Part shown: positions 1-64,000 of the stretch, piece after piece | How positions within the stretch are numbered: the first letter of the stretch is position 1 | How the letters are laid out: every line of letters starts with the position of its first letter | NCBI RefSeq assembly: GCF_025971955.1 | Contig: NZ_JAPDMX010000028.1 | Coordinates: 124,001 to 188,000 of the forward strand | Direction: 5' to 3' | Length of the DNA: 64,000 nt | Origin: Shewanella subflava | GTDB lineage: Bacteria; Pseudomonadota; Gammaproteobacteria; Enterobacterales; Shewanellaceae | Position numbers and translations under genes: made by a program | Notes under the pieces: model-generated | The model's input: only the letters and a program-made list of their open reading frames with translations | Databases searched by the model: none | What the model was told of the DNA's origin: nothing

Positions 1-581
1 CCGATGCCGATGATGAGAATGGTTTAACCAATATTGTGGTCGCCCAACAAGGTAAAGTGATTGAAGATGAATACGGTAGTCAACAGTTACAACTTGAAAG
101 TGGTTTGCGTTATCAAGGCAGCCCGAATGCCATGAACTATCAAATTATTGAATTTGGTGGTTATAAAATGGAAATCAAAGAGCAAGAAGTCGATGAGCGC
201 AGCCGTAAACTTTCCGCCATGCCAATTGAACAATTAATGAATACTACCGGTCCGGAAGCGGTAGCAGAATTTCAGTGGCGTTTAGCCATTCCACTGTCTA
301 TCCCGTTACTGACGCTTATCGCGGTGCCATTAGCAAGAGTGAATGTGCGTCAGGGTAAGTTTGCTAAAATGTTCCCTGCGATTTTGTTATACCTCGGCTA
401 TTTTGGTTTAATGGTTGCTGGTCGTAAAGCATTACAAGATGAGGTGATTCCTGCTTATTTAGGCATGTGGTGGATCCATGTTTGCGCGCTGATTATGGGG
501 ATTTTGCTGTTGGGTAAAGAACGCCCTTCAAGGGGTAAGTTTCTTAGCCTGTTTAAAACCAATAAGCAGGTGGCGTCATGA
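1..581 (+). CDS. lptF: LPS export ABC transporter permease LptF (3' part)
   Basis: C-terminal half of LptF, an inner-membrane permease of the LptB2FG complex that extracts lipopolysaccharide from the inner membrane and passes it to LptC/LptA. The reading frame is open from base 3, so the start lies outside the window. What is visible is the end of the periplasmic beta-jellyroll domain, then a hydrophobic C-terminal half with three membrane segments (FQWRLAIPLSIPLLTLIAV, the ILLYLGYFGLMVAG stretch, and the MWWIHVCALIMGILLL stretch). The stop overlaps the lptG start by four bases, the usual coupled lptF-lptG arrangement. About 190 of an expected ~370 residues are present. Confidence 0.95.
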   Translation, partial: DADDENGLTNIVVAQQGKVIEDEYGSQQLQLESGLRYQGSPNAMNYQIIEFGGYKMEIKEQEVDERSRKLSAMPIEQLMNTTGPEAVAEFQWRLAIPLSIPLLTLIAVPLARVNVRQGKFAKMFPAILLYLGYFGLMVAGRKALQDEVIPAYLGMWWIHVCALIMGILLLGKERPSRGKFLSLFKTNKQVAS

Positions 582-1636
582 ATATCATTGATTTATATAT
601 TTCACGTGTGATCTTGAGCACCTCGGCTTTATGTTTACTGGTGCTGACGGGCTTATCTGGCATCATTAAATGGGTCGACCAACTCCGGCTAGTTGGCCGT
701 GGTAGCTATACCATGATGGATGCAGGCGTTTATGTATTGTATTTAGTGCCACGTGATATTGAGATGTTTTTCCCGATGGCGGTATTACTGGGTGCCTTGA
801 TCGGTATGGGAATGTTAGCCTCAAATTCAGAACTAGTGGTGATGCAGGCGTCTGGCATGTCTAGGTTGCAAATCACTCAGTCTGCAATGAAAACAGCTAT
901 TCCACTTATGATTATGGTGATGGCATTAGGAGAGTGGGGCGCGCCAGTAGCAGAGCAATCTGCCAAAGAGTTGCAGGCAACAAAGATATCGGGTGGCAGT
1001 TTAATTAAGTCACAACGTGGGATTTGGGCTAAAGATGGCGATTTGTTTGTCAATATTGCTGAGGTGCGAGATATTGATAAGCTCAATAATGTCACCTTGT
1101 ATAAATTTGATGATCAATCAAAATTAGTGCAAATAACCCAAGCGAAAAAAGCACACTTTGAAAATGATGAATGGCGTTTAACGGATGTGACAACGACAGA
1201 ATTATCAGAAGACCAAATTGAATTAGTTGCCACGCCCAGCGAGCAATGGCGCTCGACTTTAACCCCTGATAAATTGGGGGTGGTATCGATAAAACCTGAA
1301 GCGTTATCGATTCAAGGATTACTGGGTTATTTAGAATACTTAGAAGTGAATCAGCAAGACTCAAGCCGATATGAATTGGCTTTGTGGCGCAAGATCATGC
1401 AGCCTGTGACTGTTGCTGTGATGATGCTGGTGGCATTGTCATTTGTATTTGGTCCGCTAAGAACGGTTACCATGGGGGCGAGGGTGCTTTTGGGCGTGGT
1501 TGCAGGGTTCAGTTTCTATATCAGTAATCAAATTTTTGGCCCTATGAGTATGGTATATGATTTGCCAGCGATGGTTGGAGCGGTCGCGCCGAGTGTTTTA
1601 TTTACTGGTGTGGCTTTGTATTACATTAGAAAGTAG
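578..1636 (+). CDS. lptG: LPS export ABC transporter permease LptG
   Basis: Full-length LptG (352 aa), partner permease of LptF in the inner-membrane LPS extractor. Three N-terminal membrane segments (about residues 10-30, 45-75 and 95-120), a periplasmic domain in the middle (about 125-265) and three C-terminal membrane segments (about 270-350) fit the LptF/LptG family (YjgP/YjgQ). The start codon sits inside the lptF stop (ATGA overlap), implying translational coupling. No LPS-export ATPase gene is nearby, as expected since lptB lies elsewhere in gammaproteobacteria. Confidence 0.96.
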   Translation: MNIIDLYISRVILSTSALCLLVLTGLSGIIKWVDQLRLVGRGSYTMMDAGVYVLYLVPRDIEMFFPMAVLLGALIGMGMLASNSELVVMQASGMSRLQITQSAMKTAIPLMIMVMALGEWGAPVAEQSAKELQATKISGGSLIKSQRGIWAKDGDLFVNIAEVRDIDKLNNVTLYKFDDQSKLVQITQAKKAHFENDEWRLTDVTTTELSEDQIELVATPSEQWRSTLTPDKLGVVSIKPEALSIQGLLGYLEYLEVNQQDSSRYELALWRKIMQPVTVAVMMLVALSFVFGPLRTVTMGARVLLGVVAGFSFYISNQIFGPMSMVYDLPAMVGAVAPSVLFTGVALYYIRK

Positions 1637-1684
1637 GCTTTACTTGATAACTCCTGTGCAGATTTTTAATAAAGGAACATTAAA

Positions 1685-2149
1685 ATGAAAGTTTGGTATT
1701 CATGTTTAGCCGTGGTTATTGCTTCATTAATGATGCCTGCGGCTATTGCTAAAAACGACAAGCAAAACGATCAAAAAAGTGATCAATATAGCGAAAAACA
1801 TAGCGATAAAAAGAAAGACAAAGACCACAAGAAAGACAAAGACGATCGTGATGACAGAGACAGAGACAGAGACAGAGACAGAGACAGAGACAATTATAAC
1901 GACAGATATAACGACAACAATAAATCACTTCCTCCAGGGCTGCAGAAAAAGGCAGCCCAAGGCAAGCCATTACCACCTGGTTGGCAAAAAAAGCTCGCTA
2001 AAGGGGATATATTAAGTCGTGATATTTTCTCTCGTGGTGAAATTATTTCTCCCCGAGATAGAGAGGGAAGAGTCTCGGTAAACGTGGATGGGACCGTCAT
2101 TCGTGTAATGGAAAACACCCGTGAAATTATCGATATATTAAAACGTTAA
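1685..2149 (+). CDS. Secreted, highly charged CigR/RcnB-like protein of unknown function
   Basis: 154 aa. A signal peptide (about residues 1-22, ending PAAIAK) is followed by a very hydrophilic Lys/Asp region and a run of alternating Asp-Arg (about residues 57-69). A Pro-Gly motif pair follows (SLPPGLQKK and KPLPPGWQKK), then a C-terminal beta-rich tail (VSVNVDGTVIRVMENTREI). The repeated LPPG(x)xKK motif resembles exported RcnB/CigR-type proteins, whose biochemical role is unclear; I cannot assign a function. A ribosome site (AAAGGAAC) precedes the ATG by about 6 bases. It follows lptG by 48 bases but has its own terminator. The charged middle could bind metal or nucleic acid; that is conjecture. 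Confidence 0.75.
   Translation: MKVWYSCLAVVIASLMMPAAIAKNDKQNDQKSDQYSEKHSDKKKDKDHKKDKDDRDDRDRDRDRDRDRDNYNDRYNDNNKSLPPGLQKKAAQGKPLPPGWQKKLAKGDILSRDIFSRGEIISPRDREGRVSVNVDGTVIRVMENTREIIDILKR
1853..1892 (+). repeat. In-frame hexanucleotide tandem repeat (GACAGA)6.7
   Basis: Six full GACAGA units plus GACA lie inside the coding region at 1685-2149 and encode Asp-Arg repeats. The unit is a multiple of three, so slippage would change protein length without breaking the frame. Confidence 0.95.
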
Positions 2150-2171
2150 AATATCATTTGATTAATAAAAT

Positions 2172-2198
2172 AAAAAACGCGCTCAATGCGCGTTTTTT
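2172..2198. terminator. Bidirectional intrinsic terminator
   Basis: Perfect 11-bp stem AAAAAACGCGC / GCGCGTTTTTT around a TCAAT loop, with T-runs when read on either strand. It sits between the converging genes ending at 2149 (+) and 2234 (-). Confidence 0.9.
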
Positions 2199-2233
2199 AT
2201 TATTTTAAAGCCATCAGTTTTTAGGCTAAAAGT

Positions 2234-2743
2234 TTACGCACCGTGCCAATTACGCATTTGATTTGCTTCAACCGACAACACCACCACTTCTGAACGAGTC
2301 AATTTATCTTGCAGCGCGAGTTTATCACTATTAAGCAAAATATATAGGTTGCCAATCCCCGCTAAAGACCATACCACACGAGCACAGGCAGTGATAAAGC
2401 TGAGGTTTTGTCCATTTGGATGCTGCACTTTCAATCGCCAAGCACGCATCCCGAGGGTTTGGCCGCCTTTGCTCCAAAAAAGTGCGTAAAATCCACATAC
2501 CCATAACGCCAGCCATAACTGGTAAATGCCTTGGTATATCGGCGTATTATTCAAAGTATCAGAGATATGTTCATGACCACCAAGTGAAATCAATCCCATG
2601 GTATGTAAACCGTAAAAAATGCCAAAACCTATAGCACCGGCAATCATATACACCGCAACGGCCAGTAATAAGTCATAAATCATAGCCCCTAAGCGGCGAA
2701 AGAAGCCTGCGCGAGGGAAATTGGCATGTTCTGTATTTAACAT
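2234..2743 (-). CDS. RDD family membrane protein
   Basis: 169 aa. The N-terminal motif AGFFRRLGAMIYDLLLAVAVY carries the Arg-Asp signature of RDD-domain proteins. Membrane segments follow at about residues 20-50 and 75-95, then WSKGGQTLGMRAWRLKV (another family hallmark) and a last hydrophobic segment. RDD proteins are small polytopic inner-membrane proteins, some tied to Na+/Li+ transport, but most members have no known function. It ends a run of minus-strand genes (3893 down to 2234); the gap to the upstream DUF2960-like gene is 11 bases, so they are probably cotranscribed. Confidence 0.85.
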   Translation of the reverse strand: MLNTEHANFPRAGFFRRLGAMIYDLLLAVAVYMIAGAIGFGIFYGLHTMGLISLGGHEHISDTLNNTPIYQGIYQLWLALWVCGFYALFWSKGGQTLGMRAWRLKVQHPNGQNLSFITACARVVWSLAGIGNLYILLNSDKLALQDKLTRSEVVVLSVEANQMRNWHGA

Positions 2744-2754
2744 ATTAATGTGCC

Positions 2755-3012
2755 TTATTTTGCTTCATCTTCATCGCGAACAAACTTGATGCTGGTGAAA
2801 CCAAAACGGTTAAATTCGGTTTGCCGAAACTCTTTCTCCGCTTTTGCACCTTTTTTAGAGGTTAATGCCACTTGTTTTTCCATGGCAAGAAAACTCGTTA
2901 AGTCGATACCTTCAGCCTCTGCTGCTGCTTCATATAGGTCATGGTGTTTGTCGTAACTAAAGGCTATGGTTTTCGTTTTACCTTTGTAGGTATAAATTAC
3001 TTGGCGTGCCAT
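2755..3012 (-). CDS. DUF2960-like small conserved protein
   Basis: About 85 aa, soluble, basic and acidic residues mixed, no signal peptide. The start YTYKGKTKTIAFSYDKHHDLY and the stretch AEGIDLTSFLAMEKQVA match my memory of the Vibrio/Shewanella family DUF2960; function unknown. I chose the ATG at 3012 (MARQVIY) because GAGG lies 7 bases before it. A TTG two codons upstream (3018) is possible. The gene is packed between the RDD protein and the DUF486 membrane protein on the same strand. Confidence 0.7.
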   Translation of the reverse strand: MARQVIYTYKGKTKTIAFSYDKHHDLYEAAAEAEGIDLTSFLAMEKQVALTSKKGAKAEKEFRQTEFNRFGFTSIKFVRDEDEAK

Positions 3013-3029
3013 TAACAATCCTCACGCGA

Positions 3030-3377
3030 TCACATATCGCTTCTAAAAATAAAATATACTGCACCGAGAATGCATAAACCTGCCCAAAGGTAATCGAGTT
3101 TAAGCGGCTCTTTGAGGTACCAGACAGCAAAAGGCACAAATAGGCTTAATGTAATCACTTCTTGCAGAATCTTTAATTGTCCCACGTTCATCACCGTATA
3201 ACCAATACGATTTGCTGGAACCTGTAATAAATATTCGAATAATGCAATTCCCCAACTGACTAAAGCGGCGATGATCCAGGGTTTGCTGTTCATTGTTTTG
3301 AGGTGACCGTACCAAGCAAATGTCATAAAGATATTGCTCAGGCAAAGGAGGCCTATGGTGATGAGAGTGGGATGCAT
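3030..3377 (-). CDS. DUF486 family small membrane protein (DMT-like)
   Basis: 115 aa with four predicted membrane helices. It matches the DUF486 family in length and in the segments FMTFAWYGHLK, WGIALFEYLLQVPANRIGY and LKILQEVITLSLFVPFAVWYLKE. These proteins look like half-size drug/metabolite-type transporters, with no confirmed substrate. The three-base gap to the acetyltransferase upstream suggests cotranscription. Confidence 0.88.
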   Translation of the reverse strand: MHPTLITIGLLCLSNIFMTFAWYGHLKTMNSKPWIIAALVSWGIALFEYLLQVPANRIGYTVMNVGQLKILQEVITLSLFVPFAVWYLKEPLKLDYLWAGLCILGAVYFIFRSDM

Positions 3378-3380
3378 GTT

Positions 3381-3893
3381 TTATACAGCCTTATCGGCTG
3401 GCAGGTACATGTAGCAGGCATCATCACTATAACTGGCAAGTGAGGTTGATAATTGCTTACTCATATTGTTAACAGGTTGAAAACCAAACCGTTGCCAAAA
3501 TTCACTCGCGCCCTGAATCGCAATGAGGCCGATACCTGAAAACCCTAAAGTTGTTGATATTTGTACCACATGATTTACCAGTTTTTTTGCCACACCTAAA
3601 CCTTGGGCGCAGGGGGATACGGCCATGTCGTGAATATACAGTGAGCAGGAATTTTCAATCGAGGTAAATACACTATTTAGCTTAGGCGCATCACCTTTTT
3701 GCCAAGGGTGCGTCAACACATAAGCCATGATTTGCCCCTGATGTTCATAAACCATGCAAGAATCTGGCGACACTAACCATTTGCTCTGCATGCTTGCAAG
3801 TGATTCAGGTGCAATATCGTGATAACAGTTTTGTTGTATTGCCATTATTGCAGGCCAATCTTTAGCGGTAATTTGTCTAATGTTCATTTTCAT
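3381..3893 (-). CDS. GNAT family N-acetyltransferase
   Basis: About 170 aa. The start MNIRQITAKDWPAIMAIQ is a typical GNAT first strand and helix. The acetyl-CoA loop is visible as IHDMAVSPCAQGLGVAKKLV (Q/RxxGxG/A form, QGLGVA), followed by the FWQRFGFQPV strand-turn common to the fold. Substrate unknown. The frame is open further upstream to 3959, but that extension is Cys/Leu-rich and unlike the family, so I use the ATG at 3893; the ATG at 3887 is nearly as good. It is divergent from the DsrE-family gene, sharing a short intergenic region. Confidence 0.82.
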   Translation of the reverse strand: MKMNIRQITAKDWPAIMAIQQNCYHDIAPESLASMQSKWLVSPDSCMVYEHQGQIMAYVLTHPWQKGDAPKLNSVFTSIENSCSLYIHDMAVSPCAQGLGVAKKLVNHVVQISTTLGFSGIGLIAIQGASEFWQRFGFQPVNNMSKQLSTSLASYSDDACYMYLPADKAV

Positions 3894-3971
3894 ACTACAC
3901 ATCAAAAAATCAGCTGCTAGTATATCTTTGATGAGAAGGGATAAACAACTATTACACATTAAAGGAACACG

Positions 3972-4541
3972 ATGAAAATTTTACCTCAAACTGCCTATAC
4001 GATTGTTAATCTTGCCTGTTTAATCCTGTTAATGTTTAGCCTAGAGGCTCAGGCAGCGTCTGGACTTTCGGCATTTAAATCCGGTGCTGTAATCAAAGAT
4101 TTTGGCCGCATAGCCGCGGTAGATAATCAGCTACCTATTCCTGAAAATATGACATTTAAGGTGGTTTTTGATTTGGGGCAGGCTGCAGAGGAGGGGAAAA
4201 TAAATCGACAAATTGACACCTTAGCTCGCTTTATCAATATGCATGTAGCCAATGGGGTGAAATTAGAAAACATAGAGCTAGCCATGGTTGTTCATGGTAA
4301 AGCCGCCATGGATATGACTGGGGATTTTTATCAAAAGCTAAATAAAGGCACGTTAAATGCCAACCAAGCGTTAATTGCTGAATTAACGAAACATCAGGTC
4401 AAATTTTATGTTTGTGGACAAACGGCTGCGTATTATGGGATAGGTGCCGAGGACTTACTTCCTGGTGTCAATATGGCGTTATCGGCATTAACCGCCCATG
4501 CTATTTTGGCTCAGCAAGGTTACAGTTTAAATCCATTTTAA
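3972..4541 (+). CDS. Exported DsrE/DsrF-like family protein
   Basis: 189 aa with a signal peptide (about residues 1-29, cleavage near AQA-AS). The mature part has the DsrE-like alpha/beta pattern: KVVFDLGQAAEEGK, IELAMVVHGKAAMDM, then HQVKFYVCGQTAAYYGI with a conserved Cys at the sulfur-carrier position. DsrE proteins often take part in sulfur relay; periplasmic versions are uncharacterised. An AAAGGAACACG ribosome site precedes the ATG. It stands alone and ends in a hairpin shared with the converging neighbour. Confidence 0.82.
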   Translation: MKILPQTAYTIVNLACLILLMFSLEAQAASGLSAFKSGAVIKDFGRIAAVDNQLPIPENMTFKVVFDLGQAAEEGKINRQIDTLARFINMHVANGVKLENIELAMVVHGKAAMDMTGDFYQKLNKGTLNANQALIAELTKHQVKFYVCGQTAAYYGIGAEDLLPGVNMALSALTAHAILAQQGYSLNPF

Positions 4542-4556
4542 GCATAAAAATGGATT
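4530..4556. terminator. Probable bidirectional terminator between convergent genes
   Basis: Inverted repeat AATCCATTTT / AAAAATGGATT with a short loop, overlapping the ends of the DsrE-like gene (+) and the solute-binding protein gene (-). The A/T-rich stem makes this a moderate call. Confidence 0.5.
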
Positions 4557-5298
4557 ACTGAGTGAGCACAATTTTCTTGGTGTACTTATCGATAATCGTA
4601 TCAATAGTGCCATCGGCTTTAAGTTGAGCTATTGCCGCATTGATTTGCGGCAATAGACGCTGATGCTCTTTACGCAGGCGCATCACCAATACCCCATTAG
4701 AATGCACCGCAGCAAGGACGATTTTCTGATTCAGTTTATTGCTCCAATAAAGCGCTGGTAAGTCGCCCGAAATAGCGGCTTCAATTCTATTTTTGTGTAG
4801 TGCTTTGATCAGTTCTCTTTCTGAGGTGAAATCAATCCGAGTAAACTGGCTGTCATCATGATATAGGTATCCTCTAACAGTGCCGATGGACTGATCTTTT
4901 ATGGCATGAATATTGGCCCATTTTTGTGCATTTTCTTCAAGGGCGATGATGTTTTCTTTTATCTGAATAATAGCATCAGATTGAACAAAGCTTTCACCCA
5001 TGTCTTCATCAGGAAACCAACTAGGACTGACTAAGTCAAAGTCCAATAACCCTGTTTCTAGTGCTTGATTGGTGCGTTTGGGCGGGTAGTTATGCTTCTC
5101 GTTCTGAATTTGTGCCAACACTAAAATTTGCGGCACAATTTCAGCTAAAATACCCGGTTGTTCTGGTTGGTAAGGGATGTAATAAGGCACCCAACTACTT
5201 GAGCCATTGATATTATATTTTAATACCACATCTGCAGAAGCATGACTGCAGAACAACATAACAACAAATGACCCTAAGGCACAAAATAAAGGTTTCAA
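4555..5298 (-). CDS. Periplasmic solute-binding protein, SBP_bac_3 type
   Basis: 247 aa. Signal peptide about residues 1-22 (SHASA-D). The rest resembles the extracellular solute-binding protein family 3 fold: paired alpha/beta lobes, the segment SIGTVRGYLYHDDSQF at the hinge, LIKALHKNRIEAAISGDLPALYW, and a C-terminal INAAIAQLKADGTIDTIIDKY helix typical of the family. No ABC permease or ATPase gene is adjacent. It may therefore act as an orphan binding or sensing protein; ligand unknown. Confidence 0.8.
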   Translation of the reverse strand: MKPLFCALGSFVVMLFCSHASADVVLKYNINGSSSWVPYYIPYQPEQPGILAEIVPQILVLAQIQNEKHNYPPKRTNQALETGLLDFDLVSPSWFPDEDMGESFVQSDAIIQIKENIIALEENAQKWANIHAIKDQSIGTVRGYLYHDDSQFTRIDFTSERELIKALHKNRIEAAISGDLPALYWSNKLNQKIVLAAVHSNGVLVMRLRKEHQRLLPQINAAIAQLKADGTIDTIIDKYTKKIVLTQ

Positions 5299-5393
5299 TG
5301 ATTATCCTTTTTTGAAAACAACCTGCACATTAGGTATATCAGTTTAAGATAAATATTCAACCTTTTTAGTGGCTGGCCTGGTTAACTTTGGTC

Positions 5394-6047
5394 TTATTCT
5401 ATTGCCAATAAACACAGGCTTTGGTGTTGATTTTGTGGCGTAATTAAATAGGTTTTATGGTGCTTAATAAGACTGTTCTTTTTATTGGCCTGACTTAGCA
5501 ATAATCCGTGTGCTAAGGCATTTTTTGCTAGTGTGTTTTCATTACCTCTAACATAGAGTGCGATAGGTTTAATGATTTCCGCCTCTTTACAGTGCCGTTG
5601 CAGTTGTTCTGCACAAATAACGATACTTGATTGTCCATCACCTTCTAATTTTAATTTGGTTGATAACGGTGTATCTGTCACGACTAACCAATTTTGTTGT
5701 TCAAAGTCAGTAAGCATGGCGTTCAAAGCTGTTGCAAGTTCGGCTGTTTTAGCCGTTTGATATTGCAAAATGATGCGTTCTAGCAGTTGTTTTAATTGTG
5801 CCCCCGCGCCATGACTGCGACCTAAACGGATCCACTGAGTTAAATCATCAGCGACCTGTTTTGAAAATCGTTTTGTTTTGAGTGCTTCGACCATCCAACT
5901 GCATAAAAAATGGCTTTCTTGTGCCAAAGTGCGTTGCCCTTTATGCGATTTATTGGATTCAGTTAAATCGTGAATACCCGCTAAAGCCAATTCGAGTACT
6001 GTTGCGTTATAAGTTTCAATCATGCTGTTGTTTATTCCAATGCACAT
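5394..6047 (-). CDS. Uncharacterised protein, DUF2913-like
   Basis: 217 aa, soluble, no signal peptide or membrane segment. The N-terminal region (LALAGIHDLTESNKSHKGQR, then WMVEALKTKRFSKQVADDLTQWIRLGRSHGAGAQLKQLLERI) recalls DUF2913 proteins of Vibrio and Shewanella, but this is from memory and is tentative. Function unknown. The start may be the ATG at 6023 (MIETYN) rather than 6047; neither has a strong ribosome site. It lies downstream of the response regulator at 6112-8415 on the same strand, separated by 64 bases. Confidence 0.6.
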   Translation of the reverse strand: MCIGINNSMIETYNATVLELALAGIHDLTESNKSHKGQRTLAQESHFLCSWMVEALKTKRFSKQVADDLTQWIRLGRSHGAGAQLKQLLERIILQYQTAKTAELATALNAMLTDFEQQNWLVVTDTPLSTKLKLEGDGQSSIVICAEQLQRHCKEAEIIKPIALYVRGNENTLAKNALAHGLLLSQANKKNSLIKHHKTYLITPQNQHQSLCLLAIE

Positions 6048-6111
6048 CTATGCATAGTCGGTTTGATTATCTGATGCATAGTGTACTGCGAGTGGATGGG
6101 TTTCGACATGC

Positions 6112-8415
6112 TTATATCTGATATTGTGCTGATAAATTGAGTACTTGTTCAATGGTCAATGGTTTGAAAAAATAAAATCCTTGAACCACATTGACGCCCA
6201 TCTTTTTTACAATGTTAAGTTGCCGCTCGGTTTCTACACCTTCAACAATCATCTCCTTGCCAAGTTTGGTGCCCATATGAATGATACCCTCTAATACGAT
6301 TTGGGCATTGTGGTTGTCGACCAAATGAGACACAAATGCGCGGTCAATTTTAATGGTATTTAACGGTAATCTCAGTAAATACCCCAAAGATGAATAGCCC
6401 GCGCCAAAATCATCCAAGCACACAGTAAACCCATAATCCGCAAGCCTGTCTAATTCCCTGATCGCTGAATCAGAATGAATTAAGGCATTTTCAGTGATTT
6501 CTAGCTCCACTCTATCCAAACCAATATTCGCCTGTTTAAAAATGGCGAAAAGATCATCAACAAAGGTTTCATGGTTAAGTGAATTGGCTGACAAATTAAT
6601 TGAAATAGGATGGGTGATTTGAGGGTAGTCGTTAAGCAGTTTGCAGGTGGCTTTCGCCACATATAAATCGACATCGTAATATAAGCCCGATTTTTCTACC
6701 GCGGGGATAAATGCCCCAGGTGGAATTGATCCTTTTTCAGCATGATTCCAGCGCAGTAAAGCTTCATAGCCTATGATGGTTTTATCTTGCGTATTGACTT
6801 TAGGTTGTAAAACTAAGAAAAGCGCCTCATGGGTTATGGCATTACGTAAGTCATTGAGTAAGTTCATGCGATTATAGGAGTCAACCTCATATCCAGAGTC
6901 AAAAAGCTCTCCTGAACCTCGGCGGTTTTCCTTGGCCACTTTTAAGGCAATTTCAGCATGACGAAGCAATAGTGCTGCATCAAAGTTGGATTCATGGCTG
7001 TTACTACCATCTTGTGATGGATGTTGTATGTACTCATTGGAATACTGCGCCGCGCCGACCGTGACCCCTAATCGAATAGAGTGCTCTTCAATATTGAAAG
7101 GGAATGAACTTCTTAGGGCAATATCCTGTGCTTTGGTGCGACTGTTTGGCAGGAGTAAGGCAAATACATCAGAATGTAATCGGGCTAGCAATACTTCATC
7201 GCCATAAGATGATATTAAATGAGTAGCAATGCGTTTGAGGATTTTATTTCCAAATTCATACCCCAGACTTTCAATAATATTATGGAAATAATCAATATCA
7301 ATTAAATACAGGCAAATATCATCGCCATGTTGATGATGGAATGAGCGTGCATAATCGATAAAGCCTGCACGGCTGTATAAACCGGTTACATCATCAAAGT
7401 AAGCGGCTTTATTCAAATAGTTAAAGAATTTTGCATTTTCTAAGCCTACTGCAACATTCATGCAGAACACTTGCAAGAGTTCTTGGTCTACGAGTTTAAG
7501 TTTTGCGGCTTTTTCTGCCACAATCACGCCCTCCCAAAGTGAGGGCGTTGACAAATACAGGCAGCTGAAATCATCATTAAAAAGATGCGCTTTTTGCTTT
7601 AGCACCTGATGTACCGCTTGAATGGCGCAGTCTTCACTATTGAGCTTTGCTAGCCCTTTACCAAATAGCGGTTGATATTTATGGCTGGCGGCTACCACAA
7701 CATAATCATCACTTTGACTACTGATAATGGCAGAGGGGCCATTTTGTGGGCGTTGAGATACACAAAAGATGCTTTCAGCCTCGATATTAAATAATGCACC
7801 TATTTGATTTAATACACCGCTTGAAAAATCAAATACAGATCGTTCTTGCAGTAAATTGGATGAAGCATCAATAATGGCGCGCAAACCTTGACGGCTTTTT
7901 TCTAAGGCGGTGATTTGTCGATAACTGCGAATGCCGCTAGCCAATGCCGTAAATAGTTTTGCACGTGTTAGCTCGCTTTTGGTTTTGTAGGCATTGATTT
8001 CATAATCAATAATGACTTGTTCTTCAGGGGCAAATCCAGGTTGACCAGTGCGTAGAATAATTTGCACGAATTTGTTTTTAAGCTCTTCCCGAATACGTTT
8101 AACCAGCTTTAAACCCGCATCCTCGGTCTCCATTACCACATCAAGCAGCACCAATGCCATGTTGGGATTATCTTTGATGATATTATAACCTTCTGTGGCA
8201 TCATAGGCGCTGACAAATGTTAAAGGTCGCCCCAGAATCTCTACCCGAGATAATGCCAATTTAGTCACTTCATGCATGCCAGGTTCGTCATCAATGATCC
8301 CGATAATCCAAGGATCTGCTTCTCGTGTTGTTTGTCGAACACTGGTGTCTTTTGATGCCGCGGTATCCGTACTAGCAGGTTTATCGTTAATGATTTTTAA
8401 GAAAAAATCGCTCAT
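6112..8415 (-). CDS. Response regulator: REC-DUF3369-GGDEF(degenerate)-EAL
   Basis: 767 aa. REC domain at about 36-155 with the acidic pair D42/D43, phospho-acceptor D92 (VLLDVVMET) and K144. DUF3369 follows (about 150-335), with the linked family signature RTGQPGFAPEEQVI. The GGDEF domain (about 345-510) has LHSDVF where GG(D/E)EF belongs, so cyclase activity is probably lost. The EAL domain (about 525-765) keeps YEALLRW, INLSA, LEITE, DDFGAGYSS, IKIDR and EGVE, so it should hydrolyse cyclic di-GMP. Predicted role: a phosphorylation-controlled phosphodiesterase. It directly follows a histidine kinase gene (23-base gap), its likely partner. Confidence 0.92.
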   Translation of the reverse strand: MSDFFLKIINDKPASTDTAASKDTSVRQTTREADPWIIGIIDDEPGMHEVTKLALSRVEILGRPLTFVSAYDATEGYNIIKDNPNMALVLLDVVMETEDAGLKLVKRIREELKNKFVQIILRTGQPGFAPEEQVIIDYEINAYKTKSELTRAKLFTALASGIRSYRQITALEKSRQGLRAIIDASSNLLQERSVFDFSSGVLNQIGALFNIEAESIFCVSQRPQNGPSAIISSQSDDYVVVAASHKYQPLFGKGLAKLNSEDCAIQAVHQVLKQKAHLFNDDFSCLYLSTPSLWEGVIVAEKAAKLKLVDQELLQVFCMNVAVGLENAKFFNYLNKAAYFDDVTGLYSRAGFIDYARSFHHQHGDDICLYLIDIDYFHNIIESLGYEFGNKILKRIATHLISSYGDEVLLARLHSDVFALLLPNSRTKAQDIALRSSFPFNIEEHSIRLGVTVGAAQYSNEYIQHPSQDGSNSHESNFDAALLLRHAEIALKVAKENRRGSGELFDSGYEVDSYNRMNLLNDLRNAITHEALFLVLQPKVNTQDKTIIGYEALLRWNHAEKGSIPPGAFIPAVEKSGLYYDVDLYVAKATCKLLNDYPQITHPISINLSANSLNHETFVDDLFAIFKQANIGLDRVELEITENALIHSDSAIRELDRLADYGFTVCLDDFGAGYSSLGYLLRLPLNTIKIDRAFVSHLVDNHNAQIVLEGIIHMGTKLGKEMIVEGVETERQLNIVKKMGVNVVQGFYFFKPLTIEQVLNLSAQYQI

Positions 8416-8438
8416 TACTCACGCTCCTTGTGCTGTAA

Positions 8439-10466
8439 TTATTTGGGCGCAATGATAGGTATAATAAGGGTAAAAGTGGTGCCATTGTGGCTGGTAACAC
8501 TAATATCCCCACCTAAAATATTATTGACTATGTTATAAACAATATTCATCCCTAGTCCAGAACCACCTTGACCCAGTTTGGTGGTGAAGAATGGATCAAA
8601 TATCTTATCGATATGGCTAACGGGGATCCCTATACCATTGTCATTGAATTGCAGCTTTATTTTATCATTTTCTTCCAGATAAACTTTGACACTGATATCA
8701 CCCGTTTGCGCGCCATCAAACCCATGAATAATGGCATTATTAAATAAGTTGGTAATAACCTGACCAAAAGGCCCTGGGAAACTGTCCATCATAATGTCCG
8801 CAGGACAATCAATTGAAACGGTATATGTTGAACGCTTAATTTGATGCTTTAAGGTATTGAATACTTCATTGAGCATTTCGTCGAGTAAAAATGATCTGCG
8901 TTGATTACTGGATTGATCGATAGCCACTTGTTTAAAGCTATGGATGAGTTCAGCGGCGCGGTTAAGTGCCTTTTGCATGATCACTAAACCTTCTAAGCTT
9001 TCTTGTTCGAACATTTCTAAATCAGATAAATTGAGTTGTCCTGTTCTGGCTTGGGTCACGAACTCTTTTACCCGAGATTCAAATGTTGAGCTGATGGTGA
9101 CCGCAATGCCTATCGGAGTGTTGATTTCGTGTGATATACCTGCAACCAATGCTCCAAGCGAGGCCATTTTCTCACTGTTAATCAGTTTCTTCTGCGCTTG
9201 TTGTAAGGTATTTAACGCTTGCTGTAACTTATCGCGCTCAAGCTCTAATTGGAGTTTATATTGAGCTTCATTTTTTTGTAACGCATCCAATTGCCTTAGA
9301 TCATGCTGAAATTTTTCGACATTTTTAAAGACATCGCCGAGCTCATCATCATTATGGATAAATTGAATGTTTCGCTCGCCAAGGCGCAATGCATCGACTG
9401 ACTTAGCCAGTTTTTCTATCGGTAAGTAAATGGTCCGCTTAGTATAAAAACTTAATGATATTAATAAAATGATGGTTATCATGGCAAACAGTGCTAGCAG
9501 AATAATACTGCCAATATTGGTACTTTTTAAATCTTCAAGTTGGCTGACAACCTGATTAGATGTGCTGTTAAGTAGCACAGACATTTGCTGTTCAATGTCT
9601 GCAATGTGTGTTTGCTTCAATTGATTAAAAGCATGGGTCGCTGAGGCTAATGATTCAGGGTTATACAGATTAAATAATTGATACCCTCCATCAAGTAATT
9701 GCTCAAATAGTTGCTTTATATGGGTTATATCAGCAACTTCATCCTCATCCTGCTCTAAGGGTTCTAATAATGTAAGCCATTTAACAAAGGCTTCTCCATT
9801 CTCATCAAATTCTTGCTTAGCATTTTTATCATTCAGTAGGTAGCTCGCTAATGCATTTTGCATGTCACCTGCTTCATCTACAAGCTGGAGGTAATAGTGA
9901 ATGGCCGGAATATCATCATAGCGTAGCTCCTCTTCATCCGAACTTTCTTGGGAGCCCTTAATTTCATCTTGAGCCCTAAAGTCAATAATTTTCTCCAGAG
10001 GCTTAGCATTGTTTTCTAACAGATTCGCTGCAATTTGTTTTGCGGCCTTTTCATCCTCAGGAGAATAAACATCAAAAATAAGGGTTTGATATTGCTGGTT
10101 AATGGCGTTACTTAATTGATTAACTTGATAAAAAGCATTGATCTGCTCATTATTAGTTAATAGCTTTTGATGGGAAATAGTTTGTTTGGTGGATTGAAGT
10201 AGGGCTAAGTTTACTTGATATTGCTGTTTTTGATCTTCATAGCCAAGCAAATACAAGGCGGCATTGGTTTGCATGGCTTTTAGTGTAGAGTTCATCGATT
10301 CGATGGCCATTTCCAGCGGCAAATCTGCCCGTAAAATAGCATTGCTGGCGACAAGCATTTTCTGACTAGTAAATGCAAAAATGCTGGCGATAATAATGAC
10401 CAGTAAAGTAATTGAAATAAACACTTTGTTTAGTTGGGTCAGGATTGATTTGCGAGCCATAGCCAT
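8439..10466 (-). CDS. Membrane sensor histidine kinase (HAMP, HisKA, HATPase)
   Basis: 675 aa. Membrane segments at about 14-33 and 319-341 bracket a ~285-residue periplasmic, largely helical sensor region with two acidic patches (SSDEEELRYDD near 175-185; EQDEDEVAD near 238-246). A HAMP-like linker (about 343-395), a coiled coil (395-430), HisKA with phospho-acceptor H446 (ALVAGISHEINTPIG), then HATPase motifs: an N-box around ITNLFNNAIIHGF, DNGIGIP and GQGGSGLGM. It presumably phosphorylates the REC-EAL protein encoded next to it and so lowers or modulates cyclic di-GMP; the stimulus is unknown. Confidence 0.93.
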   Translation of the reverse strand: MAMARKSILTQLNKVFISITLLVIIIASIFAFTSQKMLVASNAILRADLPLEMAIESMNSTLKAMQTNAALYLLGYEDQKQQYQVNLALLQSTKQTISHQKLLTNNEQINAFYQVNQLSNAINQQYQTLIFDVYSPEDEKAAKQIAANLLENNAKPLEKIIDFRAQDEIKGSQESSDEEELRYDDIPAIHYYLQLVDEAGDMQNALASYLLNDKNAKQEFDENGEAFVKWLTLLEPLEQDEDEVADITHIKQLFEQLLDGGYQLFNLYNPESLASATHAFNQLKQTHIADIEQQMSVLLNSTSNQVVSQLEDLKSTNIGSIILLALFAMITIILLISLSFYTKRTIYLPIEKLAKSVDALRLGERNIQFIHNDDELGDVFKNVEKFQHDLRQLDALQKNEAQYKLQLELERDKLQQALNTLQQAQKKLINSEKMASLGALVAGISHEINTPIGIAVTISSTFESRVKEFVTQARTGQLNLSDLEMFEQESLEGLVIMQKALNRAAELIHSFKQVAIDQSSNQRRSFLLDEMLNEVFNTLKHQIKRSTYTVSIDCPADIMMDSFPGPFGQVITNLFNNAIIHGFDGAQTGDISVKVYLEENDKIKLQFNDNGIGIPVSHIDKIFDPFFTTKLGQGGSGLGMNIVYNIVNNILGGDISVTSHNGTTFTLIIPIIAPK

Positions 10467-10530
10467 ATTTGTTGTAGATTGAATGGTTTAAGTGTAGCAA
10501 AGGATATTTAAAAGCGAATAAAATAAACAC

Positions 10531-10563
10531 AAAAAAAGGTATAACAAATACAATTGTTATACC
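10531..10563 (-). terminator. Intrinsic terminator of the peroxiredoxin gene
   Basis: Perfect 10-bp stem GGTATAACAA / TTGTTATACC followed, on the minus strand, by a run of seven T. It lies 36 bases past the stop of the gene at 10599-11228. Confidence 0.85.
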
Positions 10564-10598
10564 CAAACTGGAGCATGAAAGTGAGCAGTAGTTGCTGG

Positions 10599-11228
10599 TT
10601 AGTTCAGTAAACTGGCTGCCGATAAGATCAGCTCTGGTGCAGGGCGCACTTTGTAATTAGGATTGGCATACATAAATTGAATGAGACCGGTTTTATCGAT
10701 CATATAAATCGCAGGGACAGGTAACACTAAACGTGCTTCCCCAGTAGGCATGTTAAACAGGGGATTAGAAACACCTAACTTTGCCTGATACATTTTAGTC
10801 ACCTTGTCACTGGTATAAAACGCTAAACCGAATGCTTGAGCGGCTTGCAGGTGTTGATCCGATAACAACAGATAATTGAGTTTATTTTGGGTTATTGAGG
10901 CTTTGAGTTTTTCGGGTGAGTCAGGTGAAATACCCACCAGTTGTATATTCATTGCCAATAGCTGAGATTCAATTGCTTGCAGTTGTCCCATTTGAACATT
11001 GCAAAATGGGCACCAGCCGCCACGGTAAAAAAACAATATGGTATTCTTGTGGCTAACTAACTCTTTTAAATTAACATCTTCACCTTCAACGGTTTGTAAG
11101 CTGATGTTGGGGAGCTCATGACCGTTCAGTAATGGGCTGATATTATTTTCATCTATGGCGATGGGGTTGGCTGTGGTGGTGAAGCTCAAAAGCGCTATTG
11201 CAGCTGTGATGATTAATTTAGTCAACAT
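10599..11228 (-). CDS. Exported peroxiredoxin-like AhpC/TSA family protein
   Basis: About 209 aa. Signal peptide MLTKLIITAAIALLSFTTTA, then a thioredoxin-fold AhpC/TSA domain with the active-site stretch FFYRGGWCPFCNVQMGQL (CPFC), and VGISPDSPEKLKAS, typical of PRX-like2 proteins. Predicted to reduce peroxides or act as a thiol oxidoreductase in the periplasm. I start at 11228 because AGGA lies 6 bases before that ATG and a signal peptide begins there; the frame is open to 11486, but the extra 86 residues look spurious. It diverges from the small gene at 11330. Confidence 0.85.
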   Translation of the reverse strand: MLTKLIITAAIALLSFTTTANPIAIDENNISPLLNGHELPNISLQTVEGEDVNLKELVSHKNTILFFYRGGWCPFCNVQMGQLQAIESQLLAMNIQLVGISPDSPEKLKASITQNKLNYLLLSDQHLQAAQAFGLAFYTSDKVTKMYQAKLGVSNPLFNMPTGEARLVLPVPAIYMIDKTGLIQFMYANPNYKVRPAPELILSAASLLN

Positions 11229-11329
11229 GCAGTGTCCTGAAAGTGTAATAGTATGGATTAACGCAATAGACCAGAATATGGGATAAAAACTTTCATCAAA
11301 ACCCAAATGGATGATAACAAGGAGGTAAA

Positions 11330-11548
11330 ATGCGCCCAACATTAAGACAAAACGTGATTGCGGTTTGTCAGCGTAAAATCCAGCAAAAAGGTGACAATGT
11401 CGGCTTATCTTTTTATGCATTTTTTGCCAATAAAAATGATCAACCTGAATTGCTGATGGAGGCTGCAACGTGGTGGATACAAACACATCAACTCGACCAT
11501 TTTGAAAAAGCGGTAAAGATTATGGCTTTGATTCAAGATGGAAAATAA
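11330..11548 (+). CDS. Small conserved protein, DUF6500-like
   Basis: 72 aa, preceded by a near-perfect ribosome site (AAGGAGGTAAA-ATG). The sequence has LSFYAFFANKNDQPELLMEAATWWIQTHQLDHFEKAVKI, in effect a compact helical protein with conserved-looking aromatic residues. I believe this is the DUF6500 family, from memory only; function unknown. It lies 38 bases before an NTF2-like gene and may be cotranscribed with it. Confidence 0.75.
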   Translation: MRPTLRQNVIAVCQRKIQQKGDNVGLSFYAFFANKNDQPELLMEAATWWIQTHQLDHFEKAVKIMALIQDGK

Positions 11549-11586
11549 ACTAAAGCCGTTAAATGAGGTTTGAGGATAAAAGATTA

Positions 11587-11961
11587 ATGCCAAGCGATTA
11601 TAGTGCCCAAGAATTAGCGACTATCTCATTGATAGATAAACAGCTAGAGGCTTACAATGCCAGAGATATAGAAGCGTTTGTTGCTACCTATCATGATGAT
11701 ATTGAGGTTTACACTTTAACAGGTGGACTGCAATATCAAGGTAAACCTACTTTAAAAGCAAAATATGGTGCTAAGTTCGCGGGACTTAAATATTTGCATG
11801 CCACTTCATTAACCCGGATTGTGCAAGGCCAGTATTTGGTTGACCATGAGTTAGCAGAATCCGCCAGTGAAGATGAAAATACCATTGATAGAAGTGTTAA
11901 AGTCATCGCCGCATATGAAGTAGAACAGGGGCTAATTCGGCGGGTAACCTTTATGGGTTAA
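11587..11961 (+). CDS. NTF2-like / SnoaL-like protein
   Basis: About 124 aa. Cone-shaped alpha+beta fold pattern of the SnoaL/steroid-isomerase-like superfamily: IDKQLEAYNARDIEAFVATYHDDIEVYTLTG, then GKPTLKAKYGAKFAG and a C-terminal VKVIAAYEVEQGLIRRVTF strand pair. The family includes enzymes and ligand-binding proteins; the substrate here is unknown. An upstream ATG at 11563 is possible, but GAGG lies about 11 bases before 11587 and the family start fits it better. Confidence 0.78.
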   Translation: MPSDYSAQELATISLIDKQLEAYNARDIEAFVATYHDDIEVYTLTGGLQYQGKPTLKAKYGAKFAGLKYLHATSLTRIVQGQYLVDHELAESASEDENTIDRSVKVIAAYEVEQGLIRRVTFMG

Positions 11962-12030
11962 CTTTGACAAAAGCATAAAAAACGCGACCTTACGACCGCG
12001 CTAAAATGCTAATTTGAATCTAAATTAAGG

Positions 12031-13332
12031 TTACTTAATCTTTTTATATTTTACCGAATCTTTGGTTTTACCCACGGTCACGCGGCGACCTTGCATGCTT
12101 TTTTCTGCAATCATCTGTGCACTGGCTCCGTCATCACGCTGCTTACTTTTTGCAAAGCTACGGCGTTTTTGGATCTGCTTTAGCAACAACTCACGGTTAC
12201 TGACTTCATAACCTGGTACGGTAATACGGCGAATTTTTTGGCCAATCAATTTTTCAATATCGGCTAAAGTACGTTCTTCTTCACGGCTGACAAATGAGAT
12301 GGCAATGCCTGACTTTCCGGCACGGCCTGTACGGCCGATGCGGTGCACATAATCTTCTGCTAAAAAAGGAAGATCGTAGTTTACAACATACTGCAAATCA
12401 GGAATGTCTAAGCCACGGGCTGCGACTTCAGTTGAAACCAATACACGGATTTTGCCTTCCATAAATTCACGAAGGGCACGGCGGCGACTGCCTTGGGCTT
12501 TTTCGCCATGCACTACCGAGGTTGGAATGCCATCTAAATTAAGCTCTTTTACTAAGCGATCGCAGTCTTCACGCGTGGCACTGAAAACCATGACTTTATG
12601 CCAGTTTTTAGTGCCAATCAGTTCCGATAATAACTCACGCTTACGACGTTGCTCGACTGGGTAAACCACTTGACTGATCGTGTCTGCGGTACTGTTTTGA
12701 TCGTTAGCAGCAATAATTTTAGGTTTGTCTAACATCTCGTTAGCCAGTTTTTTAACCGCGGTCGAGAAGGTGGCTGAGAACAATAAGTTTTGACGATTTT
12801 TATTCACGGCTTGCATGATTTTTTCAATATCGGCACTAAAGCCCATATCTAACATGCGGTCGGCTTCATCTAATACTAAAAAGTCGACGTGGGATAAACT
12901 CAAGTTACACGATAAAATGTGCTCGAGTAATCGCCCTGGGGTTGCCACAATTACATCGGTACCGCGTTTCATTTTAACGGCTTGGCTGTCCATTTTTACA
13001 CCGCCATAAATGGTCAGTACATTGATGTCCATGTATTTACCGTAGGCAGTAATGTTGTCAGCAACTTGAGCCGCTAATTCACGGGTTGGGGTTAAAATCA
13101 GTACGCGGGTATTTGAGGCGATTCTTTCTTTAGGCTTTTCCATCATTTTTTGTAAGATAGGTAAAGCAAAGGCAGCCGTTTTACCTGTGCCGGTTTGGGC
13201 ACTGGCTAGTACATCTGAGCCACGACGAATGGCTGGAATGGCTTGACGCTGAATAGGGGTCATTGTCTGATAACCGCATTCAGCGATCGCGCGGAGTAGT
13301 TCTGGTGCGAAGCTAAAAGATTCAAATTTCAT
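12031..13332 (-). CDS. rhlE: DEAD-box ATP-dependent RNA helicase, RhlE-type
   Basis: 433 aa. All core motifs are visible: Q motif (GYQTMTPIQRQAIP), I (AQTGTGKT), Ia (PTRELA), Ib (TPGRL), II (DEAD), III (SAT), IV (VMVFSAT), V (ARGLDIP) and VI (HRIGRTGRAG). The basic C-terminal tail (about 370-433) resembles RhlE-type proteins, which remodel RNA in ribosome assembly and mRNA decay. The ~230 bases upstream hold no gene and may include a 5' leader, as is common for helicase genes induced by cold. It is distinct from the second helicase at 43216-44451. Confidence 0.88.
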   Translation of the reverse strand: MKFESFSFAPELLRAIAECGYQTMTPIQRQAIPAIRRGSDVLASAQTGTGKTAAFALPILQKMMEKPKERIASNTRVLILTPTRELAAQVADNITAYGKYMDINVLTIYGGVKMDSQAVKMKRGTDVIVATPGRLLEHILSCNLSLSHVDFLVLDEADRMLDMGFSADIEKIMQAVNKNRQNLLFSATFSTAVKKLANEMLDKPKIIAANDQNSTADTISQVVYPVEQRRKRELLSELIGTKNWHKVMVFSATREDCDRLVKELNLDGIPTSVVHGEKAQGSRRRALREFMEGKIRVLVSTEVAARGLDIPDLQYVVNYDLPFLAEDYVHRIGRTGRAGKSGIAISFVSREEERTLADIEKLIGQKIRRITVPGYEVSNRELLLKQIQKRRSFAKSKQRDDGASAQMIAEKSMQGRRVTVGKTKDSVKYKKIK

Positions 13333-13513
13333 GGTTTCAGTTCCTAATTAAGCTGCAAGCCGACAATCTATTCGGCGGGGATTTGGCATTCTTGGGTCTA
13401 TTTCAACGCTACACTAAAGCCTAATAACGCATTAGCGGTTCGTTTTGACGGGCGCGGATTATACCAAACTTTTATACAGAGTTTGTATAGTTCTTGCGCT
13501 TTATCAAATAAAA

Positions 13514-13538
13514 ACGGCGATCATTGAATGATCGCCGT
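13514..13538 (-). terminator. Intrinsic terminator of the M24 aminopeptidase gene
   Basis: Stem ACGGCGATCA / TGATCGCCGT with a TTGAA loop; on the minus strand it is followed by TTTTATTTG. It lies 24 bases past the stop of the gene at 13563-15356. Confidence 0.88.
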
Positions 13539-13562
13539 GTTATATGGATACAATTTATTGCG

Positions 13563-15356
13563 TTAAATTGCCGCGGTTACTTTATTTAACCATGTTAAAT
13601 CATCGCCTTGCATAAATGGTGTCAAGGTATCACGTACTTTGGCGTGATATTGATTAAACCAGTTGATTTCAGCATCAGTGAGTAATGACTTATCAATTAA
13701 ACGGGCATCGATAGGGATCAATGTAATCGCATCGAACTCATACATTTCACGCTCGCTGCCTGTTAATGCTGCGCAATGTTGTACTATCACTAAGTTCTCT
13801 ATACGAATACCAAAGCCATTAGTACGGTAGTAGCCTGGCTCGTTTGATAACACCATGCCAGGAAGCAAAGCCACATTGTTCAGATTTTTACCGATACGCT
13901 GTGGGCCTTCATGCACACTTAAAAAGTGGCCTACACCATGACCTGTGCCGTGGTCATAGTCAAAACCATGTTGCCATAAATGTTGGCGAGCAAAGGCATC
14001 AAGCTGTTGACCTGAAGTGCCCTTAGGGAAACGAGCTAAATCTAAAGCGATATGGCCTTTTAGCACTAAGGTGACCATTTTGCGTTGTTCGTCAGTGACA
14101 TCGCCAATCGCAATGGTACGGGTAACATCTGTTGTGCCATCTAAGTACTGGGCACCAGAATCCACTAGGTAGATACTGTTCATTGTCATGGTGCTAGGCG
14201 TGCCATTATTATGATTGTAATGACACATCGCAGCGTTCGGGCCTGTGGCAGAAATCGTATCGAAGCTTGGCTCGCGGTAAAGTGAGTCTTGTAAACGATA
14301 ACTTTCTAATTGCGTCGCTAATACGCCTTCATCATGCATAATGCCTTGTTCAACCTGGTTATCTAACCAAGCTAAAAAGCGAGACACGGCCACACCATCA
14401 CGCACATGACACGCTCTCATGCCAGCTAACTCAGCAGCATTTTTTTGCGCTTTGGGTAAGGCTACAGGATCAAGTCCGGCAATCAGTTTTGCACCCGCCG
14501 CTTGAGCTTGCAGTTGTGAAAATGCGTTGGCTGAATGGGGATCCGCCAGTAATTTCATGCCTTTTAATTCTGCTAGCGCGTTTACCAGCTCCGCTTCATC
14601 TTTTACCGTGACGCCTTGTCCCACATGTTCAGCAAAACCGCTAGGCACTTTGTTTAAGTCAGTAAATAAGGTCATGTCGCCATTTGTTGCGAGTAATGCG
14701 CTACCTAGGATAACCGGCAGACGGGGCACATCGTTACCACGAATATTCAGTAACCAGCAAAAAGAATCGAGTGCGGCAATAAGAGCGACGTCAGCACCTT
14801 GTTTTTTAACTAAAGCGCCTATTTGCTGACGCTTCTCTAGGCTGTTTCTGCCTGCACCTTCATGGCTGAAAAGGGTGAAAGCTGATGTTGGTAGCTGTGG
14901 ACGGTCTTGCCAGTGCACATCAATCGGATTTTGTTTTACATCAACTAACTCAATATCAGCTTTATCAAATTGCGCCTTAGCTTGTTGGTACCAGGCTAAA
15001 GTATGTAAACGGCTATCAATACCGACTTTGCTTCCAGCGCTTAGGGTGTCAACTAACCATTCAATCTGAGGGTCATCGGTTAGGCTTAAAAACTGATACA
15101 AAGAGCTGTCTACTTGCTTTGGAACCTGAACGGTATAACGGCCATCAGTAAAGAGGGCTGCGGTATCTTTTAATACTATGGCCATACCCGCAGAGCCAGT
15201 GAAACCTGTGGCCCAACGAAGTCGCTCATTTCTGACTGGAACGTATTCACCAAGATATTCATCCGCGCGAGGAATAATAAAAGCATCGATATTTTCAAGG
15301 GCAAGTTGCAGGCGAATAGCGCTTAGACGTTCTGCAATAACAGCTGATTGGGGCAT
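13563..15356 (-). CDS. Xaa-Pro aminopeptidase (M24B family)
   Basis: 597 aa, the long three-domain aminopeptidase P form: two creatinase-like N-terminal domains (about 10-135 and 155-310), a catalytic pita-bread domain (about 315-530) and a C-terminal M24C-type extension. Metal ligands can be seen: D in YLVDSGAQYLDGTTDVTRT (two Asp), H in GHGVGHFLSVHEGP, E in LSNEPGYY and E in FGIRIENL. It removes an N-terminal residue ahead of proline and needs two metal ions. It is divergent from a second M24 peptidase (15590-16810), with operator-like palindromes between them. Confidence 0.92.
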   Translation of the reverse strand: MPQSAVIAERLSAIRLQLALENIDAFIIPRADEYLGEYVPVRNERLRWATGFTGSAGMAIVLKDTAALFTDGRYTVQVPKQVDSSLYQFLSLTDDPQIEWLVDTLSAGSKVGIDSRLHTLAWYQQAKAQFDKADIELVDVKQNPIDVHWQDRPQLPTSAFTLFSHEGAGRNSLEKRQQIGALVKKQGADVALIAALDSFCWLLNIRGNDVPRLPVILGSALLATNGDMTLFTDLNKVPSGFAEHVGQGVTVKDEAELVNALAELKGMKLLADPHSANAFSQLQAQAAGAKLIAGLDPVALPKAQKNAAELAGMRACHVRDGVAVSRFLAWLDNQVEQGIMHDEGVLATQLESYRLQDSLYREPSFDTISATGPNAAMCHYNHNNGTPSTMTMNSIYLVDSGAQYLDGTTDVTRTIAIGDVTDEQRKMVTLVLKGHIALDLARFPKGTSGQQLDAFARQHLWQHGFDYDHGTGHGVGHFLSVHEGPQRIGKNLNNVALLPGMVLSNEPGYYRTNGFGIRIENLVIVQHCAALTGSEREMYEFDAITLIPIDARLIDKSLLTDAEINWFNQYHAKVRDTLTPFMQGDDLTWLNKVTAAI

Positions 15357-15432
15357 AAAGAGTCGACTCCTGTGATAGGGTTGAGCTAGAAAGTAGCATG
15401 GCCTGATTATCTCAAGCTCGGATGTTATGTTG

Positions 15433-15455
15433 CAAGTTAACTGTACTTTAACTTG
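15433..15455. promoter_or_regulatory. Inverted repeat, possible operator
   Basis: Perfect 8-bp arms CAAGTTAA / TTAACTTG separated by seven bases, in the intergenic region between the two divergent M24 peptidase genes. No regulator is assigned. Confidence 0.4.
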
Positions 15456-15477
15456 ACCTAACCAATTGTAACTTTAT

Positions 15478-15489
15478 ATTGTATACAAT
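15478..15489. promoter_or_regulatory. 12-bp palindrome ATTGTATACAAT, possible operator
   Basis: Perfect palindrome about 100 bases before the 15590 start. Sites of this form are common for GntR-family regulators, but no such gene is in the window. A related TGTATACAATATAC string precedes the transporter gene at 58909. Confidence 0.4.
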
Positions 15490-15589
15490 TTCAATCATGC
15501 TTAACATTGTATTATCACCCTCATCAGCGACCAATATGTGCTAGTTTGAGGGAAATCTGAGTTAATCATTCACTTAATATGGAGTAAAA

Positions 15590-16810
15590 ATGACAATAGG
15601 TATTGGCGGCGTAAGCCCACAACAAGCCCTTGAAGGCTTAACAAATATGACTCAAGGTGTTGAACCTATTGCTTTATCAGAGTTTGAAGCTCGTATTGCC
15701 AAAGCGCAGCATATCATGCAGCAGCAAGGTATTGATGCGCTTTACTTAAATGCGGGCACCAATCTTTACTACTTTACTGGCACACGTTGGTATGCCAGTG
15801 AGCGCTTGGTCGGTGCCATTTTACCCGCCACTGGCAAAGTGCAATATATTGCGCCTGCTTTTGAGCTTGATACATTGCAAGGCTTTATGGTGGTAAAAGG
15901 CGAGGTAAACACCTGGCATGAAGATGAAAGCCCTTATGTACTGGTTGCAAAAACGCTTAACCAGATGGGGTTTGACCTTACTCGGGCAAAATTAGCCATC
16001 GATGAGTCAACCTCCTATTTCATCAGTAATGGCATTGCTAAAGCTGCGCCGCAATTAACATTGGTTGATGCGAAAACGGTGACGGCAGGTTGTCGGATGA
16101 TTAAATCATCCACAGAGCTGGCGTTGATTCAACAGGCGATGAATATGACCCTTGAAGTGCATAAAGCGGCGGCCAGTATTTTGCGTGAAGGTATCACAAC
16201 CGATGAAGTGACAGCCTTTATCGATGCCGCGCACCGTAAAGTAGGTGCCTCTCGTGGTTCTTATTTTTGCATTGTGTTATTTGGTGAAGATACCGCATAT
16301 CCGCATGGCGTGAAGTCGCCTAAAGCCTTATCTAAAAATGATACCGTGCTAATTGATACAGGTTGCCAACTAGAAGGCTATAACTCAGATATCACCCGTA
16401 CTTATGTGTTTGGTGAGCCCAGCGCGCGTCAACGCGAATTATGGCAGTTAGAGCAACAAGCTCAATTAGCGGCGTTTAATTTCGCTAAAGTTGATTTACC
16501 CTGTGGTGATGTTGATACGGCGGCTAGGCAGGTATTAGAACAAGCGGGCTTTGGCCCAGGCTATGCCGTACCGGGATTACCGCATCGTACCGGACATGGT
16601 ATTGGTTTAGATATTCATGAATGGCCATATCTGGTGAAAAGCGATCGTACCCCATTAGCCGCGGGAATGTGTTTCAGTAATGAACCTATGTTATGTGTAC
16701 CTGGGGAATTTGGCATTCGCCATGAAGATCATTTCTACATGACCGCAGAGGGCGCTAAGTGGTTTACCTTACCCGCCAAATCCATTGATGATCCGTTTTA
16801 CCTCGGATAA
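15590..16810 (+). CDS. M24 family metallopeptidase (Xaa-Pro dipeptidase-like)
   Basis: 406 aa. Creatinase-like N-terminal domain (about 30-165) and M24 catalytic domain (about 175-395). Five metal ligands are visible: D in VLIDTGCQ, D in YNSDITRT, H in RTGHGIGLDIHE, E in FSNEPML and E in FGIRHEDHFYM. It probably cleaves dipeptides or short peptides with proline in second position. The ~230-base region shared with the divergent aminopeptidase suggests joint control of proline-peptide use. A strong terminator follows. Confidence 0.9.
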   Translation: MTIGIGGVSPQQALEGLTNMTQGVEPIALSEFEARIAKAQHIMQQQGIDALYLNAGTNLYYFTGTRWYASERLVGAILPATGKVQYIAPAFELDTLQGFMVVKGEVNTWHEDESPYVLVAKTLNQMGFDLTRAKLAIDESTSYFISNGIAKAAPQLTLVDAKTVTAGCRMIKSSTELALIQQAMNMTLEVHKAAASILREGITTDEVTAFIDAAHRKVGASRGSYFCIVLFGEDTAYPHGVKSPKALSKNDTVLIDTGCQLEGYNSDITRTYVFGEPSARQRELWQLEQQAQLAAFNFAKVDLPCGDVDTAARQVLEQAGFGPGYAVPGLPHRTGHGIGLDIHEWPYLVKSDRTPLAAGMCFSNEPMLCVPGEFGIRHEDHFYMTAEGAKWFTLPAKSIDDPFYLG

Positions 16811-16837
16811 CCCATGCGAGTATGTGGTGAATAATTC

Positions 16838-16872
16838 AGCCTCCATCAGCCTAAGTTGATGGAGGCTTTTTT
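16838..16872 (+). terminator. Intrinsic terminator
   Basis: Stem AGCCTCCATCA / TGATGGAGGCT with an eight-base loop and a TTTTTT tail, 27 bases after the M24 peptidase stop. Confidence 0.92.
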
Positions 16873-16897
16873 ATGTCGCCTTGTGAATTTATCGTGT

Positions 16898-17896
16898 TTA
16901 GTTACGTCTGATAAAGGATTCAATATAAGCGGCAGAGCGTGCATTTAATATTGGGTCAGCCGATGCAGATATGCCTTTAGGTAATTGCAATGGATTAAAA
17001 ATACCTTTATCACACTCTATGGTGGCTTTCGCATCGTCATGCTGACCGTTAATAATCACTTGGCCGATTAACAGCCGTTGTCGAGACGTCGGCCAAACAA
17101 TAGTAGGATCATTCACCTTATCTTGTTTTTCGGCAAGTTGAACATATAGATCCCAGGTGGCGGGTGTCGTGGCTATTCGATTGGTCAATTCTTGTTGTAA
17201 AAAATGATCCGGCTTTTGAGCAAGCTCTGCTGCTGATGCGGCTATCACGCCGTCTACAGGCTCAAAAATCCATCTGCCCGCAACGGGCTCGCCATTATTT
17301 GAGGTGAACATAAAGCTATTGACACCAAAATAGCGGTTGTCTGCATAACTGCTTGTTGGCGGGAGCTTTTTAATATATTCAAAAAAAGCTTTAGCATCTG
17401 GTTTATTGTCAATCAGCCATTGTTTGCCTTCATTACCTTGTTTTACTTTGGTTTGAAACGTAAAAAAATCATCAAGATTACTGGCAAAAAACACCTCGGC
17501 ATTTGAGGTAACAAAATGCAAACTTTCAGTCTCACCATTTAGCTTAAGCGACATAAAGCGCCCAGCGGTTTTATCCGATGATTGTGGATTGGTGCCACCT
17601 AATGAAAAACGGGCAACGACATCAATATTGCTTTGGGTGAAAAACGGGATTGCCAATGTCTCTGTAACTTGCGGGTTCGGCTTAAACACGCCAGAGGTGC
17701 AAAAACCATTAGCATGATTGCGTAACTTCACCTTTTTACCCGCATCGCGGCTGATATCATCAGGCGTGCCATTAACCGCATCCACTAAATCAGAGATGGT
17801 TTTTTCTGTGGCTGCAGCGGGTAACATCAACATTGGTAAAGCGGTAAATAGACTTGCTTTGATTAGCATTGAAAGTGTGCGAGTGTGCATTGTCAT
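16898..17896 (-). CDS. Exported catalase-family peroxidase
   Basis: 332 aa. Signal peptide about residues 1-29 (LPAAA-T). The remainder follows the short catalase-related peroxidase family: distal His in LRNHANGFCTSGVF (H61), VVARFSLGG, AGRFMSLKLNG, a TSNAEVFFASNLDDFFTF segment and TSRQRLLIGQVIING. The length is well below the ~480 aa of full heme catalases and matches the SrpA-like exported group. Predicted to reduce hydrogen or organic peroxides in the periplasm using heme. Confidence 0.86.
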   Translation of the reverse strand: MTMHTRTLSMLIKASLFTALPMLMLPAAATEKTISDLVDAVNGTPDDISRDAGKKVKLRNHANGFCTSGVFKPNPQVTETLAIPFFTQSNIDVVARFSLGGTNPQSSDKTAGRFMSLKLNGETESLHFVTSNAEVFFASNLDDFFTFQTKVKQGNEGKQWLIDNKPDAKAFFEYIKKLPPTSSYADNRYFGVNSFMFTSNNGEPVAGRWIFEPVDGVIAASAAELAQKPDHFLQQELTNRIATTPATWDLYVQLAEKQDKVNDPTIVWPTSRQRLLIGQVIINGQHDDAKATIECDKGIFNPLQLPKGISASADPILNARSAAYIESFIRRN

Positions 17897-18346
17897 CCTA
17901 TTGATTCGTTTATTTGTTATTGGATAAAGAAAGGCAAAAGCTGATATTTATTTCACCATGACAAAAATAAAATGCTGAAAGATAAACTATCTTCGCTCAC
18001 GATGATAAGAAATGTTGGTTTGATATAGTATTCTTTATAAATCAGAGTTTTAAATATTATAATTTATTTGCAGACGGGGTGTCCTTGGCTGAGTTCAATA
18101 GCAACACTCTATAGGCACAGCCGCGGTTGATGTGTGTTCATATTTTCTATTTTGAAAAGGCGCTTCGCCCACACCAGACCAAAGGGGCAAAACGCACGCT
18201 TTTTTTACAAAAGAAGCCCTTTGGAAACCCTCAGCGCCCCAGACGAAAAATGCTGAAAAACGCATATTTTCGATGGGGTTTGATTCAGCATTAAACTTCA
18301 TTTTTAGCTTACTTCTGCCATTGTCTAAAAGCCCTAACGCTTCCGA

Positions 18347-18395
18347 TAGGCCATCCGTGGCCTAACGAAAGCTAGCTTGGCATCCATGCCAAGCT
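18347..18395. repeat. Tandem hairpins with CATCC(A/G)TG cores
   Basis: Two perfect palindromes in a row: TAGGCCATCCGTGGCCTA (18347-18364) and AGCTTGGCAT-CC-ATGCCAAGCT (18374-18395), joined by ACGAAAGCT. The linker plus second hairpin recurs at 58.13 kb with one or two changes. Confidence 0.9.
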
Positions 18396-18536
18396 CACGG
18401 ACTTTTCTCGATGACCTTAAATCATATTGAGCCTTTTAGCTGATTAGTTACTTATCTTTTTGCTTTTTATAATTGCCCAAATACAGTCAAATCGAAGAGA
18501 TAATAATTCCAGTGTAAGCGCGGCCGTGACTACTGA

Positions 18537-18603
18537 CCACCATGGATGGTGGGAATGTCAAAATTTGTCTGGAACAAATTTGACCATGACATGGACGTCA
18601 TGG
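18537..18603. repeat. Three consecutive hairpins (CATGGATG / CTGGA / CATGGACG loops)
   Basis: CCACCATGGATGGTGG (18537-18552), AAATTTGT-CTGGA-ACAAATTT (18561-18581) and CCATGAC-ATGGAC-GTCATGG (18584-18603). Directly after comes CAGCGTGTCACGGTCGTGCT (about 18628), which recurs near 58474. Confidence 0.85.
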
Positions 18604-18730
18604 CCGAGGTTTCAGGGACGAAATCGCAGCGTGTCACGGTCGTGCTTGCACATAGGCCTGCGGCAGGCTGTGTTCTAAATCGTTTTTGTCCAGTTCCGAG
18701 TTAACCTTGTGTTACCAAAGCTATCAATAA

Positions 18731-18846
18731 GCTAAATCGAAGAGATAATTATGCGGGTGCAGATGAGTCAGCGAGTATCCCTAACTTCGGCGTTTAGGAT
18801 AAGCCCATATGGACGGGCTTGCGGCGTCTCGCTGGACCATTTGTAT
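18731..18846. repeat. Structured dispersed repeat, copy 1
   Basis: Begins GCTAAATCGAAGAGAT and matches 45 of 50 bases of the copy starting at 60823. Outer arms 18757-18775 and 18828-18846 pair partly; inner hairpins include AAGCCC-N8-GGGCTT (18801-18820). The end GCGGCGTCTCGCTGG matches the other copy's GCGGCGCCTCGCTAG. Confidence 0.85.
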
Positions 18847-18943
18847 TTGAAATCAATCTGATGCCAATTGAAGTCACGCTGACGTCTCTAAAAGTTTCAT
18901 TGGATATAATGGCTTTTTGTTGATCTCTTAAACCGAGTTGAGG

Positions 18944-19414
18944 TTAGTTAATTGCAAATAACTCGACATCAAAAATTAACACAGACCCGCCAACAATTTT
19001 ACCGGTTGAGCGGTTGCCATAGGCCAGTTGGCTTGGAATATAAAAACGGAATTTATCGCCAACCGTCATTAACTGCACACCTTCGGTCCAACCTTTAATC
19101 ACTTGGTTAAGCGGAAATGCGATGGTTTGTCCGCGATCGACAGAGCTGTCGAAAACCGTACCGTCTATCAAAGTACCGTGATAATGCACAGTGACATTAC
19201 TTTTGGCAGTAGGGTGTTCGGTGTTGTCACTTTTAGTCAGCACTTCATATTGTAAGCCTGATAAGGTTTGAATGACCCCATCACGCTTGGCATTTTCTGC
19301 CAAAAAAGCACTGCCTTTGGCAATGTTTTCTTTGGCGGCTTTTTGATTATTCATTTGGCTAAAAAAATAAAAAATGACTAAAGCGATTACCGCTACAGCA
19401 ATGATCATGCGCAT
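18944..19414 (-). CDS. FKBP-type peptidyl-prolyl isomerase, membrane-anchored
   Basis: 156 aa. An N-terminal hydrophobic segment (about residues 3-19) likely anchors it in the inner membrane with the isomerase domain in the periplasm. The FKBP domain (about 50-155) is shown by VTVHYHGTLIDGTVFDSSVDRGQ, FPLNQVIKGWTEGVQLM and KFRFYIPSQLAYG. Its ENAKRDGVIQTLSGLQYEVL segment parallels the soluble FklB at 45391, so it is an FklB-type catalytic domain on a short anchor instead of a dimerisation domain. Confidence 0.9.
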   Translation of the reverse strand: MRMIIAVAVIALVIFYFFSQMNNQKAAKENIAKGSAFLAENAKRDGVIQTLSGLQYEVLTKSDNTEHPTAKSNVTVHYHGTLIDGTVFDSSVDRGQTIAFPLNQVIKGWTEGVQLMTVGDKFRFYIPSQLAYGNRSTGKIVGGSVLIFDVELFAIN

Positions 19415-19511
19415 GAAAAATTCTCTCGGTTAGTATGAGTAAAATAGTGCTGTAGTTTACCTTAGTTTAGTCAGTGGATATAGCCACTCTTAGCTGACTA
19501 AGTTTAATGCG

Positions 19512-19889
19512 TTAAAGGATATACAGCAGATATAAATAACTGATCCCGACAGTGAGTAACATATTGATTGCGATACATAACCAGAATCGATATTTGAAGG
19601 CATTCTTTTGGGTTTTATGGCGAAAATATTGCTGGGCAATAATAGCCGCAGGCCAGCCGCCGATTAAGGCGTAAATGTATAAGGTTTTTTCACTAATACG
19701 ATTGCGTTGAGTATCGGGCGAAGTTTGGTTTTGAGCCGCAATGCGCTTGTCATACCAAGTTATTATAAAACTCAACAGGTTAATGCCAATAAATATGCCA
19801 ATAACCCAAGGCGAAAGTGCATAGAATCCATAACCGACAAGCAAAAATACTAGCCAGATAACCAGCATTATTAGGGCAAATATCATCAT
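19512..19889 (-). CDS. DUF1294 family membrane protein
   Basis: 125 aa with about four membrane segments. The FIITWYDKRIAAQ stretch and ALIGGWPAAIIAQQYFRHKTQKNAFKYRFW are hallmarks of DUF1294, which occurs alone or fused to cold-shock domains; function unknown. No cold-shock domain is present here. The start overlaps the end of the YceI gene by four bases (ATGA), suggesting translational coupling. Confidence 0.88.
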   Translation of the reverse strand: MMIFALIMLVIWLVFLLVGYGFYALSPWVIGIFIGINLLSFIITWYDKRIAAQNQTSPDTQRNRISEKTLYIYALIGGWPAAIIAQQYFRHKTQKNAFKYRFWLCIAINMLLTVGISYLYLLYIL

Positions 19890-20539
19890 TGTTTTAAAAA
19901 CTCCGCGTAGATCTCTAGGGTTATTTTATCGCCCACGATTGGGATGTAGCTGCTCATATCAAAATCAGAGCGTTTAATGGTACCAACTGCGCTAAACCCT
20001 AAGGTATATTTCCCCGTCATCCAATTATCAGCACCGCCATGAAATGTCGCGCTAAAGGTGACGGGTTTTGTTACACCTCGTAAGGTCAGTAAACCTTCAA
20101 AGGCAAATTGATTATCAGAGCCATCAGCGTTAATCGGGGTCACTTTTTGGCTTTTAAACAGCGCTTGGGGAAAGGTTTGACTATCAAACCAAGTGCTATT
20201 TTGCAGGGTGGTTGCGAGTTTTTCATTGTTGACGTCAATTGAACTGATTTGCACGCTGGCTACTAATGATGCTGCCTGCATGTTATTGGGATCAAAATTC
20301 AGTTGAGCATCAAATTGATTAAAACGACCCACATAGGTCGATAAGCCTAAATGCGGTATTTTAAAAATCAATGCCGCATGGTTTGGGTCTAAGGTAAATT
20401 CACCGCCTTTAAGCTGAACCAGTTCTGGTGTCACAGAAGGTGTAACCCAACTGATACAGCCCGAAAGGCTAACTAGGGCAAACAATATCGCCAATATATG
20501 GCGGTATTGGCTGTTAATATGACGGATTATGGTTTGCAA
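19886..20539 (-). CDS. YceI family lipoprotein
   Basis: 217 aa. A hydrophobic leader ends in the lipobox LSGC, so the protein is probably a lipoprotein. The mature part is a YceI-like beta barrel: GGEFTLDPNHAALIFKIPHLGLSTYVGRFNQFDAQLNFD, VQISSIDVNNEKLATTLQN and RSDFDMSSYIPIVGDKITLEI. YceI proteins bind isoprenoid-type lipids in a hydrophobic cavity; the ligand here is unknown. It is coupled to the DUF1294 gene. Confidence 0.9.
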   Translation of the reverse strand: MQTIIRHINSQYRHILAILFALVSLSGCISWVTPSVTPELVQLKGGEFTLDPNHAALIFKIPHLGLSTYVGRFNQFDAQLNFDPNNMQAASLVASVQISSIDVNNEKLATTLQNSTWFDSQTFPQALFKSQKVTPINADGSDNQFAFEGLLTLRGVTKPVTFSATFHGGADNWMTGKYTLGFSAVGTIKRSDFDMSSYIPIVGDKITLEIYAEFLKQ

Positions 20540-20594
20540 AAAAACTCCTTTAGTTATCTGAGTAAGTGCTGACTTTAGTTACACATTGATTTAT

Positions 20595-21803
20595 TTAGGT
20601 ATTGATTCGTTTAGACAGCACTCGCAATAAGTATTCTAAGGGGCCTTGGTTAAAAAAGCGCACATATAGAGCAGCCATACTCAGTTGTAACGCGTTTAAT
20701 ACTATGGCAAGTAGCATGTAATCGATACGATCAAATGATATCTGCCATTGTGGCATCCAATGTCGTAATAACAGCACACCTAAAATAGACTGTAGAATAT
20801 AAAAGCTTAAAGATACCCGCCCTAGGTTTTGTAATAAGGTTAATTTTAGCGGGTTGTTTTGACAGAGTTTAACAATAATATGCCAATAAATCAGTGCGGT
20901 GGGTATGGCGCCCAGCATCATAAAGATAGCCGATATTTCTTTTAGCACCGCAGAACTAGACTGGCTTAATACACTGTCAAGTATCGCAAATATTATGCCT
21001 GTAACGGCAAATGCTCCTAGCTGTTTGGTACTAAAGCCGCGTTTATAATAATCCTGTTTCATCAGGGCTATGCCGATAAGCATTAATCCTGCGCCGTACC
21101 ATAAAATACTAATTGGGATTATCAACAGCATGTACCCCACCATGATGGCTTGCATCATCACCTGTGTAGTGTAACTGCCGGTCCAAATATCAAGCTGCTG
21201 TGTATAATAGTCAGAGCCGCGGTAAAAGGGGTCATCCTCAATGGTTAAAGATATGAGCGCCATCACCACTAGTGCAAGCATGATAAATTTTACCGACTTG
21301 ACTAACAAGGCTTTAGGGGCAAACGAGCAGTATTGATAAGCCAGTAATCCGCATAAACCGTAGGTTAGTAAAATGTCTCCAGAGAAAATCAATACGCCAT
21401 GAACCAGCCCAAATACGATAAGCCAGTACAATCGTCGTTTGATGGTGTGTTGCGCCTTTATATCATCGCCCGCTTTACAACGTTGGTGCCATAAACCTGC
21501 ACCGAACAACATTGAAAACAAGCTGATAAAGCGCCCTTCAAATGCAAAATTACTCAGTATTTCGATGATTTGATCGGATAAGATTTCTGGCTGATGTGGG
21601 GCATAACCGTAAAAGTTATTCGCCATGAAATAAATATTTAAAAACAAAATACCCAGTAACGCCAAACCTCGAATGGCATCTAAATTAGCAGATCTGTCTG
21701 GGGGATATTTTATCGTGGGCGTGATAATGTTTGCCTGTTCCTCAGGTGGTTTTGGCGCGTTGGCAAGCGGATAACGATTAATGATTGAATTCCTTTTTAT
21801 CAT
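20595..21803 (-). CDS. DUF418 family membrane protein
   Basis: 402 aa polytopic membrane protein. The N-terminal RSANLDAIRGLALLGILFLNIYFM and the F(A)FEGRFISLFSMLFGAGLW segment are characteristic of DUF418 (YeiB-like, acyltransferase-3-related) proteins; the C-terminal DUF418 domain includes GRVSLSFYILQSILGVLLL and a GPLEYLLR end. Function unknown; acyl transfer has been suggested for the superfamily. Same strand as YceI with a 55-base gap. Confidence 0.9.
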   Translation of the reverse strand: MIKRNSIINRYPLANAPKPPEEQANIITPTIKYPPDRSANLDAIRGLALLGILFLNIYFMANNFYGYAPHQPEILSDQIIEILSNFAFEGRFISLFSMLFGAGLWHQRCKAGDDIKAQHTIKRRLYWLIVFGLVHGVLIFSGDILLTYGLCGLLAYQYCSFAPKALLVKSVKFIMLALVVMALISLTIEDDPFYRGSDYYTQQLDIWTGSYTTQVMMQAIMVGYMLLIIPISILWYGAGLMLIGIALMKQDYYKRGFSTKQLGAFAVTGIIFAILDSVLSQSSSAVLKEISAIFMMLGAIPTALIYWHIIVKLCQNNPLKLTLLQNLGRVSLSFYILQSILGVLLLRHWMPQWQISFDRIDYMLLAIVLNALQLSMAALYVRFFNQGPLEYLLRVLSKRINT

Positions 21804-21909
21804 TGATGTTAATCACGTCATCAATAAGATTTACTTCGCCTAAAAAATTGCTTTAAAAGGCAAAGTAAATCCTTTGACTATGGTTATGGCTAACCGAATA
21901 AGCGATTTG

Positions 21910-22794
21910 CTACTTATTTTTTTGCACTTCTAAGAATGGAATTGTCCCTGTTGGCAACATGGTGGTTGGCAACTTTCCATCCCAGCGTTCGGCTTTGGTC
22001 AGTTCAACTAAATTCTGATTTTGGGCTAAGGCTTCAGCACGGATTTTAATTGCCGACGCTTCAGCATCGCCTTTAATTCGAATACTTTCTGCTTCAGCAA
22101 TCGCCCTAGCCAATTGTGAGTCAGCTTCAGCTTGTGCTTGAGTCACGGCAATTTGCGCGCTGACACGTTCTTTTTCAAGATTTTGTAATTGGGTTTGTAC
22201 TTCAACTTCGGCGCGCATTCTGTCTTCTACTGATTTTTCATAGGCATTACTAAAATCAATGTTTTCAATTTGCACTGAGCTAATTGTCACAGGCCCTTTA
22301 ATTGATTTTGTAATCGCATCAGTCACGTCAATACCAAACTTAACCCTTTCTTGCACCGCTGAAATGGCGGTGTATTTACCAAAGATATTTTCAACCTGGG
22401 TAGGTACCTGACGGTCTAACAATCGTGACACCATAGAATCAATGCCCTTGAAGTTGGCATAAACTTCTTCAACTCTGTCCGGTGGCACACTAAATGTCAC
22501 GGATGCACGCAGGGTCGCAGGCTGTTGATCGCGACTATAAGCTTGCAGCGCTTGATAACTGGCGGTATGAGTTTGAGTCGAAATTTTGACGACCGTATCG
22601 ATTAACGGAATTTTAAAACCTAATCCTGGTTCAGCCGTATCGATAATTTTACCATTGCGCAGTAAAACACCTCGTTCCCCCTGATCAACCGTGTACCAAC
22701 TGCCATAAAGACCTGTTAGTAAGCTGATAAAAATAACCCCAGGAATGATTTTACTTAGATGATTGTCGCCGGTTGTTAGACCATTTTTTAACAT
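21910..22794 (-). CDS. SPFH/prohibitin family membrane protein
   Basis: 294 aa. One N-terminal membrane segment (about residues 13-34), SPFH domain (GERGVLLRNGKIIDTAEPGLGFKIPLIDTV) at about 36-200, then a long Ala/Glu/Gln-rich coiled coil (about 195-265). This is the prohibitin/HflC-like arrangement. Such proteins form large ring assemblies on the membrane and often modulate FtsH-type proteases; none is encoded nearby. Confidence 0.88.
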   Translation of the reverse strand: MLKNGLTTGDNHLSKIIPGVIFISLLTGLYGSWYTVDQGERGVLLRNGKIIDTAEPGLGFKIPLIDTVVKISTQTHTASYQALQAYSRDQQPATLRASVTFSVPPDRVEEVYANFKGIDSMVSRLLDRQVPTQVENIFGKYTAISAVQERVKFGIDVTDAITKSIKGPVTISSVQIENIDFSNAYEKSVEDRMRAEVEVQTQLQNLEKERVSAQIAVTQAQAEADSQLARAIAEAESIRIKGDAEASAIKIRAEALAQNQNLVELTKAERWDGKLPTTMLPTGTIPFLEVQKNK

Positions 22795-22823
22795 TGTGCT
22801 TCCCTAGCAAAATTGAACAAAAT

Positions 22824-23300
22824 TTATTTTTGTGGCTTTTCTGAAATCCATAGCTTGATATGGCCTTGAACCACCACAACACCATGAGTGTCATAGGCTT
22901 TGACGTCGACTAACATATCACCAACTTGCCATTGTTCTGGTTTTACCTCTGCGACACACAGAATATCGCTACCGGCTTTAGCGGTATAATCTACAGACAT
23001 ACCTTTAGGGATCCAGCGAAGATGCTTAGGAATCGAAGCCTCCGCCATCGTGCCCATTGCCATTTCAAGGCCATTACAAATGGCAATCACATGCACTGTA
23101 CCAATGTGGTTTTGCACAATTTTGCGTTTTTTGATTAAGCATTCACAGCGATTTTCTTGCAGTGAAGTGATCTGAGGGTGAATCGTGCCGAAATACGGCG
23201 CCATACGGGATACCATTTTAGAGAAAATTTTATCGCCGAAAGGGTAGCGAGTAACCTTGTGGTATAACGCCATGACTTTATTAGGTTTGTTGTTATTCAT
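22824..23300 (-). CDS. DUF4442 hotdog-fold protein
   Basis: 158 aa. The pattern APYFGTIHPQITSLQENRCECLIKKRKIVQNHIGTVHVIAICNGLEMAMGTM is that of DUF4442 hotdog-fold proteins, which are related to acyl-CoA thioesterases. A catalytic role is possible but unproven. It is upstream of the SPFH gene on the same strand (29-base gap) and divergent from the DUF368 gene. Confidence 0.82.
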   Translation of the reverse strand: MNNNKPNKVMALYHKVTRYPFGDKIFSKMVSRMAPYFGTIHPQITSLQENRCECLIKKRKIVQNHIGTVHVIAICNGLEMAMGTMAEASIPKHLRWIPKGMSVDYTAKAGSDILCVAEVKPEQWQVGDMLVDVKAYDTHGVVVVQGHIKLWISEKPQK

Positions 23301-23438
23301 AATCCATTACTGGTGATTATTTGTCTGGTCGGATGAGGTTAGCATTATTGTTAACACTCTGCTAGTGGTTTGCCTTTGTGCAAGTGGGTATAATCGCCGC
23401 CTAGATTATTGTGTCCAAACTACGGATTAGGGTTAATT

Positions 23439-24362
23439 TTGAAGTTATTTATAACGTATTTAAAAGGTATGGCCATGGGTGCAGCTGATGTTGTGCCGGG
23501 CGTATCAGGTGGAACCATTGCCTTTATCACGGGGTTATTAGACCCTTTGCTGGATGGGATCCGTAAGATTAATCCGAGTTTATTTGGTATTGTGCGTCAG
23601 CAGGGGATTAAAGCCGCTTTTTTACACATTAATGGTCCTTTCCTTGTGTGTGTGTTTGGCGGTATTTTGACCAGCATTTTTGCCTTTGCTAAGTTAATCT
23701 CTTGGTTGATAGTCACTCATCCTATTCCAGTGTGGTCATTCTTTTTTGGACTGATTTTATATTCTGTTATCCATATGCTTAAACAGGTCAGTCAGTATAC
23801 ATTGCCGCGAATGCTGCTGTTTGCCCTAGGGGTATTATTTGCTTGGAGCATAACAGTGTTAAACCCTATCGCTATAGAAGTCAGCTATGTAACGTTTTTC
23901 TTTGCTGGTGCAATTGCGATATGTGCGATGATTTTACCGGGTATTTCTGGCAGTTTTATTCTACTGTTGCTTGGTCTTTATCCTGCGGTGTTAGCCGCCG
24001 TTAAAGGGTTTGATATTGCTTATTTGGCCTGTTTTGCAATGGGGTGTGTACTGGGATTGCTGAGCTTTAGTCATGTCTTATCTGCTTTGCTGCGAAAGTT
24101 TCATGATGCCACGTTAATGTTTTTAATTGGTTTGATGTTAGGCACATTAGGAAAAATCTGGCCATGGAAACAAGTTGTTAGTTGGCGTGAAAACTCTAGT
24201 GGAGAGCAAGTTCCATTACTTGAGCAAAATTTAAGTCCATTTGATTTTCAAACCATAACGGGGGATTCACATCAGCTTATTGCTGCCATAGCCTGCGCAC
24301 TTTTTGGGGTTGTGTTAGTTTGGTCGTTAGAATATTTTGGCCATCGACGTACATTGAAGTAG
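23439..24362 (+). CDS. DUF368 family membrane protein
   Basis: About 307 aa, roughly nine to ten membrane segments. The N-terminal YLKGMAMGAADVVPGVSGGTIAFI and the internal AICAMILPGISGSFILLLLG are the two repeated PGVSGGT/PGISGS signatures of DUF368, a family implicated in undecaprenyl phosphate translocation (PopT-type) in some bacteria. The start is uncertain: I use a TTG at 23439 preceded by AGGG, since a TATAAT-like box at about 23389 leaves a short leader; a TTG at 23409 is also in frame. Confidence 0.85.
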   Translation: MKLFITYLKGMAMGAADVVPGVSGGTIAFITGLLDPLLDGIRKINPSLFGIVRQQGIKAAFLHINGPFLVCVFGGILTSIFAFAKLISWLIVTHPIPVWSFFFGLILYSVIHMLKQVSQYTLPRMLLFALGVLFAWSITVLNPIAIEVSYVTFFFAGAIAICAMILPGISGSFILLLLGLYPAVLAAVKGFDIAYLACFAMGCVLGLLSFSHVLSALLRKFHDATLMFLIGLMLGTLGKIWPWKQVVSWRENSSGEQVPLLEQNLSPFDFQTITGDSHQLIAAIACALFGVVLVWSLEYFGHRRTLK

Positions 24363-24381
24363 ATTTAAGCAAGATTTAAAC

Positions 24382-24410
24382 AAAAAACAGAACTTAGGTT
24401 CTGTTTTTTT
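24382..24410 (+). terminator. Intrinsic terminator
   Basis: Stem AAAAAACAGAAC / GTTCTGTTTTTT with a TTAG loop, followed by further T, 19 bases after the DUF368 stop. Confidence 0.9.
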
Positions 24411-24503
24411 GTTTAAAATGAACTAGTTTTAAAGCATCCACGTATAATTTTACAATATGATTAGCCTCATTAAAAAATTTACCCGCCACAGGAGTGCGCT
24501 TTT

Positions 24504-25466
24504 ATGAATGAACCTCAAACATTTGTACCAGAAAAAATTCAAATTGGTATTAGCAGTTGTTTACTCGGGAGTGAGGTTCGGTTTGATGGTGGACACAAGA
24601 ACTCTTATTACTGCGCCACCGAAATAGAACCATTTTTTGAATACACCAGTATTTGCCCCGAAATGGCTATCGGTATGGGGGCACCAAGAAAGAGCATTCG
24701 CCAAATTCGTGATGGCGATGTGTTATTCATTCAAAGTGCTGACGGTACCTTGGATGTGACGGAAAAATTGACTCAATTTAGCCAACAAAAGGTGGTTGAA
24801 CTGGGTTATTTGGGCGGCTATGTGCTTTGTGCAAAGTCGCCAACTTGTGGTATGGAACGTGTTTTAGAATACAAAATGGGTACCAATAACAGTACCAAAA
24901 CAGGGGTGGGGGTTTTTGCTAAAGCCCTAATGGATGCTTACCCGCACTTACCCGTTGAAGAAGAAGGTCGCCTGAATGATATGGTGATTCGAGAAAACTT
25001 CTTTACCCGTGTTTATGCCTATCATGATTGGCGAAAAATGCTCGAATCAGGTTTGACAAAGCACAAGTTGATTCAATTTCACTCTCGTTATAAGTATTTG
25101 TTGATGGCCCATAGCCCTAAATGGTATCGCGAATTGGGGCCGTTATTGGCTGATATTCAAGACTTAGAACAAACCGCTAATAGCTATTTTGAAGGCTTTA
25201 TGAGTGCGCTAAAAGTCAAAGCAACGCGCAAAAATCACACCAGTACTTTGCAGCATATTCAGGGCTATTTTAAGAAGCACTTGAGTGCCCGTCAAAAAGA
25301 AGAGTTAACCGAGTCGATTATGAAATATCGCCAAGGGCTTTTTCCTTTGCTGGTGCCAATTACGCTAATTAACCATTATTTGAATGAGTTTGAAGTGCCT
25401 TACATTGCAGACCAAGTGTATTTAAATCCGCACCCGGAAACACTTAAATTACGTTATGCATACTAG
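24504..25466 (+). CDS. YbgA-like protein (DUF523 plus DUF1722)
   Basis: 320 aa. The N-terminal DUF523 domain (about 10-155) has GISSCLLGSEVRFDGGHK and the Cys-containing CAKSPTCGMERV; the C-terminal DUF1722 domain (about 190-310) has LIQFHSRYKYLLMAHSP and YFKKHLSARQKEEL. This two-domain form is common next to photolyase genes in gammaproteobacteria. Its biochemical role is unknown; the conserved cysteines suggest a metal or thiol site. It sits 29 bases before phrB. Confidence 0.9.
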   Translation: MNEPQTFVPEKIQIGISSCLLGSEVRFDGGHKNSYYCATEIEPFFEYTSICPEMAIGMGAPRKSIRQIRDGDVLFIQSADGTLDVTEKLTQFSQQKVVELGYLGGYVLCAKSPTCGMERVLEYKMGTNNSTKTGVGVFAKALMDAYPHLPVEEEGRLNDMVIRENFFTRVYAYHDWRKMLESGLTKHKLIQFHSRYKYLLMAHSPKWYRELGPLLADIQDLEQTANSYFEGFMSALKVKATRKNHTSTLQHIQGYFKKHLSARQKEELTESIMKYRQGLFPLLVPITLINHYLNEFEVPYIADQVYLNPHPETLKLRYAY

Positions 25467-25495
25467 GTTAGGTTAATACAAGGTAAAAATACAGC

Positions 25496-26965
25496 ATGCA
25501 ATTTGCTCATAATAGTGTCGTGTGGTTTCGACAAGATTTACGTATTCATGATCATCCTGCGTTAACTCAAGCTTGTGAGTTCGCGCAGTTGCATGATTCA
25601 AATCTAACTGCGATTTATTTTGTTACCCCTAAACAATGGGCTGAACACGACGTTGCTGCTATTCAAATTGATTTTATCGAAAGGCATATTGAGCAATTAA
25701 ACCAAAGGTTAGCGGCAATTGGTATTGAGTTAACCGTAGTTAATTTAAGCACCTTTGATGATATTTTACCTTGGCTAAAGGCGTATTGTGCTGAGCATCA
25801 TATAGGGCAAATATTTGCCGCTAATGAGTCAGAATTTAATGAGCGGCAGCGCGATATAAAACTCATTAATGCGGGTATCCCGCTAAGGTTAATTGAGCAA
25901 GACTGTGTGTTAGCAACCGGTACTGTTAACAATTTATCCGGGCAGATGTATAAAGTTTTTACCCCGTTTTCGAAAGCTTGGAAAAAAATAGCGTCAAGCC
26001 AACCCATCGTGCCATTAGGGATCCCTGCGTTTAGGCAGCCAATAGCCGCGCCTTCATTAAGTCGATTTAATTGTGATGAGTTTTATCCTCAACGAGTGAC
26101 AAGTGAGCTGTGGGCGGCGGGGGAGGATTGCGCCAGAAAGCAATTGAAACAGTTTATTGAGAATGACATTGCTGACTATCAACAATACCGTGATTTACCA
26201 GCCATCGATGGAACAAGTAAACTCTCACCTTATCTCGCCATTGGTGTATTGAGCCCACGTCAGTGTGTTGCTGGCATTTTATTTTATTATCCAGATGCAC
26301 TTGTTAATGATGCCAGTCCAGCTAAAACATGGTTAAACGAACTGATATGGCGAGAGTTCTACCGTCATTTGCTGGTGGCGTTTCCTAAATTATCAAGATC
26401 TCAAAGCTTTAATGAATTGGGTCAGTTTATTCAATGGCGCAATGACAATGATGAATTTCAAGCCTGGTGTCAGGGGCAGACGGGGTACCCGATAATTGAC
26501 GCCGCAATGCGGCAACTCAACCAAACGGGTTGGATGCACAATCGTTTACGCATGGTCGTGGCGAGCTTTTTAACTAAACATTTGCTGATAGATTGGCGCT
26601 GGGGAGAGCAATATTTTAGGCAGCATCTTATTGATGGAGATTTAGCGGCTAACAATGGTGGCTGGCAATGGTCTGCCGGTACAGGGTGCGATGCCCAACC
26701 GTACTTTAGGGTGTTTAACCCTATGACACAAAGTAGCAAGTTTGATCCCGATGCGAGCTTTATAAAGCATTTTGTTCCTGAAGTGGCCGATTGGAGTTTA
26801 AAGCATATTCACGAGCCACATTTAAAGGCGCATCATATTAATTCCATGGCCGATTTATTTTCTGAACGTGCCAAGCAAGAAAAGGCTTACCCTCAGCCGA
26901 TAGTTGAACATGGTTTTGCCCGAAAACGCGCACTTGAAGTATTAGGGGCATTGAAGCGCGGGTAG
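25496..26965 (+). CDS. phrB: Deoxyribodipyrimidine photolyase
   Basis: 489 aa. N-terminal photolyase domain (VVWFRQDLRIHDHPALTQA) for an antenna cofactor and a C-terminal FAD-binding domain with WLNELIWREFYRHLL, GYPIIDAAMRQLNQTGWMHNRLRM and NNGGWQWSAGTGCDAQPYFRVFNP. This is the class I CPD photolyase pattern: blue-light-driven splitting of cyclobutane pyrimidine dimers. It is the second gene after the YbgA-like one. In related bacteria phrB continues straight into the NTF2/SDR/FAD/cfa genes; here nnrS-nrfA intervene. Confidence 0.95.
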   Translation: MQFAHNSVVWFRQDLRIHDHPALTQACEFAQLHDSNLTAIYFVTPKQWAEHDVAAIQIDFIERHIEQLNQRLAAIGIELTVVNLSTFDDILPWLKAYCAEHHIGQIFAANESEFNERQRDIKLINAGIPLRLIEQDCVLATGTVNNLSGQMYKVFTPFSKAWKKIASSQPIVPLGIPAFRQPIAAPSLSRFNCDEFYPQRVTSELWAAGEDCARKQLKQFIENDIADYQQYRDLPAIDGTSKLSPYLAIGVLSPRQCVAGILFYYPDALVNDASPAKTWLNELIWREFYRHLLVAFPKLSRSQSFNELGQFIQWRNDNDEFQAWCQGQTGYPIIDAAMRQLNQTGWMHNRLRMVVASFLTKHLLIDWRWGEQYFRQHLIDGDLAANNGGWQWSAGTGCDAQPYFRVFNPMTQSSKFDPDASFIKHFVPEVADWSLKHIHEPHLKAHHINSMADLFSERAKQEKAYPQPIVEHGFARKRALEVLGALKRG

Positions 26966-27402
26966 TTATTCTATCTAAGTCATCTCGCTCGGGAAAATAA
27001 ATGCAACCAGCCAGGCCTTTGTATCGCTAACAGCGTTGAATTGACAGGCGATAAGACCCCAAGGATGGGATAGAGTTTTGGTTGCAACTGAAGCTGACAC
27101 CCGCTATTAAAGGCTAATTTTGACTGTTAGCTGCACAAAGTTAAAATCTTTTAGTAAACAATTGAATATAAAGATTTAACTCTGGTTTGTTCATGTCTTA
27201 ACACTCGTTCTGGTTGCGATAGACAGTACTAACCTTTTTTACCGGCTATTTTCTAGCAACATTCTTCAAGTACAAGATAACGTGTAGATCACAGTTTTAT
27301 CTAATGGCTTATCACGCAGCCCTATTACTATTGAACAAAAGTCTAGATGGGCTTAAACTGCATTAAAGATTTATTTTTTATGCATGTTTAAGGCTGTGTT
27401 AA
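26966..27402. other. 437-bp gene-free region before nnrS
   Basis: No supported gene. It contains short inverted repeats (TGCAACCA near 27002 with TGGTTGCA near 27079; GCTAA-N9-TTAGC near 27112) and, just before nnrS, an NsrR-type site. The region probably marks one edge of the nnrS-nrfA insertion. Confidence 0.6.
27366..27388 (+). promoter_or_regulatory. Putative NsrR (nitric-oxide-responsive repressor) site
   Basis: Begins AAGAT and ends ATGCATGTT. By eye it matches 17 of 23 positions of the enterobacterial/gammaproteobacterial NsrR consensus (AAGATGCATTT followed by its inverted half). It lies 14 bases before the nnrS start. nnrS is a known member of predicted NsrR regulons. Confidence 0.5.
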
Positions 27403-28614
27403 ATGTTAAACATTGATGACCCCCGAGAAATTGAGCAAACACCCGCTATATGGCGATTAGGCTTTAGACCTTTTTTCCTTGGAGGTGCGGTGGTTGCAGC
27501 TTTGTATATTCCGCTTTGGTTAATGGGCTGGTTTACGCCGCAATACAGTTTATTTAATGGCCAGTTTTGGGCTAATGTGTTGCCATTATGGTGGCATCCC
27601 CATGAGATGTTGTTTGGTTTTGCACTGGCTATCGTAAGCGGTTTTTTGCTTACCGCGGCACAAACTTGGACCAACCAACCCACCATGAAAGGGCCTTTGT
27701 TAGCTGTAACGTTTAGCTGCTGGTTAGCCGCTCGTTTACTGTTATTAATGCCTTTTAATATTCCTATTTGGCTACCAGCATTGTTTGACACCTTATTTTT
27801 AGGTATCACAGCTGCAACATTATGGCGTTGTATTTATAAAGTAAAACAGTGGCGAAACATTGGTTTTCCCATAATGATTATGCTTGCTCTGGTTGTTAAC
27901 TTAGTCAGTTATTACGCCTTGTATGAACGAAATTTTTCGTTATCAACTCAGTTATGGCAAGCTATGATTTGGTGGTTGGCCATGGTGATTACCATCGTTG
28001 GTGGACGAGTTATTCCTTTCTTTACTGCGATGAAGTTACAGCATTCAAAGCCAGATCCCATACATGCACTTGAATTAACGTTATTATTCGTAATGGGTGT
28101 TTTGTTTGTCCAGTCAGTATTTCATGTCTTTTCGCGTGAAATTGAACAAGGTATTTTATTGAGTGCCGGACTGTTGCAACTGATCAGAGTATTACGTTGG
28201 AAAGGCCATAAAACCTTTAAAGAACCTATGTTGTGGTCTTTACATGTTTCATATTGGGCATTACCTGTGACCTTGCTTGCGATGGCGTGGAATATTAACA
28301 ATGAGTTTGCATACCGCACGTTACTGCATTTATTTGCCGTTGGTGGCATCGCATCCTTGTGTTTGTCGATGATATCGCGCGTCTCTTTAGGTCATACAAG
28401 TCGTAATATCTACCAAGGCCCTAACATGGTATTAGCCTTTGCTTGCTTGCCCTTAGCGGCAATATTACGCGCGATTATGCCTTTAGTCGTGCCTCAATAT
28501 TCCTCTACTTGGCTATGGTTAGCGGGGGCATGTTGGTTTATTAGTTTTGGAATGTTCGTGTGGTATTACGCCCCTATTTTAACCCGTCCCAGATTAGATG
28601 GTCGCCCTGGATAA
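27403..28614 (+). CDS. nnrS: NnrS family heme-copper membrane protein
   Basis: 403 aa with about twelve membrane segments. Signature stretches: AIWRLGFRPFFLGGAVVAALYI near the N-terminus, WWHPHEMLFGFALAIVSGFLLTAAQTW, GGRVIPFFTAMKLQ and LLHLFAVGGIASLCLSMISRVSLGHTSR. Several conserved His in these segments are candidate heme/copper ligands. NnrS protects cells from nitric oxide, apparently by limiting formation of metabolic iron-nitrosyl complexes. It is followed after 19 bases by nrfA, which fits a shared role in handling nitrite-derived stress. Confidence 0.92.
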   Translation: MLNIDDPREIEQTPAIWRLGFRPFFLGGAVVAALYIPLWLMGWFTPQYSLFNGQFWANVLPLWWHPHEMLFGFALAIVSGFLLTAAQTWTNQPTMKGPLLAVTFSCWLAARLLLLMPFNIPIWLPALFDTLFLGITAATLWRCIYKVKQWRNIGFPIMIMLALVVNLVSYYALYERNFSLSTQLWQAMIWWLAMVITIVGGRVIPFFTAMKLQHSKPDPIHALELTLLFVMGVLFVQSVFHVFSREIEQGILLSAGLLQLIRVLRWKGHKTFKEPMLWSLHVSYWALPVTLLAMAWNINNEFAYRTLLHLFAVGGIASLCLSMISRVSLGHTSRNIYQGPNMVLAFACLPLAAILRAIMPLVVPQYSSTWLWLAGACWFISFGMFVWYYAPILTRPRLDGRPG

Positions 28615-28633
28615 ATTTTAAGAAGAGTAAGCT

Positions 28634-30004
28634 ATGTTTTTAAATCAATACCCTCTATTCGTGTCAATACTTGCAGGCGTAGGGATGATAGCCACTTTGC
28701 CTGCGATGGCCAATGTAGAAGACATCAATCAGGGTAAATTCCCTAACCAATATCAAACTTGGTTAGCGACATCAGAGCAAGCAGATAAAGAAGACATGTT
28801 AGCCTCATACCCAGCAAACATCATTTTATGGGCGGGTTCGTCTTTTGCGAAAGAGTATAATAGTCCTCGCGGACATCAGTTTGCCGTCGCTGATGTGACT
28901 CATATCTTACGAACTGGAGTCTCAGTCGAAGAAGGAAAAAAAGGGCTGTCAGCCAGTTGCTGGACCTGTAAAACACCTGATGCGCCAAGATTGATGAGTG
29001 AAATGGGCATTGAGGGGTTTTCTGGCGCCAATTTTACCGATTTAGGTACTGAAATTAAATCTGTGGTGTATTGCAGCGATTGTCACGAAGACGGCAGTGC
29101 TAAATTGGCGCTACCTCGTCCACATGCACAGGATGCTATGGCCAAAATAAAATTGCCTTTTGATAAACAAAATAACAGTATGAAAGGGGCTCAAGTATGC
29201 GGTCAGTGCCATGTGACGTATTATTTTCAGCCTGAGCGGAGCGATAAAGTCAATATTCCATGGATTTTTGGCAGCACCGCCGATGATATTGAAAAGTATT
29301 ATGATACCCGTCGTTTTTATGAATGGATTCATCCTATTTCAAAAACACCCATCTTAAAGGCGCGCCACCCAGAGTTTGAGCATTGGAGTCGCAGCAAACA
29401 TGCCAAAGCTGGCGTTACCTGTATAACCTGTCATATGCCGCCAGCAACAGATGATAAAGGCCATCAGTTTACCGATCATAAAGTGGGTAATGCGCTAGAA
29501 CATTTCGATAGTACATGTAAGGCTTGTCACTCTAGTCAGCAGGCGATTACCAAAACATTAAACAAAAACAAGCAGCAAATTAATATTAAGGCACGTAAGG
29601 TTGAGGACTTGTTGGTTAAAGCACACTTTGAGGCCAAAGCTGCGTGGGATGCAGGCGCAACATGGCCACTTATGAATGATGCCATCATGGGCATTCGTCA
29701 TGGGCAATGGCGTTGGGATTTTGCCATGGCTTCCCATGGTTTGTATGCTCATAATCCAGAAGAAGGTAATGCATTGTTGGATAAAGCGATTGAGCAAGTG
29801 ACCTTATCACGTACTTTATTGGCCATGGTTTTGAAACAGCTTGATGTCGAAAAAGTGGATTACCCCGATATCAGTACCAAAGAGAAGGCCCATGCGGTTA
29901 TTGGCTTTGATAAAGATGCCGCAGAAGCCGCAAAAGCGATGTTTATTAAAGATGAAGTGGATAAACACTGGAACCCAGTTGCTCGCCATGGTTATGAAAA
30001 TTAA
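28634..30004 (+). CDS. nrfA: Pentaheme cytochrome c nitrite reductase (ammonia-forming)
   Basis: 456 aa. Signal peptide about residues 1-26 (PAMA-N). Five heme motifs in order: CWTCK (active-site heme with Lys ligand), CSDCH, CGQCH, CITCH and CKACH, the NrfA pattern. The GYEN-type C-terminus and ~450-aa length also fit. It reduces nitrite to ammonium with six electrons in the periplasm, and also reduces NO. No nrfBCD or nrfH is adjacent; in Shewanella electrons usually come from CymA. Probably an operon with nnrS; a strong terminator follows. Confidence 0.96.
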   Translation: MFLNQYPLFVSILAGVGMIATLPAMANVEDINQGKFPNQYQTWLATSEQADKEDMLASYPANIILWAGSSFAKEYNSPRGHQFAVADVTHILRTGVSVEEGKKGLSASCWTCKTPDAPRLMSEMGIEGFSGANFTDLGTEIKSVVYCSDCHEDGSAKLALPRPHAQDAMAKIKLPFDKQNNSMKGAQVCGQCHVTYYFQPERSDKVNIPWIFGSTADDIEKYYDTRRFYEWIHPISKTPILKARHPEFEHWSRSKHAKAGVTCITCHMPPATDDKGHQFTDHKVGNALEHFDSTCKACHSSQQAITKTLNKNKQQINIKARKVEDLLVKAHFEAKAAWDAGATWPLMNDAIMGIRHGQWRWDFAMASHGLYAHNPEEGNALLDKAIEQVTLSRTLLAMVLKQLDVEKVDYPDISTKEKAHAVIGFDKDAAEAAKAMFIKDEVDKHWNPVARHGYEN

Positions 30005-30037
30005 CAAATATCAAAGTTAACCTTCGATTTGTCTGCC

Positions 30038-30069
30038 AAAAAAGCACTTAAAATATTAAGTGCTTTTTT
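30038..30069 (+). terminator. Intrinsic terminator after nrfA
   Basis: Stem AAAAAAGCACTTA / TAAGTGCTTTTTT with a six-base loop and extra T, 33 bases after the nrfA stop. Confidence 0.93.
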
Positions 30070-30166
30070 TTGATCTTTTTCTCTCTTATTACCGTATTTT
30101 TTGTAAGTGATATAACGCATATTTTATCCCCTAAAAAGTAATATATGTTGTTGTGATATAAGACAT

Positions 30167-30180
30167 TGTAATTTATTACA
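30167..30180. promoter_or_regulatory. Palindrome TGTAAT-TT-ATTACA before the lipid/stress cluster
   Basis: Perfect 6-bp arms with a two-base spacer, 45 bases before the first gene of the NTF2-to-cfa cluster. Looks like an operator; regulator unknown. GTGATATAA also occurs twice just upstream (about 30107 and 30153). Confidence 0.4.
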
Positions 30181-30224
30181 TTGCGTTTTATGGTTAACGT
30201 GCGAACGAGATAAGAGAGCAAAAT

Positions 30225-30698
30225 ATGCAAAATAGGTCAAATGTAACCGAACTTACGTTACCTGATGACAAGGTGCCTGAAATTGTTGGCCAATTTATTC
30301 GGCTTTACCAACAGTTGAATAAAGATAATTTGCAACGATTAACGGAAATCTACAGTTCAGATGTGCATTTTCAAGATCCGTTGCATCAGGTTTATGGAAT
30401 GACAGCACTAACGGATTACTTTACTAATTTGTACCAAAACATTACTCACATTGAGTTTGATATTCATCAAATACTCTTGAGTGAATGCCAGCATCAGGCA
30501 TCACTTTATTGGGTGATGAGCTATTCGCATCCTAAATTAAATAAGGGGCAAACGATTCATGTTGATGGTTCAAGTTTGCTTAAATTTAATGACAAAATAT
30601 ATTTTCATCGGGATTATTTCGATGCAGGTCAGATGCTTTATCAACACGTACCGCTGTTAGGTGGGTTAATCAATATGCTAAATAAACGCATAGGTTGA
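30225..30698 (+). CDS. NTF2-like / SnoaL-like protein of the photo-oxidative stress cluster
   Basis: 157 aa. SnoaL-like fold pattern: VGQFIRLYQQLNKDNLQRLTEIYSSDVHFQDPLHQVYG, then DYFTNLYQNITHIEFDIHQIL and a final paired strand LLKFNDKIYFHRDYFDAG. In Vibrio and Shewanella such a protein opens the gene set SDR, FAD oxidoreductase, DUF1365, cfa-type methyltransferase, DUF2878, chalcone-isomerase-like, DUF3833, which is linked to light and singlet-oxygen stress. Exact function unknown. The SDR gene starts four bases after its stop. Confidence 0.82.
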   Translation: MQNRSNVTELTLPDDKVPEIVGQFIRLYQQLNKDNLQRLTEIYSSDVHFQDPLHQVYGMTALTDYFTNLYQNITHIEFDIHQILLSECQHQASLYWVMSYSHPKLNKGQTIHVDGSSLLKFNDKIYFHRDYFDAGQMLYQHVPLLGGLINMLNKRIG

Positions 30699-30702
30699 AT
30701 TT

Positions 30703-31473
30703 ATGAATACGCAGCGCGCAGCATCTTCTCAGGCGGTACTGATTACCGGTGCAACATCGGGTATTGGCCTAGCCTGTGTCAATTACTATACATCCCAAGG
30801 TTTTCATGTCATTGCATGCGGCAGAAATGAGTCGATACTTAATCAATTAAATACTCATCATTTTTTGACATTTGATATTACTGAACCACAACAAGTCACC
30901 GCTGCAAGTGCGGCCTTAAAGCAACACCTTGTACAACATGATTTATCACTTGTTCAAGTGATACTCAATGCCGGCACGTGTGAGTACATTGAGAATGTCT
31001 TTGAATTTGATTCATCGCTATTTAGCCGAGTCATTACCACCAATTTAATTGCAATTGGTTATTGTATTGAAGCTTTTTTGCCATTAATGGCAACAGGGGG
31101 ACAGCTGGGGCTAATGAGTTCCAGTGCAACTTATTTACCCTTTCCACGAGCGGAAGCTTATGGCGCATCTAAAGCGGCGATAAGTTATTTAGGACGAAGC
31201 TTGCGATTGGATTTGGCAGCAAAACCCAAAAAGCAGATCGGTGTGAGCGTGATTTGTCCTGGTTTTGTGAAGACCCCACTAACAGACAAAAATGATTTTG
31301 CTATGCCAATGCGGGTGAGCAGCGAGCAAGCCGCACAGCGGATTTTTGAAGGTATGGTCAAACGTCAGTTTGAGATCCACTTCCCTAGAAGGTTTACCTT
31401 TATATTGAAGTGTTTATCTTGGTTGCCTGAAAAATTATTAATTAAAATACTCGCAGAGAAATCGACAAAATAA
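30703..31473 (+). CDS. Short-chain dehydrogenase/reductase
   Basis: 256 aa. Rossmann cofactor motif TGATSGIG near the N-terminus, LNAG in the middle, and the catalytic Ser plus YxxxK seen as SSSATYL and AYGASKAA, followed by VICPGFVKTPLT. The length is usual for classical SDRs. Substrate unknown; the neighbours (FAD oxidoreductase, DUF1365, cfa-type methyltransferase) point to modification of membrane fatty acids or another lipid. Tightly spaced after the NTF2-like gene. Confidence 0.9.
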   Translation: MNTQRAASSQAVLITGATSGIGLACVNYYTSQGFHVIACGRNESILNQLNTHHFLTFDITEPQQVTAASAALKQHLVQHDLSLVQVILNAGTCEYIENVFEFDSSLFSRVITTNLIAIGYCIEAFLPLMATGGQLGLMSSSATYLPFPRAEAYGASKAAISYLGRSLRLDLAAKPKKQIGVSVICPGFVKTPLTDKNDFAMPMRVSSEQAAQRIFEGMVKRQFEIHFPRRFTFILKCLSWLPEKLLIKILAEKSTK

Positions 31474-31543
31474 CAACGATCTCATTTGCAATAAATACGT
31501 ATACCCCTTATTAGCGTGAATGGGATAGTGGAGAAAAACAACA

Positions 31544-32812
31544 ATGAAAAAAATTGCCGTAATTGGAACGGGTGTCTCTGGGTTAACCTGCGCGCATTTA
31601 CTGAGCAGTAAGCATCATGTCACTGTATTTGAAGCAAATGATTATATTGGCGGTCACACCGCTACAGTGGACGTTGAAGTCGATGGCGAAAACTATGCTA
31701 TCGACACAGGCTTTATCGTATTCAATGACAGAACTTATCCTCGTTTTGAAAAGTTAATGGCTAAATTAGGCGTAGAGTCGTTGCCAACACAAATGAGCTT
31801 TAGTGTTCACAATGCCCTTACTGGTCTTGAATATAACGGCCATACCCTTTGGAGCTTATTTGCCCAGAAACGCAATATACTGCGTCCTAGTTTTTATCGT
31901 TTTCTGGCAGAGATAGTGCGGTTCAATAATAGCTGCAAAGCGATTTATGAATCTGATAATTACCCCGAGATCAGCTTGGGCGAATACCTTGACCAGCATC
32001 AATTTAGCGATTTTTTCTGCGAGCATTACATTTTGCCTATGGGGGCGGCAATTTGGTCCTCAAGTATTAACGATATGCGCGCTTTTGCATTACGCTTTTT
32101 TATCCGTTTCTTTCAACACCATGGTTTGCTCAATATCAGCGACCGTCCTCAGTGGTCGGTATTAAAAGGTGGTTCGAGAAGCTACATCCCCGCACTGATT
32201 GAACCTTTCAAAGATAATATTCTTTTAAATAGCCCAGTTAGCAGCATTGTGCGTGATGATGAAGGGGTAAAGGTAAAAATTGCTAATGGCGACTGGCAGC
32301 ATTTTGATGATGTTATTTTAGCCTGCCATAGCGATCAAGCATTGGCAATGTTGAGCGATCCGAGTATTGATGAACAACACATTTTATCGGCTATGGAATA
32401 TCAGAATAATGAAGTGGTATTACACACCGATATTAACTTATTGCCTAAACGACGAGCGGCTTGGGCAAGTTGGAATTACCGTTTAGACGGTGATGACGAT
32501 GTTGCCATGGCAGATAGACCTGCTAGCGTGACCTATAATATGAATATTTTGCAGCGATTACCAAAAACTGCCCCGACATTTTGTGTTACCTTGAATCAAA
32601 CCGAATTAATCGATGAAAGCAAAATATTACGTAAATTTAATTATGCCCATCCTGTTTTTAATGAGGCGAGCATGCGGGCACAATTAAAACGTACCTTAAT
32701 ATCTGGAAAGCGTCATACCTACTTCGCGGGTGCCTATTGGTATAACGGCTTCCATGAAGATGGCGTCAGAAGCGCTGTAGATGTGTGTAATCAATTTGGG
32801 ATCAGTTTATGA
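31544..32812 (+). CDS. FAD-dependent amine oxidase-like oxidoreductase
   Basis: 422 aa. N-terminal dinucleotide-binding motif VIGTGVSGLTCAHLL, then HHVTVFEANDYIGGHTATVDV and DTGFIVFND; the C-terminal AGAYWYNGFHEDGVRSAVDV FAD contact. This is the flavin oxidoreductase (NAD(P)-binding Rossmann-like, COG2907) found with DUF1365 and cyclopropane-type methyltransferases, presumably acting on fatty-acyl chains. GGAG lies ahead of the ATG. Its stop overlaps the DUF1365 start by four bases. Confidence 0.9.
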   Translation: MKKIAVIGTGVSGLTCAHLLSSKHHVTVFEANDYIGGHTATVDVEVDGENYAIDTGFIVFNDRTYPRFEKLMAKLGVESLPTQMSFSVHNALTGLEYNGHTLWSLFAQKRNILRPSFYRFLAEIVRFNNSCKAIYESDNYPEISLGEYLDQHQFSDFFCEHYILPMGAAIWSSSINDMRAFALRFFIRFFQHHGLLNISDRPQWSVLKGGSRSYIPALIEPFKDNILLNSPVSSIVRDDEGVKVKIANGDWQHFDDVILACHSDQALAMLSDPSIDEQHILSAMEYQNNEVVLHTDINLLPKRRAAWASWNYRLDGDDDVAMADRPASVTYNMNILQRLPKTAPTFCVTLNQTELIDESKILRKFNYAHPVFNEASMRAQLKRTLISGKRHTYFAGAYWYNGFHEDGVRSAVDVCNQFGISL

Positions 32813-33627
32813 CCGATAGCTCGGTTGAAACCAGTGGCTTAAATAGTGGTATTTATTATGGCAAAGTCAGCCACAGAAGGCATGTGCCTAAACGCCACAG
32901 TTTTGGTTACGATATTGCCATGATGGCGCTTGATTTAGATGAATTGCCGCAGTTATACAGTTCGTCTAAATTATTTGACCACAACTGGGCATTATTAACC
33001 TTTAAAGCTGAAGATTATCTCAATAGTATTGATAAGCAGTTTGGTGAAGATTTTGCGTTGCAATTCAAATCAACACATTTGCCATCTGTAGACGCTTTAA
33101 AAATACGCGCCCTCACAACCATAAAGCATTTAGGGGCACAACACGCCTGTAATCGAGTGGTGTTTTGTGGTCAAGTCCGTCACTTTGGGTTTTATTTTAG
33201 TCCCGTTAACTTCTTTTTTTGTTATCAGGGTGATACTCCGTTATATATGCTAGCTGAGGTCAGCAACACTCCCTGGAACGAACGCCATTGTTATTTGGTT
33301 GATTTAGCCAATACCACACATACCGATAAAGTATTCCACGTGTCTCCGTTTATGACCTTAGATATGCACTATTTATGGCGCATAGTTCCGCCACAAAAGC
33401 ATTTTAAAGTGACTATTGAGAATCGTAATGACCAAAATGCTAAATTATTTGACGCCACTATCGCATTAACCCGCTTACCATTTACTCCTAAGAATATACA
33501 GCGCTTCGTATTGGGCTATCCTTTGATGACAGTAAAAATTGTCATGGGTATTTATTGGCAGGCTATGAAGCTATTTGTTAAGCGGATCCCTTTTGTCGGC
33601 AAACCCAAAGTGAAGCTGCCAACTTAA
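32809..33627 (+). CDS. DUF1365 family protein
   Basis: 272 aa. Family signatures HRRHVPKRHSFGYDIAMMALDLDELP, RHFGFYFSPVNFFFCY and HVSPFMTLDMHYLWRI are visible. DUF1365 proteins always travel with the FAD oxidoreductase and cfa-type methyltransferase and in some bacteria are needed for furan fatty-acid or related lipid formation; the reaction of this member is not known. Its start overlaps the upstream stop (ATGA), so translation is probably coupled. Confidence 0.9.
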   Translation: MTDSSVETSGLNSGIYYGKVSHRRHVPKRHSFGYDIAMMALDLDELPQLYSSSKLFDHNWALLTFKAEDYLNSIDKQFGEDFALQFKSTHLPSVDALKIRALTTIKHLGAQHACNRVVFCGQVRHFGFYFSPVNFFFCYQGDTPLYMLAEVSNTPWNERHCYLVDLANTTHTDKVFHVSPFMTLDMHYLWRIVPPQKHFKVTIENRNDQNAKLFDATIALTRLPFTPKNIQRFVLGYPLMTVKIVMGIYWQAMKLFVKRIPFVGKPKVKLPT

Positions 33628-33723
33628 ATGCTGATTTAACTTCAAAAATGAATCCAAAACACTTTCATGGACGTATTGATCGTTATTATTAAAAAACTAC
33701 CTTGTTTTTAAATGGAGCCAGAC

Positions 33724-34959
33724 ATGGACAACATCGCAACCCAAAGCAGTATTGCTCAGGCCTCGTTATCAGACAGCTTGGCAAAAAAGATTTTATTGCG
33801 CGCTTTAGCGCATCTCGCTCAGGGGCAATTAACCATAGTTGATGGCACTCAATCCCATGTATTTGGTGATCACAACAGCGCATTACATGCCACCATGCAA
33901 GTTCAGCATCCTAGCTTTTATCGTCAAGTCGTATTTGGCGGGTCCATTGGTGCTGGCGAAGCTTATATACAAGGACACTGGTGTAGTCCAGACCTAACTA
34001 AAGTTGTTCAAGTGTTTGCTAGAAACTTAGCGCTGCTAGATAACATTGAACGTTATTTCTCATGGTTGAGTAATGGAATTAATCGGATTAAACATGTGTT
34101 TAATCGAAACTCTCAATCTGGATCCAAAAGAAATATTCTTGCCCATTATGATTTGGGCAATGATATGTACCAAACATTTTTAGATCCTGAAATGATGTAT
34201 TCCAGTGCAATTTATCCCACAGATGATGCGTGTCTTGCACAAGCGCAGTTACACAAATTAGACACCATATGCCAGCGTTTAGAGTTACAACCGGGGCAGA
34301 CGCTTTTAGAAGTGGGCACGGGGTGGGGCGCGTTAGCCATTTATGCTGCTAAACATTATGGCGTTACTGTCACCACAACCACTATTTCGGATGCCCAGTA
34401 TGACTATGCCGTTGCACGAGTTAACAGCGAAGGTTTAGCCGACAAAGTCACCTTGTTAAAGCAAGATTACCGTGAGCTGACTGGTGAATATGATCGTGTG
34501 GTATCGATTGAAATGATCGAAGCCGTTGGCCATGAATATCTACCGGGATTTTTTGAAAAGCTTCAACATTTGTTAAAGCCAGAAGGAAAACTGCTTATTC
34601 AAGCGATCACCATTGCCGATCAACGTTATGATAGTTATCGCAAAAGTGTCGATTTTATTCAACGTTACATTTTTCCAGGTGGTTGCTTGCCATCAATTAG
34701 CGAGATGTCGCGTCATATCGCGAATAAAACCGATATGGTGATATGGTCTATTGATGACATTGGTCTGGATTACGCACGTACATTGAAGCACTGGCATGAT
34801 AATTTTGACCACGCCAAACAAACCATTACTGAATTAGGTTACGGTGATGACTTTATCAGGATGTGGAAGTTTTATTTAAGTTATTGTGAAGGTGGCTTCT
34901 TAGAGCGCACAACCAGTACAGTACATTTAACCGCAGTAAGACCAGGTTATCGATGCTAA
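33724..34959 (+). CDS. cfa: Cyclopropane-fatty-acyl-phospholipid synthase family methyltransferase
   Basis: About 411 aa. The SAM-binding motif is VGTGWGALAIYAAKHYG (GxGxG form), preceded by the lipid-contact region LAHYDLGNDMYQTFLDPEMMYSSAIY and followed by SIEMIEAVGHEYLPGFF, the Cfa active-site area; Cys/His/Tyr-containing segments near YLSYCEGGF close the domain. It methylates unsaturated acyl chains on phospholipids. I start at 33724 because GGAG lies 7 bases ahead; an in-frame ATG at 33712 lacks a ribosome site. Whether it makes cyclopropane or a furan precursor cannot be told from sequence alone. Confidence 0.9.
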   Translation: MDNIATQSSIAQASLSDSLAKKILLRALAHLAQGQLTIVDGTQSHVFGDHNSALHATMQVQHPSFYRQVVFGGSIGAGEAYIQGHWCSPDLTKVVQVFARNLALLDNIERYFSWLSNGINRIKHVFNRNSQSGSKRNILAHYDLGNDMYQTFLDPEMMYSSAIYPTDDACLAQAQLHKLDTICQRLELQPGQTLLEVGTGWGALAIYAAKHYGVTVTTTTISDAQYDYAVARVNSEGLADKVTLLKQDYRELTGEYDRVVSIEMIEAVGHEYLPGFFEKLQHLLKPEGKLLIQAITIADQRYDSYRKSVDFIQRYIFPGGCLPSISEMSRHIANKTDMVIWSIDDIGLDYARTLKHWHDNFDHAKQTITELGYGDDFIRMWKFYLSYCEGGFLERTTSTVHLTAVRPGYRC

Positions 34960-34964
34960 CAATC

Positions 34965-35227
34965 GGGCGTGTTTATCTTGGTTTATTTTTTATGTTGAGA
35001 GATAAAATGACTTTAGGCAAGGCGGATAACTGCGGGCATAGTCGCCCGACGTCAAGATTATCCAACGCAGTATAACGTCATTTTAGCCTCAACCCGAAGG
35101 GCAGAGGCTATTTCCCAGTCATTCTGCTCACATATTCACTCATTTAACGGGCTAAACAGCGTTCATTTGTGATTGCCTGACAGAAAATCGCCTACTGCAT
35201 AATTTATCAACAAAGATAAACACGCCC
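34965..35227. mobile_element. MITE-like 263-bp inverted-repeat element
   Basis: Terminal inverted repeats GGGCGTGTTTATCTTGGTT (34965-34983) and AACAAAGATAAACACGCCC (35209-35227) match at 18 of 19 positions. Inside are nested palindromes: AAAATGAC with GTCATTTT, GGATAA with TTATCC, and CGGGC-N5-GCCCG. There is no coding capacity. It separates cfa from the DUF2878 gene. A shrunken relative is at 38151-38199. Confidence 0.8.
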
Positions 35228-35251
35228 TAGGATACATGTGAAGGATTAAAG

Positions 35252-35752
35252 ATGCATTCTACCGTATCCCCATCGACGTTATCTGTAGTGTTTAACGCCC
35301 TCTGTTTTCAATGCATTTGGTGGCTTGGGGTGTTGTATCAAAACCAATTTATTATCATATCGATACTGATAGTATTACTTCATTTTGCTGTATCAAAGAA
35401 CAAAAAAAGTGATTTATTAGTGCTGTTAGCGGTAAGTTCATTAGGCATTGTTGTCGACATAAGTCTGGTTCATTTTGGTGTCTTTGAGTTTTCAACTCCC
35501 CCATTATGGCTGGCATTATTATGGTGTTTTTTTGCCCTTACTTTAAATTCTAGTTTGGCATTTGCACACAAATTACGCTTACCTTTGCAAGTGATACTGG
35601 GAGGCGTATCAGGGAGCTTAAGTTATCTTGCTGGTGCTAATTTGGGTGCTGTGACACTTCCGTTAGGTACAGTTTACTCTGTCGCTATTCTTATTGTGAT
35701 CTGGTGTGTGTTATTTCCCGTATCAATGACTATAGCAGCGCGATTGAAGTAA
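35252..35752 (+). CDS. DUF2878 family membrane protein
   Basis: 166 aa with about five membrane segments. The FNALCFQCIWWLGVLYQ start and the PLWLALLWCFFALTLNSSLAF segment fit DUF2878, a constant member of this stress/lipid gene set; function unknown. Separated from cfa by the inverted-repeat element, so it may need its own promoter or rely on read-through. Confidence 0.85.
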   Translation: MHSTVSPSTLSVVFNALCFQCIWWLGVLYQNQFIIISILIVLLHFAVSKNKKSDLLVLLAVSSLGIVVDISLVHFGVFEFSTPPLWLALLWCFFALTLNSSLAFAHKLRLPLQVILGGVSGSLSYLAGANLGAVTLPLGTVYSVAILIVIWCVLFPVSMTIAARLK

Positions 35753-35796
35753 TCATTAATGATACCCAATCATGTTTAGGTTAGCGGAGTAATGGC

Positions 35797-36417
35797 ATGC
35801 ACATTGAAAATAGATGGCGATTAGGGCAAATATTATTAATCACAATGTTAGCAACTCCGCAGATTGCATTGGCAAAATATCAAGCTTCGATTGATTATAA
35901 CCAGCCCAACCAAGATAAGTTTGAGTCGCAGACAACAAACGCAAAACAACCGTTGTCAGGTTCTTCAACTGACACTGATGTGCCATTAAAACTTATCCAA
36001 GTCGGTGAGGCTGATATGGATGTGCTGTGGTTTGATGTGTATTTAGCCAAGCTGTATTCCATTGATGGTATTTATCAACCAAGACGTTTTCCATTAATGC
36101 TCGATATCGAATATCACCGCGATATTTCAGCGCAAGAATTGATCGACGCCACGATCGACCAATGGCATGAAAATGGTATTTCTAGTGCCGAAATTAATCA
36201 AATTAAGTCGCACCTCACCTCTGCATGGCCTGATGTGAAACAAAATGATCGCTTAAGTTTCATTATCCATAATGAACAACAAGCTGAATTTTTATTCAAC
36301 GATAAACCGTTTTATCAACTAGCAGATCAACGCTTTAGTGAAGCATTTATCGGAATTTGGTTATCAGAAAAAACCACTCATCCGAAATTGCGTAAACAGT
36401 TAATTGGAGCAAAATAA
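35797..36417 (+). CDS. Chalcone-isomerase-like periplasmic protein
   Basis: 206 aa. A signal peptide (about residues 1-24, ALA-K) precedes a chalcone-isomerase-like domain: VGEADMDVLWFDVYLAKLYSIDG and IEYHRDISAQELIDATIDQWHENG, ending FIGIWLSEKTTHPKLRKQLIG. Bacterial members bind lipids or have unknown roles and are not expected to act on flavonoids. It immediately precedes the DUF3833 gene. Confidence 0.86.
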   Translation: MHIENRWRLGQILLITMLATPQIALAKYQASIDYNQPNQDKFESQTTNAKQPLSGSSTDTDVPLKLIQVGEADMDVLWFDVYLAKLYSIDGIYQPRRFPLMLDIEYHRDISAQELIDATIDQWHENGISSAEINQIKSHLTSAWPDVKQNDRLSFIIHNEQQAEFLFNDKPFYQLADQRFSEAFIGIWLSEKTTHPKLRKQLIGAK

Positions 36418-36419
36418 TA

Positions 36420-37016
36420 ATGAATATTGTGCTAAAGCCAGCATTTGCAGTTATCAATAAAGGGCCTTTTTTAAGTCTAACTCGTTTTAAGTGGCTAAAA
36501 AAAAGCGTCGCGATACTTGCTTGTATAAGCTTGTTTTCTTGTTCATCGGCATCAATTGAGGATTACTCTAATACCACTCCATCATTAAATTTAGCTGCTT
36601 TTTTTGATGGTGAATTAACTGCAGCAGGCATAGTGCAGGATTATTCTGGCAAGGTTACTCGTAAATTTACCGTTACTATGGAAGGCAGTTGGCAAGGCAA
36701 TAAAGGTGAGTTAAAGGAGTGGTTTGTTTATGACGATGGTGAAAAGCAAATTCGAATCTGGTATCTAACCGATCTAGGAAATGGCCAGTTTGAAGGCCGA
36801 GCTGATGATATTTTGGGTGTCGCCAAAGGTGAGGCCAATGGTAGTGCACTGCGCTGGCGTTATGACATGAAATTATTGGTCGATGGCAGTGAGTATGAAG
36901 TTGAATTTGATGATTGGATGTTTTTAGTTGATAACAAAACCATTATCAACAAAAGCGACATTAACAAGTTTGGCATTAAAGTAGCTGAAGTCACCTTAGT
37001 AATACAAAAAAAATAA
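36420..37016 (+). CDS. DUF3833 family lipoprotein
   Basis: 198 aa. A long leader ends in the lipobox LFSC near residue 41, so it is probably an outer-membrane lipoprotein. The mature part shows the DUF3833 pattern: LAAFFDGELTAAGIVQDYSGKVTRKF, EWFVYDDGEKQIRIWYL, GVAKGEANGSALRWRYDM and DDWMFLVDNKTIINKSDINKFGIKV. Last gene of the cluster; function unknown. Two bases separate it from the upstream gene. Confidence 0.88.
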   Translation: MNIVLKPAFAVINKGPFLSLTRFKWLKKSVAILACISLFSCSSASIEDYSNTTPSLNLAAFFDGELTAAGIVQDYSGKVTRKFTVTMEGSWQGNKGELKEWFVYDDGEKQIRIWYLTDLGNGQFEGRADDILGVAKGEANGSALRWRYDMKLLVDGSEYEVEFDDWMFLVDNKTIINKSDINKFGIKVAEVTLVIQKK

Positions 37017-37050
37017 CCTGAATGTGATAAATAAATCGAATTCAGGTTAT
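37003..37050 (-). terminator. Intrinsic terminator of the DUF3634 gene
   Basis: 11-bp stem ATAACCTGAAT / ATTCAGGTTAT with a 16-base loop. On the minus strand it is followed by eight T. It overlaps the end of the converging DUF3833 gene. Confidence 0.75.
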
Positions 37051-37098
37051 CTGGTTGAATGTAAAGGTAATACTAACTTTTTATCTGCTCAAGTCGTT

Positions 37099-37443
37099 TT
37101 ATCCCTTGAGCTTTGAATTGTCGATGTGCTTTTTATCATAATATTCAAATGGGAATATATTTCTGATTTGCTGAGTTAAGCTGTCACCAACATTGGCCGA
37201 TACATGTAATCTAACCTGATTATCTTTTTCAGCGCGAACAGTGCAGGTCAGTTTGTGTTCTTTAGCAAAGGCACGACATTCTCGTTCAAATTTTTCCGGA
37301 ATTTTACCTTTATGTTTATTCAAACGCCCTTGTTTGAAATGCATTTCAAATAGCGTTAACCCACGTTTACCTGAAAAAATTAGCTTGTAAGCAAGAAAAA
37401 ATAACACCACGATAAATAAAATTTTGAATACAGTTTCTGTCAT
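37099..37443 (-). CDS. DUF3634 family membrane-anchored protein
   Basis: 114 aa. One N-terminal membrane segment (about residues 5-23), then a soluble basic domain with GKIPEKFERECRAFAKEHKLTCTV and LTQQIRNIFPFEYYD, as in DUF3634 proteins of Vibrio and Shewanella. Function unknown. It has its own terminator. Confidence 0.82.
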   Translation of the reverse strand: MTETVFKILFIVVLFFLAYKLIFSGKRGLTLFEMHFKQGRLNKHKGKIPEKFERECRAFAKEHKLTCTVRAEKDNQVRLHVSANVGDSLTQQIRNIFPFEYYDKKHIDNSKLKG

Positions 37444-37691
37444 GTTAAGCGTCCTTTAAGCTTTGTTATTCTTATAGTTAAGATACGCTTGATTATCGCA
37501 GGTGCAATCTTTTTTTACTAAAAAAGTGGTGTTTAGCAAGAATATTAATTTCTGTTATTGGCGCAAACTGAAAAGCTGTGTTACATTTTTATTACATCAG
37601 GTTCAAGTTTGTATTTTGCACTAATTAAGCAATCAAACTGTTACTTGTTTAGGCACGGTAAATGGATTTTTATCTCATTAAGGATAATGTT

Positions 37692-37865
37692 ATGTCGATA
37701 TCAAATGCTAAGCGTTGGAATGAATTGTGTGAATTACAAATTATCACAATGAATAATCTTGCAAATCAGTTTCCTGAACGTCGTGAACACCTTTCTACTA
37801 TTTCTAATGGCTGGCGCCATATGCAACAGCAATTACTGCAAAATAAAGTTCCCTCACTGAAGTAG
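37692..37865 (+). CDS. Small uncharacterised protein
   Basis: 57 aa, helical and soluble: starts MSISNAKRWNELCELQ and contains NLANQFPERREHL. AAGGATAATGTT precedes the ATG with AGGA about 9 bases away; an in-frame ATG at 37662 is less well placed. I do not recognise a family. Amphipathic spacing hints at a small regulatory or coiled protein, but that is a guess. Confidence 0.55.
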   Translation: MSISNAKRWNELCELQIITMNNLANQFPERREHLSTISNGWRHMQQQLLQNKVPSLK

Positions 37866-38067
37866 TCTAAATTAACCTCAGCACGGTTAAACGTTATATA
37901 TACAGCGCTTTTTATAGCTAGTAGCGTTGAGTTTATATGCTATACGCTCCAATGATAGGGGAGCGAGCGACATTGGAACTCAAACCCGCTTTATTGTCGG
38001 CACGAAATTAAAGATTCACTGTAAGTATCTGATTGATATTTTAACAATCAATCATTTACCTCTTGGC

Positions 38068-38100
38068 TTGAATTGTATTTGAATTGTATTTGAATTGTGC
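38068..38100. repeat. Tandem 11-bp repeat, three units
   Basis: Units TTGAATTGTAT, TTGAATTGTAT and TTGAATTGTGC are head to tail; the last differs at two positions. Confidence 0.9.
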
Positions 38101-38150
38101 TGAATTAGGTTTTGTCGACTTTCAAAAGTGTCACGTTTAAATGAACATTA

Positions 38151-38199
38151 GGGCGAGTTTATCTTTGTTGATAAAAAACAAACAAAGATCAATACGCCT
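38151..38199. repeat. Short hairpin made of MITE-like ends
   Basis: GGGCGAGTTTATCTTTGTTG faces AACAAAGATCAATACGCCT across a short A-rich loop. Both arms resemble the terminal repeats of the element at 34965-35227, as if its interior had been lost. Confidence 0.75.
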
Positions 38200-38260
38200 A
38201 AATACAGCTGCATTGAGTTATCTGAGAAGATCAATACTCAAATGACTCTTATACTCAGAC

Positions 38261-38593
38261 TCAGACGATACCTGTAAGCAATGATGCTTGGGATACTCTC
38301 TCTATCGTGACGTAAACCCAAATAATTAAAAAGCATAGCATCATCAGCAAGGCAACAATTCTGAATACTTGCGCATATTCCATGACAGAAGTGAAGTAGC
38401 GTTTTTGTACCGCATTCGATAAGAATGTGCCGACTAAAGAAAATACACACAAGTACATGGCTGCATATTGAGTTGAGCTTGAACCATAGATTTTTTCATA
38501 AACCAAAACGAAACTAACAATGGTCAGAACTATGATCCGAAACAAACGTTCATTTTTATTTGATAAGTTCCATCTAGGCAATCCCATTGCCAT
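38261..38593 (-). CDS. Small uncharacterised membrane protein
   Basis: 110 aa with three likely membrane segments (about residues 20-36, 44-62 and 78-98). A strong ribosome site (GGAGAGG) precedes the start; ATG at 38593 is preferred over GTG at 38596, and ATG at 38587 is possible. No family recognised. It stands alone on the minus strand, 109 bases past the start of nothing obvious, and its downstream region carries the MITE-like hairpin. Confidence 0.65.
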   Translation of the reverse strand: MAMGLPRWNLSNKNERLFRIIVLTIVSFVLVYEKIYGSSSTQYAAMYLCVFSLVGTFLSNAVQKRYFTSVMEYAQVFRIVALLMMLCFLIIWVYVTIERVSQASLLTGIV

Positions 38594-38702
38594 CACCTCT
38601 CCATTTCTGCTGACTCAGTTGCAATATAGCGGCAATTAAATACCGCTAAGATAAGTATAGTTATAGTGAGATATGATTATTTTTTCAACTGTTTAGTGAT
38701 GT

Positions 38703-39611
38703 TTATGTCAATTGTGATTCGAATTTACAAATAACATGAGGAAGCAGTTTTTGCAGTGCAAGGGCCAGCAGGATAAAACCAAGACCAAGATACGTTGCTG
38801 TTGCGATATTTTCTTTTAATATCCAGCTTATAAAACAGATAGATAACACGGGTGTTAAAAATGCCATGGTGCTCATATTGGCTGCTTTATTAGTGTTTTT
38901 TAATGCCATCAACCACAAAGCAAATGTGACGCCCATTTCAAATAGCCCAACATACATACCTGCAAGTAAGCCTTTTGTAGACAAACTTGGTAGCGTATCA
39001 GTTAATAAAAGTGTGATAACAATAAACGGCAATCCTAGCGTAAAGCTAAGCAGTAAGCTGACAATCGCATTGCCATTATCTTTAGTGTTGAAAATCCAAT
39101 ATAAACACCATAAAACCGTACTCAACAAAGCAAGTAAAATACCGACGGGGCTATCAAAGTTCATTGTGGTAATGTTTCCGCCTGTAGCGATAATAAACAC
39201 ACCAACATAAGCAATAATGGCAGCAATTATGTCGATTTTACTCAGCGAGTGACCTAAAAAGGGAACGGACAGGAGAGGCAACAAAATAGCCCAAGTGTAA
39301 TTTAATGACTGAGCTTGTTGTGCAGGTAACAAATCATAAGCAGCAAAAAGCACATAATAGTAAAGAAATGGATTTAACATCCCGCTGATCAGATAAAATG
39401 TAGGCCGCTGTAAAAACTGGCGGCTCACTAAGTTGAGTTTACCTTGCATCAACAAAATAATACTCAGTGCTACCACAGACGTTAGCACTGCCACTAAGAC
39501 CAGTTGTAAGGGCGTGAAATAACCCAGCGCAACTTTGAATGCTACGGCGACCGTTGACCATAAAAACACCGCGCTTAAACCATATAGGTAGGCGATTTGG
39601 GTTGAGTTCAA
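38703..39611 (-). CDS. EamA/DMT family transporter
   Basis: 302 aa, ten membrane segments in two EamA repeats (about 7-140 and 150-295). The start YLYGLSAVFLWSTVAVAFKVAL and the end VLSICFISWILKENIATATYLGLGFILLALAL are typical of drug/metabolite exporters. Substrate unknown. It is divergent from dnaK, with a 304-base intergenic region. Confidence 0.88.
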   Translation of the reverse strand: MNSTQIAYLYGLSAVFLWSTVAVAFKVALGYFTPLQLVLVAVLTSVVALSIILLMQGKLNLVSRQFLQRPTFYLISGMLNPFLYYYVLFAAYDLLPAQQAQSLNYTWAILLPLLSVPFLGHSLSKIDIIAAIIAYVGVFIIATGGNITTMNFDSPVGILLALLSTVLWCLYWIFNTKDNGNAIVSLLLSFTLGLPFIVITLLLTDTLPSLSTKGLLAGMYVGLFEMGVTFALWLMALKNTNKAANMSTMAFLTPVLSICFISWILKENIATATYLGLGFILLALALQKLLPHVICKFESQLT

Positions 39612-39749
39612 GATGACACCCTCAAAAATGAATAGTGGTAATAGTGCTTAGGAAGGTAAATAATAACATACAAATTGTATGCAATATCCAATTTTGGCAT
39701 TTTCCCATAACTCATATTAGGAAAACAGCATAAATTTTTAATGTCTCCC

Positions 39750-39776
39750 CTTGTAAATGAAATTCCCGCCCCTATA
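39750..39776 (+). promoter_or_regulatory. Sigma-32-type heat-shock promoter, distal
   Basis: -35 CTTGTA at 39750-39755 and -10 CCCCTATA at 39769-39776, 13-base spacer, against the RpoH consensus CTTGAAA / CCCCATNT. Confidence 0.65.
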
Positions 39777-39835
39777 TACATTGGTAAGAAAGATTTGGGC
39801 GGTAAAAAAAGCCAAGATTTTAGCGCAAATAAATG

Positions 39836-39863
39836 CTTGAAATAATCTCAGCGTCCCCCATAT
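39836..39863 (+). promoter_or_regulatory. Sigma-32-type heat-shock promoter, proximal
   Basis: -35 CTTGAA at 39836-39841 and -10 CCCCATAT at 39856-39863 with a 14-base spacer, close to the RpoH consensus. It lies about 50 bases before dnaK. Confidence 0.85.
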
Positions 39864-39915
39864 CAATATCAGACAACAAATTTATGACGAATATCGTCAA
39901 TTTCCGGAGGACCTC

Positions 39916-41832
39916 ATGGGCAAAATTATTGGTATCGACTTAGGCACAACAAATTCATGTGTGGCTGTCCTTGATGGCGGTAAAGCACGCGTAATTGAAA
40001 ACGCAGAAGGCGATCGTACAACCCCTTCTATTGTTGCTTATACCGATGATGAAACAATTGTAGGCCAGCCTGCAAAACGCCAAGCAGTGACAAACCCTGC
40101 GAACACTTTTTTCGCAATCAAGCGTTTAATTGGTCGTCGTTTTAAAGATGACGAAGTTCAGCGCGATGTTGACATCATGCCTTTCAAAATTATCGCTGCA
40201 GATAATGGCGATGCATGGGTTGAGCAACGTGGTAACAAAATGGCACCGCCACAAGTGTCTGCTGAAATCTTGAAAAAGATGAAAAAAACTGCAGAAGACT
40301 TTTTAGGTGAAGAAGTGACTGAAGCGGTCATTACGGTTCCTGCTTACTTTAACGATTCACAACGTCAAGCAACAAAAGATGCTGGTCGTATCGCGGGTCT
40401 TGATGTAAAGCGTATTATCAACGAGCCAACAGCAGCGGCATTAGCCTATGGTATTGATAAGAAGCAAGGCGACAACATTGTTGCGGTATACGATTTAGGT
40501 GGTGGTACATTCGATATTTCAATCATCGAAATCGACAGCAATGACGGTGATCAAACATTCGAAGTATTAGCAACCAATGGTGACACTCACTTAGGTGGTG
40601 AAGACTTCGATAACCGTTTAATTAACTATTTAGCAGACGAGTTCAAAAAAGACCAAGGCTTAGATCTACGTAAAGATCCATTAGCGATGCAACGTCTTAA
40701 AGAAGCGGCTGAAAAAGCGAAAATTGAATTATCAAGCACTAACTCAACTGAAGTTAACTTACCTTACATCACAGCTGATGCAACAGGTCCTAAGCATTTA
40801 GTGGTTAAAATCACTCGTGCTAAGTTAGAGTCATTAGTTGAAGACTTAATCCAACGTTCTTTAGAGCCGTTAAAAGTCGCGTTAGCTGATGCTGATTTAT
40901 CTGTATCAGACATCAACGAGGTTATCTTAGTTGGTGGTCAAACACGTATGCCTAAGGTACAAGAAGCGGTAACTAACTTCTTTGGCAAAGAGCCTCGTAA
41001 AGACGTTAACCCAGATGAAGCGGTTGCAGTAGGTGCAGCGATTCAAGCTGGCGTACTTTCTGGTGACGTGAAAGACGTTCTATTACTTGACGTAACACCG
41101 TTATCATTTGGTATTGAAACCATGGGTAGCGTAATGACTAAGCTTATCGAGAAGAACACCACTATCCCGACTAAAGCGAGTCAAATTTTCTCTACCGCTG
41201 ACGACAACCAAAGTGCAGTGACCATTCACGTACTTCAAGGTGAGCGTAAGCAAGCGAGTTACAATAAATCTTTAGGTCAATTTAACCTAGAAGGTATTGA
41301 GCCAGCACCTCGTGGTCAACCACAAATTGAAGTCGCTTTTGACATCGATGCTGACGGTATCTTAAAAGTGTCTGCAACCGACAAGAAAACCGGTAAAGCG
41401 CAAAACATCACCATTAAGGCTAACTCAGGTTTGTCTGATGAAGAAGTTGAGCAAATGGTACGTGATGCTGAAGCTAACGCTGATGAAGATGCCAAGTTTG
41501 AAGAGTTAGTTCAAGCGCGCAACCAAGCAGATGGTTTAGTTCACTCTACTAAGAAACAAGTCACTGAAGCGGGTGATGATTTACCTGCAGAAGACAAAGA
41601 GAAAATCGAAGCAGCAATGGCTGACGTTGATGCAGCAGTGAAGAGCAATGACAAAGAAGCCATTGATAAAGCGACACAAGCATTAATCGAAGCTTCTGCT
41701 AAGTTAATGGAAATTGCTCAAGCTAAAGCACAAGGCGGCGCAGAGCAAGCAACTGATGCTGGCAAGCAAGCTAACCCTGCTGACGATGTTGTTGACGCTG
41801 AGTTTGAAGAAGTGAAAGACGACAAAAAATAA
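39916..41832 (+). CDS. dnaK: Hsp70 chaperone DnaK
   Basis: 638 aa, full length. ATPase domain (about 1-385) with [23 protein letters not shown] and VGGQTRMP; linker [11 protein letters not shown]; substrate-binding beta domain (about 395-500) and helical lid; Ala/Lys/Asp-rich tail ending [12 protein letters not shown]. It folds and protects proteins with DnaJ and GrpE. A strong ribosome site (GGAGGACCTC) precedes the ATG, and two sigma-32-type promoters lie upstream. Codon choice looks like that of a highly expressed gene. Confidence 0.99.
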
Positions 41833-41954
41833 TTAGTTACTTTCTATAGTAAAAGCAATTAGTTAGTATAAAGCGGGCGTTGAGGCTTACCTCTAACGCC
41901 CGTTTGCACAATATTCTTAATCATTTTAAGCAAACCTTCGAGAAGCAAAACACT

Positions 41955-43082
41955 ATGTCAAAGCGTGATTTTTACGAAGTTCTCGGTGTCGGTCGTGATG
42001 CCAGTGAGCGCGAAATTAAAAAAGCCTACAAGCGTTTAGCGATGAAATTTCACCCTGATCGCAATCCTGGTGATAAAGCGGCAGAAGCAAGCTTTAAAGA
42101 AGCAAAAGAAGCTTATGAAATTTTAACCGACAGCGATAAAAAAGCGGCTTATGATCAATTTGGTCATGCTGGCGTAGATCCTAACCGTGGTGGTGGCCAT
42201 GGTGGACAAGGCGATTTCGGTGATATTTTTGGCGACGTTTTTGGTGATATCTTCGGCGGTGGCCGCCGTGGTGGTCAGCGTCAAGCGGCACGTGGCAGTG
42301 ATTTACGCTACAACTTAGAATTATCACTTGAAGAAGCGGTTCGTGGTTTAACCAAAGAGTTACGCATACCTACACTTGCTGCGTGTGATCTTTGTGATGG
42401 CAGCGGCGCGAAAAAGGGCACTCAAGCAACCACTTGCGGCACTTGTCATGGTCAAGGCCAAGTACAAATGCGTCAAGGCTTCTTTGCGGTACAACAGGCT
42501 TGTCCAACGTGTCATGGTCGCGGCAAAATCATCAAAGACCCTTGTAACAAGTGTCATGGTGAAGGCCGAGTTGAAAAGAGCAAAACCTTATCGGTTAAAA
42601 TTCCTGCTGGCGTTGATAACGGCGACAGAATTCGTTTAACAGGTGAAGGTGAAGCGGGCGAGTTTGGTGCACCTCCTGGTGATTTATATGTTCAGGTGAG
42701 CGTACGTGAGCACAGTATTTTCACCCGTGATGCCAACAATCTTTACTGTGAAGTGCCTATTTCATTCAGTAAAGCGGCATTAGGCGGCGAGATTGAGGTG
42801 CCAACACTGGACGGTAAAGTTAGCCTGAAAATTCCAACAGAAACCCAAACGGGTCGTATGTTCCGCCTACGTGGTAAAGGAGTGAAATCTGTGCGTAGCC
42901 ATGCAGTAGGCGATCTACTGTGTAAAGTGGTTATGGAAACACCGGTTAACCTAAACGAAAAGCAAAAAGAATTATTACGTGAGTTTGAAGCCACCTTGAC
43001 TGGTGAATCAAAAAAACACAGCCCAAAAGCGGAAGGTTTTTTTGATGGCGTGAAGAAGTTCTTTCAAGATTTAAATAGCTAA
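41955..43082 (+). CDS. dnaJ: Co-chaperone DnaJ (Hsp40)
   Basis: 375 aa. J domain (about 1-70) with the HPD motif in [10 protein letters not shown], Gly-rich region ([19 protein letters not shown]), four CxxCxGxG-type zinc repeats ([32 protein letters not shown]) and the C-terminal substrate-binding domains. It stimulates DnaK ATPase. The frame opens at 41880, but the family start is the ATG at 41955. Cotranscribed with dnaK (122-base gap); terminator follows. Confidence 0.98.
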
Positions 43083-43117
43083 TCGCAACTCGCTAGGCTA
43101 AAACAAATATCAATAGC

Positions 43118-43149
43118 AAGGCTGTTTACTTAAGTAAGCAGCCTTTTTT
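43118..43149 (+). terminator. Intrinsic terminator of dnaKJ
   Basis: Stem AAGGCTGTTTACTT / AAGTAAGCAGCCTT (one mismatch) with a T6 tail, 35 bases after dnaJ. Confidence 0.9.
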
Positions 43150-43215
43150 GTTTAAGTGAATGTTATAATCTGTTCATTATTGGCTATTCCTTCCCTTCGT
43201 GACCAGGCGCTATTG

Positions 43216-44451
43216 ATGAAATTGACTGCATTTTCTCTTCATTCCGGTTTAGTTAATGCCTTACCTACTAGCGTGTCGGTCGCTAGTCAGATACAGCAAC
43301 AGGCTATTCCCGCGGTGTTGTCTGGTGAGGATGTATTGGCATTAGCGCAAACGGGCAGCGGTAAAACTTACGCCTATGGTTTGCCTTTATTGCATCGCAT
43401 CATTCAGCAGCGAAATAGTTACAGTTTGTCTGCGGTGATTATTGCGCCGACACGAGAACTGGCCTCGCAAGTGGGACAAAGCTTATCGCCACTTGCGCAG
43501 GCGCTGAATCTTAAACTTGAGGTGCTGTGTGGCGGTGAAGATATCGCATTACAAGTAGAGCGCCTCACAAAACACATTAATGTTATTGTCGCGACACCGG
43601 GGCGATTATTAGCTTTGGCACAACAGAATTCCCTTAACTTTGCAGATTTAGAGACATTAGTGCTAGATGAAGCCGATCGTTTGCTGGATATGGGGTTTAT
43701 TAATGATTTAAATGCCTTGCTGGCGTTAATGCCAACCAGACAAACCCTGTTATTTTCTGCCACCATGCCAGAAACGTTAGCGGAGTTAGCCAGTAATATT
43801 TTATCTAAGCCATTTGCTCGGATAGAAGCGAGCACTTTAAATCATCCTGTCGAAGAGATTGTACAAAGTATTTATCATGTGAATAAAGGCAGTAAGGCTA
43901 AAGTACTTATTGAGCAGATAAAGTTGCATCAATGGCGCCAAGTATTGGTGTTTGTTAATGCCAAAGATGATGCCGATGCTTTATGCAAAAAACTGTTAAA
44001 AGCCGGGATCAATGCAGCTGCCATGCACGGTGATAAAGAGCAAAAGCTTAGGGCGCAAACATTGGCTCAGTTTCAGCAACAACAATTGACGGTATTGATT
44101 GCAACCGATGTGTTGGCTAGAGGTATTCATATTGAGGCTTTGCCAGTAGTGATTAATTTTGAGTTGCCTTCTCAACCTACCACTTATATACATCGTGTTG
44201 GCCGCACAGCCCGTGCTGGATTGAGTGGCATTGTGCTTTCGTTAGTGTGTCATGCTGAATTGTCCGTCTTAGTGGCAATCAGGCAATTAACTGGCCAAGC
44301 TTTACCACTGCAAACGTTGGCAGATTTTCCGGTTACCGATAAACCGATTGATGCCAACAGCAAACGGCCCCCCCGTGACAAACAAGCCAATCGCCGCACG
44401 GCAAATAAAAAAAGCATAAGTGATTTTGCTAAACGTGCAAGGTCTCGATAA
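43216..44451 (+). CDS. DEAD-box RNA helicase
   Basis: 411 aa. Motifs AQTGSGKT, PTRELA, TPGRL, DEAD (VLDEADRLLDMGF), SAT, ARGIHIE and HRVGRTARAG are all present, with a short basic tail (KRPPRDKQANRRTANKK). It belongs to the general RhlE/DEAD group; no specific name is justified. Start at 43216 (MKLTAFSL) fits the family; the longer frame from 43156 has an unrelated leader. Confidence 0.88.
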   Translation: MKLTAFSLHSGLVNALPTSVSVASQIQQQAIPAVLSGEDVLALAQTGSGKTYAYGLPLLHRIIQQRNSYSLSAVIIAPTRELASQVGQSLSPLAQALNLKLEVLCGGEDIALQVERLTKHINVIVATPGRLLALAQQNSLNFADLETLVLDEADRLLDMGFINDLNALLALMPTRQTLLFSATMPETLAELASNILSKPFARIEASTLNHPVEEIVQSIYHVNKGSKAKVLIEQIKLHQWRQVLVFVNAKDDADALCKKLLKAGINAAAMHGDKEQKLRAQTLAQFQQQQLTVLIATDVLARGIHIEALPVVINFELPSQPTTYIHRVGRTARAGLSGIVLSLVCHAELSVLVAIRQLTGQALPLQTLADFPVTDKPIDANSKRPPRDKQANRRTANKKSISDFAKRARSR

Positions 44452-44494
44452 AGTAGATTTTAGATAAACCTATTATTTTTTAAAGGATGTAAAA

Positions 44495-45301
44495 ATGAAC
44501 AAATTGGCATTATCACTGTGTATTACCGCATTATTAGTCGGTTGTGTTAGTACTAAATCACCCACGGGTAGAAGCCAAACCTTATTATTCTCCGACGCAC
44601 AGATGCAACAAATGGGCGCACAATCCTTTGCCGCAATGAAAAAAGATCAAAAAATTAGCCAAGACAAAAACAAAACTGCATACGTGAATTGCATCGCCAA
44701 AAGGATCACTGCGGTTTTACCCGATCAAAGTCAGCAATGGGAAGTGGTGTTATTTGAATCGGAACAAGTGAACGCCTTTGCATTACCCGGAGGTCATATT
44801 GGCGTTTATACCGGTTTATTAAATGTGGCGGTGAATCAAGATCAACTGGCTACGGTAATGGGCCATGAAGTTGCTCACGTATTGGCGCAGCATGGGAATG
44901 AGCAAGTATCGCGTTCACAACTTACCGGTATCGGCATGCAAGTGGCTGATGCGGCGTTAGGCGCAAGTGGCGTCGCCAACAAAGATTTATATATGGCTGG
45001 TTTAGGGTTAGGCACTCAAGTTGGGATCATTTTGCCCTTTGGCCGAAATCAAGAAAGCGAAGCTGATATGGTGGGTTTAGAGTTAATGGCTAAGGCAGGT
45101 TTTAATCCACAAGAGAGCGTTACACTTTGGCAAAATATGGCTAAAGCCGGTGGTAGCCAAGGACCCGAATTACTTTCAACCCATCCATCACACAGCCATC
45201 GAATAGAAGATTTGCAGGCGGCTCAAAACCGCGTTATGCCGCTTTATACTCAAGCTCGAAAACAGTCTTTGACTGAATGTAAAATTAACGGTTCAAAATA
45301 G
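44495..45301 (+). CDS. M48 family metalloprotease lipoprotein
   Basis: 268 aa. Lipobox LVGC (Cys17) marks a lipoprotein. The zinc motif HEVAH lies in VMGHEVAHVLAQHG, with the third ligand Glu in QESEADMVGLELM. This matches LoiP/YcaL-type M48 proteases, which work in outer-membrane protein quality control. Preceded by AAAGGATG. A single-gene unit between the helicase and fklB. Confidence 0.9.
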   Translation: MNKLALSLCITALLVGCVSTKSPTGRSQTLLFSDAQMQQMGAQSFAAMKKDQKISQDKNKTAYVNCIAKRITAVLPDQSQQWEVVLFESEQVNAFALPGGHIGVYTGLLNVAVNQDQLATVMGHEVAHVLAQHGNEQVSRSQLTGIGMQVADAALGASGVANKDLYMAGLGLGTQVGIILPFGRNQESEADMVGLELMAKAGFNPQESVTLWQNMAKAGGSQGPELLSTHPSHSHRIEDLQAAQNRVMPLYTQARKQSLTECKINGSK

Positions 45302-45390
45302 TCATTTTGTTCGGCTTTTTGTCAGCAAGCGCGGTTTAAATGTGATAGACTCCGTAAAATTTTTAATTGTCCAGATGAGAGAAAGAAATT

Positions 45391-46008
45391 ATGTCAGATG
45401 TGTTCAGCACAATGGAGCAACATGCAAGTTATGGTGTAGGTCGTCAAATGGGTGAGCAATTAGCCGCCAACCCTTTTGAAGGCATCGATATCCCTGCTGT
45501 TCAAGCTGGTTTAGCGGATGCATTTTCTGGTAAAGAAAGCCAAGTGTCTATGGAAGACTTACAAACGGCTTTTACAGAAATTAGTCGTCGTTTACAAGCT
45601 GCACAAGAAGCGGCTGCAGAAAATGCAACTGCAGAAGCTGAAGCATTTTTAGCTGACAACGCTAAACGTGATGGTGTAATTGTCACTGATTCAGGTCTTC
45701 AATATGAAGTCCTTGTTCAAGGTGATGGCGAAAAGCCAACAATTGATTCAACAGTACGTACTCACTACCACGGTACTTTCCTAAACGGTGAAGTATTTGA
45801 CAGCTCAGTGACTCGCGGTCAACCTGCTGAGTTTCCTGTATCTGGCGTAATTGCTGGTTGGACTGAAGCATTACAATTAATGCCAGTGGGTACCAAGCTT
45901 AAGTTATTCGTACCACATCACTTAGCCTATGGCGAACGTGGTGCAGGCGCATCTATTCCTCCTTACACTGCATTAGTGTTTGAAGTTGAATTGTTAGACA
46001 TTATCTAA
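45391..46008 (+). CDS. fklB: FKBP-type peptidyl-prolyl isomerase FklB
   Basis: 205 aa, cytosolic. N-terminal helical dimerisation domain (about 1-95: YGVGRQMGEQLAANPFEGIDIPAVQAGLADAF) and C-terminal FKBP domain (about 100-205: VRTHYHGTFLNGEVFDSSVTRGQ, VIAGWTEALQLMPVG, HLAYGERGAGASIPPYTALVFEVEL). Catalyses cis-trans isomerisation at prolyl bonds. It is a dimer-domain counterpart of the anchored FKBP at 18944. Own terminator. Confidence 0.94.
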   Translation: MSDVFSTMEQHASYGVGRQMGEQLAANPFEGIDIPAVQAGLADAFSGKESQVSMEDLQTAFTEISRRLQAAQEAAAENATAEAEAFLADNAKRDGVIVTDSGLQYEVLVQGDGEKPTIDSTVRTHYHGTFLNGEVFDSSVTRGQPAEFPVSGVIAGWTEALQLMPVGTKLKLFVPHHLAYGERGAGASIPPYTALVFEVELLDII

Positions 46009-46017
46009 TTGTTAATT

Positions 46018-46917
<900 letters not shown>

Positions 46918-46920
46918 ATT

Positions 46921-46951
46921 AAAAACCACCATTGATATGGTGGTTTTTTTT
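46921..46951 (+). terminator. Intrinsic terminator of dapB
   Basis: Stem AAAAACCACCAT / ATGGTGGTTTTT with a TGAT loop and extra T, immediately after the stop. Confidence 0.93.
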
Positions 46952-47102
46952 GAAAAACAGTTTTACCGCTATAGACGACTTTATGGAATTCCTGTAAAAT
47001 CGCCGAAATTTGTCAAAATTTCGTAAAACAGCGGAAATTGGTATCTTAGTGCAAAATAAAATAAAATAATTTCAATGGCTTGGCTCTTTTCTGGAGGTCG
47101 CG

Positions 47103-48248
47103 TTGACACAGTCTGCCTTACTCGTACTCGAAGATGGAACCGTATTTTCTGGCACTGCAATTGGTGCATCAGGTATTTCAGTTGGTGAAGTGGTGTTTAA
47201 CACTTCAATGACCGGATACCAAGAAATATTAACGGATCCATCATATTCACGCCAAATAGTAACTTTAACCTACCCGCATATCGGTAACACCGGTACTAAT
47301 GATGAAGACACAGAATCGGACTCGGTTCATGCTTGTGGTTTAATCATTCGCGATTTGCCGTTAATTGCTAGTAACTTCCGTAACCAACAATCTTTAAGTG
47401 ATTATTTAAAAGCGCATAATGTCGTTGGTATAGCGGATATCGATACCCGAAAGTTAACCCGTATCCTGCGTGAAAAAGGTGCCCAAGCCGGTTGTATTAT
47501 GGTGGGTGACCTAGACGAAGCAAAAGCCCTAGCGGAAGCAAAAGCATTCCCTGGCTTAAAAGGCATGGATTTAGCCAAAGAAGTCACTACCGATAAAGCC
47601 TATCAATGGCGCAACGGTAGCTGGAAGTTAGTGGGTGGTTTACCATCAGACACGCCAGAATCTGCATTGAAATACAAAGTTGTTGCTTATGATTACGGCG
47701 TAAAACGTAATATTTTACGTATGTTAGTTGACCGTGGTTGTGATGTTACCGTGGTACCAGCTAAAACACCTGCAGCAGATGTGCTAGCAATGAACCCAGA
47801 TGGGGTGTTTTTATCAAATGGTCCTGGCGATCCAGAGCCATGTGATTACGCCATCACCGCGATTCAAGAAATTCTGAAAACAGAAATTCCAGTATTTGGT
47901 ATCTGTTTAGGTCACCAGTTACTTGCACTTGCCTCAGGTGCTAAAACCTTAAAGATGAAATTTGGTCACCACGGTGCTAACCACCCTGTGAGCAATATCG
48001 AAAAAGGTAACGTGATGATCACCAGCCAAAACCACGGTTTTGCTGCTGATGAAACCACATTGCCAGCCAACATCAAAGTGACACACAAGTCGCTGTTTGA
48101 TGGCTCTTTACAAGGTATCCATTTAACCGACAAGCCTGCATTTAGTTTCCAGGGACACCCTGAAGCTAGCCCTGGGCCAACCGATGCCGCGCCACTGTTC
48201 GATCATTTTATCGAGCTTATTGAACAATATCGTCAGCACGCTAAGTAG
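47103..48248 (+). CDS. carA: Carbamoyl-phosphate synthase small subunit
   Basis: 381 aa. N-terminal CPSase small-subunit domain ([40 protein letters not shown]) and a class I glutamine amidotransferase domain with Cys in [11 protein letters not shown] and His/Glu in GHPEASPGP. It supplies ammonia from glutamine to CarB for arginine and pyrimidine synthesis. The start is a TTG preceded by CTGGAGG; E. coli carA also starts with TTG, supporting this choice. The ~150 bases upstream probably hold the promoter region. Confidence 0.97.
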
Positions 48249-48271
48249 TTATCTGGGAGAAGAGAGAAGCA

Positions 48272-51200
48272 ATGCCAAAACGTACCGATATAAAAAGTAT
48301 TCTTATCCTAGGTGCCGGTCCAATTGTAATTGGTCAGGCGTGTGAATTCGATTATTCAGGTGCCCAAGCCTGTAAAGCCCTTCGTGAAGAAGGCTACCGT
48401 GTGATCCTGGTTAACTCTAATCCAGCCACGATTATGACCGACCCTGAAATGGCCGATGCAACCTATATCGAGCCCATTCACTGGGAAGTTGTACGCAACA
48501 TTATTGCTAAAGAGCGTCCAGATGCCATTCTACCTACAATGGGTGGACAAACCGCACTGAACTGCGCTCTTCAGCTTGAGGCGAAAGGCGTACTTAAAGA
48601 ATTTAACGTTGAAATGATAGGTGCAACAGCTGATGCAATCGACAAAGCTGAAGACCGTAGTCGTTTTGACAAAGCCATGAAAGCTATCGGCTTAGAATGT
48701 CCACGTGCGGGCATTGCCCATAATATGGACGAAGCCTATGGCGTGCTCGATATGGTCGGTTTCCCCTGTATTATTCGTCCATCATTCACCATGGGTGGCA
48801 GCGGTGGCGGTATTGCCTATAACAAAGAAGAGTTTGAAGAGATTTGCTCTCAAGGCTTAGATTTGTCGCCAACTAACGAGTTATTGATTGATGAATCACT
48901 AATTGGTTGGAAAGAATACGAAATGGAAGTGGTTCGTGACCGCAACGATAACTGTATTATCGTGTGTGCGATTGAAAACTTCGATCCAATGGGGGTTCAC
49001 ACCGGTGACTCCATCACTGTTGCGCCAGCGCAAACCTTAACCGATAAAGAATACCAATTAATGCGTAATGCTTCGTTAGCAGTACTGCGTGAAATTGGTG
49101 TTGAAACCGGTGGTTCAAACGTCCAGTTTGGTATTTGCCCTAAAACGGGTCGTATGGTGATTATTGAGATGAATCCGCGTGTATCGCGTTCATCTGCACT
49201 CGCCTCAAAAGCAACGGGTTTCCCGATTGCTAAAATTGCGGCTAAGTTAGCGGTTGGGTTTACCCTTGACGAGCTAAGCAACGATATTACTGGCGGTAAA
49301 ACACCCGCATCGTTCGAGCCTGCCATCGATTACGTTGTGACTAAAATTCCACGCTTTAACTTTGAAAAGTTTGCTGGTGCAAATGATCGCCTAACCACGC
49401 AAATGAAGTCAGTGGGTGAAGTGATGGCCATTGGCCGTACTTTCCAGGAGTCATTGCAAAAAGCATTACGTGGCCTTGAAGTGGGTCGCAGTGGTTTTGA
49501 CCCGATTGTCGATTTACAATCGTCAGAAGCCATGCAAACCATTCGCCATGAATTAAAAGAGCCAGGTTGTGATCGTATTTGGTACATAGCTGATGCATTC
49601 CGTGCTGGTTTAAGCCGTGATGATATTTTTGCATTGACCAACATAGATCATTGGTTCTTGATTCAAATCGAAGATTTGATTGCCCAAGAAGCTAAAGTGG
49701 CCGAGTTAGGCATGTCAGGTTTAGAGCAAAACTTCTTACGTCAATTAAAGCGTAAAGGTTTCTCTGATGCGCGTTTAGCACAAGTACTTGGTGTGAATGA
49801 AAGCGAAATACGTAAGTTACGTCACCGTCATGAAATTCACCCTGTTTACAAGCGCGTAGATACCTGTGCGGCGGAATTCTCAACCGATACCGCTTACATG
49901 TACTCAACCTATGAAGAAGAGTGTGAAGCGAACCCATCGGACCGTGAAAAAATCATGGTTTTAGGTGGTGGTCCTAACCGTATTGGTCAAGGTATTGAAT
50001 TTGATTACTGTTGTGTTCATGCGGCGTTAGCTTTGCGTGAAGACGGTTATGAAACCATCATGGTTAACTGTAACCCTGAAACCGTATCAACTGACTACGA
50101 TACTTCAGATAGACTCTACTTCGAGCCAGTAACACTGGAAGATGTATTAGAAATCGTGCGTATCGAAAAGCCAAAGGGCGTTATCGTTCAGTATGGTGGC
50201 CAAACTCCGCTAAAATTAGCGCGTGAATTAGAAGCCGCAGGCGTGCCAATTATTGGTACTAGCCCTGATGCGATTGACCGCGCAGAAGACCGTGAGCGCT
50301 TCCAGCAAGCGATTCAACGTCTTGGTATGAAGCAGCCAGAAAACGCAACGGTAACAACCGTTGAAAGTGCGGTTATTGAAGCTGAGAAAATTGGTTATCC
50401 GCTAGTGGTTCGTCCATCGTATGTACTCGGTGGCCGTGCGATGGAAATCGTCTACGACAAGCAAGATTTACTACGCTACTTTAAAGAAGCCGTTAAAGTT
50501 TCTAACGCATCACCAGTGTTACTTGATCACTTCTTAGATGATGCGATTGAAGTGGATATCGATGCGGTATGTGATGGTGAAACCGTGGTGGTTGGCGCCA
50601 TTATGGAGCACATTGAACAAGCAGGCGTTCACTCAGGTGACTCTGGTTGCTCATTACCGCCATACAGCTTAAGCGCTGACATTCAGGCACAAATGCGCGA
50701 GCAAGTGTCTAAGTTGGCATTTGAGTTAGGCGTGATTGGCTTAATGAACGTACAGTTTGCCGTCAAAGATAACGAAATCTACATGATTGAAGTTAACCCA
50801 CGTGCAGCGCGTACGGTACCATTTGTCTCTAAAGCGACTGGTGTACCATTAGCTAAAATTGCTGCTCGTGTGATGGCTGGCCAAAGCTTGAAATCGCAAA
50901 ACTTCACTCAAGAAGTTATCCCACCGTTCTTTTCAGTAAAAGAAGTGGTATTGCCTTTCAATAAATTCCCTGGCGTTGACCCTTTATTAGGGCCTGAAAT
51001 GCGTTCAACAGGTGAAGTGATGGGGGTAGGTGAAACCTTCGCAGAAGCGTATGCTAAAGCGCAGTTAGGTGCGACGTCTGAAGTGCCTAAATCTGGCCGT
51101 GCTTTATTATCTGTTCGTAACAGTGATAAAAAGCGTGTCGCCGCTCTTGCCGCTAAGTTAATTGAGCTGGGTTACGAGATTGATGCAACCCACGGTACAG

Positions 51201-51493
51201 CAGTGGTTTTAGGTGAAGCGGGCATTAACCCTCGTTTAGTGAACAAGGTTCATGAAGGTCGCCCACATATTCTTGACCGTATCAAGAATGATGAGTATAC
51301 CTACATTGTTAACACTACTGAAGGTCGTCAAGCGATTGAAGACTCTCGTCAAATCCGTCGCGGTGCATTACGTTACAAAGTGAATTACACCACCACATTG
51401 AATGCTGCGTTTGCAACATGTCTTGCGCATGCTGCCGATGACCGTACCAATGTCAACTCGGTGCAAGAGTTACATAAACGTATCACTGGCTAA
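48272..51493 (+). CDS. carB: Carbamoyl-phosphate synthase large subunit
   Basis: 1073 aa, the normal length. Two homologous ATP-grasp halves ([22 protein letters not shown] and [19 protein letters not shown] start each), oligomerisation region near residues 400-550, and a C-terminal MGS-like allosteric domain (about 935-1073). It builds carbamoyl phosphate from bicarbonate, ammonia and two ATP. 23 bases after carA, with GGGAGA ahead of the ATG; terminator follows. Confidence 0.98.
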
Positions 51494-51518
51494 ACGTTAG
51501 CAAACATACATTGTAAAG

Positions 51519-51543
51519 AGCCTTCATTTTGAAGGCTTTTTTT
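51519..51543 (+). terminator. Intrinsic terminator of carAB
   Basis: Stem AGCCTTCA / TGAAGGCT with a TTT loop and a T7 tail, 25 bases after the stop. Confidence 0.92.
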
Positions 51544-51578
51544 ATGGTCGTAATTTAACCTAAGTTACAAACCTTAGT

Positions 51579-51597
51579 GATAATGACAATGGTTATC
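51579..51597. promoter_or_regulatory. Fur-type iron box before the bacterioferritin pair
   Basis: GATAATGACAATGGTTATC matches 16 of 19 positions of the Fur consensus GATAATGATAATCATTATC. It lies 104 bases before the first bfr start, so it may overlap the promoter or act from upstream. Confidence 0.7.
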
Positions 51598-51701
51598 AAT
51601 ATTATGTATATGAATTTAAAGGAAAATTTGCAATTTGTGCTCTATTGCACTATTCTATTCGACATTGATCCAGATCAAGTTTTGCTATCAAGGACATCAT
51701 T

Positions 51702-52172
51702 ATGAAAGGTCACCCAAAAGTCATCAGCCAATTAAATCGCGTATTAACCTTCGAGCTGACTGCGATTAACCAATACTTCCTTCATGCGCGTATGTTTAAG
51801 CATTGGGGTTTAGAAAAGCTTAACGAAAAAGAATATAAAAAATCGATTCAAGACATGAAGCATGCCGATAAACTGATCGAACGTGTTTTATTTCTTGAAG
51901 GATTACCTAATTTACAGCAACTCGATAAGCTGCGTATTGGTGAAGAAGCGCAAGAGATGTTGAGCTGCGATAAAGAAGCAGTAACCGAGCAAATTGCGGT
52001 ACTACGTGATGTGATCAAATTGTGTGAAACAGAACAAGACTACGTGTCACGTGATTTACTTGAAGACTTGCTTGAAGATGAAGAAGAGCATTTAGATTGG
52101 ATTGAGTCTCAGCAAGAGCTTATCGGTCAAACGGGCATCCAGAATTATCTTCAATCACAAATTAAAGATTAA
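51702..52172 (+). CDS. bfr: Bacterioferritin, heme-binding type subunit
   Basis: 156 aa, closely like E. coli Bfr. The heme-ligand Met52 is present (SIQDMKHAD). Of the ferroxidase ligands, Glu18, His54, Glu127 and His130 are kept, but position 51 is Asp and position 94 is Val, so the di-iron site looks incomplete. The neighbouring gene shows the opposite pattern. Together they likely form a mixed 24-mer for iron storage, as reported for two-subunit bacterioferritins in other bacteria. AAGGACATC precedes the ATG; a Fur-type box lies upstream. Confidence 0.93.
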   Translation: MKGHPKVISQLNRVLTFELTAINQYFLHARMFKHWGLEKLNEKEYKKSIQDMKHADKLIERVLFLEGLPNLQQLDKLRIGEEAQEMLSCDKEAVTEQIAVLRDVIKLCETEQDYVSRDLLEDLLEDEEEHLDWIESQQELIGQTGIQNYLQSQIKD

Positions 52173-52186
52173 TCGCACAATATTAT
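52149..52186. repeat. Direct repeat, copy A (end of first bfr)
   Basis: A 38-base segment covering the last codons and stop of the first bfr gene (LQSQIKD). It matches 52293-52330 at 33 positions. Confidence 0.85.
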
Positions 52187-52292
52187 ATCACCTCGATTAG
52201 CTTGAACAGCTACTTAAAGGTGGAGATGAAGCACGACATTTTACTTGGGTTGAGACATAGGTATTCATTTCACAACCCTAATTAAACCGTCA

Positions 52293-52330
52293 CTTCAATC
52301 ACAAATTTAAGATGAATAGGACAAGATTAT
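52293..52330. repeat. Direct repeat, copy B (leader of second bfr)
   Basis: Starts CTTCAATCACAAATT like the 3' end of the first bfr gene and runs into the ATG of the second. In its old frame it would read LQSQI then stop, so it looks like the relic of a bfr 3' end. Confidence 0.8.
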
Positions 52331-52796
52331 GAAAGGCAATCCAGAAGTCATTGACGCACTAAACAGCTTGTTAACAGGCGAACTATCAGCAATGGATCAA
52401 TATTTTGTCCATGCACATATGTATGAAGATTGGGGATTTGATGAGTTATATACTCGTATTCTTCATGAGTCTGACGACGAGAAAGTCCATGCCGCTAAAT
52501 TAGTGCAACGCATTCTGTTTTTAGAAGGCACGCCAGATGTGGCGAGTCGTGAAGCATTAAACATCGGTAAAGATGTACAAGAAATGCTGAAAAATGACCT
52601 ACAGTATGAATACAAAGTGGCTGACGATTTACGTAAAGTGATCAAGCTATGTGAAGAAAAAGGCGATTATCAAACCCGTGAAATCTTAGAGGTTTTACTT
52701 GATGATACCGAGTCTGATCACATGTATTGGTTAGAAAAGCAATTACGTTTAATTGAGCGTGTTGGTTTACAAAACTATTTACAAACTAAAATGTAA
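52329..52796 (+). CDS. bfr: Bacterioferritin, ferroxidase type subunit
   Basis: 155 aa. Ferroxidase ligands Glu18, Glu51, His54, Glu94 and, after a one-residue shift, Glu128/His131 are all present, but the heme-ligand position 52 is Lys. This subunit should oxidise Fe(II) and not bind heme. It follows the first bfr gene by 156 bases, with AGGACAAGATT ahead of the ATG. A bacterioferritin-associated ferredoxin gene is not seen here. Confidence 0.92.
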   Translation: MKGNPEVIDALNSLLTGELSAMDQYFVHAHMYEDWGFDELYTRILHESDDEKVHAAKLVQRILFLEGTPDVASREALNIGKDVQEMLKNDLQYEYKVADDLRKVIKLCEEKGDYQTREILEVLLDDTESDHMYWLEKQLRLIERVGLQNYLQTKM

Positions 52797-52825
52797 TTTA
52801 TCCGCTTAAATCTACATTTTAAATG

Positions 52826-52858
52826 AAAGCCCAACATCGCAAGATGGTGGGCTTTTTT
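52826..52858 (+). terminator. Intrinsic terminator of the bfr pair
   Basis: Stem AAAGCCCAACATC / GATGGTGGGCTTT (one mismatch) with a GCAA loop and a T6 tail. Confidence 0.9.
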
Positions 52859-53050
52859 ATCTAGAAGACATAGTGGCATTCTAGCTGTTCCTTTGTCATA
52901 CCCTTTACGGTATACACATCAGCCGATGCCAATATTATTCGCTGTCATGTAGTTAACTAGCTGCTGAGCATCTAAATTTGCTCATTCTGCTAACCCGTTC
53001 GTCACGCCCTGTTGATCTGCAGTACTTCTATGTTGGCCCCTTATATTGAA

Positions 53051-53070
53051 TACTGTTTTTATATACAGTA
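53051..53070. promoter_or_regulatory. LexA (SOS) box before dinB
   Basis: TACTGT-N8-ACAGTA, i.e. CTG-N10-CAG with a palindromic surround, 34 bases before dinB. It matches the gammaproteobacterial LexA consensus. Confidence 0.93.
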
Positions 53071-53104
53071 TTATCAAGGTATTCTGATCACTTTTGATTA
53101 CACT

Positions 53105-54187
53105 ATGCGAAAAATTATTCATATCGACATGGACTGTTATTTTGCTGCCGTTGAAATGCGTGATTTTCCTGAATTGCGTGATAAGCCCATTGCGGTAGGT
53201 GGTCGCAGTGATCGCCGTGGAGTGATCAGTACCTGTAATTATGCCGCTCGTCAATTTGGGGTGCGTTCAGCAATGTCTAGCTATCATGCATTAAAGCTAT
53301 GTCCTAACTTGGTATTAGTGCCTGGTCGCATGCAGGTTTATAAACAGGTATCGCAGCAGATAAGAGCAATATTCAATCGATATAGTGATCTGATAGAACC
53401 TTTATCTTTAGATGAGGCATTTCTTGATGTGTCAGATTGCCAATTACACCACGGCAGTGCCACTTTAATTGCCAAAGCTATTCGAGCAGACATTGAAGCT
53501 GAAACCGGATTAACAGCATCGGCGGGCATCGCACCAATTAAGTTTCTTGCCAAAATAGCGTCCGACTTAAATAAACCTAATGGCCAGTATGTGATAACTC
53601 CTGATGATATTCCTGAATTTGTGCGCACTTTACCACTAAAGAAAATTCCGGGCGTCGGCAAGGTAACAGCACAAAAGCTGTCGCTGTTGGGATTAGAAAC
53701 CTGTGCCGATGTGCAGCAGTATCCGAAAAACAAATTGCTTGAAGCCTTTGGCAAGTTTGGCGCAGTACTGATTGAACGCGCCAATGGTATTGATTCAAGG
53801 CCTATTAGTAACAATCGAGTGCGTAAGTCGGTTGGGGTAGAAACCACCCTCGCAAAAGACATTTTTACCCTAGCACAATGCCATCAAGTCTTGCCGCAAT
53901 TGATTCAAGAGTTAGATACCCGAGTCAACCGCAGTGCCAAAGGTAGGCAGATAAGCAAGCAAGTGGTAAAAATTAAATTTAATGACTTTAAACAAACCAC
54001 CATAGAACATCGTAGTGCAGAAATGTCGGTTAATTTGTTTTATGACTTATTAGCACAAGCTTTATCTCGCACTAATGGCAGAGGCATACGATTATTAGGG
54101 GTCAGTGTTGGTTTAGCTGATGTGGGAGAATCGAATGAAAAAAAACTGCAAACTAAGTCGGTTACCCAACTCGATTTGCAGTTTTAA
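53105..54187 (+). CDS. dinB: DNA polymerase IV
   Basis: 360 aa. Y-family signatures: [14 protein letters not shown] with catalytic Asp, SLDEAFLDV with Asp-Glu, [21 protein letters not shown], then helix-hairpin-helix ([13 protein letters not shown]) and a little-finger domain. Error-prone translesion polymerase induced in the SOS response; a LexA box lies directly upstream. Start chosen at 53105 (MRKIIHID); the longer frame from 53012 would run through the LexA box. It converges with pepD. Confidence 0.96.
54142..54185. terminator. Possible terminator hairpin at the dinB end
   Basis: AAAACTGCAAA and TTTGCAGTTTT face each other over 22 bases inside the last codons of dinB, between converging genes. 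Confidence 0.4.
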
Positions 54188-54246
54188 TATTTTGCTTACG
54201 CAAGGCTGATAGGGAATATCAAAATCTTGTTAGCGTTAACAGCCGT

Positions 54247-55707
54247 TTAAGCTTTTTCTGGAATGCGCTCTAACACTGCTAATAGTAGCTGCCAGTATTG
54301 ACCAACGGTTTCAATGTTAACCATTTCATCAGGGCTATGCGGGTAGCGAATGGTTGGGCCAATCGACACCATGTCCATGTTTGGGTAAGGCTCTTTAAAT
54401 AAGCCACACTCAAGACCTGCATGGATCACCATAATGGTTGGGTCTTTTTTATAAATGTCGTTATAGGTGTCGCGCACAATTGCCATAACCGGCGAGCTGT
54501 TATCTGGCTTCCAGCCAGGATATGCGCCACTAAATTCAATGCTGGCACCGGCAAGATTGGCTAACGCATTTAACATGCCTTGCACTTCATCTCGACCAGA
54601 ATCAATTAATGAACGAATTAAGCATAATATTTCAACGCTTTCCTGTTCAGTATTTATCACGCCAACGTTTAATGACGTTTCTGTCACGCCTGCAACTTCA
54701 TCACTCATGCGCATCACGCCATTGGGGCAAGCATGCAAGAAATCGATTAAACAGTTTTGCGCATCTTCACCCATCACTTTGGCAGGGGCATCAATTGATT
54801 TAAGAGTCAGTAACATGCTTGGATCGGCAATGGCTAACTCTGCACGGACAACGGCTTGAAAATCACTGATCGCTTGCTTTAAGGCGTCAACATTTTCACT
54901 TGGTAACATAAAGCTAATGCTGGCCTCACGCGGAATGGCATTACGCAGCGAGCCACCAGTGAAATCAACTAATTCTAGGGCTAATTCATCGCTATATTTA
55001 AATAAGAAACGCGCCAGTAATTTGTTGGCATTACCACGGCCAAGGTGAATGTTTACCCCTGAGTGACCGCCTTTAATGCCTGACAATGTCAGCTTGAATG
55101 ATTGATTACTTAACTCTGGTGCTTGCCATGACAAGGGAAGGGATATCTGCGCATCCACACCGCCAGCACAGCCCATGTAAATTTCACCTTCTTGTTCAGA
55201 GTCGGTGTTGATCAAAATCTCGGCGTCTAAATACCCGGCTTCTAGGCCAAATGCGCCAGTCATGCCAGCTTCTTCATCAATGGTTAATAACACTTCTAAA
55301 GGGCCGTGTTTAATGTCATCGCTGGCTAAAACCGCTAACGCTGATGCCATACCAATGCCATTATCTGACCCTAAAGTGGTGCCTTTCGCTTTTACCCACT
55401 CGCCATCAACATAGGCTTCGATAGGATCTTTTTCAAAGTCATGCACTTTATCTGCATTCTTTTGCGGCACCATATCAATGTGTGCCTGCAGCACGACAAT
55501 TTTGCGGTTTTCCATGCCAGGTGTAGCAGGCTTACGGATAATAAGGTTACCTACTTTGTCTTCAACAACGCTAAGGCCTTTACCTTTTGCCCACTGTTGA
55601 ATGTGATTTGATAATGCTTGTTCATGCTTAGAAGGGTGGGGAATAGCACAAATTTGTTCGAACCATTGCCATAGAGGTTGTGGATATAATTGGTTTAATG
55701 CGGTCAC
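54247..55707 (-). CDS. pepD: Cytosolic nonspecific dipeptidase (aminoacyl-histidine dipeptidase)
   Basis: 486 aa, M20 family. Metal ligands in VVLQAHIDMVPQ (His, Asp), GSDNGIG, DEEAGMTG (catalytic Glu), NTDSEQEG and the C-terminal HAGLECGLF. A lid/dimer domain is inserted in the middle. It hydrolyses dipeptides including Xaa-His. It converges on dinB and is divergent from the M17 aminopeptidase at 55898. Confidence 0.94.
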   Translation of the reverse strand: MTALNQLYPQPLWQWFEQICAIPHPSKHEQALSNHIQQWAKGKGLSVVEDKVGNLIIRKPATPGMENRKIVVLQAHIDMVPQKNADKVHDFEKDPIEAYVDGEWVKAKGTTLGSDNGIGMASALAVLASDDIKHGPLEVLLTIDEEAGMTGAFGLEAGYLDAEILINTDSEQEGEIYMGCAGGVDAQISLPLSWQAPELSNQSFKLTLSGIKGGHSGVNIHLGRGNANKLLARFLFKYSDELALELVDFTGGSLRNAIPREASISFMLPSENVDALKQAISDFQAVVRAELAIADPSMLLTLKSIDAPAKVMGEDAQNCLIDFLHACPNGVMRMSDEVAGVTETSLNVGVINTEQESVEILCLIRSLIDSGRDEVQGMLNALANLAGASIEFSGAYPGWKPDNSSPVMAIVRDTYNDIYKKDPTIMVIHAGLECGLFKEPYPNMDMVSIGPTIRYPHSPDEMVNIETVGQYWQLLLAVLERIPEKA

Positions 55708-55897
55708 GGAACATCCTCAATCTGAAAAATATGGCGTTATTCTAACATAGGCTGTTTAAATGCTATTGTGACAGCGTGTTTTTTCTTAGATCTATAAACG
55801 CTATTATGTAAATATTAATTAACTTTAAAAGCTGATGTGATCTAAAAAAGTTCATGTGCTGCTATCGCCATAGTGAAAACAATAATAAGGAAAAACC

Positions 55898-57427
55898 ATG
55901 TTTCAGGTGCCAGTAATTGATGTAAATAACGATCAAGCTATTTTTGACGGTGAAGGTTTTGATGCCGTAGTGGTTGTCACACCTAATTTGAATGATGTAG
56001 CCCAGCAAGAAATTAGTTTGTTGGCAGAGCACGCCAAGCACATCGATCATCGGGTTGGTAAACAAGCCACGTTATTATTTGCCCCAGGACTGGCAGGTGG
56101 TCGCTTGATTATCTCGCCTGTTACTGGAAATGATGATTACGCCGATGTGCGTATTTATGCTAAAGCCGCCAAAGAAGGTATTACGATAGCCAAAGATGCC
56201 GGCGCGAATAAACCTTTGCTGGTAGTGGCGGCATCAACCGATCACAGATTCAGTTTTGCGGCAGATGTTGCTGCATTGGCGTGTGGACAAGTGTTATGGC
56301 AACCACTGGAAACACGTGAGGCCCAAGCGTTATCACCCGCCTTCAGTGCCATTGGCGTGATGAGCAGCCACCCGAAAAGTGATTTGTTAAATGCCCTCGA
56401 AGCAGGCAGGGTGTTGGCTCGAGACTTATGTGGCACCGAACCGGAGCGGATGAGCGCGATTCATTTTGCCAACTACTGTGTTACTTCCTTTAAAGACAGT
56501 GACCTTGAGGTTGCCGTTGTGGATGATAAAGCCACGTTACTGAAAGACTACCCGTTATTGAGTGCAGTGGGGCGCAGCTCATTTGATGTTGCTAGACATC
56601 ACCCACGAGTTGTTAAACTGACTTATACAGGCGAGGGCGAAATTAACCGAACCTTGTTATTTGCTGGTAAAGGTGTGGTTTACGACACAGGCGGAGCCGA
56701 TATCAAAATCGCTGGGGGAATGGCGGGAATGAGCCGCGATAAAGGCGGCGCCGCTGCGGTAGCGGGGTTAATGAAAACATTATCACTGCTTAAACCCAAA
56801 GGGGTCAAAGTGATTGCTGAATTAGGTTTAGTGCGTAACAGCATAGGCAGCGAAGCATTTGTCACCGATGAAATTATTACCAGTCATGCCGGAGTGCGTG
56901 TCCGTATTGGTAATACGGATGCCGAAGGGCGCCTAGTATTAGCCGACTTATTATCGCATTTACGTATTCAAGCAACCCAATCTATCGCCCCAAGTTTGTT
57001 TTCAGTAGCAACATTAACTGGGCATGTAGTTCGTGCTTACGGCGGTTATAGCGCATTGGTTGAAAATGCTGTGGCCAAGCAGCAAGGTGTAGCCGCAAAG
57101 CTTCAACAGATTGGCCAACAATGGGCAGAGCCTTTTGAAGTGTCTTATTTACGCCCAGAAGACTTCGATAAAGTGGCAGATAAAAATGGCGCTGCTGATG
57201 TGATCTCCTCCAATAATGCTCCGTCATCAGTGACTGCACGTGGTCATCAATATCCGGCAGCCTTTTTGCTCAAGGCTTCAGGGTTAGACTTACATCATTT
57301 ACAAAGTGATTTACCATTGAGTTATACCCATATCGACATTGCTGGTAGTGCGACAGAGGGTGACCCGTTATACGGTAAACCGACCGCTCAACCTTTGGTT
57401 GCTTTATTACATTTCGCTAAAAGTTAA
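55898..57427 (+). CDS. M17 leucyl aminopeptidase family protein
   Basis: 509 aa. C-terminal catalytic domain with GKGVVYDTGGADIKIAGG (metal Asp and Lys), MSRDKGGAAA, and NTDAEGRLVLADLL (Asp, Glu and Arg of M17 enzymes). The N-terminal domain (about 1-160) is M17-like but diverged. It removes N-terminal residues using two metal ions; peptide preference unknown. Divergent from pepD, both serving peptide breakdown. Terminator follows. Confidence 0.92.
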   Translation: MFQVPVIDVNNDQAIFDGEGFDAVVVVTPNLNDVAQQEISLLAEHAKHIDHRVGKQATLLFAPGLAGGRLIISPVTGNDDYADVRIYAKAAKEGITIAKDAGANKPLLVVAASTDHRFSFAADVAALACGQVLWQPLETREAQALSPAFSAIGVMSSHPKSDLLNALEAGRVLARDLCGTEPERMSAIHFANYCVTSFKDSDLEVAVVDDKATLLKDYPLLSAVGRSSFDVARHHPRVVKLTYTGEGEINRTLLFAGKGVVYDTGGADIKIAGGMAGMSRDKGGAAAVAGLMKTLSLLKPKGVKVIAELGLVRNSIGSEAFVTDEIITSHAGVRVRIGNTDAEGRLVLADLLSHLRIQATQSIAPSLFSVATLTGHVVRAYGGYSALVENAVAKQQGVAAKLQQIGQQWAEPFEVSYLRPEDFDKVADKNGAADVISSNNAPSSVTARGHQYPAAFLLKASGLDLHHLQSDLPLSYTHIDIAGSATEGDPLYGKPTAQPLVALLHFAKS

Positions 57428-57495
57428 TTTGTTGCAAGATTATCCTTTAATAACAGTTATATAGCTCTTTGTTAATAAGTTGATCTGAAAATGTT

Positions 57496-57548
57496 AAAAC
57501 CTTTATTTTGTAATGATATTACTTAATAAAGGTTTTTTATGATTAAGA
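57496..57548 (+). terminator. Intrinsic terminator of the M17 aminopeptidase gene
   Basis: Outer stem AAAACCTTTATT / AATAAAGGTTTT with an inner GTAAT-GAT-ATTAC stem, then a T tail. Confidence 0.85.
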
Positions 57549-57559
57549 TCAAAAAATAC

Positions 57560-57587
57560 TTGTAATTTAATTACAGTTTCGTATAAT
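57560..57587 (+). promoter_or_regulatory. Sigma-70-type promoter for a short transcription unit
   Basis: -35 TTGTAA (57560-57565) and -10 TATAAT (57582-57587) with a 16-base spacer. Transcription would start at about 57592-57595, right at the structured leader. Confidence 0.65.
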
Positions 57588-57591
57588 TACT

Positions 57592-57688
57592 CTCGTTGGC
57601 TGGCGTGACGCCGTCAATACTAGTAAATCCAGGATGGATGTTATCTCCAAGGAAACGAGTGAAAGAAAGTTGTCTCAATGGATTGAGA
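57592..57688 (+). ncRNA. Candidate structured RNA leader
   Basis: Outer stem CTCGTT (57592-57597) / AACGAG (57654-57659) encloses two perfect hairpins: GGCG-TGA-CGCC (57602-57612) and ATCCA-GGA-TGGAT (57627-57639), a three-way junction. A further perfect hairpin TCTCAA-TGGA-TTGAGA follows (57673-57688). Two of the three loops expose GGA. I cannot match it to a riboswitch class. It lies between a promoter and a 30-codon ORF. Confidence 0.5.
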
Positions 57689-57752
57689 AAAAGTAAGTTC
57701 CATGGACCAGAGCCACTACTAGGTTTAACAACTTTAATTTGGAGAATTTATT

Positions 57753-57845
57753 ATGTCTTATTTAGGCAATGGCAAAATTTATTGGCAAAACACTTGGATT
57801 AACCCAGAAGTTTTGCGTGGCGGTTTATTCGCCATGAAGTTTTAA
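57753..57845 (+). CDS. 30-aa small protein of an unrecognised family
   Basis: The ORF starts MSYLGNGKIYW and ends LFAMKF; it is basic and aromatic (two Trp, two Tyr, two Phe), with no membrane segment. GGAG lies 8 bases before the ATG (TTGGAGAATTTATT-ATG), a good ribosome site. It is framed by a promoter and structured leader upstream and two C-loop hairpins plus a terminator downstream, which argues for a real unit. I do not know the family. It might be a leader peptide, a small regulator, or the minor product of an RNA whose main role is non-coding. Confidence 0.55.
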   Translation: MSYLGNGKIYWQNTWINPEVLRGGLFAMKF

Positions 57846-57938
57846 ATCGCTTTACTTATTTCCGTTTGACCGTTCACCACCTTTTTTCGTCGTTTTGACG
57901 TTTTGACTCGGGTAATTGATCAACTTGATTGATTCCCT

Positions 57939-57980
57939 TATCACTCCCCCAAGTGATACTAGTTTTCCGTTCCCCAACGG
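57939..57980 (+). ncRNA. Two C-rich-loop hairpins in the 3' part of the same transcript
   Basis: TATCACT-CCCCCA-AGTGATA (57939-57958) and CCGTT-CCCC-AACGG (57967-57980). Unpaired C-runs of this type often pair with GGA/GGAG ribosome sites in regulatory RNAs. Confidence 0.45.
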
Positions 57981-57997
57981 GATGCTTGAACCATGTC

Positions 57998-58025
57998 AGC
58001 CTACTCTATGAGTAGGCTTTTTTTT
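57998..58025 (+). terminator. Intrinsic terminator of the short transcription unit
   Basis: Stem AGCCTACTC / GAGTAGGCT with a TAT loop and a T8 tail. Strong. Confidence 0.93.
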
Positions 58026-58764
58026 GCCTGTTTTTTGTTATTTCATAGGCATGAATGAGCAGTTATTGGCGTTTGAAATAAACGGATTTACAAATGTCAC
58101 GGTGGCAGGGATGTCAAAGAGTGACCATGGCCTAACGAAAGCTAGTTTGGCATCCATGCCAAGCTCACGGGTTCTCGAAATAAAGAGTCTCGATGACCTC
58201 AATTTAAATCTAATAGGTAATAATCCCTTTGTAGATCCTGCTTCGGGGCGCTTTACGCCATCCATGGCCGCTTAACGAAAACGTCCCTGTTTTCGATACC
58301 CTCAGCCGTATCTACACCGGGCCATTTTATCTCTTCGATTTGGCTTTATTTGAACCCAAGATTTAAAGCAAAATGATACTTTGAATTAAATTTTTATGTT
58401 TTTTCTATTAGTAACAAACAATGCTAAATCGAAGAGACGAAAATTTCAGGGACCTTTGATTTATAAAAGAGTGCAGCGTGTCACGGTCGTGCTTGCACAT
58501 AAGGTCGCTCTTTCACATCCATGTAAACGCGACATTCCGTTCATCCTGAACATCCCAGCGGCAGGCAATGGATTAGATTGCCGTCACGGACTCACTTAAC
58601 CTACCCAGTACAACTTTTATTAAAACATTGAGTTAAAAAGTATAAAGTAGATTAAAGTATCAAAACTTAAGGACAAGGTAGGGTAAGCTCGAACATATTC
58701 ATCGAGTGCGCCATTCAGGGAAGAAAAAGCCATTCAATAGTATGTGCATATCAACCCCCTTTTT
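58026..58764. other. Gene-free region of repeats related to the 18-kb block
   Basis: No supported gene; the small open frames run through palindromes. It contains the CTAACGAAAGCTAG-TTGGCATCCATGCCAA module (58129-58165), a branched fold at 58230-58316, AAATCGAAGAGAT motifs in both orientations (58321-58344 and 58423-58438), the CAGCGTGTCACGGTCGTGCT string (about 58474) and two further hairpins (58504-58551). Confidence 0.8.
58230..58316. repeat. Branched palindromic repeat unit
   Basis: Outer arms TGTAGAT (58230-58236) and ATCTACA (58310-58316) enclose GCCATCCATGGC (58257-58268) and CGAAAAC-GTCCCT-GTTTTCG (58276-58295). Confidence 0.75.
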
Positions 58765-58805
58765 AAAGTTTACTCTGACCCACTAATTTCCTGACCCACT
58801 AATTT
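58765..58805. repeat. Left inverted repeat flanking the POT transporter gene
   Basis: Reads, on the minus strand, as two tandem AAATTAGTGGGTCAG-type units and then AGTAAACTTT. It is the inverted counterpart of 60681-60722. Confidence 0.85.
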
Positions 58806-58908
58806 CTATCCTTACTGCTTTTTCACCCACTTCTGGATCGAACTTGTATTCCCGTTCAATAGTCGATAGCATAAAATTAACAAATGTATACAATATACGA
58901 GAATAGTA

Positions 58909-60615
58909 ATGACTACAGAACGTACCCCTTTACCGAAGACGTTTTTTGTCGCCAATACCATGGAGATCTTCGAGCGACTCGCTTGGTATGGCTTCTTTAC
59001 CCTTTCATCGCTTTACATTACATCGCCACACAATCAAGGTGGCTTGGGCTTTACCGAGCAAGAACGTGGGTTATTACAAGGGATGATCCCTTTCTTTCTC
59101 TATCTGTTCCCGGTGTTAACCGGGGCTTTGGCCGATCGTTATGGCTATCGAAAAATGTTCCTAATCGCCTACGGTATTATGTGTCCCAGCTATTATCTGC
59201 TTGGGCAAGTCACCAGCTTCAGTGGTTTCTTTATCGCCTTTATGGGCGTAGCGATTGGCGCGGCTTGCTTTAAACCTGTGGTGACAGGCACTGTAGCCAG
59301 AACCACTGACAATACCAATCGAGGCATAGGCTTTGGTATTTTCTACATGATGGTAAATATTGGCGGATTTCTTGGCCCCTTTATCGCTGGCTATGTACGC
59401 GCCATTAGCTGGGACTGGGTGTTTATCATGTCGGCGTTCTGGATAGGCCTTAATTTCATTCCCGCCATTTTCTTCTACCAAGAACCCACAGATCCCCATA
59501 AGCAACAAGGTAAGCCACTCTCGCAAGTGTTAAAGGATATTCAGGATGTATTGGGTAACGCACGTTTTGCCATCCTCTTCTTTGGCACATTAATCATCTT
59601 AATGTCTTACGGCGCAAAGTGGATCAGCGGCCAAACTTGTCTAATAACCTATGCCCTCTGGTTTAGTGGCCACGGACTATGGAACTACCTGGCCAGCCAT
59701 CAGCGCAATGCGCCTTGGTATCGACAAAAAATTACAGTAGGTAATAAGCCATTTGTAACTTACTTATTGATACTCTCTGGTTTTTGGATGGTCTATCAGC
59801 AGATATTTATTACCTTACCTATCTATATCCGTGACTTTGTCGATACCCAAGACTTAGTACAGTTACTTGCATGGTCGCCCGATCTGCTGGCATTCTTTGC
59901 GCCCGTCGATCTGTCACTTATTAACAGTGAACTACAGCGTTTAGCTGGTGAGCACCTTGCTGGTGTGATTAATGCTCAGCAAGTCTATTTTGAGCTGGTG
60001 CATACCAAGATAATGGTACCGCTCAATGTACTCAATGATGCCTTGCCACTAATAGGACAATCCCCAACACTGGCACAGCAGTACGCAGAGCAATGGTCAA
60101 GCCAATATCGCCAGATTAATCCTGAGTATCTTATAGGGTTAAATTTCCTCTCTATCGTATTGATGCAGATCGCGGTCAGTCGTATCGCAGAGAAGTTCAG
60201 TCCGCTTCCCGTGCTGGTTGCAGGTACCCTGATTTTAGCACTCGGCACAGCATTAGGCGGACTTGCCCATGGTATCTTGATGGGCGGCGCTATGGTACTC
60301 ACCTCGATACTGGTGTTCTCAATTGGTGAAATGGTGGCCTCGCCGAAAAGTCAGGAGTATGTCGCCAGTTTTGCACCGCACGATAAGAAAGCGATGTTTA
60401 TGGGTTATTACTTTGTTTCATCAGCCATCGGCTTTTTATTGGCTGGGCCTCTCTCTGGCTACCTCTATGCCGAAGTAGCTAAGGCGGCTAATCAACCAGC
60501 ATTGATGTGGTACATCATTGGCGGGCTTGGCGTCGTCGCTGCCTTGGGGTTAGTACTGTTCCACCGTTTTAGCGTAATGAAGCCGTCCACATTAGATATA
60601 ACGCAAACGGCTTAA
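58909..60615 (+). CDS. POT/PTR-type MFS transporter
   Basis: 568 aa, at least twelve membrane segments. The N-terminal EIFERLAWYGFFTLSSLYI resembles the ExxER(F)xYYG motif of proton-coupled oligopeptide transporters (here ERLAWYG), and LADRYGYRKMF is the MFS loop 2-3 motif; YMMVNIGGFLGPFIAGYVR follows. The protein is longer than typical POT members (~500 aa), with a ~60-residue hydrophilic insert around residues 330-400. The substrate may be peptides but is not certain. The gene stands alone between two inverted 41-42-bp repeats in a repeat-rich area, suggesting mobility. Confidence 0.82.
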   Translation: MTTERTPLPKTFFVANTMEIFERLAWYGFFTLSSLYITSPHNQGGLGFTEQERGLLQGMIPFFLYLFPVLTGALADRYGYRKMFLIAYGIMCPSYYLLGQVTSFSGFFIAFMGVAIGAACFKPVVTGTVARTTDNTNRGIGFGIFYMMVNIGGFLGPFIAGYVRAISWDWVFIMSAFWIGLNFIPAIFFYQEPTDPHKQQGKPLSQVLKDIQDVLGNARFAILFFGTLIILMSYGAKWISGQTCLITYALWFSGHGLWNYLASHQRNAPWYRQKITVGNKPFVTYLLILSGFWMVYQQIFITLPIYIRDFVDTQDLVQLLAWSPDLLAFFAPVDLSLINSELQRLAGEHLAGVINAQQVYFELVHTKIMVPLNVLNDALPLIGQSPTLAQQYAEQWSSQYRQINPEYLIGLNFLSIVLMQIAVSRIAEKFSPLPVLVAGTLILALGTALGGLAHGILMGGAMVLTSILVFSIGEMVASPKSQEYVASFAPHDKKAMFMGYYFVSSAIGFLLAGPLSGYLYAEVAKAANQPALMWYIIGGLGVVAALGLVLFHRFSVMKPSTLDITQTA

Positions 60616-60680
60616 TGATGCTGACTTGGTGCCGCTTTCATTTAAGCGGCGTCGAGTTAGGCCAGTCAAAAAACGCCAAA

Positions 60681-60722
60681 AATTTAGTGGGGTCAGAATT
60701 TAGTGGGGTCAGGGTAAACTTT
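60681..60722. repeat. Right inverted repeat flanking the POT transporter gene
   Basis: Two tandem AATTTAGTGGGGTCAG units followed by GGTAAACTTT. Inverted relative to 58765-58805. Confidence 0.85.
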
Positions 60723-60822
60723 TATAAAAAGTAAATTGAAACACTGCCTTTTCTAAAACGTTTATATTCAAAAATGAGTTAACCCCTGTTTTATATAGCT
60801 CTTTCCCGCAGCGTTCAATGAA

Positions 60823-61012
60823 GCTAAATCGAAGAGATCATACTGCGGGTGCAGATGAGCTAGCGAGTATCCAAAACAGGGCGAAGTTTCACTAAGTGAA
60901 ACATTTCTGAGCGAGAGGCATGAATGCCGAACTGGCTGTTTAACATGGATGATATTTGTTTTGGTTATGCCCACATGGATGTGCCTGCGGCGCCTCGCTA
61001 GATTATCTGCAC
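60823..61012. repeat. Structured dispersed repeat, copy 2
   Basis: Starts GCTAAATCGAAGAGAT and matches copy 1 (18731) at 45 of 50 bases. Outer arms GTGCAGATGAGCTAGCGAG (60849-60867) and CTCGCTAGATTATCTGCAC (60994-61012) pair at 17 of 19 positions. Inner hairpins: GTTTCAC-TAA-GTGAAAC, GGCAT-GA-ATGCC and CACAT-GG-ATGTG. Confidence 0.85.
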
Positions 61013-61240
61013 TTGTAATTAAACTCAAATCTATGAGGATTTAATTCTATCAGGTTACAGTTTTATTAAACTGAAACCTTCCACTCCGATTTTGTCCAGT
61101 AACCCGTTAATTTCAGCCAAGCCGTCAGCAATGAACGACGATGATTAACCTGTTAGCAAAAGTCTGTTTTCAGGCTTTATAAGGTGTTTTTGCGACCAAA
61201 GTATGATTTTATGACATATTACGGGATATAATCTCGCGGC

Positions 61241-61322
61241 TTTGAGCATTCGGGGTCAAATTATCGAAATTGCTCAAAATTATAACAATATTAATTAACC
61301 CTCATCCAAGGAACATGGTTCC
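61241..61322 (+). promoter_or_regulatory. Structured leader of the NCS2 permease gene
   Basis: Stem TTTGAGCA (61241-61248) / TGCTCAAA (61271-61278), then GGAAC-ATG-GTTCC (61310-61322), which folds the ribosome site AAGGA into a hairpin ending directly at the start codon. Suggests translational control. It does not match the purine riboswitch. Confidence 0.45.
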
Positions 61323-62612
61323 ATGTTAGAAAAACTATTTAAACTGAAACAAAACAATACCTCGTTAAAACAAGAAGTGGTTGCTGGACTGACTACGTTT
61401 TTAACTATGGCTTACATTATCTTTGTTAACCCTATGATGCTTGCTGATGCAGGGATGGATCATGGCGCAGTATTTGTCGCAACCTGTTTAGCGGCGGCAA
61501 TTGGCTGTTTGATCATGGGATTATTAGCAAATTATCCAATCGCTTTAGCACCAGGAATGGGACTGAATGCGTTTTTCACTTACACCGTCGTCGGCGAGAT
61601 GGGATACAGCTGGGAAACCGCGTTAGGCGCGGTGTTTATGTCTGGTGTTTGTTTCTTAGTGTTGTCTCTAGTCAAAATTCGTGAGTGGATTGTGAATAGC
61701 ATTCCAATGTCATTACGGTTAGGTATTGCTGCGGGTATTGGTCTGTTTTTAGCATTAATCGGCCTTAAAAGTGCGGGCATTGTGGTGGCAAGTCCTGCCA
61801 CGTTAGTCACTATGGGTGATATCACCTCATTTCCGGCAGTAATGGCATCACTTGGGTTTTTCCTGATCATTGCTATGGTGCAGCGCGGCTGGAAAGCGGC
61901 GGTAATCTTAAGCATCATGATAGTGACGGTATTAGGTTTGCTATTTGGTGATGTGCAATACAATGGGGTTATGTCATTGCCGCCTTCTATTGCGCCAACA
62001 TTCATGAAAATGGATTTATCAAGCGTATTAGAAATCAGTATGATTTCAGTGATTTTTGCGTTCTTGTTTGTCGATTTATTCGATACATCAGGCACCTTAG
62101 TTGCTGTGGCTCAACGTGGTGGTTTTTTAGATGATAAAGGCCGTTTACCAAGAGTGAAACGTGCATTAACCGCAGACAGTGTTGCCACCATTACCGGTGC
62201 TGCATTAGGCACTTCAACCACCACAAGTTACATTGAAAGTACAGCAGGTGTCAGTGCTGGTGGTCGTACCGGTTTAACCGCTGTTGTGGTTGGGGTATTA
62301 TTTTTAGCCGCCTTGTTCCTTTCGCCACTGGCTGGAATGGTCCCTGCGTATGCGACTTCAGGCGCACTATTTTATGTCGCTATTTTAATGATGTCTGGTC
62401 TTATCAATGTGGATTGGGATGACTTGACTGAAGCTGCACCTGTAGTGGTCACTTGTTTATTAATGCCGCTTACCTTCTCTATTGCGAACGCCATTGGTTT
62501 CGGGTTTATTTCTTATTTAGTGATAAAGCTGTTAACGGGCCGTATTAAAGACTTAAATGCCGGAGTGGTATTTATTGCCTTGTTGTTCTTAGTGAAGTTT
62601 ATCTACGGCTAA
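61323..62612 (+). CDS. NCS2 family purine permease
   Basis: 429 aa, about twelve to fourteen membrane segments. AzgA/GhxP-type signatures: EVVAGLTTFLTMAYIIFVNP, ALAPGMGLNAFFTYTVV, FLFVDLFDTSGTLVAVAQR and GTSTTTSYIESTAGVSAGGRTGLTAVVVG. This subgroup imports adenine, guanine or hypoxanthine by proton symport; which one is not clear from sequence. Ribosome site is within a hairpin. A terminator separates it from proB. Confidence 0.92.
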   Translation: MLEKLFKLKQNNTSLKQEVVAGLTTFLTMAYIIFVNPMMLADAGMDHGAVFVATCLAAAIGCLIMGLLANYPIALAPGMGLNAFFTYTVVGEMGYSWETALGAVFMSGVCFLVLSLVKIREWIVNSIPMSLRLGIAAGIGLFLALIGLKSAGIVVASPATLVTMGDITSFPAVMASLGFFLIIAMVQRGWKAAVILSIMIVTVLGLLFGDVQYNGVMSLPPSIAPTFMKMDLSSVLEISMISVIFAFLFVDLFDTSGTLVAVAQRGGFLDDKGRLPRVKRALTADSVATITGAALGTSTTTSYIESTAGVSAGGRTGLTAVVVGVLFLAALFLSPLAGMVPAYATSGALFYVAILMMSGLINVDWDDLTEAAPVVVTCLLMPLTFSIANAIGFGFISYLVIKLLTGRIKDLNAGVVFIALLFLVKFIYG

Positions 62613-62686
62613 CGACAACTAGGGCGGTTGAGCTTTCAAGATTGTTTTGCAAAGTTTAACGCGTTCAAGATTAGCGCCATTTGATT

Positions 62687-62715
62687 AAGGGTTATGCAAT
62701 GCATAGCCCTTTTTT
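62687..62715 (+). terminator. Intrinsic terminator of the NCS2 gene
   Basis: Stem GGGTTATGC / GCATAGCCC (one G-T pair) followed by a T6 run. Confidence 0.88.
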
Positions 62716-62838
62716 ATGGCAGATCACAAATAAAATGCACTTAAACCCATTTGATTGCAGCTTTATCTAGGAATTCAACATTGAATTGGGTATAAAAATA
62801 GTTCGGAATATTATCAAGTAAATTAGAGAGAAGGCTAA

Positions 62839-63969
62839 ATGGGTTATCGCCGCGTGGTAGTGAAGTTAGGCACCAGTGTACTGACTTCCGGCAGCAAGAA
62901 ATTAGACAAGGCACATATGGTTGAATTAGCCAGACAAATGGCTAACTTAATGAAGTCTGGTGTTGAAGTAGTGTTATGCACTTCAGGTGCAATTGCCGCG
63001 GGACGTGAACATTTACAATATCCCATTTTGCCCGACACCATGGCGCACAAACAATTGCTTGCGGCGGTGGGGCAAAGCCAATTAATTCTGGCCTGGTCGC
63101 AATTGTTCAGTTTATATGGCTTGCATGTGGGTCAGCTATTGCTAACCCGTGCAGACTTGCAAGACAGAGAGCGCTACCTCAATGCGCGCGATACGTTAAA
63201 CGCGCTATTAGATAACAATATTATCCCGATTATTAATGAAAATGATGCGGTCGCCACCAACGAAATTAAAGTCGGCGATAACGATAACTTATCGGCTCGT
63301 GCGGCGTTGTTGTGTGATGCTGACCTGTTGATTTTACTTACCGATCAAAAAGGCTTGTTTGATGCCGATCCGCGTACCAATCCCGATGCTCAATTAATCA
63401 AACAAGTGGTGAATATTGATGACAGCTTGCGCTTACTTGCGGGTGGGTCGGTTTCTGGATTAGGCACCGGCGGTATGGCCACTAAACTTGAGGCGGCAGA
63501 TATTGCGAGACGCGCGGGAATTGAGGTGGTGATCGCTTCAGGTCATCATCCCGATGTGATTAATAAAGTCGCCCTGCGGGAGTCGGTCGGAACTCATTTT
63601 AGTGCGATAGATTCGCCCTTAGAAAGTCGTAAACAGTGGATATTAGCTGGGCCTGCTAGCCAAGGTAAGCTGGTTGTGGATGCGGGGGCTGCTCGGGCAG
63701 TTGTAGAAAGCGGGCGCAGTTTATTGTCTAAAGGGATCATCCGCATTGAAGGGGAGTTTGATCGAGGCGCCACCATTTTAATTATTAATACAGAAACGCG
63801 TGTTTTAGCTAAGGGCATAAGCCGTTATTGCGCCGCTGACTTACGTAAAATCAGCGGCAAACATTCCAATGAAATTGAAGATATTTTAGGGTATGACTAT
63901 GGGGATGCCGCTGTGCACCGCAATGACATGGTTGTATTAGAAAACAAGGAGAAAACTCATGTCAGTTAA
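62839..63969 (+). CDS. proB: Glutamate 5-kinase
   Basis: 376 aa. Amino-acid-kinase domain (about 1-255: [60 protein letters not shown]) and a C-terminal PUA domain (about 275-365: [25 protein letters not shown]). It makes glutamyl-5-phosphate, the first step of proline synthesis. It overlaps the next start by 11 bases, consistent with a proBA operon. Confidence 0.97.
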
Positions 63970-64000
63970 TCAGGATGACGCCAGCCAAGCGCAAATTAAT
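63959..64000 (+). CDS. proA: Gamma-glutamyl phosphate reductase (5' end only)
   Basis: First 14 codons only ([14 protein letters not shown]). AAGGAG lies 7 bases before the ATG, which is inside the end of proB. The assignment rests mainly on proBA operon order and the absence of any other candidate; the rest lies outside the window. Confidence 0.75.

Follow-up and report, generated by a model that had tools for sequence, protein, structure and literature searches.

What kind of gene lies beyond the M17 aminopeptidase gene in the 64,000-nucleotide stretch of Shewanella subflava DNA analysed here (the window)? A preliminary description had delimited a compact transcription unit at this place, had offered a riboswitch-controlled small protein, a CsrA-binding RNA or a dual-function RNA as explanations, and had recognised neither the RNA nor the peptide. 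The RNA locus can now be tied to vcdRP of Vibrio cholerae; the peptide belongs to no family of Pfam or NCBIfam.

Architecture of the transcription unit

The unit lies on the forward strand, with pepD (54247-55707, minus strand) upstream and a gene for an NCS2 permease (61323-62612, plus strand) downstream. Sequence signals mark both of its ends, namely a sigma-70 promoter, TTGTAA-16-TATAAT (57560-57587), and a Rho-independent terminator with a T8 tail (57998-58025, hairpin 57998-58018). The leader includes a 5' hairpin of variable sequence and conserved fold (57596-57617), a GGA-loop hairpin of the CsrA-site form supported by covariation, AUCC-AGGAU-GGAU (57627-57639), the stretch CUCCAAGGAAACGAG (57645-57659), which by sequence comparison is a leader motif in common with vcdRP (CUCCAAGGAAYCGAG) and holds a second GGA site, and a third GGA hairpin, CUCAA-UGGA-UUGAG (57674-57687), present in many, not all, Shewanella copies. 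A ribosome site, GGAG (57741-57744), precedes a 30-residue open reading frame (57753-57845) with the translation MSYLGNGKIYWQNTWINPEVLRGGLFAMKF, which recurs in relatives. It is followed by the conserved pyrimidine-rich stretch CACCACCUUUUUU (57875-57887), complementary to Shine-Dalgarno sequences and hence a candidate seed for pairing, by a hairpin with a C5 loop (57939-57958, loop 57946-57950), and by UUCCCCA (57970-57976), a C4 motif near the 3' end that is conserved in the alignment and analogous to the C4 seed of VcdR (PMC8672173).

Promoter, 5' hairpin, GGA-loop hairpins, ribosome site, reading frame and terminator are all present as initially described, and GGA motifs are more numerous than had been claimed, at 57632, 57651, 57680, 57704 and 57741. 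The predicted transcript of ~430 nt folds more stably than its shuffled versions (z = -2.95), and its terminator stands ~150 nt past the reading frame, with no structural gene depending on the unit. Judged from its sequence, the unit is a genuine gene, encoding a ~430-nt RNA with hairpins and a 30-residue protein. The three-way junction proposed for the start of the leader is not supported. Its inner 5' hairpin is conserved in fold over 34 leaders (mean z -2.3 in per-sequence folding, 24 of the 34 below -1.64). The outer CTCGTT/AACGAG stem is rejected because it is not conserved and starts at or before the predicted transcription start: the CTCGTT arm begins at 57592, the start is expected at ~57594, several relatives have non-pairing letters in its place (CTCACT, CTTTAT, CAACTCTT), and the arm is absent in Vibrio.

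Two further features of the window may be recorded. Extra DNA compared with most relatives separates the element from the NCS2 permease gene (58050-60620) and consists of a repeat block and a POT-like peptide transporter gene. A TwoAYGGAY RNA (Rfam RF01731), itself a GGA-loop motif, scores above the gathering threshold at 18338-18395 on the minus strand.

Conservation in Shewanella and the small peptide

Of 98 Shewanella genomes searched at the DNA level, 93 gave a match to the element. The fetched loci yielded 102 distinct elements, each retaining a ribosome site and a start codon ahead of a frame of 29-34 residues; the start of one frame was extended computationally to an upstream in-frame ATG. 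Conservation of the reading frame, whose absence from related species the preliminary description would have taken as a refutation, is borne out by these elements. The peptide consensus, MSYTGxxxIYWQNTWFNxxVLRGGLFAMxFKG, stands behind a GGAG-like ribosome site, and amino-acid changes are under-represented over all pairs of elements (pN/pS 0.31-0.44) and between the window frame and that of one near relative (dN 0.014, dS 0.20). Two or three tandem copies, 650-800 bp apart, occur in many Shewanella genomes, some with diverged peptides such as MYFSHTIYSQSFWLNTEILRGGLYAMTFKG and MSYTGNYTVSLSGTWFSTDALRGGLYTLSAKR.

Outside the genus, a peptide model run over 395 genomes of the order found nothing above chance; weak matches in several genomes proved on inspection to lie in other frames or genes. 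No Rfam family matched the element at the gathering threshold, and permissive thresholds added chance hits below it, such as OmrA-B over the terminator. An in silico survey of small RNAs in Shewanella strain WP3 makes no mention of this locus in its main text. The 29-34 residue family is absent from both protein libraries, Pfam and NCBIfam, and is likely unannotated in most genomes.

Leader hairpins as candidate CsrA sites

Ahead of the leader motif, 93 of 95 leaders from Shewanella, 29 of 30 from Vibrionaceae and 2 of 4 from Ferrimonas carry the GGA-loop hairpin, which turns up in 6-18% of shuffles. Its stem takes the forms AUCC/GGAU, GUCC/GGAC, GCUC/GAGC, GUUC/GAAC and UGUC/GACA, and in a hairpin-centred alignment the covariation score reached 0.817, compared with 0.204 for shuffled and at most 0.084 for slid versions, so that the covariance check suggested earlier came out in favour of this hairpin, which is conserved with compensatory changes in its stem. 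The alignment comprised 26 hairpins picked by pattern, with nine elements lacking a pattern match excluded, and its figure of 100% paired therefore leans towards structure, a bias that does not extend to the variety of stems. RNAalifold detected no covariation in a MAFFT alignment of the leaders, in which the 5' hairpin was misaligned, and was replaced by per-sequence folding together with the hairpin-centred alignment. Loops of the form ANGGA or AGGAN are those bound by CsrA, and with a GGA-loop hairpin conserved in this way the leader is a good candidate for CsrA binding.

An orthologous locus in Vibrionaceae

According to Venkat et al. 2021 (PMC8672173), VcdRP of V. cholerae has been demonstrated by experiment to be a dual-function RNA, keeping the uptake of sugars in balance with central metabolism: its 29-residue peptide VcdP is translated and activates citrate synthase, four cytosines of VcdR pair with PTS mRNAs, and the gene is located between vc2278 and vc2279. 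The reported place led to a search beside pepD. With the pepD protein of the window as query, a frame of 28-29 residues divergent from pepD was found in five of six genomes of a Vibrio-like genus, with the consensus MKGLPSAxFWxNSSVYTSNFAYPTSFGY; it is taken as VcdP by place, length and architecture rather than by sequence. The region upstream of it shares two sequences with the window: CAAAAAATACTTGTAAT, which contains the -35 box, and CTCCAAGGAACCGAG, the leader motif.

From the comparison of Shewanella with the Vibrio-like group a pattern was derived, consisting of the -35 box, 70-100 bases and then the 15-nt leader motif CTCCAAGGAAYCGAG, and 84,980 species were scanned with it. At least 119 stretches matched, where about two matches were expected by chance (an estimate), and the 80 loci listed belong to Vibrio, Aliivibrio, Photobacterium, Salinivibrio, a member of the Vibrionales, Shewanella and Ferrimonas, and to nothing else. 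A Shine-Dalgarno sequence and a frame of 24-34 residues follow the pattern in 79 of these 80, the exception being a contig end. Synteny, which the pattern does not demand, holds as well: a divergent pepD, or an M17 or NCS2 gene, adjoins the element in 78 of the 80 listed loci, in the order pepD (divergent, upstream), M17 gene (in Shewanella and Ferrimonas) and NCS2 permease (downstream). Shewanella sp. NIFS-20-20 lacks the M17 gene and has pepD 333 bp from the element, as in Vibrio.

A covariance model was trained solely on 33 leaders from Shewanella. In 26.7 kb of sequence the five vcdRP leaders took its top five places, each individually weak (E 0.07-0.5). Applied to the 395 genomes of the order, the model retrieved members of the genus and an intermediate form in one genome of a sister genus (E 1e-6), in which the element follows the M17 gene and has two exact HexR palindromes and a 31-residue peptide; one other match lay inside a coding gene and was discarded. 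The peptides themselves do not align detectably, the Shewanella profile matching that of VcdP with an hhalign probability of 0.4% and with p = 0.12 in a profile permutation, which is not significant.

These comparisons allow us to regard 57509-58025, with high confidence, as the Shewanella counterpart of vcdRP at an orthologous locus. The suggestion of a dual-function RNA in the preliminary description is thereby well supported by analogy, since the counterpart is experimentally shown to be one. That the Shewanella peptide and VcdP would also act on a common protein target is an analogy of lower confidence.

HexR and CRP sites

The signal set described earlier as full had missed an exact HexR-type palindrome, TGTAATTTAATTACA (57561-57575), whose left half is the -35 box. 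A motif scan found it to be one of 3 exact TGTAAT-N3-ATTACA sites in the 4.09-Mb genome (HexR consensus TGTAATTAAATTACA, PMC11906056). A second palindrome with one mismatch, TGTAATGATATTACT (57509-57523), stands 52 bp ahead of it, within the loop of a terminator-like inverted repeat 3' of the M17 gene (AAAACCTTTATT ... AATAAAGGTTTT and a T run, 57496-57538, plus strand). In 95 of the 102 elements the site at the -35 box has no more than one mismatch; in 84 of 102 a further HexR-type site accompanies it 51-53 bp upstream, about five turns of DNA away. The only RpiR-type regulator gene of the genome (PF01418) lies between zwf and pykA, and other HexR-type sites stand ahead of ppsA and a gap gene. 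On this basis HexR-type control of the Shewanella element is predicted with high confidence.

Control in the Vibrionaceae is differently arranged: a HexR-type palindrome is found 73-74 bp upstream of the -35 box in the majority of loci (44 of 46 when up to two mismatches are allowed), and a CRP site, again with at most two mismatches, lies between it and the -35 box in 43 of 46. In the VcdRP study CRP is described as repressing vcdRP from a binding site ahead of the -35 box, and neither HexR nor the GGA hairpin is mentioned as an input (PMC8672173), so that the HexR site in most Vibrionaceae loci and the conserved hairpin add comparative evidence for vcdRP inputs beyond that study. Only 17 of 98 Shewanella promoters keep a CRP site of this quality. 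In the window, the CRP-like site read from the sequence at the corresponding position (TATGATTAAGATCAAA, 57538-57553) is degenerate and weak, its function probably lost. This loss makes identical control less likely but does not bear on orthology of the locus. Carbon control in Shewanella is described as depending on HexR and not on CRP (PMC3223726), and a swap of regulators at an orthologous RNA gene would offer a testable case of rewiring.

The 3' part and a possible version without peptide

Of the two C-rich loops pointed out at the 3' end, the one represented by UUCCCCA is kept by all 13 of the 13 elements from the wider clade of the window, and the C5 loop does not extend beyond the closest relatives. 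Runs of four or more C occur in the 3' part of 72 of 102 Shewanella and 41 of 46 Vibrionaceae elements. In five Shewanella genomes that lack the element, the place ahead of the NCS2 permease gene is occupied by a unit of ~340 nt. It has a HexR-like promoter, GUCCCCAA as a conserved sequence, and a 3' end and terminator resembling those of the element, and no conserved reading frame or recognisable peptide was found in it. Read from its promoter and 3' end, not its middle part, it is possibly a peptide-less version of the element.

Proposed function and alternative explanations

The explanation as a whole, in which the locus is the Shewanella member of vcdRP, a HexR-controlled gene for a dual-function RNA, is very probable; the dual function, by analogy with VcdRP, is held with moderate confidence. 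Because the palindrome overlaps the -35 box, HexR would repress the gene, and KDPG from sugar breakdown would release it, so that the RNA would be made in growth on sugars, as is VcdRP, via relief from CRP. CsrA bound to the GGA hairpins and the ribosome site may tune translation or stability. The peptide would adjust an enzyme of central carbon metabolism, by orthology citrate synthase (GltA), and the Hfq-type 3' part with its C-rich seeds may pair with ribosome sites of carbon-uptake mRNAs.

The dissimilarity of the peptides leaves room for a narrower homology, in which promoter, leader and place correspond to vcdRP, the peptide is an unrelated one that acts on a partner of its own, and only control and RNA activity are conserved. 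The failure of the two profiles to match, the subclade in which promoter and 3' end persist but no peptide can be recognised, and the divergence of peptides in tandem copies such as MYFSHTIYSQSFWLNTEILRGGLYAMTFKG all speak for it; yet every lineage has a peptide of the same length class at the same position, an aromatic-Trp core ([FY]W-x-x-[ST]) starts both, and 30-residue peptides easily diverge beyond detection, so we consider a separate protein rather unlikely. That there is no functional peptide at all, the frame having arisen by chance or encoding a leader peptide, and that the unit, under HexR, does no more than titrate CsrA or base-pair as an RNA, would suit the several GGA sites and the peptide-less version in five genomes. 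It is improbable given that ATG, Shine-Dalgarno sequence and frame are kept in 102 elements under constraint on amino-acid changes, that the terminator stands ~150 nt after the frame and no structural gene is dependent on it, and that VcdP of Vibrio is translated (PMC8672173).

The structured leader is all that recommends the riboswitch-controlled small protein of the preliminary description, an explanation now very improbable: no Rfam family matches, the conserved leader letters are those of short GGA hairpins rather than of a large ligand pocket, and no conserved alternative terminator or anti-SD switch was seen in the leader. A type I toxin-antitoxin unit, suggested by short reading frames in tandem copies with long leaders, is scarcely credible, since a membrane-spanning stretch is missing from the peptide, the minus strand at the element showed no promoter-like site, and the chromosomal place is fixed in three lineages.

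Returning to the vcdRP assignment, it is tempting to extend it into a joint reading, a serious but tentative possibility in which the locus would be an ancient RNA where two global carbon circuits meet, HexR (KDPG) acting on transcription and CsrA on the leader. Between Vibrionaceae and Shewanella the peptide would have been exchanged or given a new target; it would also have been multiplied by tandem copying and, in one subclade, have disappeared. As the RNA would have stayed throughout these changes, the RNA and not the protein would be the constant element.

Comparison with known systems

With CsrA-binding RNAs of the CsrB/CsrC and McaS type the Shewanella element has GGA in hairpin loops in common, but it has few such sites, a reading frame and HexR operators, and the UvrY box (TGTAAG-N6-CTTACA, PMC3171408) is not found at the element. 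SgrS/SgrT of enterobacteria likewise places a small reading frame upstream of a base-pairing 3' part (PMC8672173), but differs in place, regulator and peptide, with no sequence relation seen. The HexR regulon of Shewanella provides the same operator, TGTAAT-N3-ATTACA, and a hexR gene beside zwf and pykA, whereas the accessible parts of its descriptions present metabolic operons and no RNA at this place (PMC3223726, PMC5343134).

The closest relation is to VcdRP. The Shewanella element departs from it in a HexR palindrome over the -35 box, where Vibrio has a half site, in the CRP site mostly lost and the M17 gene inserted, in a longer leader with a third GGA hairpin, in a peptide sequence without detectable similarity, and in tandem copies, up to three, and a peptide-less version in one subclade. 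Common to both are the locus, with pepD divergent and the NCS2 permease downstream, the -35 box and its spacing, the 5' hairpin, the GGA-loop hairpin and CUCCAAGGAAYCGAG motif, a frame of 28-34 residues in mid-transcript, a C4 motif near the 3' end and a strong terminator. With this likeness vcdRP ceases to be a peculiarity of Vibrio and becomes a gene distributed across Vibrionaceae, Shewanella and Ferrimonas.
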